Assembly (NCBI GenBank): GCA_900323505.1
Contig: OOIN01000001.1
Span: 1,426,001-1,490,000 of the forward strand
DNA length: 64,000 nucleotides
Reading direction: 5' to 3'
Source: Ustilago trichophora
Taxonomy: Eukaryota > Basidiomycota > Ustilaginomycetes > Ustilaginales > Ustilaginaceae
This document shows, in pieces, positions 1-64,000 of this stretch. Under the pieces are notes generated by a model, which saw nothing but the letters and a program-made list of their open reading frames with translations, had not been told where the DNA came from and made no database searches. Numbering within the stretch: the stretch's first letter is position 1; every line of letters begins with the position of its first letter. A program made the translations under genes and the position numbers.

Positions 1-2317
1 GGAAGAAGAGCTGCGGACGCTTTAGCAAAAAGTAGCCAGCCCCGAGAAAGGCGATGGCACTGAGCATGAGCAGCAAGATGCTCTCTTCCTTGTTGACATC
101 TCCGATCGTAAACAAACCCGTCATGAGGCACGACAGGCCCCAGACCAACACTAGCCCTTCGTTATCCGACTTGAAGTCGGCAGTCAGTCCGAACGCTGGC
201 CAAGCAAAGCCAAGGAGGATGAAGCCGACGAACCAAGCTATTCGATGTACATAGCCCACCGCAATAAGCTCCAACATTGCCAGACTTGCAAAGGCTACCA
301 GTACCGTCTTATGCCTCGAGATACCTCCCTCCGATTTTAACAGCTGATGGTAAGCCGCAGCAAAAAGTGGCAGGTCATCGACGACCCGACCCCAGAAAAG
401 GAACGCCAGAGCGGCATACAGATAGTACGAGATCGGCATCTCCTGCGCAGCAAACAGCGCGAAAACGCCACCCGAGATGGGAGCAATGACGACTTTGAGC
501 AAGCTCGGTCGCGGCTTTCTCTTGGAGGCAGGTGTCAACGAAGCGACTGCATCGTCGGGCAGCATGTGATTGCGCAGAAGAAATGAGAAAGCGGAGATCA
601 TGGATCCGATGTATCCCACGGTGACGATCGAGCACAACAGAAACCAGTCGTAGGTCTGCAGATAGCGTGCACCTTCGATAGCATCGTCCATGAGCATGTT
701 ACTCATCACAACGGCCTCTTCATACCTGCCCTCGTCGATGTTTGTCTGAATTTGAGCGACTCTCTTCTCGCCGGGACGCTTCTCGTCAAGGTCGCGGGAG
801 AGGGGTACAAATGGCTTGAAACGCACCATCCGTCGAGCGCGAGAATGGTGCTTGACGCGGTAGGTCTCAAGTACCTGTTGCGCGTTTGCCAAAAGTGCAC
901 GAGCCTTGTGCTCTTCAGACAAATCCACCAGATCGAGCCGCAGTCGCCCCTCAGAATTGGCAGGAACGGGCACGCCCAGTAGAGTCGCCATCAGCGGCGT
1001 GATGTCTGCCTGATCGACATCAACCCGGCTGATGTCATCAAGATACCAGTCGGCAAAGTAAGGGTCTTGGCTCCGCTCCAATCTTGCATCTCGCTTCTGC
1101 TGCGTGGTAGCTGGCTGAGGACCACGCACTCCGGCACCCCATGCAACGAGAGGAGTGCGCGTGTTGTGAGGGTCGCCGTCACCGTGGTTGCCCTTGAGGC
1201 TCATGCCGTGATCTGCGGTGAAGACGTAGGCGGTGCGACCGTCGTTCTGATAGAAGTCGTCCATGAGCTTTTCGACCTCGCGTGCGATGGCATCGACGAC
1301 AATCGTGTTGCCGACGTATTCCGGCGAAAGCGGTCGATAGGTGTGTCCAGTCGTGTCGAGTCCTAAAAGGTGGAGGAAGAAGATGGTACCTGGTTCTCGC
1401 ATCTTGAGGCTAAGCTCTTCGTTCTTCTTGGCTCTATCTAGAAGCTCTCTCAAGCGGTCGAGCACCCACAGGTCGAGGTGGGAGGCATCCTTGGTGAAAT
1501 CTTCGTCCTCTTCGTTGTATGTCCACATGTCCACACGATCGGCTGCTGCACCTACGGCAAACATGGGAACGATGTCAGGAGAGCCAAAGGCAAATGAGTG
1601 GCTGGACTGGTTCAGCAGCGAGTCAAAGGCGATCGGATTGAGCTTCCACCCTTTGGTCACAGCACTGACGTCCTCGTACATTCCGGCGATCATGGCCACA
1701 TGACCAGGTCGGCTCTCGGTGGGAACACGAGTATGGCTGAGGCCCCATGCGCCGCGATTGCGCGAGACGCTGCGCAAGAATGGCGCTGCATAGGCCGCCT
1801 CAGGTATCTGACCGGCTATTTGAGCTCGAGTGTCGGGCGACTTATCCGATTGGAGGGCGAGAGGATAAGGGTATGGCTGGCCGAATGGATTCTTGGCGAA
1901 AGCGCCCCATGAGCCCATAATACCGTCTTGAGCGTATGAGCCATCACGCGTGGCTGACCATGTAGGCAACACATCGGCGGTATGTTTCCTGTAGAGAGTA
2001 TCGGCACGTAGTCCGTCGCCGACGATAAGAACGAGTCGCTTCGCTGGAGCCTCGAGGTGGGCAGAGTTGCTTGCAGTTGTCAAAGTTTCCTGAACGCTAA
2101 ACCGTGGCTGAGGATGAACGACGGGTGAGGTAAAGTAGATATCGAAGATGGAGCCGATATAGACGATATGAAATAGCAAGCTGAGAAGCAGAAAGCGTAC
2201 CGAGGAGATCTTTCTCAGCCTCTTGACGTGTATTGGCTCAGCTGTGTTGACGCCGCAATGGCGTCTAGATGATGCAGGTACGGATGAGCCAGCATCCTTG
2301 CTGTCTGCCTTACTCAT
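1..2317 (-). CDS. MCD4: GPI ethanolamine-phosphate transferase 1 (Mcd4/PIG-N), 5' part only
   Basis: The family adds ethanolamine phosphate to the first mannose of the GPI anchor precursor in the ER. The gene runs off the left edge, so only about 772 N-terminal codons are visible. The ATG at 2317 is followed by a basic stretch and a hydrophobic signal-anchor (VRFLLLSLLFHIVYIGSIFD). Next come the alkaline-phosphatase-fold metal and nucleophile motifs of the family: LIVGDGLRADTLY, ESRPGHVAMIAGMYED, HLLGLDTTGHTYRP and TADHGMSLKGNHGDGDPHNT. The lumenal domain is followed by a hydrophobic segment (WFLLCSIVTVGYIGSM) that begins the multispan C-terminal half, and then the window ends. The first exon is continuous, with no intron or break seen. 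Mcd4 is favoured over Gpi7 and Gpi13 by overall pattern and the N-terminal anchor; this is family recognition, not a computed alignment. Confidence 0.88.
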   Translation of the reverse strand, partial: MSKADSKDAGSSVPASSRRHCGVNTAEPIHVKRLRKISSVRFLLLSLLFHIVYIGSIFDIYFTSPVVHPQPRFSVQETLTTASNSAHLEAPAKRLVLIVGDGLRADTLYRKHTADVLPTWSATRDGSYAQDGIMGSWGAFAKNPFGQPYPYPLALQSDKSPDTRAQIAGQIPEAAYAAPFLRSVSRNRGAWGLSHTRVPTESRPGHVAMIAGMYEDVSAVTKGWKLNPIAFDSLLNQSSHSFAFGSPDIVPMFAVGAAADRVDMWTYNEEDEDFTKDASHLDLWVLDRLRELLDRAKKNEELSLKMREPGTIFFLHLLGLDTTGHTYRPLSPEYVGNTIVVDAIAREVEKLMDDFYQNDGRTAYVFTADHGMSLKGNHGDGDPHNTRTPLVAWGAGVRGPQPATTQQKRDARLERSQDPYFADWYLDDISRVDVDQADITPLMATLLGVPVPANSEGRLRLDLVDLSEEHKARALLANAQQVLETYRVKHHSRARRMVRFKPFVPLSRDLDEKRPGEKRVAQIQTNIDEGRYEEAVVMSNMLMDDAIEGARYLQTYDWFLLCSIVTVGYIGSMISAFSFLLRNHMLPDDAVASLTPASKRKPRPSLLKVVIAPISGGVFALFAAQEMPISYYLYAALAFLFWGRVVDDLPLFAAAYHQLLKSEGGISRHKTVLVAFASLAMLELIAVGYVHRIAWFVGFILLGFAWPAFGLTADFKSDNEGLVLVWGLSCLMTGLFTIGDVNKEESILLLMLSAIAFLGAGYFLLKRPQLFF

Positions 2318-3067
2318 GTCCGCAGCACCTTGTACTCGCTGCGACAATCGATGGGCTTGATGATCGAGGCGCCAACTAATCGATCGCCTGTTGGTGATGG
2401 CTATGAGGGAGGGCTGAGAGCAAGTCAGCTTCGGAATCTTGAAAGAAGATGACCGTGCACGTTTTGTTGGAATGCCAGACCCTGAAGCAAACTGAGGGGC
2501 CTTGGAGGCTGGATTTTGAAATTCTTGGAAATTTCAAGTTACAGTAGACCCTTCCACTCAATCTTGCCTGTTTCACCGCGGTGGCCAGGGACGGCCAACT
2601 GCTACTCTCATTATCATTGTCTGTGCCATTGCAACTGACATTAATTCGCTCATCCAGAGCCGCTCAGACCCTGGGTGGTTGGAAAATTGGAAATTCAAGA
2701 TTTGCCTGTCTGTAGCTCACCTTACGACCATCACCAATCAATTCCTTCAACTCATTCCACGGCCAAGGTTGCCAGGTTTTGACATTCGCAGCTTGACATG
2801 CATCAGGATCCCGCTAACCTGCGTGGTATCAACAGACTTGAACTGACCACGCCACGCCACACCACGCTACGTCAACAACACGATACAAGCAAGTGGCCGG
2901 TAGTGGTGGTCGAGAATGGAGAGGATCAACGAAATCATCGAAAATGGATTCTAGTATACAACCAAGTATAGAGAGGAGGGAGAGAATAAAGAAATAACGC
3001 AGAGAAGGAGGCCAACACGAAGAGAGAGAAGGAGACCATCACGAAGAGAAAGAAGGAGGATGCTGTA
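2318..3067. other. Intergenic region between MCD4 and the phosphate carrier
   Basis: About 750 bases hold the MCD4 upstream region and the 3' flank of the phosphate carrier gene, both read leftward. I see no gene. There is a short run of CCACGC/CCACACC-like units near 2850-2872, a purine-rich stretch (GAGAGAAGGAGAAAG type) at about 2970-3060 next to the carrier stop codon, and one TACAGTA heptamer at 2540-2546. Confidence 0.6.
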
Positions 3068-4048
3068 CTACTGCTTCTTTTCGCTGTCGCTCTCGGACTT
3101 GATCTCGATCCCGGGAGGCTTGCCAATGAGTTGTCCGATTTGATCGTAGAGACACATCTGTAGAGAGATGAGACACGCCGTCATGAGCACCCTTGTACCG
3201 AGACCCGCCCAGATACCAACGGGACCAGTCTCGGCGGCGAGACGAACGAGCTTGGTCATGGCGCTACCTTTTCCTCCTCCTCCTTTGTTGATCTTGCTCA
3301 AGAGGGTATCGGCAGGGTGGGAGAGGACGGCGGCGGCAACACCAGCCACCATACCGCAACCGAGCTGGATGGCGATCTCACCAGGCTTGCCGTACTTTTC
3401 GCGCTGTTCTTTGGAGATGTTGGAGTCGACGGCGGTGTGAGCCCACTCGTTGGTGACGAATTGACCGATGGCGTATGGGACCTGCTTGCAGAGGATGGGA
3501 GCGTAACCAGCGTAAAAGCCTCTGATACCTTCCTCAGCACCCATGCGGGTGATGGCTGAGACGAGACCCTTGGCGTAACCGCGTTCCGAGACGAGACGAA
3601 TACGTGCTGCCTCGAGAGGGGTGAGGAGGGTAGTTGCGATGACTTCAGCGGCCGAGGCACCACCAAGGTAGATGACCTGGCGGTAGTTGGATGCGGCCTC
3701 TTGGCTACCCGCCCAATCGACACCCTTTTTCTTGAAGAATTCGTAACCGGCAAACTTGGCACCACCCTGAATGAGGTAGCCGACGGCGGTTGGGCCGAAA
3801 CCGGTGAGAAGGCCTTGCGGACCTTCTGATGCGATAATTTTACGGCCCATGGAGAGCATGGTCTCTTTTGAACCTTTGGGCTCGAGCTGGATGCGTGTCT
3901 TGACGACGTCGATGGGGGTCATGGCACCGTGGGTGAGAGTCGCGCAGAGGGCACCTGAAGCAAAGAATCGTGCATAGTCTCGGAAGTCGTAAGCTGGCGT
4001 CAAGGCGCCAGGCGCCATCTTGTAGCCTGTATTCGAAGAGGCAGCCAT
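3068..4048 (-). CDS. MIR1: Mitochondrial phosphate carrier (Mir1/Pic2 type)
   Basis: A 326-residue mitochondrial carrier family protein of the inner membrane. By family it imports phosphate into the matrix by H+ symport, and Pic2-type members also carry copper. Three tandem repeats of about 100 residues carry the signature Px[DE]xx[KR]: PIDVVKTRIQ in repeat 1, PLEAARIRLV in repeat 2 and HPADTLLSKIN in repeat 3. The motifs GFGPTAVGYLIQGGAKFAGYEFFKK and GYAPILCKQVPYAIGQF are characteristic of the phosphate carrier rather than nucleotide carriers. I chose the ATG at 4048 (MAASSN); the frame stays open 16 codons upstream but only to a TTG. The tail is short and charged (KSESDSEKKQ). No intron is apparent. 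Confidence 0.9.
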   Translation of the reverse strand: MAASSNTGYKMAPGALTPAYDFRDYARFFASGALCATLTHGAMTPIDVVKTRIQLEPKGSKETMLSMGRKIIASEGPQGLLTGFGPTAVGYLIQGGAKFAGYEFFKKKGVDWAGSQEAASNYRQVIYLGGASAAEVIATTLLTPLEAARIRLVSERGYAKGLVSAITRMGAEEGIRGFYAGYAPILCKQVPYAIGQFVTNEWAHTAVDSNISKEQREKYGKPGEIAIQLGCGMVAGVAAAVLSHPADTLLSKINKGGGGKGSAMTKLVRLAAETGPVGIWAGLGTRVLMTACLISLQMCLYDQIGQLIGKPPGIEIKSESDSEKKQ

Positions 4049-4170
4049 AGTGGGATGCGGTGAGGGTGTGTCGCAGGCCTCGAGGACACACGACAAGAGG
4101 GAGGAGTAGGGATAACGGTGTGAAGAAAGGATGGGTATGGTGCTGAGGTGAACAGCGAAATTGCCAGATG

Positions 4171-4176
4171 TTTATA
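4171..4176 (-). promoter_or_regulatory. Possible TATA box of the phosphate carrier gene
   Basis: TATAAA on the minus strand, about 125 bases upstream of the chosen ATG at 4048. The distance fits a core promoter with a short 5' leader. The call rests on sequence and position only. Confidence 0.35.
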
Positions 4177-4298
4177 TGTATGGATAAGCGGTGATTGTAT
4201 CAAGTCGGATAAGGCGAGGCCAGGTTGCGCAGAAAGCGAAGAGGAATTTGGTGACACGGGCCATACAGCGCAACTAACTAAATGTTGCAATTCTGACG

Positions 4299-4317
4299 TA
4301 CAGTACAGTATACAGTA
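4299..4317. repeat. Three overlapping/adjacent TACAGTA heptamers
   Basis: TACAGTA occurs at 4299-4305, 4304-4310 and 4311-4317 in the shared upstream region of the phosphate carrier and the Zn2Cys6 gene. Single copies of the same heptamer or its complement recur in other intergenic stretches of the window. Function is unknown. Confidence 0.6.
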
Positions 4318-5288
4318 CTGCTGCACTCGTTAACCTCAATGTCCCGCAAGCAGAGAACGGCCAATTCTTAACACGAGCACTGACGATGTGAGAATGCCGT
4401 CGGGACGGCTATCCCGAAGAAGTCAAAAGATTCGAAATCATCACATGGATGGATACCTGAGAAAAATACGAGCAACGGCACCCATGCACGAGCTCATTGC
4501 ACAGGAAGAAGCGTCGCTATCACTGCACGCCCGGTTGTACGGCTGTACAAAGGGAAGAAACCGCCAACCGCATATCCGGATCAACTCAACTCGACTGATT
4601 GAATTGCCTGTGCGGCTGACGGGCAAGAAAAGATTGCGAAACCAGCGTCTCGTCTGTGATGGCTGCAACTGGAATGAAAATGACGTTGTGATGCAGCTTG
4701 ACGTGCTCCTGGCTCGAGAGCCAAAATTCGAATATGTTGATACTTGTAAGTTAGCTTTGACCTTTTCGCTTCAAGATGGAAGCTCTAGTTTTCTGTCCAC
4801 CATGGCAAGGTCCATGGAGCATTCGCCAGAAAATAACAATAGCTTGATGACAGTGTACCAAGACGAACACATGAGAAGGACCCTTTCCTTGCTGCACGGG
4901 CAAGAAGCACCCGGCCCTTGGCACTCTCTGGCATAAATCTATCGGGTCAATCGGATCCTCCAGTCTTCGATCGAAACACTTCACTGCCGATCTAACAAAC
5001 CCAAATCTCCTGTCACATTTCACGACCAAGCTGGCTGGCTTGGTTGTTTGGTGGTGACGGTGGGTCAGAGTTCGACACAAAAGGGTCTAGCCGATTGTGG
5101 ATGGACACCTGTGCATAAAAAGTACCCATACTTGCAGTCTACTACTTTTACATCTTCGCGTCGTCGCAACTGTGCACCAAAGCATCCGCAGTGTCGGATG
5201 ACTGTTTCCTCCATCATTCTCTCTACCTCACAGCGATATCGTGCAATCATCTTTGGGTTGGAAACAACATTCGACAGACATCGACACT

Positions 5289-5515
5289 ATGCCGCTAAAG
5301 TCAGAAGCAGCGCCCACTTCACCGCCCGCGGCTCGTACACGAAAGCCCGGCGAAGTGCGTTCACGCAGCGGATGCGTGACTTGCAAGCAACGTCGTAAAA
5401 AATGTGACGAAGACTTTCGTATCCGTCACAATGGTGCCATGTCGTGCAGTCGATGTGCTGATCGTGGCATTCACTGCGAGCTCAGCTTAACCACAGCTAC
5501 GCCCCAACGAGCCTC

Positions 5516-5565
<50 letters not shown>

Positions 5566-8500
5566 GACCTTCGCCCTATCCGACATCGAGTTCAGCGACT
5601 CCATCCAGCACATCCAAGCTCAACTCGCGCAACCTTCGCGGTCCCAATGCCACCAACACTGCCGCAATGCATCACAACAATGGCATGCAATCCACAGCAT
5701 CCACTTCGGCTGCTCCCATGGCCTCTTCGGTTGCTCCGATGACCAGCAGCACCATCGATACGACGGCCACAGCAGCGTATCAGTCTGCTTTGGATCCAAC
5801 TCAGTCCTGGAATGCCTCAGCCCATTTCCCAATGCTGCAATATACACAGCCACAGATGCAAAACACTGCTGCCACTTTGCCTGGCCTTCAGAACCCTGCC
5901 GCCATGAACCAACTCGCTTGGATCTCCCAGAACGCCGCCGCTCTCAATCGATCCGCAATTCGTTACAATCGTCCCAACATCTGGCCGATGGGATCCTCCA
6001 ACAGTCTGGCCGACTCAGCCACTGCGCCAGGTATCCAGAACCCACCCGTCAACGTCCCTACGCAGACAAACACTGTCGACATGAATACGCTTTACAACAT
6101 TCTCAACAGCAATCCTGTTGCCGCACCCGCTGCATCCAACGCTTCACAATGGAACCAGAGCTACAACAACACCATGGACAATGTCATGCTCGACGATTTC
6201 GTCAGCGAACTCATGAGCCTCACCGGTCCCCTCGTCGGCGGCGGTGATGGTACGTCTTCGGCTCCTCAAACCTCGGACAACACTCCTGCAGCAGCACCCA
6301 ATCAAGCTTCGCCCCTCGAAACACGCCCTACATCCCGCTCGGCCCATGAGCCATCGCGTGCCTCCTCTGCTACAGCAATCACTCAGAGGCACAATGCCAC
6401 CCTCGCATCTACGTCAGCCGCTTCTCAGTCCAAGCACGCCAGCAACCCTGCCCACTCCTCGCCTTCTTCCTCCTCGGCGCAGCCCAAATCCGGAAATGGC
6501 AAAGGAGCGACTCCAGGTCGAGCTTCGAACCGATATCGCAAGCTGCTCGATTCAGACGCCATCGAGTCCTTGCTCAGCAAGTACAGTCCCATCTACGAGC
6601 GTTTCTGGCACGCCACACTCATGCTTCTCTCCAATAAAAAGCGCCAGGCTGCCGTTGACTACCTCATGGCTGTTGTCCGTTCCAACAAGGCCTGCCGTGC
6701 TTCTGTACTCGTCGTGTGTCTTGCCTATCACGAGCTCGCTCTGTGCGTACGCAAAGGCGCACAGAAGGGTAGCGCAAAGCAGCAGCCAGCACCCCAGGGC
6801 TGGACTACCGTAGCTACCGATGCCGTCAACTCCAACTGGGATTCCATCCGGGCGGGCGCCCCTGGCCAGAACCCCAAAGCTTCCAAACCTTCCACCGAGG
6901 AAAGCATGTCTCCGAGCATCAGCAGATTGTTCCCTCAGGAGCCCCAATTTGACGAGCGCCATTCTAGCCGATCTGGGGTCACCGATCGAAGGAACGACAA
7001 CGGCGAAGAAGACGTGCATCAGTCACGTGGTGACAGTGACGATGACAATGATGACAACGACGAAGAGGTGGAACCAGAGGAAGAGATCAGCACCATCGAA
7101 AGTCGCCGCAGTGGTGAGCGGCCATATGTGTCGGCCGCTGCCAAGCTGAGCTCGGAGCGATACGGAGCGACCAGCTTTTCGCGTCGCAGCGAGTCAGCGC
7201 CACGATCGCCGCGCCCACCCTCTCGCAGTCTGACCGGCAAGCTCTCTACCGTCGAAGACAATATCCAACAGATGGACGATCCCTCCCGAGACGCATTCAA
7301 CGGCCAAGCGGTCGAAAAGCACACTGTCGAGCTGTGGCTTGAGATTGCTCAGGCAGAACTGCAGCGCAGCAGGGACGAGTTGACGCTGGATCAAGAGCTG
7401 TGTGCCCTCATCAACATTCGATGGGCATGTCTCTGCTTTGCTGGTGCCGAGCGCGCGCGTCAGCTCACCGAGGAGCTCGGTATGGTGATGCAGCGAGAGG
7501 GTATCGATATGGACCAAGCCATGGAAGAAGAGAAAAGGGGATCCTTTGTCAGCGTCATGCTCCTCACCGCCGTTTACACGGACGTATTGGACACGGTTAC
7601 AGACCGAGGTAAGCGCAGCCATGTCGCCCTTCGCGGAAACGACGCCGTGAACAACCCGCGCCAACCCTCGCGAACCTCAAAACTCCGTCGCTCGAGCAGC
7701 TTGGGTGGGGGCGAAAATGGAGGCTCTGAACCCTTCTTTGGCCGGATCTCGCTGGTCTCGCTGGAGCTGTTGTCGTGTTTCAAGCTGATCTCGGATCTCT
7801 CTGCCGATGTGTGGGGGCCCGTCAGCAGCACCATCTCACACCCTACCCGACCCTCTGAAGACGAAGTTGCCGAAAGATCGCGCGACATCGAACGTAAAGT
7901 CATGTCTCTCCCACCCTGGTCCGATCCCAACACTTCATCCTCCCTTCGCGTACGAGCATTTGCACTGCAAGAAATCTGGCGCCAAACTGCCCGTTTGTAC
8001 CTCCTCCAAGCAGTGCATCGTCGTGGACCTTTGCACCCCGAATTGCAAAACATCCTGCACGAAATCATCCGCTTGGCCAAGATGATGAAAATTCAATCTT
8101 TCTCCCCCTCGGCACCCATTTTTACTTCCACCACCAATGGTATCAAACACAATTCTTCTCTGCTCACTTCTCGACCAGCGCCACCGAACTATATTGGCGG
8201 GTTGAACACGTCTCATTCCCCCAACGATGTGCGCGATGGTAACCATCCAGATCCCCACATCAACGCCACTCTTGGTATGGAAGACTTTGACGAACACCCT
8301 GCCTTTCCCTCAGCAGCAGCGGCAGCAGCAGCAGGGGGAGTAGTAGATGCTGCTGACGAATGTGGCGAGGAAGAACCTGCAGGACCAGCGCCGTTCCAAA
8401 TGTGGTTGGACGTGGCAAGTTGGGAAATGTGTACCGTTTGGTTCTTGTGTAGCACCGTAGCATTGACCAGGGCGGATCGCCAGTTTTGTATCCACCATTT

Positions 8501-8645
8501 GGAAAGTTTGGGCATGGAAAGAGCTCAAAGAGACAATGTGCAGGTGATTAGGGACTATTGGGCCAACCAGGACTCGACGGGACATACGCTGGATTGGTTC
8601 GATTTTGTTAAAAGCTCAGGCAGGAGTGTCATTTTTGCATTCTAG
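5289..8645 (+). CDS. Zn2Cys6 fungal transcription factor with polyQ and polyA tracts
   Basis: A 1118-residue nuclear DNA-binding regulator. The binuclear zinc cluster has cysteines at about residues 29, 32, 39, 53, 56 and 63 (spacing CX2CX6CX13CX2CX6C), preceded by a basic arm. A tract of about 17 glutamines follows immediately. A long Ser/Thr/Asn/Gln-rich region runs to about residue 420. An acidic stretch (DSDDDNDDNDEEVEPEEE) lies near residue 590, a mostly helical middle region follows, and an alanine run (AAAAAAAGG) is close to the C-terminus. The start is the ATG at 5289 (MPLKSE); the frame extends 16 codons further only through a GTG. No intron is seen. Target genes cannot be inferred, and I do not recognise a specific characterised orthologue. 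Confidence 0.85.
5517..5567 (+). repeat. CAA/CAG trinucleotide repeat encoding polyglutamine
   Basis: About 17 glutamine codons, mostly alternating CAA and CAG, directly after the zinc cluster. Interrupted repeats like this are length-variable in many fungal regulators. Confidence 0.9.
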
Positions 8646-8864
8646 ATGGCGACTCGCAGCCTTGGATTCGACACGTCGACATCCTGTGTACAGATCTCTC
8701 CTCTGTCTGACAGTCCCACACCCGAAGCATGCACCACAGAAACCAACCTCCGTTCTGTCTGGGTCATCACAGTCTCCGACCAATCCAAACGTATACTCTG
8801 TCCATGGCCTGACTCTTCGCACTGTGTAACGTTGCAAATGTTGATGAGCAGAGCTGAAAGTGAA

Positions 8865-11800
8865 TCAAGCAGCCGCCGTCCAAGGCGAATCCAAAACAGC
8901 CAACGCTCCCGCCGTTGCATATCCACCTTTTGCAATCCTACTACCGAATTGCTGACCCAACTTGTCGGCCAATCGTGACAAGACGAGCCTTAGCTTTGAC
9001 CTCTGTTTTTCGATCTCCCCAAACACGGGGGCATAAGAGACAAACATGTCTTGGGTGAGGTCCGCATATGCCATCAGCTGAGAAGTTTGGTCCTCGGTCA
9101 GGATCTGATCAGATTCTGCTGTGGTGGTGGTGGAGGAGCCGGAGGAGAGGATGTGTAGTGCGTGCCCGAGATACGTCATGTGCAAGCTGAAGAGCGAGCG
9201 CATGTCTTTATCCTTCCTCTTCAAGGTGGTCTGAATCACCTCGTGGATCAAGGTTAGCCCCTCTGCAGAACCGGTTTGGCCATTGGATAGAGTCTTGATG
9301 GCAACAAGAACTCGCACAACCTCATCAATTTGCGATGGAGTCGTGTCAAGACACGTCTCGAGTTCAGAAGTTGCCGCGTCTAGAAGGTCTTCATCCCCAC
9401 TTGCTAATCCCAGAACGGCAAGGGCCAAGATGGATGGTACATGCACAGGCTCGCCTTCGGATGTCTCGATGTTGGAGAAGAGATGTTCTTTCACCTCCTC
9501 CACTCCGGGTTTACCGTTGGTGGCCCAGAGAAGTTTGGCGAGCTGCAGGGTGATGTCCAGTTCAGCAGCAGGGGCATCCTTTTCTTTGGCATTGGTAATG
9601 GCTTCTCGGATCGTGTTGACGGCGTCCGAGTGGGATCCAGTAAAGTAGCGAGACAGGGCAAGGCCGAGTTGGCTTTGGATCTTTGCGGCGAGGATGAGAG
9701 AGGGTTGCATGTGACCATCGATTGGGTCGGCAACGTTGGATGAAACATCTTCTTCCTCTTCACCATCGAGGAGCCCAATTGCGGCTTCGAACGCTACAGC
9801 TGCGCCATCATGGTCTCCAGCAGCCAGTCGGATGCGGCCGAGGTTGGATTCGGCCACGGCATATTGACGGGCAACGTCGGCAGATTCGGTCGCTTCATAG
9901 CGTTCTTCCAGCAGTGTAGCAGCTTTTGTGATTCTGTCGATTGCCAGATCCATCTGTCCCAACCTCTCCGAAATCAAAGCGGACAGATGAAGCGCATCGA
10001 CATCATTCGGCGAATTCGCAATGTACGCACTCAGGGCAAAGCTGGCACTTGACAGTGTTGCCTCTGTAACGCTCGCCTCGTCCTTTCTCTGGAACGAATC
10101 GAACACCGCCTGTCCCAACCCGTAGTCGGCTTCCTGCACGCTACCCTCCGTCAAGCTCACCGCATGCTCAAATAGCACCCTGCTAGCACGGTGATCTCCG
10201 AAATGCTTAGCAATCAGCGCCTGTCCGACCCAGGCAGCGCCATAGTCCGGGTCCACTGTCTGCGCCTTGATCAGGCTCTCGTTTGCCAGTTCCACATCTC
10301 CGTGATGCAGGTAGAGCAAACCGAGGTTGGTCCACCCAATAGGGCTTTTGGGCGCATTCTCGATGGCGCGGACGAAACAGTGCTGTGCAAGTTTGACGGA
10401 AGAGTGGAAGGTGAGATTGCCGAGGAGAAGCCAGTATGCTTCTTGGCCGGGCTCGTGGCGGAGGGCTTCTTTGATCGAGCCGATGGCCTGCAGGCGGGCT
10501 TGGGCAGATGAGGCTTCGGCAAATTCGATGATGGGTGTCGAATCGGATGGAGACAGGAAGGGTTGCGAGGATGGCAGGAGCAGGGCTCGAGAAGCGCAGT
10601 AGAGGGCTGTGGCGAGGTCTGCCCATGCACTGCCGGCTACCTTGTCGTCGGATGCGTTGAGGACCACACGCAGCTTGTACAGATAGACGCTGATTTGGAG
10701 CAGGCGAAAGGGAGAGGCTTCCAGGCCATCTGTTAATCGCAGCTTTTCGTGAGTCACAACGCTGATCGAGGGCAGCTTTGCGTCAGTCTCGAGCTCCTTT
10801 GCAAGCTTGAGCAAAAGGTTCAACTCCCCGTCATTATCCTTTGACAAGAGCGAGTCAGCCTGTTGCAGATTGCCGAACTTGCTCAAGTGGAACACGGCAT
10901 CCGCGACAATCTTCCACGCCGATCTTAGGTGGCGATCATGCGTGAGCAGAGCATGAGCTGCCTCACGAATGGCACTGATCGCAGAGATCTCTGCTCGCTC
11001 CACATAGCCTGTTGCCAGTTCCTGTCGAGAGGAAAGTAGGAACGCATTGCTGAGCGCCACCCTGACGCCGAGCTCGTCCGGATGCTTGAAGAGGATATCC
11101 GAGAAGGTATCGATGGCTGTGGAGAAATTACCGAGTTCGAGATGAACGTCGCCGATACTGTATCGTGCTTGCCAGCCATCGTCTTCGGGGTTGGCAGCAG
11201 CTTCGACGAGTTCGAGACACTTGGCGAAGCACTTGAGCGCTGCCACATGCCTTCCTGCCAGAGCGTACGCTTGGCCCAGTCGCTGCCATGAGATCTGATC
11301 ATCGGGCTCAGCTCGCAGAGCGATTTGAAAGGCGAGGATGGCATCTTCGAACCGCCTCTTGGCGATCTCGACATTTCCGATGGCCTTCCATGCCCATGCG
11401 TTGCGGGAAAGGTGTCGTCGCGATGCCTGCACTGCTGCTGCTGTACCACCACCGATTGCTTCGGCTCCACCTTCACCCTCGATGGTTCTGCGTGCAACCA
11501 CTTCCACAAGATCCCACTCCTGCTCTTCTGCAAATCCCACCGCAAGCCTTCTCGCTGCTTCGTCTTCGCGTGCGTCCAGCTCAAAGGCTTTCTGGAAGCA
11601 CTTGCTTGAACGCACTAGATCAGGCGGGGATAGCACATCCTCGTAGTAGAAGCCGAGAGATGTGTACGCAGGTGCAAAGGCAGGATTTCGCTTAAGTGCG
11701 GTGATGAATGCAGTGAAAGCGTGTGCAGGATCCGTGCGATACTCGCCACCCATGAGCCAAAGACATCGACCGAGACGCCACCAAAGCTTGGCACGCAGCT

Positions 11801-13577
11801 CAGCAGTGGCACCTTCGAAGGAAACTGGATCGAGGCGCTCCAAAATGGCTTCCATCTCTTGCTTTGCCTGCCCCAAATCGCCAATGTTGACGTCGCACCA
11901 TGCAATCTCGATCCATGCTTCCTGATCGGGATCCTGGCTGAGCGACAGGAGACGTTCGATGCGATTCTTGTAGTCTTCAGCATCAAGAGAAGCGACGATG
12001 CTGCGAACTTGGTCGAAGATGGCGCGTGCAGATTGCCAACGAGAAGCGTTTTGTTCGATGTAAGCGTTGGCCAGCAGCACATCGATGTCGGACGGATCAG
12101 CTTGAAGGGCACTGTCGACCAGGCGAGAGGCACGAGCGTGATGCTGAGGTGGATGCAGATGTGTCAAGGCCGACAGGAGAGTTTTGGAAATGCCGACTTT
12201 GGACTGTTGGAGATCGACAGCGCTATCGGACTCGATGCGACTGACAACATGGAGTGCAGAGCTTGCCACCTCGGATGCTGATTGGAAGTCGCGATCGAGT
12301 AGATAGAATGTAGCAGCGATGCGGTGGGCAAGAACCGAGTCAGGGCACTCCTCGAGACCGTCGATCGCCAAATTGAGAAGGTCGTCCTGCGTCTTTGGCT
12401 GCTCGATTTCGACATCACTTCGCTTCTCCTCCTCCTTGATCTCGCGAAGATACTGTTCGTCGTTGATGAGCAGCAGATACGATCGGAAGGCTTTGGTACG
12501 GCCTGATCGTGGAAAGAGAGTGATGAACTTGCGAATCTGTTCCAAACGCAAATCGACAAGCGATCGGACGGGCCGCCATTCGAGATCGATCTCCCACGCC
12601 AATTCGTCAGGCAATCCGATGATAACCATACCCGAAGCGAGTTTGAGGATCTCGTCTCTGAGACTGCGCTTCGACTCGTCTTGCTCCTGCTCAGCCATTT
12701 CTTGCTTCTGCTGCTGTTGGCGGTCCACCGCTGCCGTTCCCGTCGGTGCTGCACCTCTCGTAAGCTGCTTTGGAGGGTACGAAGTCAGCGTGCCAATCCG
12801 CTGTCGTAGTAGCTTAGCTTCGACCTCTGTGCGAAGCTCATCTTCCGCTTTGGGATGCGACAGCACCTGTTCGTACAGAGTGGGGAGTCGCGATGCAGAG
12901 TACACCTCGAGACGCACTTCGTTGGTCAAAGCTTCCTTGCCCTTGTTGGCTCCATCGAGGCGCATTCTGCGCTTGTCGGCTTCCTTCTGTATTGTGTCGG
13001 CTTCCCATTTTTCTGACAAGTCGATCATCTCGAGCAGTGTATCCAGGCTCTTGACGTGGATGGCCATCTGCGTATCGAATGTCGTCGTCTTTTCCGGTTG
13101 TGTTTGGTCCGGCACTTCTAGTGCAGACAGGCAGGCGTAGTACTTGGAGTCGGGGAGGAGCAGCTCAAGCGTGTCGATGACTCTCTTCCTTCCACCTTCC
13201 TCACGCTCTAATGTCAGCAACCGCTGGAAGGTCTCGGCGCACTTGGTAGCGTCGCCAGCATCATTGTACAGGTCCAACAGCTTGTATAGCACGTCTCGAA
13301 GCTTGTCCCAGCTCTTCCTCTGATCGTAGAACTTTTGCAATCCTTGCCAAGCCAGCATCTGTGTTGGGTGATCCCGTGTAGCTTTGGTGTAGGCTGCTTC
13401 GGACTCGTCGAACTTTTCCTGGTTCAGCAGCGCAAGACCGAGAAAGACGTTAGCGTTGTAGTTATCGCTTTCCGACTCGAGCACGCTGCCTGCGGCTTCC
13501 GCGGCGGCCGGCCAATCCTTTTTGGCCAACGCATCGCGCGACTGCTTCAGCTTCTGCTTTGCGTAGGCTGATGACAT
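8865..13577 (-). CDS. SKI3: Superkiller protein 3 (Ski3/TTC37), TPR scaffold of the Ski complex
   Basis: A 1570-residue protein built largely of tetratricopeptide repeats. By family it is the scaffold of the cytoplasmic Ski2-Ski3-Ski8 complex, which feeds mRNA into the 3'-5' exosome. The N-terminus (KQSRDALAKKDWPAAAEAA, then NANVFLGLALLNQEKFDESE and the Trp-rich segment LAWQGLQKFYDQRKSWDKL) is typical of Ski3. TPR-like units recur through residues 440-1300, for example AWAWKAIGNVEIAKRRFEDA, ISWQRLGQAYALAGRHVAAL and GWTNLGLLYLHHGDVELANE. Its length slightly exceeds that of yeast Ski3 (about 1430). The single exon starts at an ATG at 13577. It converges on the Zn2Cys6 gene (stops 219 bases apart) and diverges from MET8. 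Confidence 0.92.
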   Translation of the reverse strand: MSSAYAKQKLKQSRDALAKKDWPAAAEAAGSVLESESDNYNANVFLGLALLNQEKFDESEAAYTKATRDHPTQMLAWQGLQKFYDQRKSWDKLRDVLYKLLDLYNDAGDATKCAETFQRLLTLEREEGGRKRVIDTLELLLPDSKYYACLSALEVPDQTQPEKTTTFDTQMAIHVKSLDTLLEMIDLSEKWEADTIQKEADKRRMRLDGANKGKEALTNEVRLEVYSASRLPTLYEQVLSHPKAEDELRTEVEAKLLRQRIGTLTSYPPKQLTRGAAPTGTAAVDRQQQQKQEMAEQEQDESKRSLRDEILKLASGMVIIGLPDELAWEIDLEWRPVRSLVDLRLEQIRKFITLFPRSGRTKAFRSYLLLINDEQYLREIKEEEKRSDVEIEQPKTQDDLLNLAIDGLEECPDSVLAHRIAATFYLLDRDFQSASEVASSALHVVSRIESDSAVDLQQSKVGISKTLLSALTHLHPPQHHARASRLVDSALQADPSDIDVLLANAYIEQNASRWQSARAIFDQVRSIVASLDAEDYKNRIERLLSLSQDPDQEAWIEIAWCDVNIGDLGQAKQEMEAILERLDPVSFEGATAELRAKLWWRLGRCLWLMGGEYRTDPAHAFTAFITALKRNPAFAPAYTSLGFYYEDVLSPPDLVRSSKCFQKAFELDAREDEAARRLAVGFAEEQEWDLVEVVARRTIEGEGGAEAIGGGTAAAVQASRRHLSRNAWAWKAIGNVEIAKRRFEDAILAFQIALRAEPDDQISWQRLGQAYALAGRHVAALKCFAKCLELVEAAANPEDDGWQARYSIGDVHLELGNFSTAIDTFSDILFKHPDELGVRVALSNAFLLSSRQELATGYVERAEISAISAIREAAHALLTHDRHLRSAWKIVADAVFHLSKFGNLQQADSLLSKDNDGELNLLLKLAKELETDAKLPSISVVTHEKLRLTDGLEASPFRLLQISVYLYKLRVVLNASDDKVAGSAWADLATALYCASRALLLPSSQPFLSPSDSTPIIEFAEASSAQARLQAIGSIKEALRHEPGQEAYWLLLGNLTFHSSVKLAQHCFVRAIENAPKSPIGWTNLGLLYLHHGDVELANESLIKAQTVDPDYGAAWVGQALIAKHFGDHRASRVLFEHAVSLTEGSVQEADYGLGQAVFDSFQRKDEASVTEATLSSASFALSAYIANSPNDVDALHLSALISERLGQMDLAIDRITKAATLLEERYEATESADVARQYAVAESNLGRIRLAAGDHDGAAVAFEAAIGLLDGEEEEDVSSNVADPIDGHMQPSLILAAKIQSQLGLALSRYFTGSHSDAVNTIREAITNAKEKDAPAAELDITLQLAKLLWATNGKPGVEEVKEHLFSNIETSEGEPVHVPSILALAVLGLASGDEDLLDAATSELETCLDTTPSQIDEVVRVLVAIKTLSNGQTGSAEGLTLIHEVIQTTLKRKDKDMRSLFSLHMTYLGHALHILSSGSSTTTTAESDQILTEDQTSQLMAYADLTQDMFVSYAPVFGEIEKQRSKLRLVLSRLADKLGQQFGSRIAKGGYATAGALAVLDSPWTAAA

Positions 13578-13987
13578 GGCTGCCCGACCTTAGAGTAATT
13601 GACCGGCTGCTTCCGATGGTCGAGTTGCTTCCGTGTATGTGGTGTGATGAAGCAGCACAAGGTTTCCAGAGATGCAAGCCCGCCGTATGATGTATGATGA
13701 GGTGTGATGATGGATCGTGCCCAAACGCAGTCCCAAAGAGGTCATGGAAATCGTGATTTCTTCTTGAAAAGCGCACCAACTCCTCCACTTCTCGCTCTGT
13801 CACGCCAACGCTTTTGTCACCGTGTAGACCCTATCTTCCTCAACCTGTCTCTGCATCCTTCTGCAGCTAAAGAATCTCGAGAGCGTTGATCGCACAAGGT
13901 CGATATTCCCTGCAGGGGGACAGTATGCTTCGTAGCAAGTAAAAGAGCTCAGAGAGTCGAGGTGAGGAGCGTGTACCCAAGGTGGAA

Positions 13988-13999
13988 TCACGTGACGTG
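13988..13999 (+). promoter_or_regulatory. TCACGTGACGTG element (Cbf1-like E-box overlapping a CRE-like half-site)
   Basis: TCACGTGA is the yeast Cbf1 (CDEI) core, and Cbf1-Met4 controls sulfur-assimilation genes. The element sits 170-180 bases upstream of a siroheme synthase gene, which belongs to that pathway. The overlapping TGACGTG also resembles a bZIP/CRE half-site. The complement contains an 11-mer identical to one in the RRP42 promoter (18952-18962). Confidence 0.45.
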
Positions 14000-14011
14000 T
14001 ACGGCAACAGC

Positions 14012-14019
14012 TTTATAAG
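14012..14019 (+). promoter_or_regulatory. Possible TATA box of MET8
   Basis: TTTATAAG about 150 bases upstream of the MET8 ATG and just downstream of the E-box element. Confidence 0.35.
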
Positions 14020-14167
14020 CCGCTTTACATGCCGTTTCGTATTTTAGCCAGGTGGACTCTTCCAGATAAGGTGGTCGGCATCTATTCCCACCTTCCCATC
14101 TTCCCTGCTCTGCTCTCACATACCTTCACGCTCTCAGCAGCACATCGCAAAGCCACGCATCACAGCC

Positions 14168-15196
14168 ATGGCTTCACGCAACCCGTCCAAGGAGCCCGTC
14201 AAGGATGAGGCTGACCGATATCCACGCATCTGCCCCGGCGGCGGTCTTTTGATAGCATGGCAGCTCAAGGGCAAGAAGGTCCTCATTGTTGGAGGTGGTC
14301 CCGTAGCAGCAGGTGAATAGAGTAGCAACACCTTCGCAATTGTACAGAAGCACGAACAGGTCTGACCAGCGGATATTTCTCCTTTCCTTTCTTCCAATCT
14401 GACTCGAACCCGCACAGGCCGACTCGTCAATGTCCTCGACGCAGATGCAGTACTCGACGTCATGTGTCCCTCTTCCGGCCTTTGCGCTGAGATGCGCTAT
14501 CGGATTTACACCGAAGAAGTCGTTTCCAACTACATAGATGCTACATACGACGAGGCTCACCCCGAGATCCTCGACCAATACGATATGGTCCTTACCGCCA
14601 TCGACGACATTGAACTCTCCAAGAAAATTTGTTACGAATGCCGTTCCCGCCGCATACCCGTCAACGTAGCCGACGTTCCCCCCGAGTGCGACTTCTACTT
14701 TGGCTCACTCATCCGCAACGGTCCTCTCCAAGTCATGGTCTCAACTGGCGGCCAAGGTCCCAAGATCGCCTCTCAGACGAGACAGAAGATCCAAGCTGCC
14801 ATCCCAAAGAATGTCGGCCAGGCCATTTCCAATGTGGGCAAGCTGAGAGCGATGCTAAGGAAGCGAGCACCAAGTGCAGAGATCGGAGCAAGAAGAATGC
14901 GATGGATGATCGAGGTTTGCGAGAAATGGAACTTGGACGAGATTTGCACCATGACAGAGACGGACATGAAGAAGATCCTCGACGGTTGGGAGACGGGTTA
15001 TGTGCCAACCTACAAAGAAGTCAAGGGTGGGTGCCCCTTCTTGCCCTCGGATATCAGGATGAAGAAGGCCCTCTTTGGAACATGTCCTGTTGTTGGCTAC
15101 CCAAGTCCGTACTTGACTGGATTTGCGGGGCTGTTGTTGGGTGCAGCAGTGTCGTCGGCTGTTTTCCTGGGTCGAGGTCTTTACCGTTCATCATAG
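14168..15196 (+). CDS. MET8: Siroheme synthase (precorrin-2 dehydrogenase/ferrochelatase) with C-terminal membrane tail
   Basis: By family it oxidises precorrin-2 to sirohydrochlorin with NAD+ and inserts iron, giving siroheme for sulfite and nitrite reductases. Two exons are 14168-14312 and 14418-15196; the intron (105 nt, GTGAAT..CACAG) restores the frame across the dinucleotide-binding loop VGGGPVAAGR (about residues 41-50). Further family features are a PVNVADVPPECDFYFGSLI segment, the region that in yeast Met8 carries the catalytic Asp, and VSTGGQGPKIASQTR. The product is 307 residues; yeast Met8 has 274. The excess is a basic/Gly C-terminus with an apparent transmembrane helix (LTGFAGLLLGAAVSSAVFL) ending LYRSS, which suggests a tail-anchored enzyme. 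The upstream TCACGTG element fits sulfur-pathway control. Confidence 0.9.
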
Positions 15197-15399
15197 CCGC
15201 TTTGTATCATGCTCTCCTGTCACCTCTCTTGTATCAATGTCAAAGTATTGTCGCACATCGCACAGTCATCTCGTATAGTCAAACACAGTCTCTGGCTGCT
15301 GTTTTCGGACTAGATACAAGCCTGAATGATGGCCGGTCCAATGGTTCGAAAATTGAAAGTAAACTTGAGAGGCAAGAAAAGCATACTATACAGTCCGAC

Positions 15400-18300
15400 C
15401 TATTCGTCATCCTCGTCCTCTTCATCGTCTTGCTCCTCATCCTCCTCCTCGTCTTCCTCATCATCGCTGTCTCCGCGGCGCTTCCGGTCCTTCTTGCTGG
15501 CAGCAGCCTCGGAGGATCGAGCTGAAGCCGCGCTCTTGGACGTCGACTTGCGGCCAGTCTTGCTCGATGCCTTGAACGGCTTGTACGCCTCAATGACATC
15601 TTCTGGGTTGATGTGAATGGCTTCAAAGAAGGCTTTGAGATCGTCAAACTTGGCAGAGGAGTCCAAATCGAGTCCTTCCAGACCTGCTTCCACTTGCTCA
15701 GTGAAGGCTTTGGCGAAAGCCGTCTCGAAGCGGCCGAGCGCATTCTTGGAGACGGTGTCCTCGATCGGATTGAGCTCCTTGAGACCTGTGAGCAAGATCA
15801 GAACCTCTTGCACCTTGACATCGTCGATCTCTTCGGGGAGGAAGACCTTGCCGAGCAACTGGCACATGACCTTGCGCTGGTCCTTGTGATCGAGTGTATA
15901 CATGGCCTTGATCAGCTCGATGGCCACATCCACATGAACAGTTTCGTCACGCACCGTGCCGGGCCTCATCATGACCTTGTCCGGATCAGTCCAGTCCAGG
16001 AGCTGTAGACCGACCTGTGCAGGCGTGACCATCTCCTGGTCCTCATCCTTCTCCTCGTACACCTCTGTGAGCACCTGCAGCACCGAGACAAATACGCGCT
16101 GAAGGCGTCGCTGATTCCAGCTCGAAGAGCCACAGTATACGGGCAAGAAGTACGAGAGACACTGTCGAAGCTCCTGGTTCTCTACGGTCTCTGGAGACAT
16201 GTAAATGAGCACGAGACTTTTGAGTGCCTCGTCATCATCGACCATGCCGGTAAGCATGAGCTTGGCCATGCCCTCACAGGCAATGCTCTGGATGGTGGGA
16301 TCGTCGTCCTCGAGCAAGCTGAGCAGATACGAGATGATCTGGCGTTTGGCCATCTCCTCTCCAGCGGGGTTTCGCGAGCAGAGGTATGGGATACCGTGGT
16401 TGATGAGCAAGTCAAAGACAGCCTGCACGGCACGCAACTTGATCTGCCCATCAGCGCGCTGGACCTGGTCGATGAAAAGAGGGAAGGAGTCGAGCGCCAA
16501 CTTGCGATCAAGCAGACAGCAGAGAGCGAGGCACATCAATCCGAGCTCCCTGACCGGAGCGTCCTTGGATCGAACTGCAGGTGCGATGAGTTGCGGGATC
16601 AGACCGTGGAAAGCCGTGTTCTCCTGAAGGGCCCCTACGACCCGCTCCAGCATGGCTCGAACAATGGTGAGGCGTCGGTGCTCGATGGCAAGGGCGTCTT
16701 GCGATGGCGAGGATACTTCCTTGTTCTTGATCGATTTGCGAGGTTTCTTGCGAGCGAGGGGAGTGCCTTCGACGCTCATGGTATCGTCGGCCTCGTCATC
16801 GTCGTATCCGAGCGTCTCGTCTTCATCCTCTCCGCCGAGCACCTGCACGATTTCGACAATCATACGCATAAAGTCTCGTTGACCGTTGGAGAGCTTGAGT
16901 AGCACATCAAGGCAGGTAGGCACAAGGTCCTCAGGAAGCTCGACGTCCGAAATCATGTCACGCACGAGACCAAACATCTTGCGTCGACCGATCTCGTCAC
17001 CGTAGTCGGACGCAAGAGCGATTCCGAGCAGCTGAGAAACGACAAAGGTCTTGTTGCGGATGGTGAAGAGCGCGATCTCGGCCTCGTCCTCGGGAACAAG
17101 AACACTGTTGGCCACGACGTTGTACTGTTCGATGAGCTGGACGAGCTCGCCATACTCCTTCTGAATGCGGAAGGCCAGGGCGGTTACCATGGGCAAACAT
17201 TCTTCGAGACGACGGTCGTTCTTGGTGCGCTTAAAGTAGTCGACAAAGACGCGGACCAAGAATGCGGTGGAGGGAGACAGATTGGCCCAAAACTCGTCTG
17301 CATCGAAAGAGACCTGAGATACGATGGCAGGACGGCTCTCAAAGATGCTGAGGAGGGCCGCCTCAATGTGCTTTGAAGCGACGACATCGAATTGGTTGAG
17401 GAAGACGACGAGATCAGAGCCGCAGGCGTCGAACCAGGCTGTGATGATCTTTTGTGCGGCGCGCTTGACGCTAGGCTCTCGCTCGCCCATACCGATACGA
17501 ATCACCTCACCTGCTGCATCAATATCGAGGCCAAGACGAGAAGGACCCGCCTGGGAGGAGGCCGAACCCTCAAGACCCGCACTTTGCGTCTTGAGAAGCA
17601 TCGAGAGACTTCCTAGGAAGACGCAGCGACGGTTGATGGGATCGACGTCCCGCAGACGTTCCAGGAGCAGCGGAATGTTCTCCTTGTTGGGGTTGAGGTT
17701 GAAGAGTGCTGCTCTGCGGACCTCGGCGCTGGGGTCGAATCGAAGCGTCTCGATGAGAGCTTGTTTGATGTCTTGCGAGTCTTCATCCTCGTCATCGTCG
17801 GCCGTCTGTAGTTTGGTGAGGGCAATGACGGCTTGGACACGGACAGGGGACTCCTTGTCCTTGGCACGGTTGAGGAGGAAGGACTTGAGTGTCTGGAAGA
17901 GCTTCTCGTCGACAGCTTCGAGGCCGTTGATGAGGAGAGCGATGCAGCCGCAGCAGCGCAGTCTGACGTTCTTGTTCTTGGAGACGGACCCCTTGAGAAG
18001 GTGCTTGAGGAGAAGCGAAGTGAATCGGGTGGCAGTGGTATCCTCCTCCTCCTCATCGTCATCTTCCTCATCCTCAGCCTCGCCGGCAGCCTTTTTAGCC
18101 GCAGCCTTTTCAGCCCGGGCCTGCAGACGGAATTGCTCCTGTGCGTAGGTGACGTAGCCAGCGACAAACTTGCAGATTCGGTCTGCGTTGGGGACACCCT
18201 TTTTGATAGGCAAGACACGGTCGACGCAGCCGACAAAGACTTCGTTGAATGCCTTTTCGCCGATGGGCCTTACACGACCATCCGATGCAGGCTCGATGAT

Positions 18301-18504
18301 GGTAGAGACTTTGAGATGGATGCGGTGCAGTGAAACGATATTCTTTCGGTGGTTGGCGAGACTGTGCTGAGCTTGCTGAAAGATGGGCGGGATGGAGGCG
18401 TGCAAGGCGAGGAGCGCAGGGTCGGTAACCTCTCGGCGTGGTTTCTCGACTGCTTCACGAGAAGCACGGCCGCCCGATGACCTCGACGCAACGGCGACGG
18501 GCAT
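15400..18504 (-). CDS. YCG1: Condensin complex subunit 3 (Ycg1/CAP-G)
   Basis: A 1034-residue HEAT-repeat protein, almost the same length as yeast Ycg1. It is the kleisin-binding, DNA-contacting HEAT subunit of condensin, acting in mitotic chromosome compaction. Diagnostic N-terminal features are IPPIFQQAQHSLANHRKNIV, FVGCVDRVLPIKKGVPNADR and the HEAT core LLKGSVSKNKNVRLRCCGC, followed by KDKESPVRVQAVIALTKLQ and PSAEVRRAALFNL. A large C-terminal HEAT block follows at about residues 620-950. The C-terminus is a basic Ser-rich segment and then a long acidic tail (DSDDEEDEEEDEEQ...), as in other fungal condensin subunits. The single exon starts at an ATG at 18504 and diverges from RRP42. Confidence 0.9.
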   Translation of the reverse strand: MPVAVASRSSGGRASREAVEKPRREVTDPALLALHASIPPIFQQAQHSLANHRKNIVSLHRIHLKVSTIIEPASDGRVRPIGEKAFNEVFVGCVDRVLPIKKGVPNADRICKFVAGYVTYAQEQFRLQARAEKAAAKKAAGEAEDEEDDDEEEEDTTATRFTSLLLKHLLKGSVSKNKNVRLRCCGCIALLINGLEAVDEKLFQTLKSFLLNRAKDKESPVRVQAVIALTKLQTADDDEDEDSQDIKQALIETLRFDPSAEVRRAALFNLNPNKENIPLLLERLRDVDPINRRCVFLGSLSMLLKTQSAGLEGSASSQAGPSRLGLDIDAAGEVIRIGMGEREPSVKRAAQKIITAWFDACGSDLVVFLNQFDVVASKHIEAALLSIFESRPAIVSQVSFDADEFWANLSPSTAFLVRVFVDYFKRTKNDRRLEECLPMVTALAFRIQKEYGELVQLIEQYNVVANSVLVPEDEAEIALFTIRNKTFVVSQLLGIALASDYGDEIGRRKMFGLVRDMISDVELPEDLVPTCLDVLLKLSNGQRDFMRMIVEIVQVLGGEDEDETLGYDDDEADDTMSVEGTPLARKKPRKSIKNKEVSSPSQDALAIEHRRLTIVRAMLERVVGALQENTAFHGLIPQLIAPAVRSKDAPVRELGLMCLALCCLLDRKLALDSFPLFIDQVQRADGQIKLRAVQAVFDLLINHGIPYLCSRNPAGEEMAKRQIISYLLSLLEDDDPTIQSIACEGMAKLMLTGMVDDDEALKSLVLIYMSPETVENQELRQCLSYFLPVYCGSSSWNQRRLQRVFVSVLQVLTEVYEEKDEDQEMVTPAQVGLQLLDWTDPDKVMMRPGTVRDETVHVDVAIELIKAMYTLDHKDQRKVMCQLLGKVFLPEEIDDVKVQEVLILLTGLKELNPIEDTVSKNALGRFETAFAKAFTEQVEAGLEGLDLDSSAKFDDLKAFFEAIHINPEDVIEAYKPFKASSKTGRKSTSKSAASARSSEAAASKKDRKRRGDSDDEEDEEEDEEQDDEEDEDDE

Positions 18505-19114
18505 GTTGAGTGTGTATCGCTAGCTGCAGTGAGTTGCCAGTGAGTGGTCGAAGTGATGACGAGGTGGCAAGAACTGATGCCTATGTGACCGGGAAGAGTG
18601 AAGAGCTGGATGTCGACTCGCAGCACTCAGCTACGATATGGTGGTCGTGGTGTTGCAAGTAGACGAGATGGTAGTGATTGGCCAAAGATATCCTGCAGAT
18701 TGACCGAAGATGGCGCCCGCAGTGGTTACTGTAAACCCTGCGCAATCGAAGCTCAGAGCTCGGCGTGCCTTCTCTCCGCTCTTCGTCCGTACTTTTCAGT
18801 CAAATTTAGCGACGCGTCTTTGCTCTCTTCGGGATTTTTGGCATTGCAGAGCGCAGCGTTGGAATGCGTATTTTGAAGCAAACACCAACACAATTGGCTT
18901 GGGTGTGTGTTGGTCTTTGCGAAATTTGGCTGAGGCGTGTCGAAATCCAATCACGTCACGTGCCCCCTCCACTTGGCACGAATTCTAGGATTTTTTGCTC
19001 GAACAAAGCAAGTACATGCACCTCTTCACTTCTTCCTGCGGCACCCTTCCATCTTGACTTCCTTGGCATCATCAACCCAGTCTCGTCTTACATTGACTTC
19101 GCATTCAGCCCAAC
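18505..19114. promoter_or_regulatory. Divergent promoter region YCG1 / RRP42
   Basis: 610 bases between divergent start codons. It holds TCACGTCACGTG at 18951-18962, about 155 bases upstream of RRP42, and a TACTGTA heptamer at 18727-18733. I see no gene. Confidence 0.55.
18951..18962 (+). promoter_or_regulatory. TCACGTCACGTG element
   Basis: An E-box (CACGTG) overlapping a CRE-like TCACGTCA. The 11-mer CACGTCACGTG is identical to the complement of the element upstream of MET8 (13988-13999). The binding factor is inferred (Cbf1-like bHLH or CREB-like bZIP). Confidence 0.45.
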
Positions 19115-20257
19115 ATGGCGCCTCAAGTACTGTCACGGTCGCAGGGCGACTTCTTCCTCAGAGGGCTCACGTCGGATCCCCCGCAACGATCCGATGGACG
19201 ACATCTTTTGGCATTCCGTTCCCTCGATATCGACACTGGCGTTGCGGCACAAGCCAACGGCTCATCTCAGATCACTCTTGGCGGCACAGAAATCTTTTGT
19301 GGTATCAAGGCAGAGGTCAGAAGCTTTGGTGATGACAGCGATGATGAGGATGATGAAGCCGAATTTCAAACCCAAGACGAACAGGAGCTGGCCTCGGAAA
19401 GCAGAAAAACGGGCAGGATCAAGTGCTCAGTCGACTACTCACAATCATTGGTCCATTCCTTTGATAGCAAGCTGCTGGACTCGTTATCTGTATCGCTCTC
19501 ATCCATGGTCAACTCGGCCTTCTCTCCGAGATCATGCCCCTTGCCACTGCACCAACTGCTCATCATTGCCAACGCTAAGCACTGGACCATATACATCGAC
19601 CTCCTAGTCAACTCGCTTTCGGGCGGAAATCTCTTCGACGCCGCATTCGCTGCCATCTTTGCTGCGTTTTACGACACGCGTGTACCGCAGACCCGCGGTG
19701 TTGCTTTCGAGGCGCCTGCTACACTCGATGAATCGGGCAACGCCGTCCAAGGCGCGTTTGCCAACGCGCAAGGTGATCTCGACCAGATGGGCATCAAGGG
19801 TCTGCTCAAGAAGAAGCCCAAGGTCGGCGGTGCTGGTCCAGCACGGAACGGATCTGGGCCAGCGTCTAAGGTGGTGGATTTTGAGCTGGAGCACAGCGGC
19901 GAGGATGGAGCAATATTGGAAGGGCGACAAGATCTTCCGCTCTGCATCACGGTCAACATCCTGCCGAACAGCTACTTGCTGGATGCAGATGTCGATGAGG
20001 AGGCTTGTGTCGGCTCGCGCGTTCAGGTGCTGGCAACACGATCTTCTAAGGTGCTCTCGGTCCGTACCGAAGGAACAGAAGAGATTTCTTTCAAGCGTGT
20101 CAGTGAAGCCATTCGCATCGGAAGCATCCAGGCTGCAAGGTTGGCGGATGCTCTCTTGAATCAACTATCGAGATCGAGTGGATTGGACGAGGAAGACGAC
20201 ACAGAGGATGCAACACCACAAGCTCCGGCTCAAGGCCCGATGGATGTTGACGCTTGA
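19115..20257 (+). CDS. RRP42: Exosome core subunit Rrp42 (EXOSC7), RNase PH fold
   Basis: A 380-residue RNase PH-domain protein of the hexameric exosome ring. By family it is non-catalytic, with activity supplied by Rrp44 and Rrp6. The N-terminus FFLRGLTSDPPQRSDGRHLL and the core LGGTEIFCGIKAEV are typical of Rrp42/EXOSC7, as are the WTIYIDLLVNSLSGGNLFDAA strand-helix and the C-terminal half beginning DLPLCITVNILPNSYLLDAD. It is longer than yeast Rrp42 (265). An acidic insertion at about residues 72-95 and a Gly/Lys insertion (LLKKKPKVGGAGPARNGSGP) split the RNase PH fold, with a further acidic C-terminus. One exon, ATG at 19115. Rrp42 is preferred over Rrp43/45/46 by the N-terminal pattern. 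Confidence 0.85.
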   Translation: MAPQVLSRSQGDFFLRGLTSDPPQRSDGRHLLAFRSLDIDTGVAAQANGSSQITLGGTEIFCGIKAEVRSFGDDSDDEDDEAEFQTQDEQELASESRKTGRIKCSVDYSQSLVHSFDSKLLDSLSVSLSSMVNSAFSPRSCPLPLHQLLIIANAKHWTIYIDLLVNSLSGGNLFDAAFAAIFAAFYDTRVPQTRGVAFEAPATLDESGNAVQGAFANAQGDLDQMGIKGLLKKKPKVGGAGPARNGSGPASKVVDFELEHSGEDGAILEGRQDLPLCITVNILPNSYLLDADVDEEACVGSRVQVLATRSSKVLSVRTEGTEEISFKRVSEAIRIGSIQAARLADALLNQLSRSSGLDEEDDTEDATPQAPAQGPMDVDA

Positions 20258-21482
20258 GGACGTTATCGCAAGCAAACGGACTCGAGCTTGCATTCGACAT
20301 GAACAACGCATTCACACATGTACTTTTACCATCGATTCAACATTTAGCGGCATTCACGCACAGTTCTGTGACCGCTCTTGTGTCTTTGGAGTCTTCTCGC
20401 TTGTATCGACCTTGCCACAATGAGACGGTGGCCGAGTAGGAGAGATCCCGAGACCGTCATGTGGCTGGGACTCAACAGAGTCAATATGTTGAAGGTAGAG
20501 CACAGAGTGTATCCTGGCTGATGACAACCTTCGCACGGCCCGCACGCGGGACGCCGTCGTCAAAGAAGTGGCTGTTGTCTTGGTCTCGATCCTCAGAATA
20601 TCAGGACAAGCTTCGAGTCAACCTCTTTCCAAGATTTCGTCTTCTGACAGTTTGAAGACACTGTCTCACGCCTCTGACTTCGACCTCGATAAGACGGGCT
20701 CCCGTGCTCGCTATCGGAGCCGCCACCGAATCTGACCACGGATATGCCCGGTCATAATCTGCCCAACGGAAGCAGCTCCGATCTCGAGCAGAGCAGGTGC
20801 ATCTGGAAGAGGCTTCGGCAGCGTTTTCGTGAGCCTTGCCAACCCGACTAGAAGTCCACCGATGAAGAAGCCAGCAGTCCATCTTTGCTGACATACAGGT
20901 ACTTTTAGTGAAATTTTATAGCTCAAAGAAAAAATCATGGTCAAGAAAAGGCGAACAAAAATGAGACTAGGCTCTATTTATCTAGCAGGCTCACCAAAAG
21001 AGATTGGGAGGTGTACTGTACAGCAGCTCAGAATTGTGTGATTTTCAAGCCGCTCGAAGGCAGGTAGCAAAGCAGCGCTTCAGCATGTCGACTCTGTGAG
21101 TGAAGGCGGTTCTGCGAGTGTGAGTTAGATGCAAGCACAGGAAGAAAGCGTGAGTGTGAGTGTGGAGAAAATCAAAGTTGCTGTTCAGTCTCTGCTTTCT
21201 CTTCCTTGCTTTCCCGAGGCGGTGCATCGTGAGTCTTAAACATCGAGTCGGACTTGCCCCGTGCGAAATTAATGCGCAGCTGTGGATCCTTTGACTTTTT
21301 GAAACGTCATTTCAAAGCAAATCATGCTCTGCGCTCTTGCACTTTGGCTACACCACGAGACCCTCGGCTCTTCCCCAAGCAACCTTGACGAGTATATAGA
21401 TTTGGGTTGATCCGATTCGACTTGACTCGGTCTTTCTGTCCTCACCGCCACCCGATCACAGAACGAAGATCCACCAATCAAG
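20258..21482. other. Intergenic region RRP42 / Pil1-prephenate dehydratase gene
   Basis: About 1.2 kb, probably 3' flank of RRP42 plus the promoter of the next gene (TATATA at 21393-21398, TGACTC at 21423-21428). Two short minus-strand open stretches have protein-like composition: 20711-20944, with a hydrophobic TAGFFIGGLLVGLARL, and 21172-21306, with RINFARGKSDSMFKTHD. I could not join them into a gene with acceptable splice sites, so they are unresolved. A TACTGTA heptamer lies at 21014-21020. Confidence 0.4.
21393..21398 (+). promoter_or_regulatory. Possible TATA box of the Pil1-prephenate dehydratase gene
   Basis: TATATA about 85 bases upstream of the ATG at 21483. A TGACTC at 21423-21428 resembles the core of a Gcn4/Cpc1 site, plausible for an aromatic amino-acid gene, but it matches only six bases and overlaps the likely leader. 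Confidence 0.35.
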
Positions 21483-24400
21483 ATGGCTTCGTTCTTCGCA
21501 AAGGCTAGAGAACGAGCTGAAGCGGCTGCTCAGCAGCTGCAAGCGCATCACGCCGCCTCCTCGGCCAACAAGACCGGAGATGCCTCCGGCACAAGCGATG
21601 CCACCAACTCTGGCTCTGGCTTCACCTATACAGGCTCTGTTCCCCATCTCTTCCGACAGGGTCTCGCCTCCGTCGACCCTCGCTACGAATCCACTCGACA
21701 GTTCCACTTGCTCAGCCAGGCTGTCAAGGCTCTCAACATCGACCATGAGGCCGCCGGTCGAGAGGCCAAGGGTCTCGCCAAGGCCACTTTTGTCTGGGGT
21801 CAGCACCACCTCCCCGAAAAGCGCGACGACAGTGTCGGTGATGAGATGCTCGCAGATGTCACCGATCGTCTCGCGTATGTCTGGCACGAGATCGGTCAAC
21901 TCGAGGTGGCCCACAGCCAGCGATCCGAACAGGCCCGCAGCCGCCTCAAACGCTTCGAAAAGACCGAAATGGAGCTAGGTCAACGAAGGGCCAATCGCAA
22001 CAAACTCAAGAAGGAGCTCCACGCGCTCGTTCCTGAACGTGCCATGTCGGCTGGAAGCGCACGAGCTCAAGAAGCCGAAAGCCGGCTCCTGGATCTCATC
22101 AACGATGATCAAGCAGATGAAGAGTCGCTCAGCCGCACCAAGCGCGAGAGCGTCAAGGAAGGTTACGCCGCCATGTTCGACAGCCTCATCGAACTCGGAG
22201 AAAAGATGGCGCTCGTCGCTCGTTACGGCAAGCTCCTCACTACGCACATCCCGACCGAAAAGTCTCCATTCCCAGCCACAGTCAAGCCCCGTGGCGACAG
22301 CATCCCCCTCTGGGAGGGAGCGTCCAAGACGGCCGATGTCCGTGCAGCGCTGGCATCCGCCTTGTCTGCCTTCAAGCCCGACCTTTCTCTTCCCAGCTTG
22401 CCCGCGGATTCCGCATTCTCGTCTACCACCAGCCTCGGACGTAGCGACACAGTGTCGTACGGCGTCTCGCACAGAGCCGAACTGCAAGATGATCAAGTCA
22501 CCAAGGTAGTTCCCACCCCCATCGCTCCGGTTGCCGAGCCCCCCTCTCCTCGTCGAACGAGCATCTCTTCCGACCGAGGTGATCGTCTTCAGCCGGGAAG
22601 CGCAGCCTCCCAAGATAATAGCAGTGCTCAGAAGCTCAACCTCAGCCCCACCGCCTTGCCGGCTCCACTGCTTCCACCTCGCCCTCAGCGCAGCGCCTCG
22701 GCCACAACCACAGACACTCTGCGATCGCCCATCGCCGATCCGTTTGCTGACCCAGCCGCTGCAGGAGCCGCAGCAGGCAACACTACAGCGCACGGAGAGG
22801 AAGCTGCGGCAGGTCCCCCTGGTCCCACAGTCGCCGAGACTGGTGTAGTGCCAACTGGACCTGGCGGACCCAAGTCCGGTACACTCCGACCACGCAGGTC
22901 TTCGGCCAGCCAGCGATCTGCCTCCATCTCGGCGGGCGCTGTTGCCTACTTGGGACCCACGGGCACCTACAGCCATCAAGCTGCGCTCAAGGTATTTGGC
23001 GAAGCCGGCACCAACCTGATCCCCATGCAGAGTATCACTGGTGCCATCGACTTTGTCCGTCGTGGTACGGGAGGCAACGCCAAGATCGCCATCGTGCCTG
23101 TAGAGAACAGCACTTTCGGCCCTGTGCGCGACACACTCGACAACTTGCTAGGCATCAGCAACGGAGATCGCCATGCATTCAAGCCTTCTGATGGTGCCCA
23201 ACTGCACGTCGTAGGCGAAGCATGTCTGCCTGTAGACCATGCCTTGCTTTGCGGACCCAAGACCTACCATCACCTTTTGCACTTGCAGGGCGACTCTGAT
23301 CCCAACGCTCCCATCCGCGACGACACGCTCTCCAATATCACCAATGTCATCTCTCACGAGCAAGCACTGGGACAGTGCGCGCACTACCTCACACGATACT
23401 TGCCTCAGGCCAAGAAGAAGGCGGTCGAATCGACAGCTGCAGCCGCCGTCACTGCTTTGGAATTTGAAGCAGGCACTGCGCCTGGCATGCCATCCGCTTC
23501 CGTCAGTCTCGCGCACGAGTCGCTGGGCTTCTCGTCCAATTCCCTGGTGGCGGCGGTGGGAGCTGAGGCAGCGGCGACTGCTGTGGGCGTTCGCGTGCTT
23601 CGTTCCAAGATTCAAGACGTAAAGGACAACCGCACGCGCTTTCTGGTGCTGGCAAGCGAACCTCTACAGAGCTTGCTGGCTATGCATGCCCTGCCCGTGT
23701 CGCTGATGCGCCTGTACAGCCCATCTGCGCCCGCTGGTCTGACCGGGCGATCGTTGCTCAGTGTCAACGATGGGCTTGCTTCCGATCTTATCGCCGAAGC
23801 TGGCAGCCGCAGCGGTAAGCCAAGCGTACTGGACAGGCTGGTCGAGGAGCTGTGCAAGCTGGCAGATATCTCGATCCGCAAGGTGGACCGTCGACCAGCA
23901 TCGACAGTGGAGGCAATTGTGGCTAGCAGCGTCTGGAGGAGCAGTTATCTGATTGAGCTTGAGTACTCGGCTGTTTCTGCCAGCTCAGCTCAAGCCAAGA
24001 TCCGAGAGTTGGTCGCCAAGCTTTCGATCGGAAGCTCTGCAACTGGGACTGTGGGAGGCCTGGCACCCATCACTGATCTTGGCAGCTGGCTCGTCGACGG
24101 AGCGACACTGCGAGGAGAGGCGACGCAAGGCGCCACTGCTCAGGCAAGCTCGTTGCAGGCTCTTAGTGGTCACGGCGCAGCTTTGCAGATGCCAGCTCCA
24201 AGTTCGTCGACGTCGAGCCTGTCTCAGAACTCACCACTGTCGGAGAGGGAGCGTAAGGAAACGGAGGCCAGTCGGGAAGCAGCCGAGGTGCAGAGGCACG
24301 CGACCCAAGCTCGATTCAACCGCCAGCAGCAGCAGGTAGAGCTGTATGGCATTGAGGCCCAACCTTCGAGTTCTGCCGCCGGCCGAACGCAGCCGCTGAC

Positions 24401-24491
24401 CGGATTGCAGGAGAATGAAGCAGAACAGCGCTTGGATGAGGAGGAAGGATTGCCCGCGTATCAAGCGTTTGACCCGTCTTCTCGAAGCTAA
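21483..24491 (+). CDS. Fusion: eisosome Pil1/Lsp1-like BAR domain + prephenate dehydratase with ACT-like domain
   Basis: One uninterrupted 1002-residue frame with two unrelated modules. Residues about 45-260 resemble the eisosome BAR proteins Pil1/Lsp1: a helical region with LAYVWHEIGQLEVAHSQRSE and the hallmark-like FDSLIELGEKMALVARYGKLL, where Pil1-family proteins have a similar 'hSEKIALIAGYGK'. A Ser/Pro/Ala-rich linker spans about 260-480. Residues about 485-720 are a prephenate dehydratase: AYLGPTGTYSHQAALKVF, IVPVENSTFGPVRDTLDNLL, SHEQALGQCAHYL and the catalytic Thr-Arg-Phe motif in DNRTRFLVLA. This enzyme makes phenylpyruvate for phenylalanine. About 787-865 looks like a diverged ACT regulatory domain (ISIRKVDRRPAST, LGSWL). 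The tail is Gln/Ser-rich. No stop or splice signal separates the halves. A separate internal transcript is possible but not indicated. Confidence 0.82.
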   Translation: MASFFAKARERAEAAAQQLQAHHAASSANKTGDASGTSDATNSGSGFTYTGSVPHLFRQGLASVDPRYESTRQFHLLSQAVKALNIDHEAAGREAKGLAKATFVWGQHHLPEKRDDSVGDEMLADVTDRLAYVWHEIGQLEVAHSQRSEQARSRLKRFEKTEMELGQRRANRNKLKKELHALVPERAMSAGSARAQEAESRLLDLINDDQADEESLSRTKRESVKEGYAAMFDSLIELGEKMALVARYGKLLTTHIPTEKSPFPATVKPRGDSIPLWEGASKTADVRAALASALSAFKPDLSLPSLPADSAFSSTTSLGRSDTVSYGVSHRAELQDDQVTKVVPTPIAPVAEPPSPRRTSISSDRGDRLQPGSAASQDNSSAQKLNLSPTALPAPLLPPRPQRSASATTTDTLRSPIADPFADPAAAGAAAGNTTAHGEEAAAGPPGPTVAETGVVPTGPGGPKSGTLRPRRSSASQRSASISAGAVAYLGPTGTYSHQAALKVFGEAGTNLIPMQSITGAIDFVRRGTGGNAKIAIVPVENSTFGPVRDTLDNLLGISNGDRHAFKPSDGAQLHVVGEACLPVDHALLCGPKTYHHLLHLQGDSDPNAPIRDDTLSNITNVISHEQALGQCAHYLTRYLPQAKKKAVESTAAAAVTALEFEAGTAPGMPSASVSLAHESLGFSSNSLVAAVGAEAAATAVGVRVLRSKIQDVKDNRTRFLVLASEPLQSLLAMHALPVSLMRLYSPSAPAGLTGRSLLSVNDGLASDLIAEAGSRSGKPSVLDRLVEELCKLADISIRKVDRRPASTVEAIVASSVWRSSYLIELEYSAVSASSAQAKIRELVAKLSIGSSATGTVGGLAPITDLGSWLVDGATLRGEATQGATAQASSLQALSGHGAALQMPAPSSSTSSLSQNSPLSERERKETEASREAAEVQRHATQARFNRQQQQVELYGIEAQPSSSAAGRTQPLTGLQENEAEQRLDEEEGLPAYQAFDPSSRS

Positions 24492-25688
24492 GGATTGGAT
24501 CATGCCGAGCTTTCTTTGTCAATGTAGTAGGCATATTTGTCAGTTCCGAACACAATACCACCCATCCTTTCTTTCTTTTTTTTGGTTTGACATTAGGCTT
24601 CTGTTGAGACCATGTGTTGGTGTTTTGACGCTGAGTATAGCCGACGATCCCAACGGCAATCTAAAGTATAACAAAAGCATACAGTAGGAACGGGAGGATT
24701 TGCCGGAAGGTATGATGTCAAGGAGGCTTGCTGCCTTCCAAGTACACAGCCATCCAATTGGCAGAGAACTGATTCGGCAGTCAGAGAGAGCGGGTCGGTG
24801 CAAAGGCTGGTTAAGGCAAGTGTGAGTTGACAGGGGCACCTGCATTTCAATTTTGCCATGGAGCGGACGACCCTAATCACAGCACAAACAGGCACAGCAT
24901 CAAACAAGGAGGTCTTGCCTTGCCAAGAGAATAGGGGCGGCCGATGAAATTTCTTGGGATTTTTCTCCGAAGGCGCAACAGCAACAGCAACAGCAGCAGC
25001 AGCAGCAGCGCGCCTTGGGACGCGTGAACAGCAACAGGGTCTGGCAATGCTGTGTTTTGTCAGCCCGTGAACTGTCCCGAGACAGACAAGCGCATCGCAG
25101 CACAGAGGGACAAGGGATTTTTGTTTTTTTCGAAAAAAGTTACACACTCAATGATGCCAGTGCGCAGCGAGAAAGGAGAAAAATGGAAAAAGAAAAGAAA
25201 AAAAAAAATGGTAGATCCAAAGACCAACACTCGCGCTCCACACAGCCAACCAGCCAGCCAGTAAGTCACTTTTGCCTCGCCAACCCGCGCCTGCGCACAG
25301 CCTCTCTCTTTCCTGAGCTCCTCGGAACGACTGCTTCGTGCCCCTTTCATGCTCCGACATCCTCTGGTGCTTGCTCACTCACCATAACTAATTGTTCCGA
25401 ACCAGCAAGCCTTGTTTCCTGGATCTCAACCATCGTGAGCAGCAGCAGCCACCTTTCTTCCTCGTCGCTACCACCATCCACTCTGGCTTCTTTGCCAACA
25501 CTTATACCCGGAACTCGCCATTAATCTGCACGCACCTCCTTCTCTGCCCCGACTCGGACTTCCCACATCTCAAGGCAGACACATACAAGGTCAAACTGGT
25601 GGCATTCTCGCTCTCTTTGCCTTCGACTCTCACTTCGATCGTACCTTCTTGAACCCACTCCGATCGACGTATCGCATTCCTGCCTGCC
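24492..25688. other. Intergenic region and probable leader of the chitin synthase gene
   Basis: About 1.2 kb without a recognised gene. It holds a CAA/CAG repeat (about 24975-25010), A-rich and T-rich runs (24563-24595, 25120-25210), a CAGCCAGCCAGTAAGT sequence near 25250-25267 that would be a good splice donor for a 5'-leader intron, and a pyrimidine-rich stretch before the ATG at 25689. A TACAGTA heptamer lies at 24680-24686. Confidence 0.45.
24975..25010 (+). repeat. CAACAG/CAG microsatellite upstream of the chitin synthase gene
   Basis: CAACAG units followed by about seven CAG units in non-coding sequence. It is likely polymorphic in length. Confidence 0.8.
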
Positions 25689-28517
25689 ATGCCTCCTCGC
25701 TATCCCTTTGGAGGTGGGGGCCGATCTGATGAACCTACCCATCAGTCGCCAGATGCTCGTCATCCTCAAACCGCAGAGGCACGCAGACAATCACTCACGC
25801 ACAATCACAACGCCTACCCTACCTACGATCTCGGCGCCGAACCTCATTCGCCTCCTCATGTCCCCTATGATCCCTACTTGCCGCCTTCAAATTCAGGCGA
25901 CCATTCGGGCTACGACATGTCCTCTGCCGACTATTATAACAACCATCGTCCTTCGTACCCGCCTCACGTCGGTTCGCCCCGCATGTCGAACCCATACAAC
26001 AACTCACAAGCTCACCATGTCGGTGCAGACCCCTTTGACGAGCACGACGGTGATGTGCCGCTCCTTCCCCGCGAAGGCAACTACGCGTACGCTCCCGCCT
26101 CGCACTTTGACCAGCACGGCAACCATGTAGGACCCGTCGACAAGTACGCTGATGGCGACGACGACGTCATGGACGAAGATGCAGTCAATGGTCAAGCACG
26201 AGGTCGTCTGCTTCATCCTCATGGCGGAGATCACGATGACTACATGCCCGGAGGCTTCGATCCTACCATTATGGAGAATGGCCAGGCAGGTGGTGTTCGA
26301 TACGGAAAGATCCCACAACGTGTGCCGCGAAGGTACAAGACTTTGAAGAGAGTCGAGCTCTACCATGGTAATCTCGTCCTCGACTGCCCCGTCCCTTCCA
26401 AGCTACTCGATAAGCTCAACGACCGAGAGTCGCGAGAGTTTACTCACATGCGTTACACTGCCGCAACATGTGACCCCGACAACTTCAAGGACGAGCGCTA
26501 CACGCTGCGACAAGTGCTCTTTGACCCGCCTCGTCGGACCGAGCTCTTCATCGTCCTCACCATGTACAACGAGGACGAGGAGCTCTTTACACGTACCATG
26601 CATGGTGTCATGACCAACATTGCCCACCTCTGCACCCGAGAACGCTCCAAGACCTGGGGTAAGGAAGGCTGGAAGAAGGTGGTGGTTTGCATCGTCTCGG
26701 ACGGTCGACTCAAGATCAACTCCCGCACATTGGCTTGTCTTGCCGCCATGGGTGTCTACCAGGAGGGCGTCGGTAAGAACGTCGTCAACGGCAAGCCTGT
26801 CACCGCCCATATCTACGAGTATACTGCGCAACTCTCCATCGATCCCAGCATGCACTTCAAAGGTCGCGAGAAAGGCATCATGCCCGTACAGATCCTCTTC
26901 TGTCTCAAGGAGCGCAACCAGAAAAAGATCAACTCGCATCGTTGGTTCTTCAACGCCTTTGGTCAGATCTTGCAGCCCAACATCTGTGTGCTGCTCGATG
27001 TCGGCACCATGCCAAGACCCCGTTCCATCTACCATCTCTGGAAGGCCTTCGACATCAACTCCAACGTTGGTGGTGCCTGTGGTGAGATCGTGGCACTCAA
27101 AGGCAAGTACTGGGGTGCGCTGCTCAACCCGCTCGTGGCCGCGCAAAACTTCGAGTACAAGATGTCCAACATTCTCGACAAGCCACTCGAATCAGTTTTC
27201 GGCTACATCACTGTGCTTCCCGGTGCCTTCTCGGCCTATCGCTACATTGCTCTGCAAAATGACACTACCGGCCAGGGACCGCTCTGCTCATATTTCAAGG
27301 GAGAAACATTGCATGGCGGCCAGTCTGACGCCGATGTGTTCACGTCCAACATGTACTTGGCCGAGGACCGTATCCTGTGCTGGGAGCTGGTATCCAAACG
27401 TGACAGCGCATGGATCTTGCACTATGTCAAATCGGCGCAGGCCGTAACGGACGTTCCCGATCAGGTTCCCGAATTGATCTCACAACGTCGACGTTGGCTC
27501 AACGGATCCTTCTTTGCCGGTATCCACTCGATCATCAAATTTGGCTACATCTACCGCTCCTCGCATTCGTTCGGTCGCAAGTTTGCGCTTCACATCGAGA
27601 TCATCTACCAGACCATCCAGCTCATCTTCTCGTGGTTCGGTATGGCCAACTTCTTCATCGCCTTCTTCATTCTGACGAGTGCCATGAGCGACAGGATTCA
27701 CGCGCTCAAGGTACCCAACTTGGTGCTTTCGTACATCTACATCGCTTTCATCATCTTCTGCTTCTTGCTGTCTATGGGCAACCGACCGGCGGGAAGCAAG
27801 TTCGGATACACGCTGGCGATGGTGGTGTTTGCGCTTCTGACGCTGTACATGACAGGAGCTGCGGTATACTTGGCGGTCGACTCGATCCTCAACGCGACAG
27901 GGGCCAATGGTGGAGGAGCCGAAGCGCTCGTCTCGAATCGCACCTTTGTCAACATTGTTATCTCGTTGGCGGCAACATTCGGTATCTGGACCATTGCCAG
28001 CATCATGTTCCTCGAACCTGCGCACATGATCACCTCGATCGTCCAGTACCTGCTCATGGCACCCACATTCGTGAACGTGATCAGCATCTACGCGTTTGCC
28101 AACATCAACGACATCTCGTGGGGTACCAAGGGCTCGGACAAGGTCATGACCGATTTGGGAGTGGTCGGCGGCACGGGCGGCCAAGTCGAAGTTGCCATCC
28201 CGACCGAATCAAAAGACATCAACGACGCTTACGACGATGCTATCCACGTGCTGAGCAACAAGGCGCCCAAAGCCGGGCCTGGCACAGTCGACAAGGAGCA
28301 AAAGCAGAAGGATTACTACGCTACCGTTCGTACCAACGTCGTGCTCTGCTGGAGTTTGAGCAATGCTGCACTTGTCGTGGGTATCCTCAACATTAGCTCG
28401 ATTGGAACGAGGACCATCTACATGGGCTTCTTGCTGTACTCGGTGGCTGGGTTGGCGCTCTTCAGGATGATGGGTTCGACTATTTACTTGATCAAGAGGC
28501 TGTTCTCTGGAGAATAG
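25689..28517 (+). CDS. Chitin synthase, division 1 (class I/II type)
   Basis: A 942-residue plasma-membrane processive glycosyltransferase using UDP-GlcNAc to make cell-wall chitin. A Tyr/His/Pro-rich disordered N-terminus covers about residues 1-215. The chitin synthase 1 region and catalytic domain follow: [51 protein letters not shown], the AEDR motif in [12 protein letters not shown] and the QRRRW acceptor-binding motif in [12 protein letters not shown]. About seven transmembrane segments come after residue 620, and the last pair ends RLFSGE. The simple N-terminus with no myosin or cytochrome b5 domain indicates class I-III. Class I/II is my estimate, so I assign no gene number. The single exon starts at an ATG at 25689. 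Confidence 0.92.
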
Positions 28518-29109
28518 ATTTCCTTCTTCTACGCCCTCGCGGACAACTCACGCCCTGTTACGAAATTGTGATACAATGTCATCTCTACAGACTGGCTCGC
28601 TCCATCTACAGAACGCTATATGACACTCATACTGCACCGCTACATGCTGTCCGATTCGATGGATCGCGTCTGTGAGAGAACTGAGAAGGCTGGCGATACT
28701 GCCTTGAGTGGGCGACTCGCGTTTTTCCTCCACTTGGCTTGCTGAGAAGAAACAGAAAAGGAAAAAGAAAAAGTTTGCGACACCAAAAAAATCTCGCCTT
28801 CGGCTAGTGCGGCGACTTGCAACAGCCGATTCAGTATAAGGCTTGCATCGGGCTTTTTCAAGGAACTCGACGCAAATCAGTACGTCAAGTGTGACTTCGT
28901 TTTTATCAACTGCGCATTCATTTCCTCTCCAACTTCACACACACGACACCTTCGGATACGCCGACCACCATCACCCGCCTATAGAGTAGCCCAGCTTAGA
29001 TATCGCAAGAGGTCGTGCCTGCTGCGATGCCGCGATAAGGCCGAGTCTCGGGGCTCCATTCAAACTACCAGCGTCAACAGAGCGGCCGAGGGTCGTTAGC
29101 AAACAGACC
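28518..29109. other. Intergenic region chitin synthase / zinc-knuckle gene
   Basis: 590 bases. I see a run of A/G-rich sequence near 28745-28795 and no gene. The right part is presumably the promoter and leader of the Air-type gene. Confidence 0.5.
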
Positions 29110-31464
29110 ATGAACCCGAAAGAGGTGGTTGCCACGGCCACACAAGCCGCACTCTCATCTGTCGAGCAGGCAGCATCTCACGCTGAAGGACTGACAAAAA
29201 AGTCGTCGGGGAAAACACAGCAGAAAGATGCATCGACAATACGAGACAGCGCATCAACTTCGACAAAGCCCAGCCGCGCCAATGGAGCAGCAAAGGGAGG
29301 CAACACTAGCGCAGGAGAGGAAGGAGAGATCAGAGGCAGTAATTCAGACAACGCAATCGACGTGGACGATGATGATGACGACGACGATGAAGAAGAGCAA
29401 CGGGACTACATGCAGGAAGGGGGAGCGGGAGAGATGAGTTTCGTCATTGACACTGCCGGTGACATGGACGTCGATCGAGAAATTGCCCTAGAGGATGAAG
29501 CGAAAGCAGACGGTACCGAAACGCATGTCGAAGCTGGTCTCCTGCTACCAACGCACGTCAACGTGATTCCACAGGCTGATAACTCTGCATCTCACCCCGA
29601 GGGCAGCTCCTCCGGTATACCCAGAGACATGAACGCGGACATGCCGGACGACGATGACGCAGATCTTGAAGGCGATATGGGCGACTTTGAGCAGCTCGAC
29701 ATGGATCCTTCCACCGCTAATCGCTACTACGGAGCCGAAGAGAAAGCCGAACGCAGAGCAAAGGAGCAGTGCGTTGCCTGCGGCGAGCTCGGACACGACC
29801 GCCGACACTGCCCGCATCAACACTGCCTCGCGTGCGGCGCCATGGACGAGCATCCAACCCGCTTCTGCCCTTTGTCCACAAGCTGCTTCCGATGCGGTGG
29901 TATGGGTCATCAGACGCGGACCTGCCCCAAGCCAAGACGGGGTCCCCGGAGCGAGGAATGCGAACGCTGTGGATCCTACAGCCACGTCAAAGCACTCTGC
30001 CCCACTTTGTGGCGCGTATACACCTACAGCACGATGGAAACCTTTGACCGCCACCGAGCAAAGGTATTCTTCAAACTACAGAGCGGAGGCAGCGCTCGTG
30101 ATCCCAGACGCGATGTCGAGCCAGATCCGGAAGAGCTTTCGGACTCGGAGGATGAATTTGTCAGAGCAGGCGAACCGGAGGCGCCGACAGGTTCAGCAGC
30201 GTCTCAATTCGACCCGGCAACAAGGTGGTGCTATAACTGTTCGTCTTCCGGCAACCACTGGGGAGATGACTGCCCCGAGCCAAGGGTCAATCCTACAAGG
30301 GGTACAGGTGAGCCGTCGGCCTTTTCCGAGTTTGTCTCCCGCCTTGGTCCGTTTGCAAAGTTGTTGCCGGGGGCACCGCCGCTAGCAGGATTCCAGATGC
30401 CTTCCTCGCAATTCACGTTCAGCGTCGGCAGCAGCGCCACGATGCACGTCTCGAGCGATGCCGTTCCCAGCAGCTCATCCGGCCGCAGCACGCCTAATGG
30501 CAACAACTCCCGCCGAAGCCAGTCCAGCCGCGACGCTCACAACAACAACAGTAGTAGCAGCAATGGTGCAGGCCTTTCAATCGGTCGCCATTTCCTATCA
30601 TCCCCTCACTCGAGTCGTACCGCTTCCCCTCATCCAGGCTCCTTTGCAGCCGGCTCTTCCCGCAACAACGACAGCGAACGATTGGTATCCTTCGACCGCA
30701 CCAAAGCAGTCGCCTGCGAGGGGGGAGGCTTCCTCACTCGCAAAGAGAAGAAGAAGGGCAAAACGCCTCTTCCCGAGCATCTCTTCCGTCAATGGGTGCG
30801 CGATCGACACGATTACCCTGAGCATGCAGATGAGATCCGCGCTGCGCTGGAGAAACGCGCTGAGCTCGAATCCAAGGGTTTGGACATCAAATCGGTCCCG
30901 AGCACCAGAGACATTGTTGGCGAAGCTAGCAGTAAGCGAAAGAACAAAGATTCTCGATCAAGCGACAACGATAGGCCCAACAAGAAGCGCAGAGGCGGGA
31001 CGTTTGACGACCCCCTCGTGATAGATAGCGATCCCGACATTGACACTAGCGATTCCGATTCTGACTCGGACACCGGTGGTGGTGGTGGGGGGAGGAGGAG
31101 AAAGCGACGTGGCGATGGGAAGAATAGTAATCGCAAAGGGCGCAAAGAGAAAGATGTACACACAGGGTGGGGTCACAACGGTGATGGAGGAGGTAAGGGT
31201 GGAGGATACACGGGGGGAAAGTTTGCCAAAAAGCGCAATGGCGGCGGTGGTGGTGGGGGAGGGTACAAGGGTAAAACTCACGATCGTTCCAATAGCGGCG
31301 GTGGTGGTGGTGGGAGTGATGGGTGGAAGAAAAGAGGTCGTCGCGGCGGCAGCGGGGGTGGTGGTAGCAAGCCAAAACACAACAACGGCGGAGGAAGCGG
31401 AGGTGGTGGTGGAGGTGACAAGGTTCGTGGGGGCGGAAGCAAGTATCGTGGAGGCTACTTTTGA
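29110..31464 (+). CDS. Air1/Air2-type zinc-knuckle RNA-binding protein (TRAMP component)
   Basis: A 784-residue nuclear protein. A run of CCHC zinc knuckles at about residues 220-300 reads CVACGELGHDRRHC, CLACGAMDEHPTRFC, CFRCGGMGHQTRTC and CERCGSYSHVKALC. The linker then has the conserved LWRVYTY, and a fifth knuckle is CYNCSSSGNHWGDDC near residue 377. The knuckle arrangement with the W-R-x-Y linker is typical of Air1/Air2, which bridge poly(A) polymerase Trf4/5 to RNA in the TRAMP complex that tags nuclear RNA for the exosome. It is about twice the yeast length. Extra parts are an acidic N-terminus (DVDDDDDDDDEEEQ), a Ser-rich middle, a basic segment and a long Gly/Lys/Arg-rich tail of RGG-like repeats, which probably also contact RNA. 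One exon, ATG at 29110. Confidence 0.85.
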   Translation: MNPKEVVATATQAALSSVEQAASHAEGLTKKSSGKTQQKDASTIRDSASTSTKPSRANGAAKGGNTSAGEEGEIRGSNSDNAIDVDDDDDDDDEEEQRDYMQEGGAGEMSFVIDTAGDMDVDREIALEDEAKADGTETHVEAGLLLPTHVNVIPQADNSASHPEGSSSGIPRDMNADMPDDDDADLEGDMGDFEQLDMDPSTANRYYGAEEKAERRAKEQCVACGELGHDRRHCPHQHCLACGAMDEHPTRFCPLSTSCFRCGGMGHQTRTCPKPRRGPRSEECERCGSYSHVKALCPTLWRVYTYSTMETFDRHRAKVFFKLQSGGSARDPRRDVEPDPEELSDSEDEFVRAGEPEAPTGSAASQFDPATRWCYNCSSSGNHWGDDCPEPRVNPTRGTGEPSAFSEFVSRLGPFAKLLPGAPPLAGFQMPSSQFTFSVGSSATMHVSSDAVPSSSSGRSTPNGNNSRRSQSSRDAHNNNSSSSNGAGLSIGRHFLSSPHSSRTASPHPGSFAAGSSRNNDSERLVSFDRTKAVACEGGGFLTRKEKKKGKTPLPEHLFRQWVRDRHDYPEHADEIRAALEKRAELESKGLDIKSVPSTRDIVGEASSKRKNKDSRSSDNDRPNKKRRGGTFDDPLVIDSDPDIDTSDSDSDSDTGGGGGGRRRKRRGDGKNSNRKGRKEKDVHTGWGHNGDGGGKGGGYTGGKFAKKRNGGGGGGGGYKGKTHDRSNSGGGGGGSDGWKKRGRRGGSGGGGSKPKHNNGGGSGGGGGGDKVRGGGSKYRGGYF

Positions 31465-31899
31465 AACCCCTACTTTGCCACATCACACTGCACATCTGCA
31501 TTTCCCTATGACAGCTTCATGGACACACTGACGCTTCTCGGCATATGCAGACATACACACGTTGAACGAACCGCAACCTCCTCCTAACTATCCTGCTCCC
31601 CTATGGACTTTTCATCCAAACGCATCGCCTTCACAAAAGCCGATTCTGTGTCAATTCCTGATCCGTCCTGAAACCCTCGTATCTGTGCGTTTTCAGCGAC
31701 GCACTCAAACATCATCCTCAGGATCTTAGTGATCATATCACCTGCGTCTCACTCAGCCATCTCATCAGAAAAGAGGAAAGGGCTCAGGCAATGTGTGTGA
31801 GTGTTCTAGACGGTGACAACTTTGTATTTTTATGGAGGTGTGCGCCTTTTCAGTTATCGCTCGATTGAGCACGCCTCTGGAGATACTCAAGGCTGATTT
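31465..31899. other. Convergent 3' flanks, zinc-knuckle gene / arrestin gene
   Basis: 435 bases between two convergent stop codons. I see no gene or RNA here; it presumably holds both 3' untranslated regions. Confidence 0.55.
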
Positions 31900-34731
31900 C
31901 TATTCGGGAATCTGGTGGACAGTAGTTTCCTCCGCCGCAGATGCGGTTCCAGTGCTTGCGGCCGGTGGAGGAGCCTGTTGCGTCTGTCCGCCACCTCCAC
32001 CGCCTTGCCCTTGTCCACTGCCTGAGCCTCGACCACTCTGCCCAGCAAGATTGCTGGTCGCACTGATGCGACTGATGGCACTACCCCTACTTCCACTAGT
32101 GGCTCTGTCGAAGCTCGCTCCACCTTTGTATTTCTCTCCTCCAGTGCTGCTTGAGTTGGACAACCTCCTGGCACGGAGAGCGGAGGAGATGGAAGGGGAA
32201 CGGCCTTTGATGCTCGCCGTGATGCTGCCTCTTCTTTCGGCTAGTGCGGTGGCGGTACCGGGAGCGGTGCTGGGTCCAGCAGCTGCAGAGGTGGTGGTAC
32301 GTGTGCTAGAGGTGGATCGTCGTCGACCTTTGAGGCTGGCTACGATTCCGGCGCCTGCTGTGGAGGATGTTGAGGGGCTGCGTCGTCGAGTTCCATCGAG
32401 GCGCGGTGGGAGTTCGCCAATCTTGCCCTGGTGTCGGAACAATTCGCCGCCCATCACGTCGAGTGGGGCGCTGGGGATGAGGGCTCTTTCTTGAGCGGAA
32501 AGGTCTTGCAGTGACATTCCGCACACACAGAATAGCTGACTCTGACCCGAGACGGGGGTCGCTGTGGATGTGCTGTTGGGCCCAGCCGTGGAAAATCCAC
32601 TGCTTGCACCGCCGTCAGAAGTGGGTGGGTGGTGTGCAAAGTTCGACAGGTCGTACGGCATCTCGGCCCGTCTCGAGCTCGGGTCTGGATCCGCACTATA
32701 AGCGGGCAATGTGACTGCATCGTACGCGCAACAGCACGAAGGAACGAGCACCGGTTGGCGCAGTGCAAACACTTTGAGTCTTCGCTCCTTCGCTTCTTCC
32801 TCTGGTGTGGTAGCAGTGCTGCCTGCAGGTCGGCGAGAGTGCACGATCTCGACCACAATAATGTGGCTGAAACGGATACTAGCTTTAGAGGCAGCGACGG
32901 TGGATGCGCGGATGTGGTTGTCGTCGGGCATTCGCGCGATGCCCTGGACTGTCCAGGCGTGATCTGTACCCGAGTTGCGGACGAAACCGTCGGTCTTCTT
33001 ACCGTCGCCGTGGGAGCCATCGTTGTTCTTGGGTGGCACCCAGCCCTTTTCGAACAACTTGTGGCGCTGAACGGGCACGGTTTGCTTGCCCTTGCGCTTT
33101 GTGTTGAGTTCGATGGTGGTCTCGAGGGATACGCGTACGAGATACACGATGAGGTCATTGGGTGGGGTGGGAGAGTTGACGTCAATGTTGAAGACGCCGC
33201 CGACCGAAATGTTGTTTGAGGTGCAGGCGATGGAAACGAGGCCCACAGTGGGATGAAGGTCGTTGTACAGCACCGTAAGTGGGGTAGCACCGCTATCAGG
33301 TGAAGGGTTGACCATGGGATAGAGGTCACGCCAGCACTCGACATTAGACTTGGCGCGGCCGGCACCAATGGCAGTTGCCTTGATGATGTATCGGACCCTG
33401 CCATAAGGAGAACGCTCATAGGGAGGCGCATCGCAGGGGATGATGAAGGCAAACTCGAATCCGTGCACGCCCTTTTGCAATTCGAGGCCATCCTGGTTCG
33501 GCTCGGTCTCCCATCCTCCCTCCCCTTCTGAGCCAGGCGTGACAACGATTCCACCTGAAGAGCCGGAAGGTTCAAGTGGCGGACGATCTGCTGCGCCTCT
33601 GCGGCCTCTCTCGCATTCCTCGTCCACCTGCAAAAGGTCGCTAGAGTGACCGGTATTGCCGCGTGACAGTGGCGCTCGCGATTTGCTGCGTGCCTTACGA
33701 GCACCGAAGAACCCGATCGAAGAGCTCCTCGACTTGGCCTTGCCCTTGTCTTCTTCGGCGTGATGAGGCAGATGCAGGCCAAAGTGGCCCGAAGAAGAAG
33801 ATGAAGACTGCTGCTCCACTGGGGTTGCGCTGGCGCTCCTGCGGTCCGCACTAGCGTGGACGGCCAGCGACCTTCGCAAATGAGCAGCGAGCTCGTCGGT
33901 CTCGGCGTTGGAGTGGCCGCGCTCATCCGAAGAGAAACTGGGTCGTCGTGATCTCTGAGGGGTGGCGACTTGACTGGGTGGAAGGCTGTGGCTGATGATC
34001 TCCTGCTCCATTGGCACGGTTGCGCTGCCGTTCTGGCATGCTTCGGAAATGGCGTAAGCGTAGGTGGGTGGGGCACGCGTGGCGGTGCGGCCTCGCTCGG
34101 ACAGAGGCGGTGCACTAGGCGAGGAGGCACGACTGGCTGGTTGACTGTTGGATGGCGAAGGACTGTGACTGATTCGGCCCATGCCCGAAGCAATCTTGCG
34201 ACCTCGAGAAACAGCACGCGCCATGGATGCCGGAATACTGCCGCCAGGGCTGTGTGAACGCATTCCGAAAGAGGAACCGGATCGACCCGAACGGTCCGGG
34301 GTAGCCGAGCTGCGACCTCGTTGCTGAGCATGAGAGGAAGAGCCGATGTGCAGAGCAGGTCCCGCTGAAGCAGACCGGTTGTTGAATGACAAGAGGTGAT
34401 GGTGATTGTGGTGATGCTTGTCCTTGTCGCTTTGAATGCCAATCTCGACGACCTTTTCGAGTACTGTGGAATCTTCCCAGCTGATAGGTGTCAGACCCGA
34501 CGAGGGATCTAGAATAGCAATAGTCTGGACGGCCTTCAAGCGGACGCGAATGCCCGAGATGTGACGTGTGGAAGGTACGTAGACCTCGACAAGTCCACGC
34601 ACGATCTCGTCGTTGGCCATGGGGGGCCTTTCGTGTGTTTCCGGCAGAGGACGATCAGGCGGATGTAAGAAAACGGCATTTTGAAGCAAATGGAGCTTGA
34701 GCTCGCATGGCTGGAAGAAGGTGGAGAACAT
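31900..34731 (-). CDS. Arrestin-related trafficking adaptor with PPxY motif
   Basis: A 943-residue alpha-arrestin-like protein. The N-terminal arrestin strands are at residues 10-100 (LKLHLLQNAVFLHPP, VRGLVEVYVPS, ISGIRVRLKAVQTIAIL). A long Ser/Arg/Pro-rich insertion interrupts the fold from about 105 to 410. The C-terminal arrestin half starts at LQKGVHGFEFAFIIPCDAPPY and continues through RVRYIIKATAIGAG and the C-lobe strands to about 700. PPTY at residues 221-224 is a PPxY motif, the docking site used by Rsp5/Nedd4 ubiquitin ligases in this family. The C-terminus is Ser/Thr-rich with a Gly/Gln-rich stretch. Family members direct ubiquitination and endocytosis of plasma-membrane transporters. 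I cannot say which yeast Art it matches. One exon, ATG at 34731. Confidence 0.82.
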   Translation of the reverse strand: MFSTFFQPCELKLHLLQNAVFLHPPDRPLPETHERPPMANDEIVRGLVEVYVPSTRHISGIRVRLKAVQTIAILDPSSGLTPISWEDSTVLEKVVEIGIQSDKDKHHHNHHHLLSFNNRSASAGPALHIGSSSHAQQRGRSSATPDRSGRSGSSFGMRSHSPGGSIPASMARAVSRGRKIASGMGRISHSPSPSNSQPASRASSPSAPPLSERGRTATRAPPTYAYAISEACQNGSATVPMEQEIISHSLPPSQVATPQRSRRPSFSSDERGHSNAETDELAAHLRRSLAVHASADRRSASATPVEQQSSSSSSGHFGLHLPHHAEEDKGKAKSRSSSIGFFGARKARSKSRAPLSRGNTGHSSDLLQVDEECERGRRGAADRPPLEPSGSSGGIVVTPGSEGEGGWETEPNQDGLELQKGVHGFEFAFIIPCDAPPYERSPYGRVRYIIKATAIGAGRAKSNVECWRDLYPMVNPSPDSGATPLTVLYNDLHPTVGLVSIACTSNNISVGGVFNIDVNSPTPPNDLIVYLVRVSLETTIELNTKRKGKQTVPVQRHKLFEKGWVPPKNNDGSHGDGKKTDGFVRNSGTDHAWTVQGIARMPDDNHIRASTVAASKASIRFSHIIVVEIVHSRRPAGSTATTPEEEAKERRLKVFALRQPVLVPSCCCAYDAVTLPAYSADPDPSSRRAEMPYDLSNFAHHPPTSDGGASSGFSTAGPNSTSTATPVSGQSQLFCVCGMSLQDLSAQERALIPSAPLDVMGGELFRHQGKIGELPPRLDGTRRRSPSTSSTAGAGIVASLKGRRRSTSSTRTTTSAAAGPSTAPGTATALAERRGSITASIKGRSPSISSALRARRLSNSSSTGGEKYKGGASFDRATSGSRGSAISRISATSNLAGQSGRGSGSGQGQGGGGGGQTQQAPPPAASTGTASAAEETTVHQIPE

Positions 34732-36585
34732 GGCTGGTCAAGAGCGAGCACGCAGCTTCTGCTTGGCAGCGTCGCGCTGGATTGCCACCAAGATGATGGT
34801 TGGCCGGCCAGTCGAGGTTGATGTCTCTGTTCCTCTTAGCAAGGAAGGAGGCCTGAGCGGTCTATAGAGCCATCCGGCTGCAGATCAGATGTGACGGAGC
34901 TTCCGATGATGATACTGGCGTTCGCCGACACTGAAGCCTGGAATGGTCGTGGAAAGAATGATCCGTCCTTGCATCCAGGTATTGCGAGAGAAGCTGACTG
35001 TCGTCCAAATCGTTGATGTGAACTGGCAGCAAGTGTGTCGATGTGTCGGCTGGAGATGAGGAAGGCAAGCAAAGAAGCGTCGGGGGAAAAAGAATGAGAA
35101 AGCTCTTAGCCAAGATAAGAAACAGAGGTCGGAGTATAGACCGGAAGGAGTGAATCTCACATTTTGCGGTTAGCTGTGCACTCAAACTGTGACTCTGTGA
35201 CTGACTCGAAGGCCGTGCGCTTGACGAGGCACAGCGGGTCAGTACTTTCAGGGTTCGCTACGATGCGGTGGGCCCTGATCCGAAGAAATCACAAAATTAC
35301 GGCTTGACCAGAAAAAAAAAATTAAATAAAAACAAGAACGTTTTGGAAACTACAATAAACAGTACAAAGAGAAACAGGCTCAAACAGCGTAATTCTGTCT
35401 GCCGATGAGATGGATCAGCTAAAATTCCCGATGCATACACTGCGTGCACAAACAACATCACATCCTCTTACAGTACAGCCTCGGACCTCGAATCTGCACT
35501 GCATGATCTCCCTAAAGTGACTGACTGCCATGTCGAAGGGTCTCCCACGTTGCCAAGTGGCTGAGCAGCTTTGCCGACCTCGCTTTGCCGTCGGTAAAAG
35601 CGGCGAAGACGCTACAACGAATCGCAGGGGTCCAAGGGTTCCACCGCTGCGCCCGTATAAAGCGAATGCATCTGCGATTCAGGCTCGTAAGAAAAGTCAT
35701 GCAGGACAACCCCACCACTGCGTGACAGTATGAAGAGACAATGGGACAATGGCGCTCAGTTCTGATCTGCTTTCGCCTTGACAGCTTCATGAGTTGCAAT
35801 TGCAAGCAGGCAAAACGTCTGGCCCTTTTTTCCTGCCTCTCCATGTTAGACCCTTTGCAAATCGGCACCATCGGGTAACTGAGCATCGCGATTATGCACA
35901 AAATGCAAAAGTTTGACAGGAGCCAACACAGGACGCGTTTCATGCAGCAGCCCCTGAGCGAATTCAATTCTGCCACTAGACCACAGTCCATCCCAGTAGA
36001 GGAGCCACCGTCGAGTTGCGCATACTTGCAGCTTAGAGTTGATCCCTTTCGACTCCGCTCTAGAGGCAACTGCAGCGCCATCGTACCACTTTCTCATGGG
36101 CCCCTGTGTCTTCCTCAATCTACCTCTATGGCATTCGCACGAGCTTTGGCCTCACTCAACGATTGCTGCTGATGTAGAGTGTGCATGGTGTCTCAGACGG
36201 CAGCGACAAGCCGGCAAGTCTGGTTGTGTCTTCTTTGCTCCTCGGCACGCTATCTTCTGGAGAGAACCGGCCCCTGAGCGAGTATGTTCTGTGCCTCGTT
36301 TGCGCTGCATCACATACAGGAGACTTCCCTTTTGAGTCCAGTCCTTCTGCATCACGCACAGCTGGGCGTAAAGCGAGCAACTAAGGTAGCCTGCTATTGA
36401 CCGACCAGATCGCCTTCGACACTTTGCAGTCGTCTTCACCATCCTTTCTCGTCCTCCTCCACCGTCTTACCATCTACACCCATCACCGTGTCCTCTCTAT
36501 CAGCCTTCCTCGCCGCCTTTGCTCCTCCGTCGGGCACATACCCAGCTCGACGCGTCCCAGCGTCGCGCTCGCTCTCATACCCAGC
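34732..36585. other. Divergent intergenic region, arrestin gene / DUF4203-like gene
   Basis: A long (1.85 kb) region that should hold both promoters. There is an A-rich segment at 35312-35345 and a TACAGTA heptamer at 35469-35475. A minus-strand ATG frame at 35512-36081 (189 codons, Cys/Arg-rich) has no domain I recognise, and I do not support it as a gene. The plus-strand frame of the next gene stays open to 36397 upstream of the chosen ATG, but that part reads like leader sequence. Confidence 0.45.
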
Positions 36586-38835
36586 ATGGCACCTCGACTC
36601 ACTTCTCTGAAGCTTTCCACCCGCGACACCGATCCAGACCACACCTTCCAAGGTCACGACCCAGAAGCCATCGCCAACGCCCTTGTTGCTCTTTCTCAGA
36701 AGATGTCCGAGCTGTCCGAGGAGCTAGCAGCATCTTCCCATGCATCCTATCAAGGCCACGACTCGTCGGCGATAGCTCAAGCCATCCAGAATTACGTGGT
36801 CAGCCATCAGGATGAGCCATGGCCACAGAGGTTTTCTCAGCCAGTCACAAGCGGCTCCGACAATGCCGGTGAGCAATCATCTCCGAAGCTTGCGGCAAGT
36901 ATGCTTGCTGTCGCCTCGTCATCATCTTCTGTCAGCTCTGCTGCGCTCACCGCCCCGGTATTCTCGGTCTCGGCTCTGGTTCATGACCAGTACTGGATGA
37001 GCATCTTGCTCTGCATCGTGTGGATCGTTTCAGGTCTCTTTCTGCTCTTCTTCGGCTGGGCTTCTTTCTTCTGGGGCTGTAATCTCGGCAACAGCTCCAA
37101 ACGTATCGATGATAAGGCCAAGAAAACCAGTCGTCTTGGCCCGCTCTTCTCAGGCGCACCGCTTGCAGGTGGCGTAGGCGGAATCGTTGTCGGCTTTCTC
37201 TTCTTTTCCTTCCTCGCCATCGTCACCGCTTCCGCCATTTGTGTTGCTGAGGTCAAGTCGATCTCTTCCACCTCCTTCTTCATCATCTGGCTTCTCCCCG
37301 GCGTGTTGGGTGCCTTCCTCGCTGGTCACTGGCCCCTGTTCGCGAGAGCATCCGCCGGCCTCCTCGCAGGCGCCTGCTTCACCCTCATCGTCACAGCAAT
37401 GTTCGGCATCCACACCTTGATCATCCGCTCCATCTTCATTGCCGTCGGCAGCAGTTTGATCACCGCTCCTCTCCTTCTCCCGAGGCGCAACGCCATCCAC
37501 TTCCACCTGCTCAACATCTGCACCTCCATCATTGGTGTCGTCACCTTCCTCGACGGTGTGGCGCTCTTTGCACCACCTCGAGTCAGCTCTGACTCGTGGA
37601 CCGATCTCTGGGTGCTCCTTTTCGCACTGGACGACTCGCCCTCCGAGCTAAGCGCTACCAAAAAGTGGGGCACTTCGGCCTTCAAGGGCTTCATCGCTGC
37701 CGCAGTCCTCGGTGCCGTTATCGGCTTCCTCTTCGAGTTTATTTTCCATACACACGCGGCGGAAGACCCCGACATGGAGTGGAACAATTATCTTGGATCC
37801 TTCACCCAGCGACTCGACAATCAACAGACTTCCGATCCACACGATCGAGCTGGCTCCTTTGAGCCAGCCCCTAGTGCTTGGCAGAAATTCTCCCGCGCAT
37901 TTGCCACCCCCGGCCGTCCCGCTGCTTACGGAAACATCGCTTCTTCCAACGACACGGAGAAGAGCCCACTCACTGATCTTCCTGGAGCAAAGTCTAGAAG
38001 ACAGGCACGTCGCGCTCGATCCTCCAAAGTCAGAGGTGGACCTGCCAAGTTTGAAGCCTTGAGCAAAGGTCGCAAGGATCTTGAGCTTGCCGAATCGGAC
38101 TCGGAGACCGACTACGACAGCGACTCAAGCTTGCAAAAGCTTAACCCGCGCAGCAGCAAGGCTGTTTCGGCCAAGAGTCTGATGTCCAAAGCCGATGCCG
38201 ACGAGCTGCAGGATGAGCTGAGACCACTGAGCACCAGTGGGGATTCCAGATTCGACAACGCTGGTGCCGCTCGTCTGCCAAGACCTCCGAGCTACCGCAC
38301 CAATAGCAGCAATAGTGGAGGCGGCTCCACTGGCAGCGGCTTGAGCGGTACCACGGCTGGCTCTGGAGGCGTCTCTTCCCGTCTTTCAAGCACAGGTATT
38401 CCTGCCGAGAAGGCCATGGGTATCTATAAGGATCGCGATACGCTTGCCTCGCCTACTCGCCCGGGATTCTCTCGCCACACGACCATGTCGCCACCACCAC
38501 CCTTCCCAGACAGCCAGGCGTCATCGCCACTGGCTCCCTCTTTTCCAGCCACTCCATCGCTTGTCAACGCGATCACTCGTATCCAAGCCGCTCAAGCTCA
38601 GGCAAGGGCCTGGTACGAGACTCGTCAGGAACAAGGATCGGCTGCATACAACCCTGCAACATCGGAGATCAAGTTGGAGCAGGCACCGCCTAAAAGCCCG
38701 AGCCAACCATCTGCTAAGGAAACAAAGGACGAGCCGACAAGTCGCGCAGCCTCGCCCTCGGTCAAACCTGAGGGTGCTTCGTTCCAGAGCTGGTGGGGCA
38801 AGGAAGTAAAAGGAGAAATAAAGCCCTCGGAATGA
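36586..38835 (+). CDS. Multipass membrane protein resembling DUF4203/TMEM198
   Basis: 749 residues from the ATG at 36586 (MAPRLTSLKL). The N-terminus has a short duplicated element (GHDPEAIANALVALSQ and GHDSSAIAQAIQNYV). Residues about 130-400 contain six to seven hydrophobic helices rich in Gly/Phe, for example MSILLCIVWIVSGLFLLFFG, GGIVVGFLFFSFLAIVTASA, GVLGAFLAGHW, SAGLLAGACFTLIVTAMFG and GFIAAAVLGAVIGFLFEFIF. That pattern of small-residue-rich helices resembles the TM7S3/TM198 (DUF4203) family, whose function is poorly known. A cytosolic tail of about 340 residues is Ser/Pro-rich with scattered acidic patches (ESDSETDYDSDS) and ends KGEIKPSE. The upstream frame to 36397 also contains hydrophobic residues, but lacks good context for a start. 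Confidence 0.65.
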   Translation: MAPRLTSLKLSTRDTDPDHTFQGHDPEAIANALVALSQKMSELSEELAASSHASYQGHDSSAIAQAIQNYVVSHQDEPWPQRFSQPVTSGSDNAGEQSSPKLAASMLAVASSSSSVSSAALTAPVFSVSALVHDQYWMSILLCIVWIVSGLFLLFFGWASFFWGCNLGNSSKRIDDKAKKTSRLGPLFSGAPLAGGVGGIVVGFLFFSFLAIVTASAICVAEVKSISSTSFFIIWLLPGVLGAFLAGHWPLFARASAGLLAGACFTLIVTAMFGIHTLIIRSIFIAVGSSLITAPLLLPRRNAIHFHLLNICTSIIGVVTFLDGVALFAPPRVSSDSWTDLWVLLFALDDSPSELSATKKWGTSAFKGFIAAAVLGAVIGFLFEFIFHTHAAEDPDMEWNNYLGSFTQRLDNQQTSDPHDRAGSFEPAPSAWQKFSRAFATPGRPAAYGNIASSNDTEKSPLTDLPGAKSRRQARRARSSKVRGGPAKFEALSKGRKDLELAESDSETDYDSDSSLQKLNPRSSKAVSAKSLMSKADADELQDELRPLSTSGDSRFDNAGAARLPRPPSYRTNSSNSGGGSTGSGLSGTTAGSGGVSSRLSSTGIPAEKAMGIYKDRDTLASPTRPGFSRHTTMSPPPPFPDSQASSPLAPSFPATPSLVNAITRIQAAQAQARAWYETRQEQGSAAYNPATSEIKLEQAPPKSPSQPSAKETKDEPTSRAASPSVKPEGASFQSWWGKEVKGEIKPSE

Positions 38836-39332
38836 TGCACGGACGAAGCCGCGGCTGCCGTCGTTCGTTAGGCAACCGTGCCTTGGTTCTCCCGATGAGA
38901 CCTGTCTGATGCTCTCCTTCGATGTGGCTTGAAAAATTTTAACGAAGAAAAAACGCCCCTTGTATTGTAATGCCCTTGCCATGTTTGTTCTTCACATCGT
39001 TATGCATCAATGGACCTTATTATTTTGCCTTTCGGAAAATGGTGGTCAGTCCTTTTCGAGGACGACCAAAGCCGGTCACATCAGCCTGATCAAGCAGAAA
39101 CGAAGATCAAAAACGGACTGTAGCATTGTAGTTGGGAACCTATCGACTCTCGCAGATCAACGAAGAAAGATGGCTTCTGAGCAGAACAGCGATGAGTGGA
39201 AGAGCTGTGTACCTTGTTTGAAATGAAAACGGAGATTGTAAACGGGCTTTCAAGAGCTGAGACACTGCCAAACTGGAGTGCAGGATTTTCGTCAAGGACA
39301 ATAGAATGGCGATGAGGAGAGGCCATGATTGC
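38836..39332. other. Convergent 3' flanks, DUF4203-like gene / repeat protein gene
   Basis: About 500 bases between convergent stop codons. I see an AT-richer stretch at 38930-38960 and no gene. Confidence 0.55.
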
Positions 39333-40346
39333 TTAGTAGCCGTGGTGACTGTAGCCGCCCTTCTTCTTGCCTTCGTGGCCCTTGTGACCGCCCCAGCCGC
39401 CCTTCTTGTAGTCATCCTTTTTGCCACCATACCCTTTCTTCTCCCCACCGTAGCCTTTCTTCTCCTCTCCATATCCCTTCTTCTCTTCGCCATAGCCTTT
39501 TTTCTCTTCGCCATAACCCTTCTTCTCTTCGCCATAACCCTTCTTCTCTTCGCCATAACCCTTCTTCTCTTCGCCATAACCCTTCTTCTCTTCGCCATAA
39601 CCCTTCTTCTCCTCTCCATATCCCTTCTTCTCTTCGCCATAACCCTTCTTCTCTTCGCCATAACCTTTCTTCTCCTCACCGTAGCCCTTCTTCTCCTCTC
39701 CGTAGCCCTTCTTTTCACCGCCATAACCTTTCTTCTCCTCACCGTAACCCTTCTTCTCTTCGCCATAACCCTTTTTCTCCTCTCCGTAGCCCTTCTTCTC
39801 TTCGCCATAACCTTTCTTCTCCTCTCCGTATCCCTTCTTCTCCTCACCGTACCCCTTCTTCTCCTCACCGTATCCTTCGTCCTTCTTGCCTCCGTAGCCT
39901 CCCTTCTTCTCATCGTCGTCCTTCTTGCCTCCGTATCCGCCCTTCTTCTCGTCATCGTCCTTCTTGCCTCCGTATCCGCCCTTCTTCTCGTCATCGTCCT
40001 TCTTGCCTCCGTATCCGCCCTTCTTCTCGTCATCGTCCTTCTTGCCTCCGTATCCGCCCTTCTTCTCGTCATCGTCCTTCTTGCCTCCGTATCCGCCCTT
40101 CTTCTCGTCATCGTCCTTCTTGCCTCCGTATCCGCCCTTCTTCTCGTCATCGTCCTTCTTGCCTCCGTATCCGCCCTTCTTCTCGTCATCGTAGCCACCA
40201 TCGCGACCAAAGAGAGAGAAGGCTTGGTTTCTCGGGTTGCGAACCATGAGATCGTTGCTTGAGGCGCCGTTCACTGAGGTAGGAGCAGCGCGGGCACTCA
40301 GGCCGGCGGCGAGGACGACGAATGGAACCAGCGATTGCAGCTTCAT
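39333..40346 (-). CDS. Secreted tandem-repeat protein rich in Gly, Tyr, Lys and Glu/Asp
   Basis: 337 residues. The N-terminal signal peptide is MKLQSLVPFVVLAAGLSARA, with a likely cleavage after ARA or AAP. A short unique segment follows (about 21-50, ending LFGRDGGYDDEKK). Next come about seven copies of a 13-residue unit GGYGGKKDDDEKK and then roughly 20 copies of a 7-residue unit GYGEEKK (a few as GYGGEKK). The unique C-terminus contains GGWGGHKGHEGKKKGGYSHHGY. There are no cysteines in the repeats. The KK pairs between units could be processed by Kex2-like protease, as in the smut repellent precursor Rep1, but the canonical KR is absent. A cell-wall or hyphal-surface role is inference. 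A TATA box lies about 200 bases upstream. Confidence 0.85.
   Translation of the reverse strand: MKLQSLVPFVVLAAGLSARAAPTSVNGASSNDLMVRNPRNQAFSLFGRDGGYDDEKKGGYGGKKDDDEKKGGYGGKKDDDEKKGGYGGKKDDDEKKGGYGGKKDDDEKKGGYGGKKDDDEKKGGYGGKKDDDEKKGGYGGKKDDDEKKGGYGGKKDEGYGEEKKGYGEEKKGYGEEKKGYGEEKKGYGEEKKGYGEEKKGYGEEKKGYGGEKKGYGEEKKGYGEEKKGYGEEKKGYGEEKKGYGEEKKGYGEEKKGYGEEKKGYGEEKKGYGEEKKGYGEEKKGYGEEKKGYGEEKKGYGGEKKGYGGKKDDYKKGGWGGHKGHEGKKKGGYSHHGY
39433..39885 (-). repeat. Minisatellite, 21-base period (GYGEEKK units)
   Basis: About 20 imperfect 21-base units inside the secreted repeat protein gene. Codon variation between units is synonymous for the most part, suggesting selection on the peptide. Confidence 0.88.
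39890..40195 (-). repeat. Minisatellite, 39-base period (GGYGGKKDDDEKK units)
   Basis: About seven 39-base units in the first half of the same gene. Most are identical at the base level, so recent duplication or gene conversion is likely. Confidence 0.9.
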
Positions 40347-41991
40347 AGTGACAGAATTGTACTGTAAGTGCAGTCACGAGACAAGTAGAGCGATGTGTCG
40401 TATGTTGTGAGGCAAGGTCGAAGTATCCCGGATGCCTGTAGTGTGGGAAGCTAGAGAGGAGTGCCTGTGAGACGGTCGAGCTTTGAGTGTTTGGGTATTG
40501 TGGTTTGGCAGAAAGAAGGTCTGTTAGCTGTTGGAATCGACTTTTATAGGGTCTGGTGACAGAGACCTTGCTGCTGAGGGCCTGTTGCTCTATGCACGGC
40601 CCGACGTGCTTTCGAAGCCCCAGTTCAGTGCTTCGAGGTATTCCAGCCCATGCTCGAATAGTCTCGTCACCATCTGCACAGCCTGCTCAGCTGGCTGTGC
40701 TCAACACCGTCGGCTAGCAACAAGCCAACCTTACAGAATGGGACTCTATTCGAAAGCTGAGAGTTATCTACAGCTGATCGCCAAGCTTCCGTAGGGATAC
40801 CGAGCGGTTGTTCCTTCGATGAAGTCGAGTATGATCAAGCCACAGTCGGGTCAGATGATTCCATGGCGTGCTTGAACCACCACCTCTCAGAGATCACTCC
40901 TCTAGAAGGTTTGGTGTGTTGAGGAATAAGTGAGGTCGAATTCTGCATGAGGAAGAGTGAGCCGCGAGCCATATGGCTGACTGGCTCTGGCTGTTTGCTC
41001 CCAGAAAGAACCACGGAGAGGCGACGGGAACCTTCTTTTGCCATCTGTGTGGCCTTCAGACATTGTCGTAGAGTTGCCGCTGGGCGTAGCCTTCGGCTCT
41101 ACCCCGACGATCGAAAACCTGCAAGCCTGGTGTTGCAAAGTCACACCTTCGGAGTAACCTTATGACGACAGGAGAGCGTGTGAAAAGGAGACTGAGTTCC
41201 CCTTGACCTTTTTTCGGAACAGCCGACTTCTTCTGCAATTCAGTTTGGGCGCTGATCCTCTCGAATCGTATGAGGAAATGGTTGTCACGGGGGGAAATCA
41301 CATCTTTCGGCAACTCCGAACACAGCCTCGAGGTTCTGGCATTCTTGGCGATGTTAGTGCGTCAACAAGACGATGGCGCAGAGAGCTTAGCTTCCGTCGG
41401 GCTGCGGTCGATCCGAATTGATCGTCGCTCGAAGCTGCGCTGTGCTTGAGAACCTTCACACGACAGAAGAAGGCTTTCCCGGTTCTCCGTTCTCAGCTCT
41501 CGTGATCAGCACGAAACGAGATCAGCTCAGCTTGGTCTTTTTGAGTCGACTTCTGGAATAAGGCTCAGGCTGCGCGTCAACGCCGAGCATCGGTTCGGTG
41601 AGCGAATCGCATCTGTCGATGGAGCGGCACCCCCGATCAAGCTTGGTCACAAATTTGCACGCAAGCTTTCTATACCAAGCATGCGGCCGACCGCATGGTC
41701 AGCACAAGGCGGAGAAAGTCCGCAAGGCGTGGCGGTAATGAACAGGTGACCAAATGTGATTATCGAAACAGCACTGGATGAGATTGCCTAGAGATACAGA
41801 ATTGAGGGGAAAGATGCCGTAGAAAGAGGGTTCGGAGCGAAGCGACACTGCCGTATGGTCAGCAGTACCGCTGTCGGCGCTGCTGGTTGGATGAAGGAAG
41901 CTGAACTTGAGTCAGGTGGCTTTGATGGTCAGCGAGGAATTGCTATTCTTGACTAACGTCTACTCTATCATTAGCGAAGAGGCCAATGTCA
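40347..41991. other. Intergenic region upstream of the repeat protein gene, 3' flank of the second Zn2Cys6 gene
   Basis: 1.6 kb. The left end holds the promoter of the repeat protein gene, with a minus-strand TATA box at 40541-40549 and a TACTGTA at 40360-40366. I see no convincing gene in the remainder. Confidence 0.45.
40541..40549 (-). promoter_or_regulatory. TATA box of the secreted repeat protein gene
   Basis: CTATAAAAG on the minus strand, about 195 bases upstream of the ATG at 40346. A canonical TATA is common at highly expressed, regulated fungal genes for secreted proteins. Confidence 0.5.
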
Positions 41992-44661
41992 TCAGCGCAG
42001 CGTCAGAACAAGGGGTGCGCGGTCCGGTGCTAGCCAGTTCCTCGTCGAGAAGAGTGTCTCGAGGCTCGGATCGCGATGGAAGTTGGGTCCAAAGCTCAGC
42101 ACACTGTCAAGGATAGCCTGCAGACCACGTAGGTCAGCATCGAGCGCATCCAGAGTGACCGGCGATGCAGCACCGTGCTGGCTGATTTCTTGCAGCGCAT
42201 CTGGGACGAGTGCGCAGAACGAGATGTGCAACACGCAGGCAAGGTGAGTCGGTACCGGATGACGGCTACTGTGAATTTGCAATGCTGGCACGATCATGTC
42301 GTCCTGGGGCAAGGGAATCTCGATGCGCGAAGAATCGTGCATCTCGGACGAGTCGCTGTTGCCCGCATCACTTCCACGATGACTCTTGTTGCTGAATCCG
42401 TTGGGGGATGAATGCTCGCTGTCGTACGTATCGCGCGGTGGCGAACCGCCATAGCGAAGTGTCCGCTCGACTTGCTTGGCTACCAAGTGGTGCGACTTGC
42501 CGACACGGAGTGCACTCCTTCGACGAACCTCATTACGCAAATCGCGAGATTGGTCCAGCTGCGCTCGAAGCATACTCGAAGCTCGTGGCCACGAAGGATC
42601 CCTGGAGTTTTGGAGCCACGGAATTCCTTCGAGGAAACTGCACAATTCTAAGAAGAGGAGTGACCCCATACTGACTTGGTTGATGAGATGGGTAGCCATA
42701 GACTGCGCTGATGCCGGCATTTGGCTGTATAGATGGGGATCCAGGTCTAAAATGGGCTGGAAGGCTTGATGGATGAAGAGGATCATGCTCCATGTTCGCT
42801 GAAAGTGATCTGCCAGGTCTGCAGCAGTACTGCTCGGATCATCGAGACGCGACCTGAAGTTGCCATTGCGCTGCCAGATCATGACCTGCGTAGACGCTCC
42901 AGTCTGGCAGAGATGGAGGAATTCCTTGACTCGAGCAGGGTCACCCGGCGCCGCCGCGAACCTCGACATGATGTATGGAATTTGCTTGGATGTTTGCAGC
43001 GCTCGCTGCGCGATGCGTGTCCAACACCGAGGCACATCCGACGCTGCACCAAAGGGCGCAGACAAGGCGCCAGCTGTGCTTTGCTTCCCTTGTCCTGGCA
43101 AAGAGACATTGGGCGGCGCAGTTGCACTTGGGTCTGCTCGTTGCGACCAATCCCGATGCAGCGAGCTGAAATCTCCGTTCATCGCAGCAGCTGGCATCAT
43201 GAAAGTGGGCTCTAGCCTCAACATGGCTGAATCGCCGAAGTTCGTCGCAGCCGGGTTCGTATTTGGATCCGGCGGAGAGATATTCGGTATCGAGCCATAA
43301 GCGTTTTGACCAAACGGCGGACCTGCGTCGGGGATTGGCGCAAAGGGGCCCGAAGAAGCTGAAAAGCTGCCCTCGTCGATCGTTGTATGCCTCGGCGACG
43401 AAATCGAAGCAGCGGGTAGAGCAGCAGTCAGTTGCATCGCATCGAGGTCGACCTTGTCACTCGTGCTGCTGCGGACGATAGGAGGCATACCGTATCCGCT
43501 TGTGCTGGCAGCGTCGCAGATGGCCGAGTACCATAGCAGATTTTCCGCCACATCTTTAAGAGCGTGAGCACGCTCCACACGCGCGCGGTAACTGGGCTCG
43601 GATCTCAAGTAGACCTCGTCGTCGATCGTAGCACCATCCGTGTTGTGGTAGCCGATGGCGAAGAGGTCCTCATCTTGCTGGCGCAATAGATCTGTTGCAA
43701 GGTCGTCCATCATTCGAAGCCCAGTTTGTAGCATGAAGACAGAGTCCTGTACGACGTCGAAGTTAGCCTTATTGCTGCGCAGCGGTGGGCAAGTATTACA
43801 GAAGAGGTGAAGGGCATACGCCATTCGGAATGTTGTCACGGAAGAGTGGGCCATGAGGAAGTCACGCGCCCGCATCCAGGCGGCTTCGGCAATTTCGGTA
43901 TCCTTTTGTCTACGAAGCTTATCGCTGTCGTCGCCGCGCCATTCGCCGAGGTTCTGCGAACCGTACTGACTCGCATACGCCACAATGGAGTACTGCAGCG
44001 CCTGCATGGAAATCTCGTCTGCTTTCTTGGGAAGACGCCTGAAGCGTCCGACGGGACGGAATGCCTCGTCACAGACAAAGGTGCTGTAGAAAAAGTTGGG
44101 CGAGATGTGGGGTACATTGTTGACTACCATCATGTTGTCCCATGCGCGCGAAGCACTGGTACTGAGCAGGCCACGCCGAGGATGAATGGCTGCGTCGAGA
44201 CCAACGCCTGCTGGTGTCGCGCCAGACCCCAGGAAGTGCTGCCAGATCCATTCCCATGCCGCGACGTAGGTAAAGAGTTGCTTGGTCGAAATGTACGAAC
44301 CGTCGATGTGGTCGCTCAAACTTTTCGACGCTGAAGAAAGACCGGCGGGAAGGTACTGATGGGACGAGAGCTGATCTTGAAGGGCAGTGTAGCTGGCCGA
44401 CGTTTGAGAGATGTGTCGAAGCTCTTGTCGGCTCGAGCTGACGGTCTGCTGCAATGCGCTCCAGTGGGTGGTACATTGGAGGTTTTTGCGGACACAAAGC
44501 TTGCAGGGCCCGGCATGCTGAATTGGCAGGCCATCAGGTCCAGCCTCGGCGAGATCACATCTCCGCTTGGATCGACGGCATTGGTCGCAGGCACGGTTCT
44601 GAAGACGAGATCCTGACCTTGCGGCCTTGACCTTGTCGTCGATGGGGCGGATCAGGTCCAT
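41992..44661 (-). CDS. Zn2Cys6 fungal transcription factor
   Basis: 889 residues from the ATG at 44661 (MDLIRPIDDK); the frame stays open 11 codons further only to a TTG. The binuclear zinc cluster has cysteines at about residues 25, 28, 35, 53, 56 and 63, with RRSKRR between the second and third. The spacer between the two halves is long (17 residues). The middle region (about 130-360) looks like the fungal-specific transcription factor domain, with AWEWIWQHFLGSG and FRRLPKKADEISMQALQYSIVAYASQYGSQNLGEWRG. A Pro/Ser-rich region at about 420-520 and a helical C-terminus follow, ending LVLTLR. It acts in the nucleus; its targets are unknown. No intron was detected. Confidence 0.82.
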   Translation of the reverse strand: MDLIRPIDDKVKAARSGSRLQNRACDQCRRSKRRCDLAEAGPDGLPIQHAGPCKLCVRKNLQCTTHWSALQQTVSSSRQELRHISQTSASYTALQDQLSSHQYLPAGLSSASKSLSDHIDGSYISTKQLFTYVAAWEWIWQHFLGSGATPAGVGLDAAIHPRRGLLSTSASRAWDNMMVVNNVPHISPNFFYSTFVCDEAFRPVGRFRRLPKKADEISMQALQYSIVAYASQYGSQNLGEWRGDDSDKLRRQKDTEIAEAAWMRARDFLMAHSSVTTFRMAYALHLFCNTCPPLRSNKANFDVVQDSVFMLQTGLRMMDDLATDLLRQQDEDLFAIGYHNTDGATIDDEVYLRSEPSYRARVERAHALKDVAENLLWYSAICDAASTSGYGMPPIVRSSTSDKVDLDAMQLTAALPAASISSPRHTTIDEGSFSASSGPFAPIPDAGPPFGQNAYGSIPNISPPDPNTNPAATNFGDSAMLRLEPTFMMPAAAMNGDFSSLHRDWSQRADPSATAPPNVSLPGQGKQSTAGALSAPFGAASDVPRCWTRIAQRALQTSKQIPYIMSRFAAAPGDPARVKEFLHLCQTGASTQVMIWQRNGNFRSRLDDPSSTAADLADHFQRTWSMILFIHQAFQPILDLDPHLYSQMPASAQSMATHLINQVSMGSLLFLELCSFLEGIPWLQNSRDPSWPRASSMLRAQLDQSRDLRNEVRRRSALRVGKSHHLVAKQVERTLRYGGSPPRDTYDSEHSSPNGFSNKSHRGSDAGNSDSSEMHDSSRIEIPLPQDDMIVPALQIHSSRHPVPTHLACVLHISFCALVPDALQEISQHGAASPVTLDALDADLRGLQAILDSVLSFGPNFHRDPSLETLFSTRNWLAPDRAPLVLTLR

Positions 44662-47600
44662 CTCGCTGAACTCAGGGATTACGGACCCTGTCAATGGTTC
44701 AGCGAGGGAGAGGGGGATGCCGGAGACGCGGAGAAGACAGCAAGCGAGGATGCAGCAGACGAGGCGCTGGACCCGAAGGTGCGTGACTGCAGCTTGGACC
44801 AGGGTAGATGCTTGGCTGACACTCTTTTGACGATCGCTGGTCCCTCAAGTTGCGTCAAGATGGTCGAGACGGTCTCGGCGGTGGAGGTGTGTCGCGAGTT
44901 CAAAGAAAGGCTGCGCACATGCCCGGACGACAGCGATGCGAAGATGGTAGTCGTCGTGACGATTGCTCGCGTGTATGGAAGCAAGCGCTGGACGAGAGCA
45001 GCAGCGGACGGGGCGCTCTAGTCGAACTGATGTGGTCGAATGCGCACTGGACGAGGCTGATGGCTTGTGTGAGGTTGCTTTGCCAGAATGGTGAGGCTGC
45101 TGAATCTTTTGGGAGGGGGGATGGAGAGTGATCAAGTATGGAGGCGAGTGTGGTGGCCGAGATGAACGAGGGCCGATCTTGAATCTCGTTGAAGGAGCAG
45201 GGAGTGAGGAAGATCAGGGAGGAGTCGACAGCAAAGGGGACGACGGGCCAGATGCGAGGTTTGATGCGCACAATGAGAAGATCAAGGGTCGGAAAGGACT
45301 GGCGCGCAGGGGATGAGAGACTCAAGTGGAACGACGAAACAGGGTCCTGGGTTGGGTTGGACCTGAATGCGAGCTGTGCGGTTTGTGTGGCGCATCACGC
45401 TTCATAGTGTCCGGCTTGACTGAAGTCACCGACGTTTAGCAGCAGCCGCCTCGGTTTACGAAACTCGAAATCTACATTATCGCCGCTGGCGACACGCCTT
45501 TACACTCTGTCTGGAACTCCGCCAGGATATCACAGACCTCCCGAACGCTGTTCGGCATTCCGGCTACGAGATGCAAAGGACCATGGGCGAGAACGAAGAA
45601 ACAGGGAGCGGCTAATTAGTCATGTGCAACGACCCAGATTGTGCATCCTACCGGACGAGCATGGGAGCACACAAGAAGCTTAACGACGAGAGGAGATGAA
45701 GTGTGCCGGGGTGGCATTGCACTGACGGTCGAATTCAAACATGAGTGCGGACCATCCATCACACTGAGGCGGATGACCAGAGAAGCAGGAGTTGGTGAGC
45801 GTGCCAAGCCACTTTCCAGAGGTTTCGAGCACTGGAAGGCACTCTATGTGCGGGTTTTGTAATACCTGCAGCGGAAATGGATGAGAACAGAGGCGGCGAA
45901 CCAGCGGCAAGTGTCTAAAGTTGGGTCACAAAGTTAGGCTCACACTCAGGCTCTGTCGGAGGGGACCGCAATACAGCCTTGCAACCTTGCAATTTTCAAG
46001 TGCTGGAATTACAGTAGGAAGAGCGTGGACACCGAGAAAAAAAAGGGGTTCCGTGTCGCATCATTTTGTGATTTTGCTGCATTCGCACAGTTTGGCCAAC
46101 ACCACGATTCGATCCGAGTTCGGGAACCCCAGCTGAAGAAGAGTCTGTGACAACGACCCTTCGCTTGAAGCTGTCGTCCGCTGCATGTTTCGTCTCGCTA
46201 GGAGGACTCGCCTTGCTTCAGAGTCCTGGCCACGGCTCGCTGAGAGAAAGAAAATCGGGCCGAAACGCTGGTGTCTCCACAAGACGGAACCGTTTAATTT
46301 CGCCTTGGCAAAGCAACAGACATTCATCAAGGCATCCGGCTGTCCGATCCCGACTCCGAGCCTCTTTTGACCCTGCCAACCGTGCTGTCACGTGTGGTAG
46401 ACCCTGTTGTCTTGGCTCGACTGATCGTTTTGGCGTGCATGTCAAGGTGCAAGACGGATCTTTAGGGCGGAAGAGACGGAAAAATTAGACCTTAGCGCTA
46501 CAGTTTTTCGAGCTGACTACAGTAGCTGAAGCATTCACTCATGCAGGTGCTCAAAAATGGAAACACGTTACACGCTAGCGTGAGAGAAAAAGGCTAGGAA
46601 CAAATTATCACTACCACCTGCGAGAGGCGGCGCTCCCACCTTTCCCTAGTTGCTCCCAGCGGCAAGGGCTTCATACCCGGTCGGCATCTCAGTGGACCGC
46701 CAAGGACCGCTTTATGCTCATCCTCATGCTTAAGCGCTCCCTCGACGACCAGTTTGCTCTCATTCTTTGCCCACCTCTTTAGGGTTTCCTTGTCCACAGA
46801 GGAAAAGCTGTGCACGAAGAGCTTGGCGTGCGTCGGGTATATCTTCCCAAACAAAATAAACAAATGATTTTGGGGGAAATCTTGCGCAAACATAAAATTT
46901 CGCCTCTGCGCTATGCTGTACAAACGACAGGGGCTGGACTCTCTCGCTTATCCCTCATCAATTCACCCTTGAAACGCGGAGCTTGAATCCTGGCGCGCGA
47001 CCACTGTGCGAGAGTGATGCTTGGCCTTTCATGCCGACAACCTGCAGGATCTTCATCCTCGATCTTTCATAGGCTGGAGGTGGAGTGAGGATGCAGGCTA
47101 AGCTTTGCGGAGATATCAAATGATATTCTTGGTGTCTTCGGGGTTAAACCAAGAATACACCTTAATATTGCTGGTCTCAGGGCGAAACCTGTGGTTTGTG
47201 CTGCTTGGCCGGCGCGACAAGAACACATTACTCAGGCACAAACCTCTTCAGACTACAATCGTGGATCATGATCCATAGCTCAAAGCTAATCACGGTTCAG
47301 CAAGACAAGGCAGGAAGGTAGACGTGCGATGTGGATGAAGGAGACGGGAGAGGCGAGAGGGGTTGAACCAGAATTTGGGGCCGCCCGTCCCGTGTTTGTG
47401 TGCCTTCAGTCTACCCCGTGCACATGCCTCTGTCGGCGGTACAGTGTATTTGCAGTTGCACAAAAATCCAGAGCACCTCCGCCGCTCCGGCAGGCCCGAA
47501 TTTCGGAAAGATCGCCCCGCCCTTTGTCCTTATCGGAGTCCGAGATTTGCGCCAGGGATGGCTCACTTTCATCCTCATCTATCCGCTTGCCGCTAGAGAA

Positions 47601-48027
47601 TCAATTAGTTTCCGGCTTCTGGATGATCTCTTCCGATTCGATTGAGGGTCATAAGGCGACACAATACAGCTGCCTTGCCATTCTGCCAAATGTGCATGAG
47701 ACTGTACCGACCTCTGCTCGCGTACAGCGTCAGTATTCTGGGCGTGGACACAACCCATCTTTGCATTACCTGTCGTAGTGTCGCTTCTGCCGTTACAGCC
47801 GCAAGCAGCGGCGACCCTAACCGCGCAACCTTCAAACCTAATATCCGCCTCCCGAGCATCCATTTCAATCCGATGATGCCTAAAAAAAACATCTCTCATC
47901 CGCAAGCGCTACCCGAGCGGATGGAAGCATGCATGATTGCACAGCTGCCAATCAACTATTAGTCGCCAAAAAAGAAAAAGAGAGTTGCTTGCCTTGAAAA
48001 TTTATCTTATTCTTAGCTTGACAATGT
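44662..48027. other. Gene-poor region
   Basis: About 3.4 kb with no gene I can support. From 44695 to 45021 a plus-strand frame reads like an acidic protein (about 108 codons, ending RVYGSKRWTRAAADGAL), but it lacks an upstream ATG. The minus strand of the same stretch also has long open frames shifted against each other near 45015. From 46594 to 46893 a minus-strand ATG frame of 99 codons has no recognised domain. TACAGTA heptamers occur at 46010-46016 and 46518-46524. The sequence from about 46400 on looks more AT-rich by eye. Confidence 0.4.
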
Positions 48028-48375
48028 ATGCCGGTCAAGTTGTCATCCGCCGCGAGGGATCTGGAATTTTATGTGGCTCGTCATGTGATGAGAGAGAAGA
48101 TTGCGGATAGAATGAATTTGTGCGCTTTGATCATTCCGACGGTTGGGGTCGGAGCAGCGGTGCTAGCGTTGAATGAGGGCGTACGTGCGATGACTGCCCG
48201 TTTCCAAGTGCTTCGTTTGAGAGGGGGCGCTGAGGAAGGGTCTGGTATGGTGTCCGTCGGCGGCGGCGGCGGTCGATTGTTGGAGACATACGGCAAGAGG
48301 TGGTGCACAAAGGTTCCAAGAGCTCCAACTCCAGAGAAACTCGAATATGTGTACTGTAACCAACCCGCCGGATGA
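48028..48375 (+). CDS. Possible small protein, unknown
   Basis: An ATG frame of 115 codons in a gene-poor region. It has one hydrophobic stretch (LCALIIPTVGVGAAVLAL), then the heptapeptide VLRLRGG, a Gly-rich loop and a C-terminus VYCNQPAG. I recognise no family. VLRLRGG equals the ubiquitin C-terminus, but nothing upstream resembles ubiquitin. It could easily be a chance open frame. Confidence 0.2.
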   Translation: MPVKLSSAARDLEFYVARHVMREKIADRMNLCALIIPTVGVGAAVLALNEGVRAMTARFQVLRLRGGAEEGSGMVSVGGGGGRLLETYGKRWCTKVPRAPTPEKLEYVYCNQPAG

Positions 48376-49005
48376 TAACGACGAACACCATCAACAACAT
48401 GAGGATGCTGCACCGTGACTTAGGGGTCGAGATGATCATGGGGGCACAAATTACTAGCGTATAGCTTCGCCGTTAGTCTGCGAAGGTACCATCCGTAAGC
48501 AAGCGACAAAGCGAAGCAATCCGATTGGTTGAGCATCCACTTCCGAATCAAGCTTATGGCGCCATTGTCTTGATTCTACATGCGTACAGTACACCAGTAC
48601 CGGTTCAACCGTTTACAGTGTGCTGAAAATAGTCCACCTCCACCAAGAGCCGGGAGGATGGATAAAATTGTCTCGCCAGCGTTTCATGCATAGCCGTTCT
48701 GTGTTGTTCCTCTCTTTGCCGCCGCCTCTTGTTTCCGTGCATGTGTCTGAAAAGAGAGCAACAAAGGTGTCCTGCAGCAAAACGCAAGCTCTATACTGCC
48801 TCGGAGGGGGAGGGATCAAGTTGTGAAGCGATGCCCATTCCAAGCCATGACTAACCCTGCTGGACGAGGACATGATTCGCAAGCGTCCAGACCTGCAACC
48901 AAGCACAGCTCCAACGGAGAGAGCAAGCTTCGAGCCGGGGGCTGAAATTTCCATCCCTCGAAGCGAGGGTCCAGCCTGCAGCGGAAGCAGATTTTCTCTC
49001 ATGCA

Positions 49006-49057
<52 letters not shown>

Positions 49058-49534
49058 GGCTCTTTTGAACCCAACGGCTGCCAAGCACACGACACTGCTC
49101 AGACAACAACATGGAATCTGGATTTTGCGGCTCCCAAAGTGTCCGTCTGATCAAGCCACACTTTGCCTGGACCCGACCTCGGCGCGGATCTTCTTCTCGT
49201 AGCTTGTTCAGAGACTCCTCAACGTTCAGCAGATTTCTCCGCACACTGCTGGCTTCTCCACATTCTACTGTAGCCCTAGAAAAGCATTCGGCGACAGAAT
49301 AGATGCATACAAACGAGCCAAAGTTCATTTGACTTGGCCTCAATTATCTGATCTCTGGGCTGCATAGACTGATGCACAATGGACGATCACGCCGAGGGTG
49401 TACTCGCTACAGACCAAAGAATCGGATTACGGAATCATAGCCTCGCTCTACGGAAGCGACGGCCAACAACCATGTCAGAAGTTGTCATACGTACGTTAGA
49501 GAGAAGGTGAGAGGATTGGGCGAACAACTCCGTC
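48376..49534. other. Intergenic region with a long poly(A) tract
   Basis: 1.16 kb containing the 47-base A run at 49007-49053. TACTGTA/TACAGTA heptamers occur at 48352-48358 (just left of the boundary), 48585-48591 and 49266-49272. I see no gene. The right end is the 3' flank of the gelsolin/GAR transformylase gene. Confidence 0.45.
49007..49053 (+). repeat. 47-base A homopolymer
   Basis: An uninterrupted run of A from 49007 to 49053, by far the longest homopolymer in the window. It may be the tail of an old retrotransposed insertion, but I could not recognise an element upstream or a target-site duplication. Its length may be inexact because homopolymers are sequencing-error prone. Confidence 0.9.
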
Positions 49535-52500
49535 TCACGCAAGGGCGTCTTTTGCGTCTTCTGGACTGACACCAACCGGCAAATAGTCTGCATCCTGGAG
49601 AGCCCAGCGAGGCCATTCGCGCTTAGAAAGCTGCTCCATCGCGCTGGTGCTCGAATGGACGTTCATTCGCGAAGCAGATTGGCCTTGCAAATACTCGACC
49701 ACCTCGTCCGACCAAACGCGCGAAGCGGCTCGCACTTCGCTGGGCAGCTTCGAAGGCAGCACAAGCACGTGTACTGCAGGCCGCGGAACCACTGTCGCGG
49801 CCGAAGCTACAGCCGAACGCAGCTTGACCTGCAGTTGCGCTGCCAGCTCCTCTGCCGCGCGGATGGCACACGCCAGCCTCGAGCGGTCGCCGCGTGCGTC
49901 TTTGCCGACCACGACGAAAAGATCCCGATCTCGTAGGTTGAGAATCGAGATCTTGTTCGATCGGGTGGGCAGCAACAAATCGTCTGCGCCGTAGTAGCCC
50001 TTTGTGCTCCAAGGAGCGAATTGAAGCTTCTGACCTTGCAGCTCGACGTCAAGAAGGCTCGAGTCGTCCGACACAGACAGCTCCTGGTGACGGTGGAACC
50101 AGGCATTGGCGTAGGCCTCGGTCTTGTCAAAGACATTCCAGAAGAGACCACCTTCGGCGCCTTCCTCGACCTCAGCAATATCCTGTGTGGAACGAGCACT
50201 GCTAGACCCTGACTTGGCCAGCGCCTGGGCATATCGCACCGCAGCAGCGCGAACAACAGTCGACGAACCGCGTCCGTGCCACACACCAAGCGTTGAGAGG
50301 ACCGAAAAGACAAAGCTGTCACCTGAACACAGGTTGGCGGTTCGAAGGTCGACCTGTTGGATCGCGAAGCGCTCTTCTGAGCTACGTGTAGAGGCAACAG
50401 CTCGACGGACGCGGTAGAGCGAAGTGGCTGCGGCGTCGAAGCGTTTTCGCGAGCCCTGGCGGCTGACAGCCCAGGTACCCGAGAGAGAGGCAATCAGGTC
50501 GCCGGACTCACATCCAGCAGGGATCACAGCGGGCTTGGTTGAGTATCGCTGCGACAATTCGGCCACCTTGCGGCCTTCGGGACATGATGTGGACAGCGGA
50601 CCGAGCTCAAAGGGATGCAGAGCAGAGCGTTGTCCTGTTCGCACCCAAAGCTTCGTCTCCACAAGACCAGCATCCGACTTGAAGCGCTTCACAATAGCAA
50701 GGGTCTCGTCGTCGTACAAGATCTGTTCGCGTCGGAGCTGTTCGCCACGCTGGAACGTCTGGTCACCCGAGAGCTCCACGGTCTCAACGAAGCCGTCGGC
50801 ATCGATGGAGAAAACCTCGACGGAGATCGTCTTAGAAGATAAAGAGTCCGTCGGTGCTCCAGACATGCTCGTAAACTTGCTGAGCGATGTGCGTGCATCG
50901 CGTACCATCGCGGTAGCGTTGGCATCCACATCACCGCTCTGGGTCTTGAGTTGCACGATCTCCGTTTGTGAGACTTTGGCAGCCGGTGGAGTGGCGATCT
51001 TCTGGGTCTTCTGCTCCTCGGCCGCCTGTCGGTCGAGCTCCTCGAGGTGACCTTTGAGCACGAGATCCGCCGCTTCAACAATGATGACGTGCTCCACCTT
51101 GTGAATGGCCTGCTCCAGCTGCTCCAGGTCGTAAGAGGGGAGGATGGGCACCTCGCGCACGATGATGGGACGGCCTCGGTCAACATCAGCGACCACTTCG
51201 TGCACCATACAGCCTGTCTTGTCGGTGAGTCCCTGCTGGTACGCTTCGAAGGCACGTGGAATGGCGTTGGCACCATCGAAGGCTTTGGGCAGCGCAGGAT
51301 GCAAATTGATGATCGGCACCGCTTTCGAAGGACGCGTTCCAATGGTTGGTGTGCTGGCAGGTAGGCTCGTCTTGTGGCCCAGTGCGTGAAGGAATGGCTC
51401 CGAGACGATGTGCATGAATCCTGCCAACACGATGAGGTCGGGGGGTGTGCCTGTGCCTTCAGGGTTTGGACCATCCAGAACGGCACGAGCAAGGACTCTG
51501 TCGTACTCCTCTCGTGTGCCTCCTGGGTTGCGGTTCTGCCACGTCTTGAGCGCGAGCACCTTGGTGGGGATGGGCGGGTTCGACTCGGCAGCCCTGGTGA
51601 GACCGTAGGCAGCTTTTCGGTTGGACAAGACGAAAGAGATCTGCGCGTTCTCGATCACGGGGGTACCAGGAGGAGGGTTGAGGAGGGTGGCATCGATCAA
51701 AGACTGCAAGTTGGAACCAGATCCGGATACGAGGACGTGAACGCGCTTGCCTGTAGTCCTGCGAGGCGGGTTGGTCGAGGCGGGCTTCGAATCCTTCTCC
51801 TGGACTTGCTGCGCGGGAACCTGGGTCGAGGCCGAGATCTTGGAAGCTGGTGTGCTCGTCGATGCAGTGGTGAGCTTAGCATCAGCGGTCGCAGCCTTGC
51901 GGACAGGGCCCTTGGCCCTCGCTTTGGTGAGGGAGGTCAGGACCTGGTCTGCATTCGAGGCTGCACCAGCAGAAGCAGTCGAGTCAGGAAGGACGATGCT
52001 CTCCTCCGTCTTGGCTCTACTCTCGGCAAAGCGCGCAAATGGGCTGGTGCTGGCACCCATGCCTGGGAGACGAACTGGTTCTGCTCGCGGCTCGGCCACC
52101 GTCTCCTTCCTCTTAGGTGACGACGATTGCCACGGGGTCGAGGCGGTCTCTTTGGTGGGCGAGCGAAGGGCGAGACCTGGGAGAGCATTGCCATACTTGG
52201 TGGGTGACCAAGCAGAACCACCTTTGCGGTCATCGAAGTTGGAACGGACGGGAGAGGCGTTGGTCTGAACAGCTGGGGGCCATCGGTCTCGAACAGCAGG
52301 ACTGGATGGGACGCTGCGACCGGTGGATGCCACCTGCATCGATTCGACCTCCTTTTGCGCAACGACATCGCGCATCTGGGCTTCTTTGATGCGCTGGCCG
52401 ACCATCTTCTTGGCGCTCAGGCGAGAGAGCGATGCGGTGGGAATGCGATCACCGGCGAGTTCACTTGCAGCAAAGCTCGTCGAGCGGCTCGAGGCCTGAG

Positions 52501-53914
52501 ATGCTGCAACGTCAGTCTGTTCCGCGGGTCGGCTCCATCCTTTGCCAAGACCCGTGTCGGGCTTCGACTGTGGCTGCACGGCAGCAACGGCAGATGGTGC
52601 GACCAAGTCCTCTGGCTTAAGCGGGCTGGTGGCAGCATCCTTTCGCTCCGGCGAGTGCGAGGACGAGTAGGAGTGAGACTGCGCATTGGGAATGGGCAAT
52701 GGTCGGGAGGATCGGAAGAGGTCGTCATTGCGTGTGCTGCTCACACCTTCGTCGAGAAGAGGGGACGCGCCAAGTCCACCTTTGACAGGAGACGCGGGTC
52801 GCTCCAGCCGAGGTGAGGATGTAACGCTTTCAGCACCCGTGAATCTATGAAACTTGGACGGGCTCGAAGCGCGAGGAATGGCGGGTGAAGTTGGCGCGCT
52901 GGTCTGGGTGGCATTCTGCTTCTCAATGAGTTCTAGATAGGCCTTCTTGGGAGAAGAGGGCGCTGGAGATCCAAGGGCGCCGGAAGAGCCGACGCTGTTT
53001 GATGGTCGGCCCAGCTCTGCAGAAGTGAAAGAATACTTGGCTGGACTGCTCGCCTTGCCGGGCGATGCTGGCGCTGGTGTTTCCTTGACGGGCGATGCTG
53101 GAGAGGCGCCTCCGGAACGACGATTGCCCGTGGCATCCGCTCGCTCTTCGAGAAAGCTGGCCAGGGAGCGTCCCGAGTTGGAAGCCAATCCAGGAAGAGG
53201 CACTCTTCGACTTTCATGGATCAGTTCGGCCTCAGGAGGCGCGCTCTTGCCATCTCCTGCCAATTTCCCGAGGCGTGGACCTGCTGCTCTGCCTCCCATG
53301 AAGTTGGCGAGCGAGACAGGCGAATCGCTGGAACCTTTTGGGCCAGCGGCTACGCCCGTGGGACCGTACTGGCCACCATACCGAGCGAGCAGCGAATTGG
53401 CTCTCTTGATTCCTGTGACCCCCGATGCCTTGGTCGGAGAGGAGCCGAGCAAGGGCGAGGCTGAGGGAGATTGCGATGCGTCAGGAGGCGCCATGGCAGC
53501 AGGAGTGTAGCTGTTTTCCAAGCCTGCCGACGGAGGACTTTCGAGCGATGGCGTCGCCAGAGGCGAGTTTGGGTTCGAGGCCGAGATGCCACGAATGCCA
53601 GACACAGAAAGGCGGTCTCTGCGCTGCTGACGTTCGAGTCGCTGCCTCTGGAATTCGAGTTCCAGCTCTGAGGCAGACGAAGTGGTGACGTCCGTGGTAG
53701 ATTGTGAGCCTCCTTGCGCAAGACGAGAGGACGCTGAAGACGAGTTACGTTGACGAACTTGGTCGACCCACGATGCGAGATTCTGTGTCGGCGCTTCCGA
53801 TGGGCTGGCGGCGTGAGAAGGAGATGATGATGATGATGGAGCCGTCGGAACGCCTTCGGCTTGTCCCGATTGTCTTGGGAACGGATGTGATGGTTGATGT
53901 TGGGAGAAAGACAT
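49535..53914 (-). CDS. Fusion: disordered N-terminus + GAR transformylase (Ade8/PurN) + gelsolin-like repeats
   Basis: One open frame of 1459 residues from the ATG at 53914 (MSFSQHQ). Residues 1 to about 690 are Ser/Pro/Ala-rich, with LASWVDQVRQRNSS near 40-55 and repeated SPxK-type sites. Residues about 720-960 are phosphoribosylglycinamide formyltransferase, the third step of purine synthesis: VHVLVSGSGSNLQSLIDA, PDLIVLAGFMHIVS, the catalytic Asn-His of INLHPALPKAFDG and the Asp of VADVDRGRPIIVREVP. Residues about 1025-1459 resemble gelsolin/villin repeats: ANLCSGDSFVFSVLSTLGVWHGRGSS and a terminal repeat with FAPWSTKGYYGADDLLLP. Ascomycete DUF4045 proteins pair a disordered N-terminus with gelsolin repeats; here the purine enzyme lies between. 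No stop or clear intron divides the modules. I considered separate transcripts, but nothing in the sequence supports them. Confidence 0.8.
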   Translation of the reverse strand: MSFSQHQPSHPFPRQSGQAEGVPTAPSSSSSPSHAASPSEAPTQNLASWVDQVRQRNSSSASSRLAQGGSQSTTDVTTSSASELELEFQRQRLERQQRRDRLSVSGIRGISASNPNSPLATPSLESPPSAGLENSYTPAAMAPPDASQSPSASPLLGSSPTKASGVTGIKRANSLLARYGGQYGPTGVAAGPKGSSDSPVSLANFMGGRAAGPRLGKLAGDGKSAPPEAELIHESRRVPLPGLASNSGRSLASFLEERADATGNRRSGGASPASPVKETPAPASPGKASSPAKYSFTSAELGRPSNSVGSSGALGSPAPSSPKKAYLELIEKQNATQTSAPTSPAIPRASSPSKFHRFTGAESVTSSPRLERPASPVKGGLGASPLLDEGVSSTRNDDLFRSSRPLPIPNAQSHSYSSSHSPERKDAATSPLKPEDLVAPSAVAAVQPQSKPDTGLGKGWSRPAEQTDVAASQASSRSTSFAASELAGDRIPTASLSRLSAKKMVGQRIKEAQMRDVVAQKEVESMQVASTGRSVPSSPAVRDRWPPAVQTNASPVRSNFDDRKGGSAWSPTKYGNALPGLALRSPTKETASTPWQSSSPKRKETVAEPRAEPVRLPGMGASTSPFARFAESRAKTEESIVLPDSTASAGAASNADQVLTSLTKARAKGPVRKAATADAKLTTASTSTPASKISASTQVPAQQVQEKDSKPASTNPPRRTTGKRVHVLVSGSGSNLQSLIDATLLNPPPGTPVIENAQISFVLSNRKAAYGLTRAAESNPPIPTKVLALKTWQNRNPGGTREEYDRVLARAVLDGPNPEGTGTPPDLIVLAGFMHIVSEPFLHALGHKTSLPASTPTIGTRPSKAVPIINLHPALPKAFDGANAIPRAFEAYQQGLTDKTGCMVHEVVADVDRGRPIIVREVPILPSYDLEQLEQAIHKVEHVIIVEAADLVLKGHLEELDRQAAEEQKTQKIATPPAAKVSQTEIVQLKTQSGDVDANATAMVRDARTSLSKFTSMSGAPTDSLSSKTISVEVFSIDADGFVETVELSGDQTFQRGEQLRREQILYDDETLAIVKRFKSDAGLVETKLWVRTGQRSALHPFELGPLSTSCPEGRKVAELSQRYSTKPAVIPAGCESGDLIASLSGTWAVSRQGSRKRFDAAATSLYRVRRAVASTRSSEERFAIQQVDLRTANLCSGDSFVFSVLSTLGVWHGRGSSTVVRAAAVRYAQALAKSGSSSARSTQDIAEVEEGAEGGLFWNVFDKTEAYANAWFHRHQELSVSDDSSLLDVELQGQKLQFAPWSTKGYYGADDLLLPTRSNKISILNLRDRDLFVVVGKDARGDRSRLACAIRAAEELAAQLQVKLRSAVASAATVVPRPAVHVLVLPSKLPSEVRAASRVWSDEVVEYLQGQSASRMNVHSSTSAMEQLSKREWPRWALQDADYLPVGVSPEDAKDALA

Positions 53915-54939
53915 GGTCCTGTTCTTGTCGCACGCGCTTGCTGTGACAGCGTGGAGACAGAAAGCGTGTGTGTGTGTGATGAAGGGGGTGTGATTACAGA
54001 GAGGACCCTGCAAAGTCGGCACAAGATTGAGTTAGGCTCTCGCCTCTCGTTTCATGTGATGAAACGGAAAACCATCGCACAAGCTCCAATCACATCTCTG
54101 CCAGACAGACGGACAGACAGGCGAGGGACCGTGCTCTTGTCGCAAGGCCCGCGAGCCCCTGCACCTCCTATTTTTTATTTTTCTTCTTCTTGTTTTTCTC
54201 GCTGCACGTCGGTCAAGCCGAATCACTCCCCCTCACGCTTTTGACCAACTCTCGCACGGGCTGGCGATATTGCTTTAAAAATGGGAAAGAAAAAAATCCT
54301 GCCAAGAATCAAGGTCACAAAATACTCGGTGTACTGTATCTTTATCATTCACAGGAGCTGTGTTTGGTCATCGGAAGTACCGCACAAGCTACCCAGCTGG
54401 TCATATGATCAGAAGAACAAGATCATAGCTTAAAAGTGTGTCGTTAGTTCGCTCAGTGCATCCGAATCGCCAGCGATACGTTCGAATCGCAGCCAGAGAG
54501 AGTGTCGTCCGCACATGGTGTTCGGCAAGGGTCGCGTGCGAGATGCGCTCACCAGCCAGAGCACGAGTTGAGCTCTTCCAACAGACGATGATGGGATATT
54601 CGCTTAGACACAGCTCTTCCTTTTTGACAGTCTTGGCTGAGCAGCACCTTTTTTTCCCTTGTGTGTGGTCAAAACACTTCGAATCGGGGGAGAGAGTGAG
54701 GGCAAAGCAGAAACCAAAAATGGAACGGAATTAAATTTAAAAAGCACCCCAATCGGCACGACGCGGTTTTTTGGTTGATGCAACAGGCCGACTGAGCCCA
54801 TCCATCCTCCATCCTCTCTCTCCACGTCTTCGGCTTTGCAAACCACCATCTCGAACTGCACCTTTTCGCGTCATCAACACCATCGCTCCATCATCCACAG
54901 CTTGATCACCCCCAAAAGTACATCGCAACATCATTCAAT
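53915..54939. promoter_or_regulatory. Divergent promoter region, gelsolin/GAR transformylase gene / H2A.Z
   Basis: About 1.0 kb between divergent start codons. It contains T-rich stretches at 54170-54200 and 54640-54660, an AAATTTAAAA-type run near 54735 and a TACTGTA heptamer at 54332-54338. I see no gene. The leader of H2A.Z ends in CATTCAATATG. Confidence 0.5.
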
Positions 54940-55936
54940 ATGTCTGACCCACGCGCCAAGGGAGGCAAGGGAGGCGCCGCCAATGCCAAAGCCGAGCCCA
55001 AGAAGCAGGTCACTCAGTCTGCTCGTGCAGGTCTTCAGGTAAGCATCGAAGCATGTCAACAAGTTGCCAGCAGCATCCATACGTACATCAGCCTTTGCGT
55101 CCATGTACGCATTCGCACCATCATCCGATAACAACGTCAAGGGCGCCTATCAGCTCGCATTCGTCCGCTTTCCAGTCTGCCTAGCTTGCAGAACGGTGTT
55201 GGCATCCATCCACCTCGCAAATGACGCGTCATCGCCCTACAGTGCGTCTCAAAGACGTGTTGCTCTATCGAAGAAGAATGTCCGGATGTCTCGCCGGGCC
55301 CTCATGACCAATTCGACGCGTCAACGGGGCTTAGCCGAGCCTGCAAGTGGACTAGGTCTCGCCGGAATCGCAATGGAGGTGACATATGGGCGTCTCGACC
55401 GGGTTTGTGAACGAGGAAGGGCCTGATCTGGCGCGTTCCAGGGGGCGTTGGGGCTATGTTGGGATACCTTGAAGACTTGCATGGACGATCGATGATGAAA
55501 AGATCGCACTGCTTCGTTCTGATGGCTGAACTTTGATGCTTGATGACCCATAGGAAATCCACTGACCACTGTTTGCTTCCTCTCTTCTGCTGCTTCTTCG
55601 TGCACCTTGCCGTTTCATCGCATCTAGTTCCCCGTCGGTCGTATCCATCGTCACTTGAAGAACCGAACCCAGAACCACGTCCGAATCGGCGCCAAGGCTG
55701 CCGTCTACACATCGGCCATCCTCGAATACCTCACTGCCGAGGTGCTCGAGTTGGCAGGCAACGCATCCAAAGACCTTCGTGTGAAGCGTATCACCCCACG
55801 ACACTTGCAACTTGCGATTCGAGGTGATGAGGAGCTCGACAGCCTGGTCCGTGCCACCATCGCAGGTGGTGGTGTCTTGCCACACATCCACAAGACGCTC
55901 ATTAAGGCGCCAAGCAAGAAGAAGGCCTCCGAATAA
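54940..55936 (+). CDS. HTZ1: Histone H2A.Z
   Basis: 135 residues in two exons, 54940-55038 and 55628-55936. The intron begins GTAAGC after AGLQ and ends CTAG before [13 protein letters not shown], restoring the canonical H2A sequence. H2A.Z rather than canonical H2A is shown by [39 protein letters not shown] and the C-terminal docking domain [19 protein letters not shown]; there is no SQ motif at the C-terminus. The N-tail is Lys/Gly-rich (acetylation sites). It replaces H2A at promoter-proximal nucleosomes through the SWR1 remodeller. The intron, 589 nt, is far longer than the others here and contains a snoRNA-like element. Confidence 0.95.
55492..55565 (+). ncRNA. Candidate intronic box C/D snoRNA
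   Basis: Inside the H2A.Z intron, in the sense orientation. Box C is ATGATGA (55492-55498). Candidate box D' is CTGA at 55519-55522 or 55526-55529. Box C'-like TTGATGA lies at 55540-55546 and box D CTGA at 55562-55565. The order, the 74-nt length and the spacing (15 nt between C' and D) fit a C/D methylation guide. A strong terminal stem is not evident, and I could not identify the rRNA target. Confidence 0.35.
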
Positions 55937-56199
55937 GCAGTATGACGCGTTCACCGCGCAATCCGACCCCTTGCGTATAGGTCACTCTTTCGCACTGTAT
56001 GCGGACCACGCGGTATCCCGACCGGTCCTGCTTTCGTCTCGTTGTCTCGTTATTGATGTTTCGTTGTATGTTGTTGTACTGTAGTATCCCCTGATAAATC
56101 GTTTCTTTTTGGCTCCAATGCGCTTGGCGACTTGGGTGTGTTGCTACGAATGGATTTGCGACAGTGTGACAGGTGACGCTGATTGATGGACTGGGAGAT

Positions 56200-57123
56200 T
56201 TACATGAAAGAGTCGTCGCTGTCCATGCCATCGTCGTGCTCTTCGTCTTGGTCATCGTCCGATGCGGTGCCGTTGAGTTTGGCAAGCTTGCGTTCTTCCT
56301 TGCGCCTTCGTTCTTCCTCCATAGCTTCGGCAGAGTACACTGTTGAGAGAAGACGGAAGAGGAATTGTCAGTAAATGGTCACCTCGCACAGATGCAATGT
56401 ATCAGTCAACGAGGGTGTAAGCATCCAGGAAAGTTGGCTTACGCTTGGAGTAGTCGCGGGCTTCGGCTTCTTCTTTTCTCTTCTTTTGTTCTGCTTGCTG
56501 TGCCTTTTTCTGTGAGCGTTGATGGAAAGGATGTATTGCGTTGGTCGCGTCAGTAATGAGCCCGCTATGCTATGAACTCGATGCCACTTGCGCCCAGCTA
56601 GTAGCGCCAGGTCTGGTCAACTCACATCTTCGATAGCTTTAGCCTTCTTCACTCGCCCTTCTTGACGAAGACGATCCTGTCTTTCGGCTTCATGATCGAC
56701 CTGCACTTCCTTCTTTGTCTTGTTCAACCTGTTCACAATGACGTTGTCCTTCTCCTTGATATGGAACCTCTTGACCTTCCTATCGTTGAAGAAGGTCACT
56801 GCACCCACCGCCATATCTCCGGTCTTTTTGACGTTGGCCCAGGGTGTGTAGATGATGGTCAAATTCGACTTCTTGTTCCCCTCTATCGAGTTTGCCTTGA
56901 CGAGCTGTGAGCATTCGTTGACTAGCGCCTCGGGAATAGCCTCCCACGATTCGATCTGAGGAGGCAATCGAAGGTAGACGTGGGCGGAAGAAAGCTTGTC
57001 GACGTGAAACCAGACATCGTTTTCCAAACCGTACTTGAGCAGCTCCTCGTTTTCAAACTTGTCCTTGCCCATGTAGATCGTCGCTGGTGGATCCACTGCT
57101 GTGGATGTGAAGTATAAAACCAT
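56200..57123 (-). CDS. CCDC25/Jlp2 homologue (NFACT-R/DUF814 domain)
   Basis: 234 residues in three exons: 57123-56626, 56509-56443 and 56339-56200. The introns have GTGAGT..CACAG and GTAAGC..AACAG ends. The N-terminus closely follows human CCDC25: MVLYFTST, TIYMGKDKFENEELLKYG, VWFHVDKLSSAHVYLRLP, QLVKANSIEGNKKSNLTII and YTPWANVKKTGDM. A Lys/Glu-rich coiled coil follows, then an acidic tail ending DSDDSFM, again like the human protein (...SDEFM). The NFACT-R domain is an RNA/tRNA- or nucleic-acid-associated fold related to the ribosome quality-control factor Rqc2; yeast Jlp2 is poorly characterised. It is divergent from the Aurora kinase gene, with 483 bases between. Confidence 0.92.
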
Positions 57124-57606
57124 ACTGGATATGGTCTCGATGGCTTACGGGGACAGTTGCAGCAGCAGCAGGTTTAGGGAGAAGGTCATACAGTGCAGAT
57201 GACAAGGCTTGCTTGTGGGCAGCTTCTTGCTTCAACCCGTCAGCGAAGAGGGAGGAGTAAAAAAAGGCCAAGGGTCCGGTTGTGGAGGCAAGTCGGTCAC
57301 GTGCACGCCGAGTTGCCAGGTTTCGAGGAGAGGCGAGACTTGGGGGTTGTGTTATTCGAAACAGAGGAGACGCGCCGTGCTGTGTTGGATTTTCTGACGA
57401 GCGCTGTTGGTGTTGTTCTCTCCGCCTGCAGCCTGCACCCTGATTGCGAAGCAACACTACCATCCTGGCGCTTCAAGCAGCCCCATCACTGCCACCATCT
57501 TTGTCCATAGACCCCTGTCGCTCTCCTAGACTTCAGTGCCTGCCCGAGTCCGCCATCTACTCGATCTCCCATTGCAATTCGACCGCTACACAGGCTCGGG
57601 CTCACC
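57124..57606. promoter_or_regulatory. Divergent promoter region CCDC25 homologue / Aurora kinase
   Basis: 483 bases between divergent ATGs. A TCACGTG E-box lies at 57297-57303, near the middle. I see no separate gene. Confidence 0.55.
57297..57303. promoter_or_regulatory. TCACGTG E-box
   Basis: The core matches the elements upstream of MET8 and RRP42. The flanks here (GG..CACG) differ, so the longer 11-mer is not shared. Confidence 0.35.
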
Positions 57607-59236
57607 ATGGAGTCGCAACTGGCCAACCTCCACCTCGATGGCGGCTCCCATGCCGACCAGAAGCACAACAGACTCGTCCACCCGACCAACTCCTCCCTTC
57701 GTCCTCTGGCCCCTTCCAGCTCTATCGCATCGAACATGGGCATGAGCATGGGCGTCAACATGCAGCACTTCAACCGTATCGCTGCCGCGCAACCACTGAA
57801 CGGGTCACGGCTCAGCACCCAACAGCAACAACAACCCAGTCATGTCAAGAGCCGACCTCCTAGTGTCGCTGGCACCTCTACCGCCTCTGGCACGTCATAC
57901 CGCCCTCAACCAGGCCCACAGCATCAGTCCTCCAAGCAGCCTCTGAACGCGAGTTCATCCAAGCAGTCAGCTGCACCAGCACCAGCACCATCAGCAACGG
58001 GAGCCGTCGATCTGGGTCGCTATGACGGCGGTCTAGAGCGAGACGAAGCACGCGGTCGACGAGGAACGATGCAATTCGACCCTCTCACCCTGTCTTCCGC
58101 TGATAGCGGTAAATCTCACCCTCCGACCCGAGTCTGGTCTTTCAACGACTTTGAGATGGGCCGACCACTAGGAAAAGGAAAGTTTGGACGTGTATACATG
58201 GTTCGCACCCGTGGCGGTCCCAACAAGGGCTACATCATCGCCCTCAAATGCATGTACAAGAACGAGCTGGTGGAGAACAAGGTCGAAAAGCAGCTCCGCA
58301 GAGAGATCGAGATTCAGATGAATCTTCGCCATCCTCACATCCTCAGACTTCACGGATACTTTCACGATGAAGGAAGGGTGTTTCTCATGCTGGAGTTCGC
58401 CGGTAGAGGAGAGCTGTATAAGCTGATGAACAAGCTACCCGATAGACGCTTTGAAGAGAAAGTTGCCGCCACCGTAAGTCGACCTAGTTACGCCTAAGCT
58501 TTGCATTTGATTGAAACGCTCACATCCGTCTCTTGATCTGTGACAACAGTACATCGCACAAATGGCCGACGCACTCTCCTACCTACACAGCAAGCACGTC
58601 ATACATCGTGACATTAAGCCCGAAAACCTTCTTCTCGGTATCAAGGGCGACCTTAAGATTGGTGATTTCGGATGGAGTGTCCACGCACCAGGAAACCGAC
58701 GTCAAACACTCTGTGGTACGCTCGACTACCTCCCACCAGAGATGGTCAACGGCGAACAGCACGATAAGGCCGTGGATCTATGGGCATTGGGTGTGCTCTG
58801 CTACGAATTCTTGGAAGGTGTACCGCCGTTTGAGGAGCTGGAGAACGCTCCTGGTAAGTTTTGCAACCTTTGGAGCAAGATCGCGTGGGACAAAAGAGAT
58901 GTGCTGACCGAGTTCCGGTTGTGCGTCTTGTGTCATGTGTTGGAACAGCTGGAACATACCGTCGAATCAACAACATCGACTTCAAGATCCCCCGCCACTT
59001 TAGCCCGGAAGCGGCTGACCTTGTTCGTGCCGTAGGTATCAGAAACCGGCTCCCAACTCTGTCGTACTTTTTTGAACAATGCTGACATCGGATTCTCGTT
59101 CGCTTGTCGACCACAACAGCTCCTCAAGAAGAAACCAGACGACCGTCTGCCACTCACAAAGGTGCTGCGTCATCCTTGGATAATGAAGTACGACCCGGAT
59201 GCTTGCCGCCGCGCTTCTCGTGGAAAGATTCAATAG
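57607..59236 (+). CDS. Aurora/Ipl1 family serine/threonine kinase
   Basis: 456 residues in four exons: 57607-58473, 58550-58853, 58949-59031 and 59120-59236. It is the catalytic subunit of the chromosomal passenger complex, correcting kinetochore attachments and promoting cytokinesis. Residues 1-175 are a disordered Ser/Gln/Pro-rich N-terminus. The kinase domain begins [20 protein letters not shown] (Gly-rich loop about 189-194), with the catalytic Lys near 214 (ALKCMYK), HRDIKPEN at 308-315 and the Aurora signature DFGWSVHAP at 328-336. The activation-loop Thr is near 342 ([16 protein letters not shown]), and the C-lobe ends [13 protein letters not shown]. Splice sites are canonical and each restores frame and family sequence. 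A single Aurora is usual in fungi. The gene converges on MSH5. Confidence 0.93.
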
Positions 59237-59395
59237 ATCTCGATTCCTCATGCGGCCGTTCGTATATTCTCGCTCTTACACTTGCGCTCTTCTCGCATAA
59301 TTACCCGAGTTACTCCCCACAAAGCCCTTATGGAATCGCATCACCATGTCACCATCTTTTAAGCCTCTTTTACGTGACTTGTCCGATGTGCACCA

Positions 59396-62300
59396 CTAGC
59401 ATGACTCTTCTTCCCTAAGCATCCCGTCCACTGACTCCTCATCTCCTCCCTCCAACACCCACTTGATCAACTTCACCGCCTCCTCATCTGCCATCGCACC
59501 CTGTCGCTCCTCGCTCCACTTCTCCCTTCCCTCCTCCTCGCCTCCGCTCCCCAACTCCAACTGTAGCAACCTCCTCACGACCTCTTCGTCCCTCATCGCC
59601 TCCCCGTCGTGCCAAGCTCTCGACCCGACCCTACAGATCCGGTCCGCGCGCTCCACCACCGACTCGGGCACTCCACAAAGCCGGGCGCAGTGACAAGCGT
59701 GCGACGTGCCCGCAAATCCAGGCTTGAGACGGTACAGATAGATCAGAGAATTGTACGAGTCCGCGAGGGTGGGTAGGAGGATAGTCTGCATGTGGGCACG
59801 TTGGATTGGGAGCTCGTTTGAAAGGTGGCGCTCGATCGCCCCTGCCACAGAGAAGATATGCGATGGTGAGAATAGGGGGCTGATGGAAGCTGTGGAGGTG
59901 GAGAGATTGTTGGTGACTCACGAAGGTGGTGTGTGGCAGAAACGACGATAGGGCATTGGGGCCCTCGTTGCAGGAATTCGAAAATGGTGGCGATGAACAG
60001 TCCGGCTCCGTCTACGCGGGGTCGATCGAGGTTGAGATCATCAGTATGCTGTGGAGTCACTTTGACATGACATGGAGGCTTGACTCACCATCGCTACGAC
60101 ATTCTCTCCCCACCTCATCAAGGATGACCAGGCTTCGCGGAGTGGACATGGCCATTGCCCGGTACAGGCGTCCCAGCTCACGAGTGAAAGAACTACCTTC
60201 GCTCGTAACCGACTCATCCTGCCTCATCCTCGTCAGGACTGCACGAATCCGGTCGACGTCAGTGATCTATCGCTCCAATGCAAATGACAAGAAGACGGTG
60301 TGGATGGCTGCGGCTTACTCTTGTCGAACACGCCGAGCTCGGCGTGCGCAGCGGGTACAAAGCTGCCACATTGACTAAGGAAGCTGGAGATCCAGTGAGA
60401 GTGGGATAATGTCAGGTCTTGGTATCCCGGGATGAGTAGGAGAGATCACAGGAGTTTATTCACACGGCGAGTGCTGCTTGCTGAAGAAGACAGCTCTTTC
60501 CGGAAGAATTGGCACCAGTCAGGACCATCACGCTGAACCTGCCACCAATTTCCTGGGCCGCTGCGGCAGATTGCTGCTGTTGCGATGGAGCTGGCGAGGG
60601 CGCAGATGGGTCGACTTGTCTTCCTTTGCCCTTGTTCGGATTTGCAGCCAGTTCGGGCTCAGCCCCTTCCTCAGATTCTCTTGAATCGCTGGTTCTACCA
60701 CCTGGTACCGACTCAAAAGCAGCAGATGCGTCCATGTCCTGTTCCAACATCGTTGCCCCACTTTCATCTGGACCCGTATCTGAACCAGTCTCACCCTCTT
60801 CAGAGCGAAGACCAACGCCACCTCGCAAATCGATGTCGTTCGGGACCTGTTGAAAATAGAAGGGTCGTCAGTGCGCCGCTACTTGCTAAGTAGTCAGCAT
60901 TGGGACTTACAAAGCTTTCATCTGTCAGAGCTTTGAGAGCGTGACGGCTTCCTTTGAGTCGAAGTACCTGTTCGTCCACTAGGATTGGCCTTCTGAGGTC
61001 GTAAAGCGTTGCAGCTCGAGCAAAGGCGATCAGACTACAGCGAGGATCTTGGTGGGTAAGACGGGATTCCTAACTTCTGTAAATGTCCATGTTCTTGAGC
61101 CTACCAGTCGAGTTGGGACAGTGCACCATGCGCCGTGAGAAGGACGGGACTGCATTCTCCAAGGATCGTTTGGAGGCCATCCAGGATTTCAATCTCCCTA
61201 TCAATGATGAAAGAGGCTAGATCTCCCAGCTGAGAATTGTTTTGGAGACGCTTGGCGTCAGCAATGGCAACCTTGGGAGGTGGGGAGCGCTGATGCTCAC
61301 ATGCTGGTCCATCGTCGTCATACGACTGTTCTTGAGGTAGACGCTTGCAAATTGAGGAATGGAGCAAAGTCTCCAGTGAGCCATGTCAACATCTCACATG
61401 AAGAGGCAGAGAAAGGTCGACTTACGCCACGTCGCTTGCGAATTGCTGTTCCAGGCTGGTATCTGCCAGCATGTCGACAATCTCACCGCCAGGGACGGAA
61501 ATCAGGTATCCTATTTGGGGGAAATAGACCACGTTGAGTCTGCATGGCTCGAGTGCCAGAAAGGTGTACACAAAGGGTCAGATCAAGTCGCCCTCAATGG
61601 TCACCAGGGTCAAGCTCAAGGCTTCAACTCACGTTGTGGTTGACCGAAAAGCTGCCTCTCTCCTCAGCTCGGTAGCCACGCCGTCCAACAGTGCCGGCAG
61701 CTCAGAGTATTGCTTGCGCAGTTCGTCCAGATGCATGTCGACGCCAGCTCTTACCGTGATCTTGCCCTCGTTCTTGCTACAAGACCGAAGATGGTGCAAC
61801 AAGTCGTAAATATCAACCGACTCCAAGTCCGATACAAGCTCCAAAAACCTACCTGTCTTCGAAATCAATCTTGTTCAGGATGAGCAGTGAGAAGAGTCAA
61901 TGCAAGGCTCGCTAGCAAACCTGGATCGTGATTGATACCGGGCTCACTGTATTCTGTACCATGTCCGCCAGATGGATGAGTGGCTCGACCGAAAGCTGTT
62001 CTCTCAGCTGCAAACAGCAACGATCGCTCAATCAGCCATCTGCAGGACTTTGACATGCGGACAGCTCAGGCTTCGTTGCCATGCAAGAGTCTCACCTCCC
62101 TGAGCATCTCTGACCTGGTCAGGTCTATCATATTCAGCTCCGAACGGATGCTGATGACGGCGAGGCAAGTCTGAAAGCATCAAAGGACAAGCTGTCAGAT
62201 ATGCTCAGCTGCTTTATTGGACCCGCTGCCGAACCCACCTTGAGCAGCTTGTCCCACGTCTTTGCAGAGCCAACTCCCCTGTTAAGAGCATAGCACAGGG

Positions 62301-63871
62301 AGGGAAGCCCGCCAAGTTCTGCAAGCTTTGAACGGATTTGAATCACCTCTGAGGCTGACTCCTGCCGCACAAGTAGCTCAACGGCTTCGTGCCGTCGTTC
62401 GATCTCCCCTCGCTTTGCCAGCGGCATCATGATCCATCGTCTCAGCATTGGTTGAGAGACTGGGGCGATTCAAGTCCGATGAGAATTTACAAGCTGGTCA
62501 GCGCTCGAATCGAAGAGGTTCTGACGGATAGCCGTCTCACATTTGGAACAGGTTAGGCTCAACATGGCTGCAGGTAAGTAAGTAATGGAGCAGGCAATGT
62601 AAGCAAAGGAACGAAGGAATCTGTCAGCCCCAGATCTCCACAAAGCAGCGGCTCCTGCAGAATACGTTATGTTGAAAGCGCCATCCGATAAAATACCCAG
62701 AATGGAGAATCCTTCTCGACCCGCTTTGGCGTGCACGAATCCGTGGACATCACTGGAGCAGATGCTGAGGCTTTTTAGCGTATTTTCGTCAAGGTAGAGG
62801 TAGTCGTCCAGGCACAGTGACACGAGAGTCAAGCTTCGACCAATATCTCTCCTGCTGCGCAGGCTTGATAGGAGAGGCGCCGCTGCCGCGACCTGTCATT
62901 GTGGGTACGCAAGAAGAGAGCCCATTTTGAGGCCATGAGGTGAGGATTCAAATCTTATTCTGTCTGGCTTTTGACGTCTCGTCAGGGAAGACGACAACTT
63001 ACCGAAAGGCTGCATTTGGATGTGGCTACCCTTGCGTCAAGAAGCACGAGGCGTGTCATGGACCCTTCCTCGGAAGGACCGCACTCAAAAGTGCCGCGGA
63101 AAGCTGCAGATGCGCTACCGAAGGTGGTTGCCTCTTCTATGCTTGACAGGCCGAGTGCCGTCTGAAAGTCTCTGGCGGGGCGTAGCTCGAGCGTACCACT
63201 GCGTTGTTCAGCTGTCCAAGTTCGGTCAAGGGTGTTGCCGGTTAGCGACTTAGCGACGTACAGGAGCCCGTATCCAACTTGGCTGACAAATATTCCCCAA
63301 TGACGGGGTTCTTGGAGCCAAGTGCTGGCGAGCTACTGACCAAATTTCTGTAGCATGACAAGGATCGATTCAGGGCATCTGGCAGAGACGACTATGACAT
63401 CTGGGTGGAACTGCGAAAGTACTGCGTGTTTTGGCAAAAGATGATCAGCTGTCAAGTGAGCATTCGCGACGAAATGGGGATGCTGGGATAGCCCTGCAGG
63501 CCGTGCTTACAGCTCTCGACAAAGCCGTACGAAGCATGACCAAAGGCCGCAATAGTGCTGGTGGCTGCGGCAGATCCATCATCATCGTCATGTTGATCTG
63601 AAGCGTTGCCGGTGGTTCGGGCCGAGGCGAGCTGACCATTATCGTGGACGGCAAAGTCCCCAGGAAGGTCTTCGCATAGGAGCAGCTGATGTTCTTCCTC
63701 CACATAGACAGCACATCCGAATCGGCCATGCAGAGCTTCGATCGCTAAAGCCGAGATGGGAACTGCTGATTGGTCAATCGAAGCGCGGTTGTCGCCATCA
63801 GCTGGTAGCGAAGCAGCTGGCGTCCTTCCGCTTGCAGAGCCGAGCGCAAGAGATGGAGTTGTGGCGCTCAT
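59396..63871 (-). CDS. MSH5: MutS homologue 5 (meiotic crossover factor), many introns
   Basis: Reads leftward from the ATG at 63871 (MSATTPSLALG) to the TAG at 59396-59398, in roughly ten or more exons. I resolved only some boundaries: exon 1 is 63871-63511 (donor GTAAGC), and the next exon encodes LLPKHAVLSQFHPDVIVVSA. Recognised segments in order are GRFGCAVYVEEEHQLLLCED; LYLDENTLKSLSICSSDVHG and FVHAKAGREGFSILGILS; the Walker A motif TGANSSGKS near 60490-60520; the Walker B motif SLVILDEVGREC near 60110-60150; FIATIFEFLQRGPQCPIVVSATHH; and the C-terminal LKPGFAGTSHACHCARLCGVP. The FVHAKAGREGFSI stretch points to Msh5, which pairs with Msh4 to stabilise meiotic recombination intermediates. 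An acidic/Ser insertion precedes Walker A. There is no frameshift that introns would not explain, but exact splicing needs RNA data. Confidence 0.85.
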
Positions 63872-64000
63872 GCTCAATCGACAACGTCAGCCTAGCGTGG
63901 TTCATGCATGTGCTCCAATTGACTGGGTGTGGACTTGTTTAAATGCTTGTCGCTTTCCTACTGCCGCAGTACGAAGGGCTGAGTTCGTCGCAACATCCAA

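What the first reader, a model, noticed from the sequence alone, without database searches (positions are those of the whole stretch)
49535..53914. GAR transformylase embedded between a disordered region and gelsolin-like repeats
One 1459-codon frame contains a purine enzyme with its catalytic Asn, His and Asp preserved, flanked by parts that elsewhere form a DUF4045/gelsolin-type actin-related protein. A purine enzyme built into an actin-associated scaffold would be a new architecture and a possible genetically encoded metabolon.
Basis: partly seen in the sequence, partly recalled or inferred. Interest (0 to 1): 0.8.

Follow-up and report, generated by a model that had tools for sequence, protein, structure and literature searches.

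The report
Purine enzyme inside a gelsolin-like protein
In smut fungi and their relatives, the enzyme for the third step of purine synthesis sits inside a long protein whose other parts look like an actin-binding gelsolin scaffold, which may tie nucleotide production to the cell skeleton.

The parts
49535..53914 (-). Whole coding frame, 1459 aa and stop (in-frame open upstream to 54022)
51755..53914 (-). N-terminal low-complexity region, probably disordered (48% Ser+Pro+Ala+Thr)
53132..53407 (-). Conserved scaffold block of ~90 residues, also present in three Agaricomycete proteins that lack PurN
51044..51745 (-). GAR transformylase (PurN/ADE8) domain, P0001 residues 760-993
51305..51307 (-). 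Catalytic Asn906 codon
   Evidence: catalytic role recalled from E. coli PurN
51299..51301 (-). Catalytic His908 codon
   Evidence: catalytic role recalled
51179..51181 (-). Catalytic Asp948 codon
   Evidence: catalytic role recalled
50795..51043 (-). Variable linker between PurN and the gelsolin part
49697..50839 (-). Three gelsolin-homology domains in the order of gelsolin G4-G6

Best explanation
This is the organism's GAR transformylase, built into a fungal gelsolin-family scaffold. Shown: one frame carries a low-complexity N region, a PurN domain with intact catalytic residues and a G4-G6-like gelsolin module; the arrangement recurs across Ustilaginomycotina; no second PurN was found. Inferred with high confidence: it formylates GAR with 10-formyl-tetrahydrofolate as the third step of purine synthesis, from one polypeptide. 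Inferred: the older gene was the scaffold, and ADE8 was inserted once between its disordered part and its gelsolin part. Inferred, least certain (about even odds): the gelsolin module still binds actin or an actin-linked structure such as the division site, so that the enzyme is held where the scaffold sits.
For: PurN identity and fold; catalytic motifs in 45 of 45 proteins scanned; gelsolin G4-G6 by profile and fold; open frame in both genome copies with two one-codon gaps only and coding-type evolution in every segment; no second PurN over cut-off in the genome, the other PF00551 loci being PurU-like and FMT-like; 36 of 42 retrieved PurN proteins carry the gelsolin profile; fused group on one side of a 100/99 branch; scaffold without PurN in three Agaricomycete proteins, matched on both sides of the insert.
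Against: No RNA, protein or localisation data. The window protein alone matches no gelsolin or DUF7904 model in Pfam. The Asp of the G5-like calcium site is kept in 11 of 30 rows only. P0024 ends after PurN and P0048 is a short 'partial' record inside the group. TIGR00639 is just below its cut-off (142.7 against 150.1) and for the C2 copy. The own-genome search does not handle introns. N-region homology rests mainly on one block; with composition correction the whole-region profile is not significant.
Confidence: 0.6

Rival explanations
1. Passenger fusion: the enzyme and the scaffold each do their own work on one polypeptide, and the link between them has no function. It was fixed once and is kept because both halves are needed.
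For: Both halves are under purifying selection (dN/dS 0.06 and 0.14) while the linkers are looser (0.24, 0.33). A single origin needs no repeated advantage.
Against: Little direct evidence either way. Retention of one frame across two classes fits a useful link, but also simple difficulty of undoing it.
Confidence: 0.3
2. Two products: one gene, but internal start, alternative transcripts or cleavage give a separate enzyme and a separate scaffold.
For: The linkers are the fastest-changing parts. Some fused proteins have a Met 26-42 residues before the PurN loop (P0012, P0015, P0024, P0029, P0033). P0024 ends after PurN.
Against: In the window protein the nearest Met is 111 residues upstream, and the distance runs from 26 to 340 in the other fused proteins that have one. 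Linkers are coding in frame in both copies.
Confidence: 0.07
3. Artefact: two neighbouring genes merged by a gene model or an assembly error.
For: Such merging may explain five Agaricomycete PurN records with kinase or transporter domains, which are scattered in the PurN tree; not checked in their DNA.
Against: The frame is uninterrupted in raw DNA on both C1 and C2, and the same order recurs in many separately sequenced species.
Confidence: 0.02

Closest known systems
Stand-alone fungal ADE8 / bacterial PurN (TIGR00639, PF00551)
   Same: Same domain, catalytic motifs and fold.
   Different: Stand-alone enzymes are short; none of the 120 short proteins listed carries the scaffold profiles. Here the enzyme lies inside a 1459-aa protein.
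Animal trifunctional GART (GARS-AIRS-GART)
   Same: GART as part of a larger protein (human entries are so named).
   Different: Its partners there are other purine enzymes; here the partner is a gelsolin scaffold, and GARS is a separate gene. The domain order of animal GART is recalled.
Gelsolin and villin, C-terminal half (G4-G6)
   Different: 18% identity in that alignment; no match to PF00626 in this protein alone; calcium-site Asp in the G5-like domain kept in 11 of 30 rows.
Unfused DUF7904/gelsolin proteins of Agaricomycetes (P0021, P0022, P0023)
   Same: Same N block and same gelsolin region.
   Different: No PurN domain (for P0021 and P0022; precomputed domains for P0023).
Aspergillus oryzae gelsolin-domain protein of Mamun et al. 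2020 (title seen in reference lists only)
   Same: A fungal protein with gelsolin domains, said in the title to regulate contractile actin ring assembly: a lead for what this scaffold may do.
   Different: Not compared: the paper is not held and its sequence was not in hand.
Mammalian purinosome
   Same: Purine enzymes associated with the cytoskeleton.
   Different: It follows microtubules and not actin filaments (passages of PMC10912719), and is an assembly, not a gene fusion with a scaffold.

Membership tests
GAR transformylase (PurN, TIGR00639) | Score over the curated cut-off of 150.1 bits | tested here: inconclusive
   142.7 bits; 150.3 in the genome search for the C1 copy, C2 copy below. 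The match is split in two stretches.
GAR transformylase (PurN, TIGR00639) | Catalytic Asn, His and Asp (roles recalled) | tested here: met
   Asn906, His908, Asp948
GAR transformylase (PurN, TIGR00639) | GART fold | tested here: met
   TM 0.82 by target length to human GART 4zyv
GAR transformylase (PurN, TIGR00639) | Formylation of GAR | not testable with these tools
   needs an assay or complementation
Formyltetrahydrofolate deformylase (PurU, TIGR00655) | Score over the cut-off of 285.95 bits | tested here: not met
   23.9 bits
Gelsolin/villin superfamily | Tandem gelsolin-homology domains by profile and fold | tested here: met
Gelsolin/villin superfamily | Pfam PF00626 match in the window protein itself | tested here: not met
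   No match at E<=1; relatives P0029, P0034 and P0035 score over the cut-off
Gelsolin/villin superfamily | Calcium-binding sites | tested here: inconclusive
   Asp of the G5-like site in 11 of 30 rows; human site numbering recalled; other sites not settled
Gelsolin/villin superfamily | Binding, capping or severing of actin | not testable with these tools
   needs biochemistry
DUF7904 (PF25480) | Score over the cut-off of 30 bits | tested here: not met
   No match in the window protein; P0029, P0031, P0045 and the unfused P0021 and P0022 are over it
DUF4045 | Pfam match | tested here: not met
   No match at E<=1, nor at E<=0.1 in eight relatives
Purinosome / metabolon | Co-localisation with other pathway enzymes and channelling | not testable with these tools
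   needs microscopy and flux data

The most novel reading that the evidence does not exclude
A whole fungal subphylum, Ustilaginomycotina, has made purine synthesis depend on an actin-linked scaffold: its only GAR transformylase is part of a gelsolin-type protein that holds the enzyme at actin structures such as the division site or the growing tip, so that purine supply and cytoskeletal remodelling are coupled in one gene.
Probability: 0.3. Interest if true: 0.85.

Novelty: new variant of a known kind. Interest (0 to 1): 0.62.

Why it matters
The GART fusion that I know of joins the enzyme to other purine enzymes (recalled); here the partner is a cytoskeletal-type scaffold. If the link is functional, an essential metabolic step is physically tied to an actin-related protein across a subphylum of fungi. 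It would be a clean natural system for asking whether enzyme tethering matters, testable by splitting one gene.

Tried and rejected
Rejected: a plus-strand reading (stops in the frame translated). Rejected: PurU or FMT identity. Rejected: DUF4045.

Open: whether this is the genome's only gelsolin-type gene. PF00626 gave five hits, none of them this gene; the C5 one is Sec23; the C8, C14, C13 and C42 ones were not checked. PF25480 gave no hit in the genome, but no control rang either. Whether the PurU and FMT copies that I did not scan (C1:679932) are alike was not checked.

Weak or failed: a profile of the whole N region found none of the three unfused proteins with default filters. With filters off and composition correction on they scored -1.1, -6.8 and -32.2, above the best shuffle (-45.4) but not significant; without the correction 108.3, 104.8 and 80.3 against at most 49.7 in 150 local shuffles and 43.9 in reversed controls. 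Of five blocks tested, block 0 is clear, block 1 marginal (1 of 150 shuffles as high), block 2 and 4 weak (1-3 of 150), block 3 gave nothing.

Literature, ten searches. No listing that I saw describes a fusion of GAR transformylase with a gelsolin protein; several lists were cut (12 of 46, 15 of 17, 12 of 111), and subscription papers and preprints are not held. I read passages only of PMC10023807, PMC5542705, PMC10969196, PMC7552465, PMC10879430, PMC10971303, PMC10794492, PMC8951962 and PMC10912719; the rest were seen as listings.

Full report
What is in the sequence. The plus strand of the interval has stops throughout the frame translated. The chance of so long an open run at this base composition is about 2e-20. 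The window lies at G000:C1:1426001-1490000 in a genome of 38.8 Mb in 45 contigs. The organism is probably Ustilago trichophora: the best database match, P0002, bears that name and its longest contig has 2,685,375 bases, the length of G000:C2. That is an inference from a name and a length.

The enzyme. Residues 760-993 of the translated frame (P0001) match GAR transformylase: PF00551 E 7.6e-29, TIGR00639 PurN E 9.7e-42, human GART E 3.7e-18. The PurN score is 142.7 bits against a cut-off of 150.1, in two stretches; in the genome search the C1 copy reaches 150.3 and the C2 copy stays below. Asn906, His908 and Asp948 are in place (their catalytic roles are recalled). The motifs were found in 45 of 45 proteins examined: the window's own, 37 other fused or truncated-fused ones, two short ones and five Agaricomycete ones. 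A model of residues 745-1495 (31 sequences, mean pLDDT 86.2) matches human GART with TM 0.82 by target length.

The N-terminal part. The first ~720 residues are 48% Ser, Pro, Ala or Thr, with 18% order-promoting residues, and are probably disordered; no disorder predictor was run. They hold a conserved block of about 90 residues (53132-53407). The same block occurs in three Agaricomycete proteins that have the gelsolin region but no PurN: 29.7, 28.9 and 17.4 bits, against a best of 3.6 in 150 shuffled controls. Four further blocks gave marginal or no support, and the profile of the whole region is significant only without composition correction. The C-terminal profile finds the same three proteins at 1.1e-86 to 1.6e-80. 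PurN is therefore flanked on both sides by parts of one scaffold that also exists without it, and the simplest account is an insertion into that scaffold.

One protein or two. The second copy of the gene, on C2, is also open over its whole length. The two proteins are identical at 1359 of 1459 aligned positions, with two one-codon gaps, while the 1-kb flanks hold 28 and 33 internal gaps of many sizes. dN/dS is 0.13 in the N region, 0.24 in the linker before PurN, 0.06 in PurN, 0.33 in the second linker and 0.14 in the gelsolin part. The linkers are looser, but coding. The Met nearest to the PurN loop lies 111 residues upstream here, and from 26 to 340 upstream in the other fused proteins that have one, so a conserved internal start is unlikely. 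No RNA or protein data were available.

A second ADE8. PF00551 finds three pairs of loci in the genome: this gene on C1 and C2; a pair at C1:679932 and C2:685414, of which the C2 copy was scanned and scores as PurU (305.7 bits, cut-off 285.95); and a pair on C31 and C45, best matched by FMT but below its cut-off (164.7 and 139.6 against 201.5). The PurN model puts no other locus over its cut-off. The PurT model's best score is 125 bits against 502. GARS is a separate gene on C1 and C2. The search is six-frame without introns, so a heavily split gene could be missed.

Spread and origin. Of 42 proteins found with the PurN part, 36 carry the gelsolin profile and 32 the N block; 22 of the 36 were among the 23 that trained the profiles, so their agreement is by construction. 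The six without the gelsolin profile are P0024 (Sporisorium graminicola, N block and PurN, ends after PurN) and five Agaricomycete records with kinase or transporter domains. Named fused records come from Ustilago, Sporisorium, Melanopsichium, Moesziomyces, Kalmanozyma, Pseudozyma, Thecaphora, Tilletia, Tilletiaria and Microstroma. Lineages were looked up for U. trichophora and Thecaphora frezii (Ustilaginomycetes) and for Tilletiaria anomala, Microstroma glucosiphilum, Tilletia indica and Ceraceosorus guamensis (Exobasidiomycetes), all Ustilaginomycotina; the other names were not looked up. One fused record bears the name of a plant, Cichorium endivia (P0020), presumably smut DNA in a plant assembly. 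The ~840-aa proteins P0032-P0036 may be Malassezia; that is a guess from size and abundance, no record names it. A search with the PurN domain alone found 6262 proteins and listed 120 short ones: none of these carries the scaffold profiles. The only listed name that I recognise as Ustilaginomycotina is Ceraceosorus guamensis (P0048, 'partial'); unnamed records cannot be placed. In a tree of 55 PurN domains, the fused group (28 rows: 26 fused and the short P0047 and P0048, put there by affinity) is one side of a 100/99 branch against 27 others (22 short, 5 with kinase or transporter domains), in 100% of 200 bootstrap trees. I gave that tree 26 of 37 fused proteins and 23 of 118 other short ones, one of which (P0124) was dropped for lack of a motif. 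The root is not fixed by the data, so one insertion is the simplest reading, not a proof.

How it most likely works. The enzyme step is well supported by sequence. That the gelsolin part still binds actin is inferred from fold only. Leads: gelsolin-GFP marks the F-actin ring at the appressorium pore in Magnaporthe (passages of PMC5542705); a gelsolin-domain protein of Aspergillus oryzae regulates the contractile actin ring according to its title in reference lists. Neither was compared with this scaffold. Mammalian purinosomes follow microtubules and not actin filaments (passages of PMC10912719), so an actin-linked purine enzyme would be unlike them. A passenger fusion without functional coupling is a serious rival.

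Novelty. The enzyme is already annotated in public records ('related to glycinamide ribonucleotide transformylase'). I found no description of the fusion in the ten literature searches named under Tried and rejected, in a library that lacks most subscription papers and all preprints. I rate it a new variant of a known kind: a known enzyme in an architecture that is old and conserved but, as far as I could see, undescribed.

Noticed in passing
window 21483-24491 (+): A second enzyme-plus-scaffold frame in the same window: 1002 aa with an eisosome Pil1 domain (PF13805, residues 25-300, E 5.3e-68) and a prephenate dehydratase domain (PF00800, residues 487-726, E 1.4e-46); PDB hits are Lsp1/Pil1 and prephenate dehydratase. 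Its spread in other species was not searched, and its C2 copy could not be fetched.
   Followed up: partly
G000:C1 and G000:C2: The genome seems to hold two diverged sets of chromosomes: paired loci on C1/C2, C31/C45, C5/C8, C14/C13, and dS about 0.23 between the two copies of this gene. A published U. trichophora strain has 20.7 Mb (passages of PMC8951962) against 38.8 Mb here. A hybrid or very divergent diploid is possible.
   Followed up: partly
L001 (G000:C2:685414-685953): A PurU-like formyltetrahydrofolate deformylase with an ACT domain is encoded in this fungus.
   Followed up: partly
L006 (G000:C45:972-1205), L003 (G000:C31): The FMT-like gene is open over 396 aa on C31, but the frame of its copy on C45 is shorter (290 aa) and lacks the first part.
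   Followed up: no
P0038, P0040, P0043, P0044, P0046: Five Agaricomycete PurN records carry kinase or transporter domains in the same protein; they are scattered in the PurN tree, so they are either merged gene models or repeated fusions.
   Followed up: partly
P0025 (Thecaphora frezii), P0039 (Tilletia horrida): Named 'Bifunctional purine biosynthetic protein ADE5,7' in the source although the listed domain is PF00551: probably misnamed.
   Followed up: no
P0020: A fused protein of smut type recorded under the plant Cichorium endivia: probably fungal DNA in a plant assembly.
   Followed up: no
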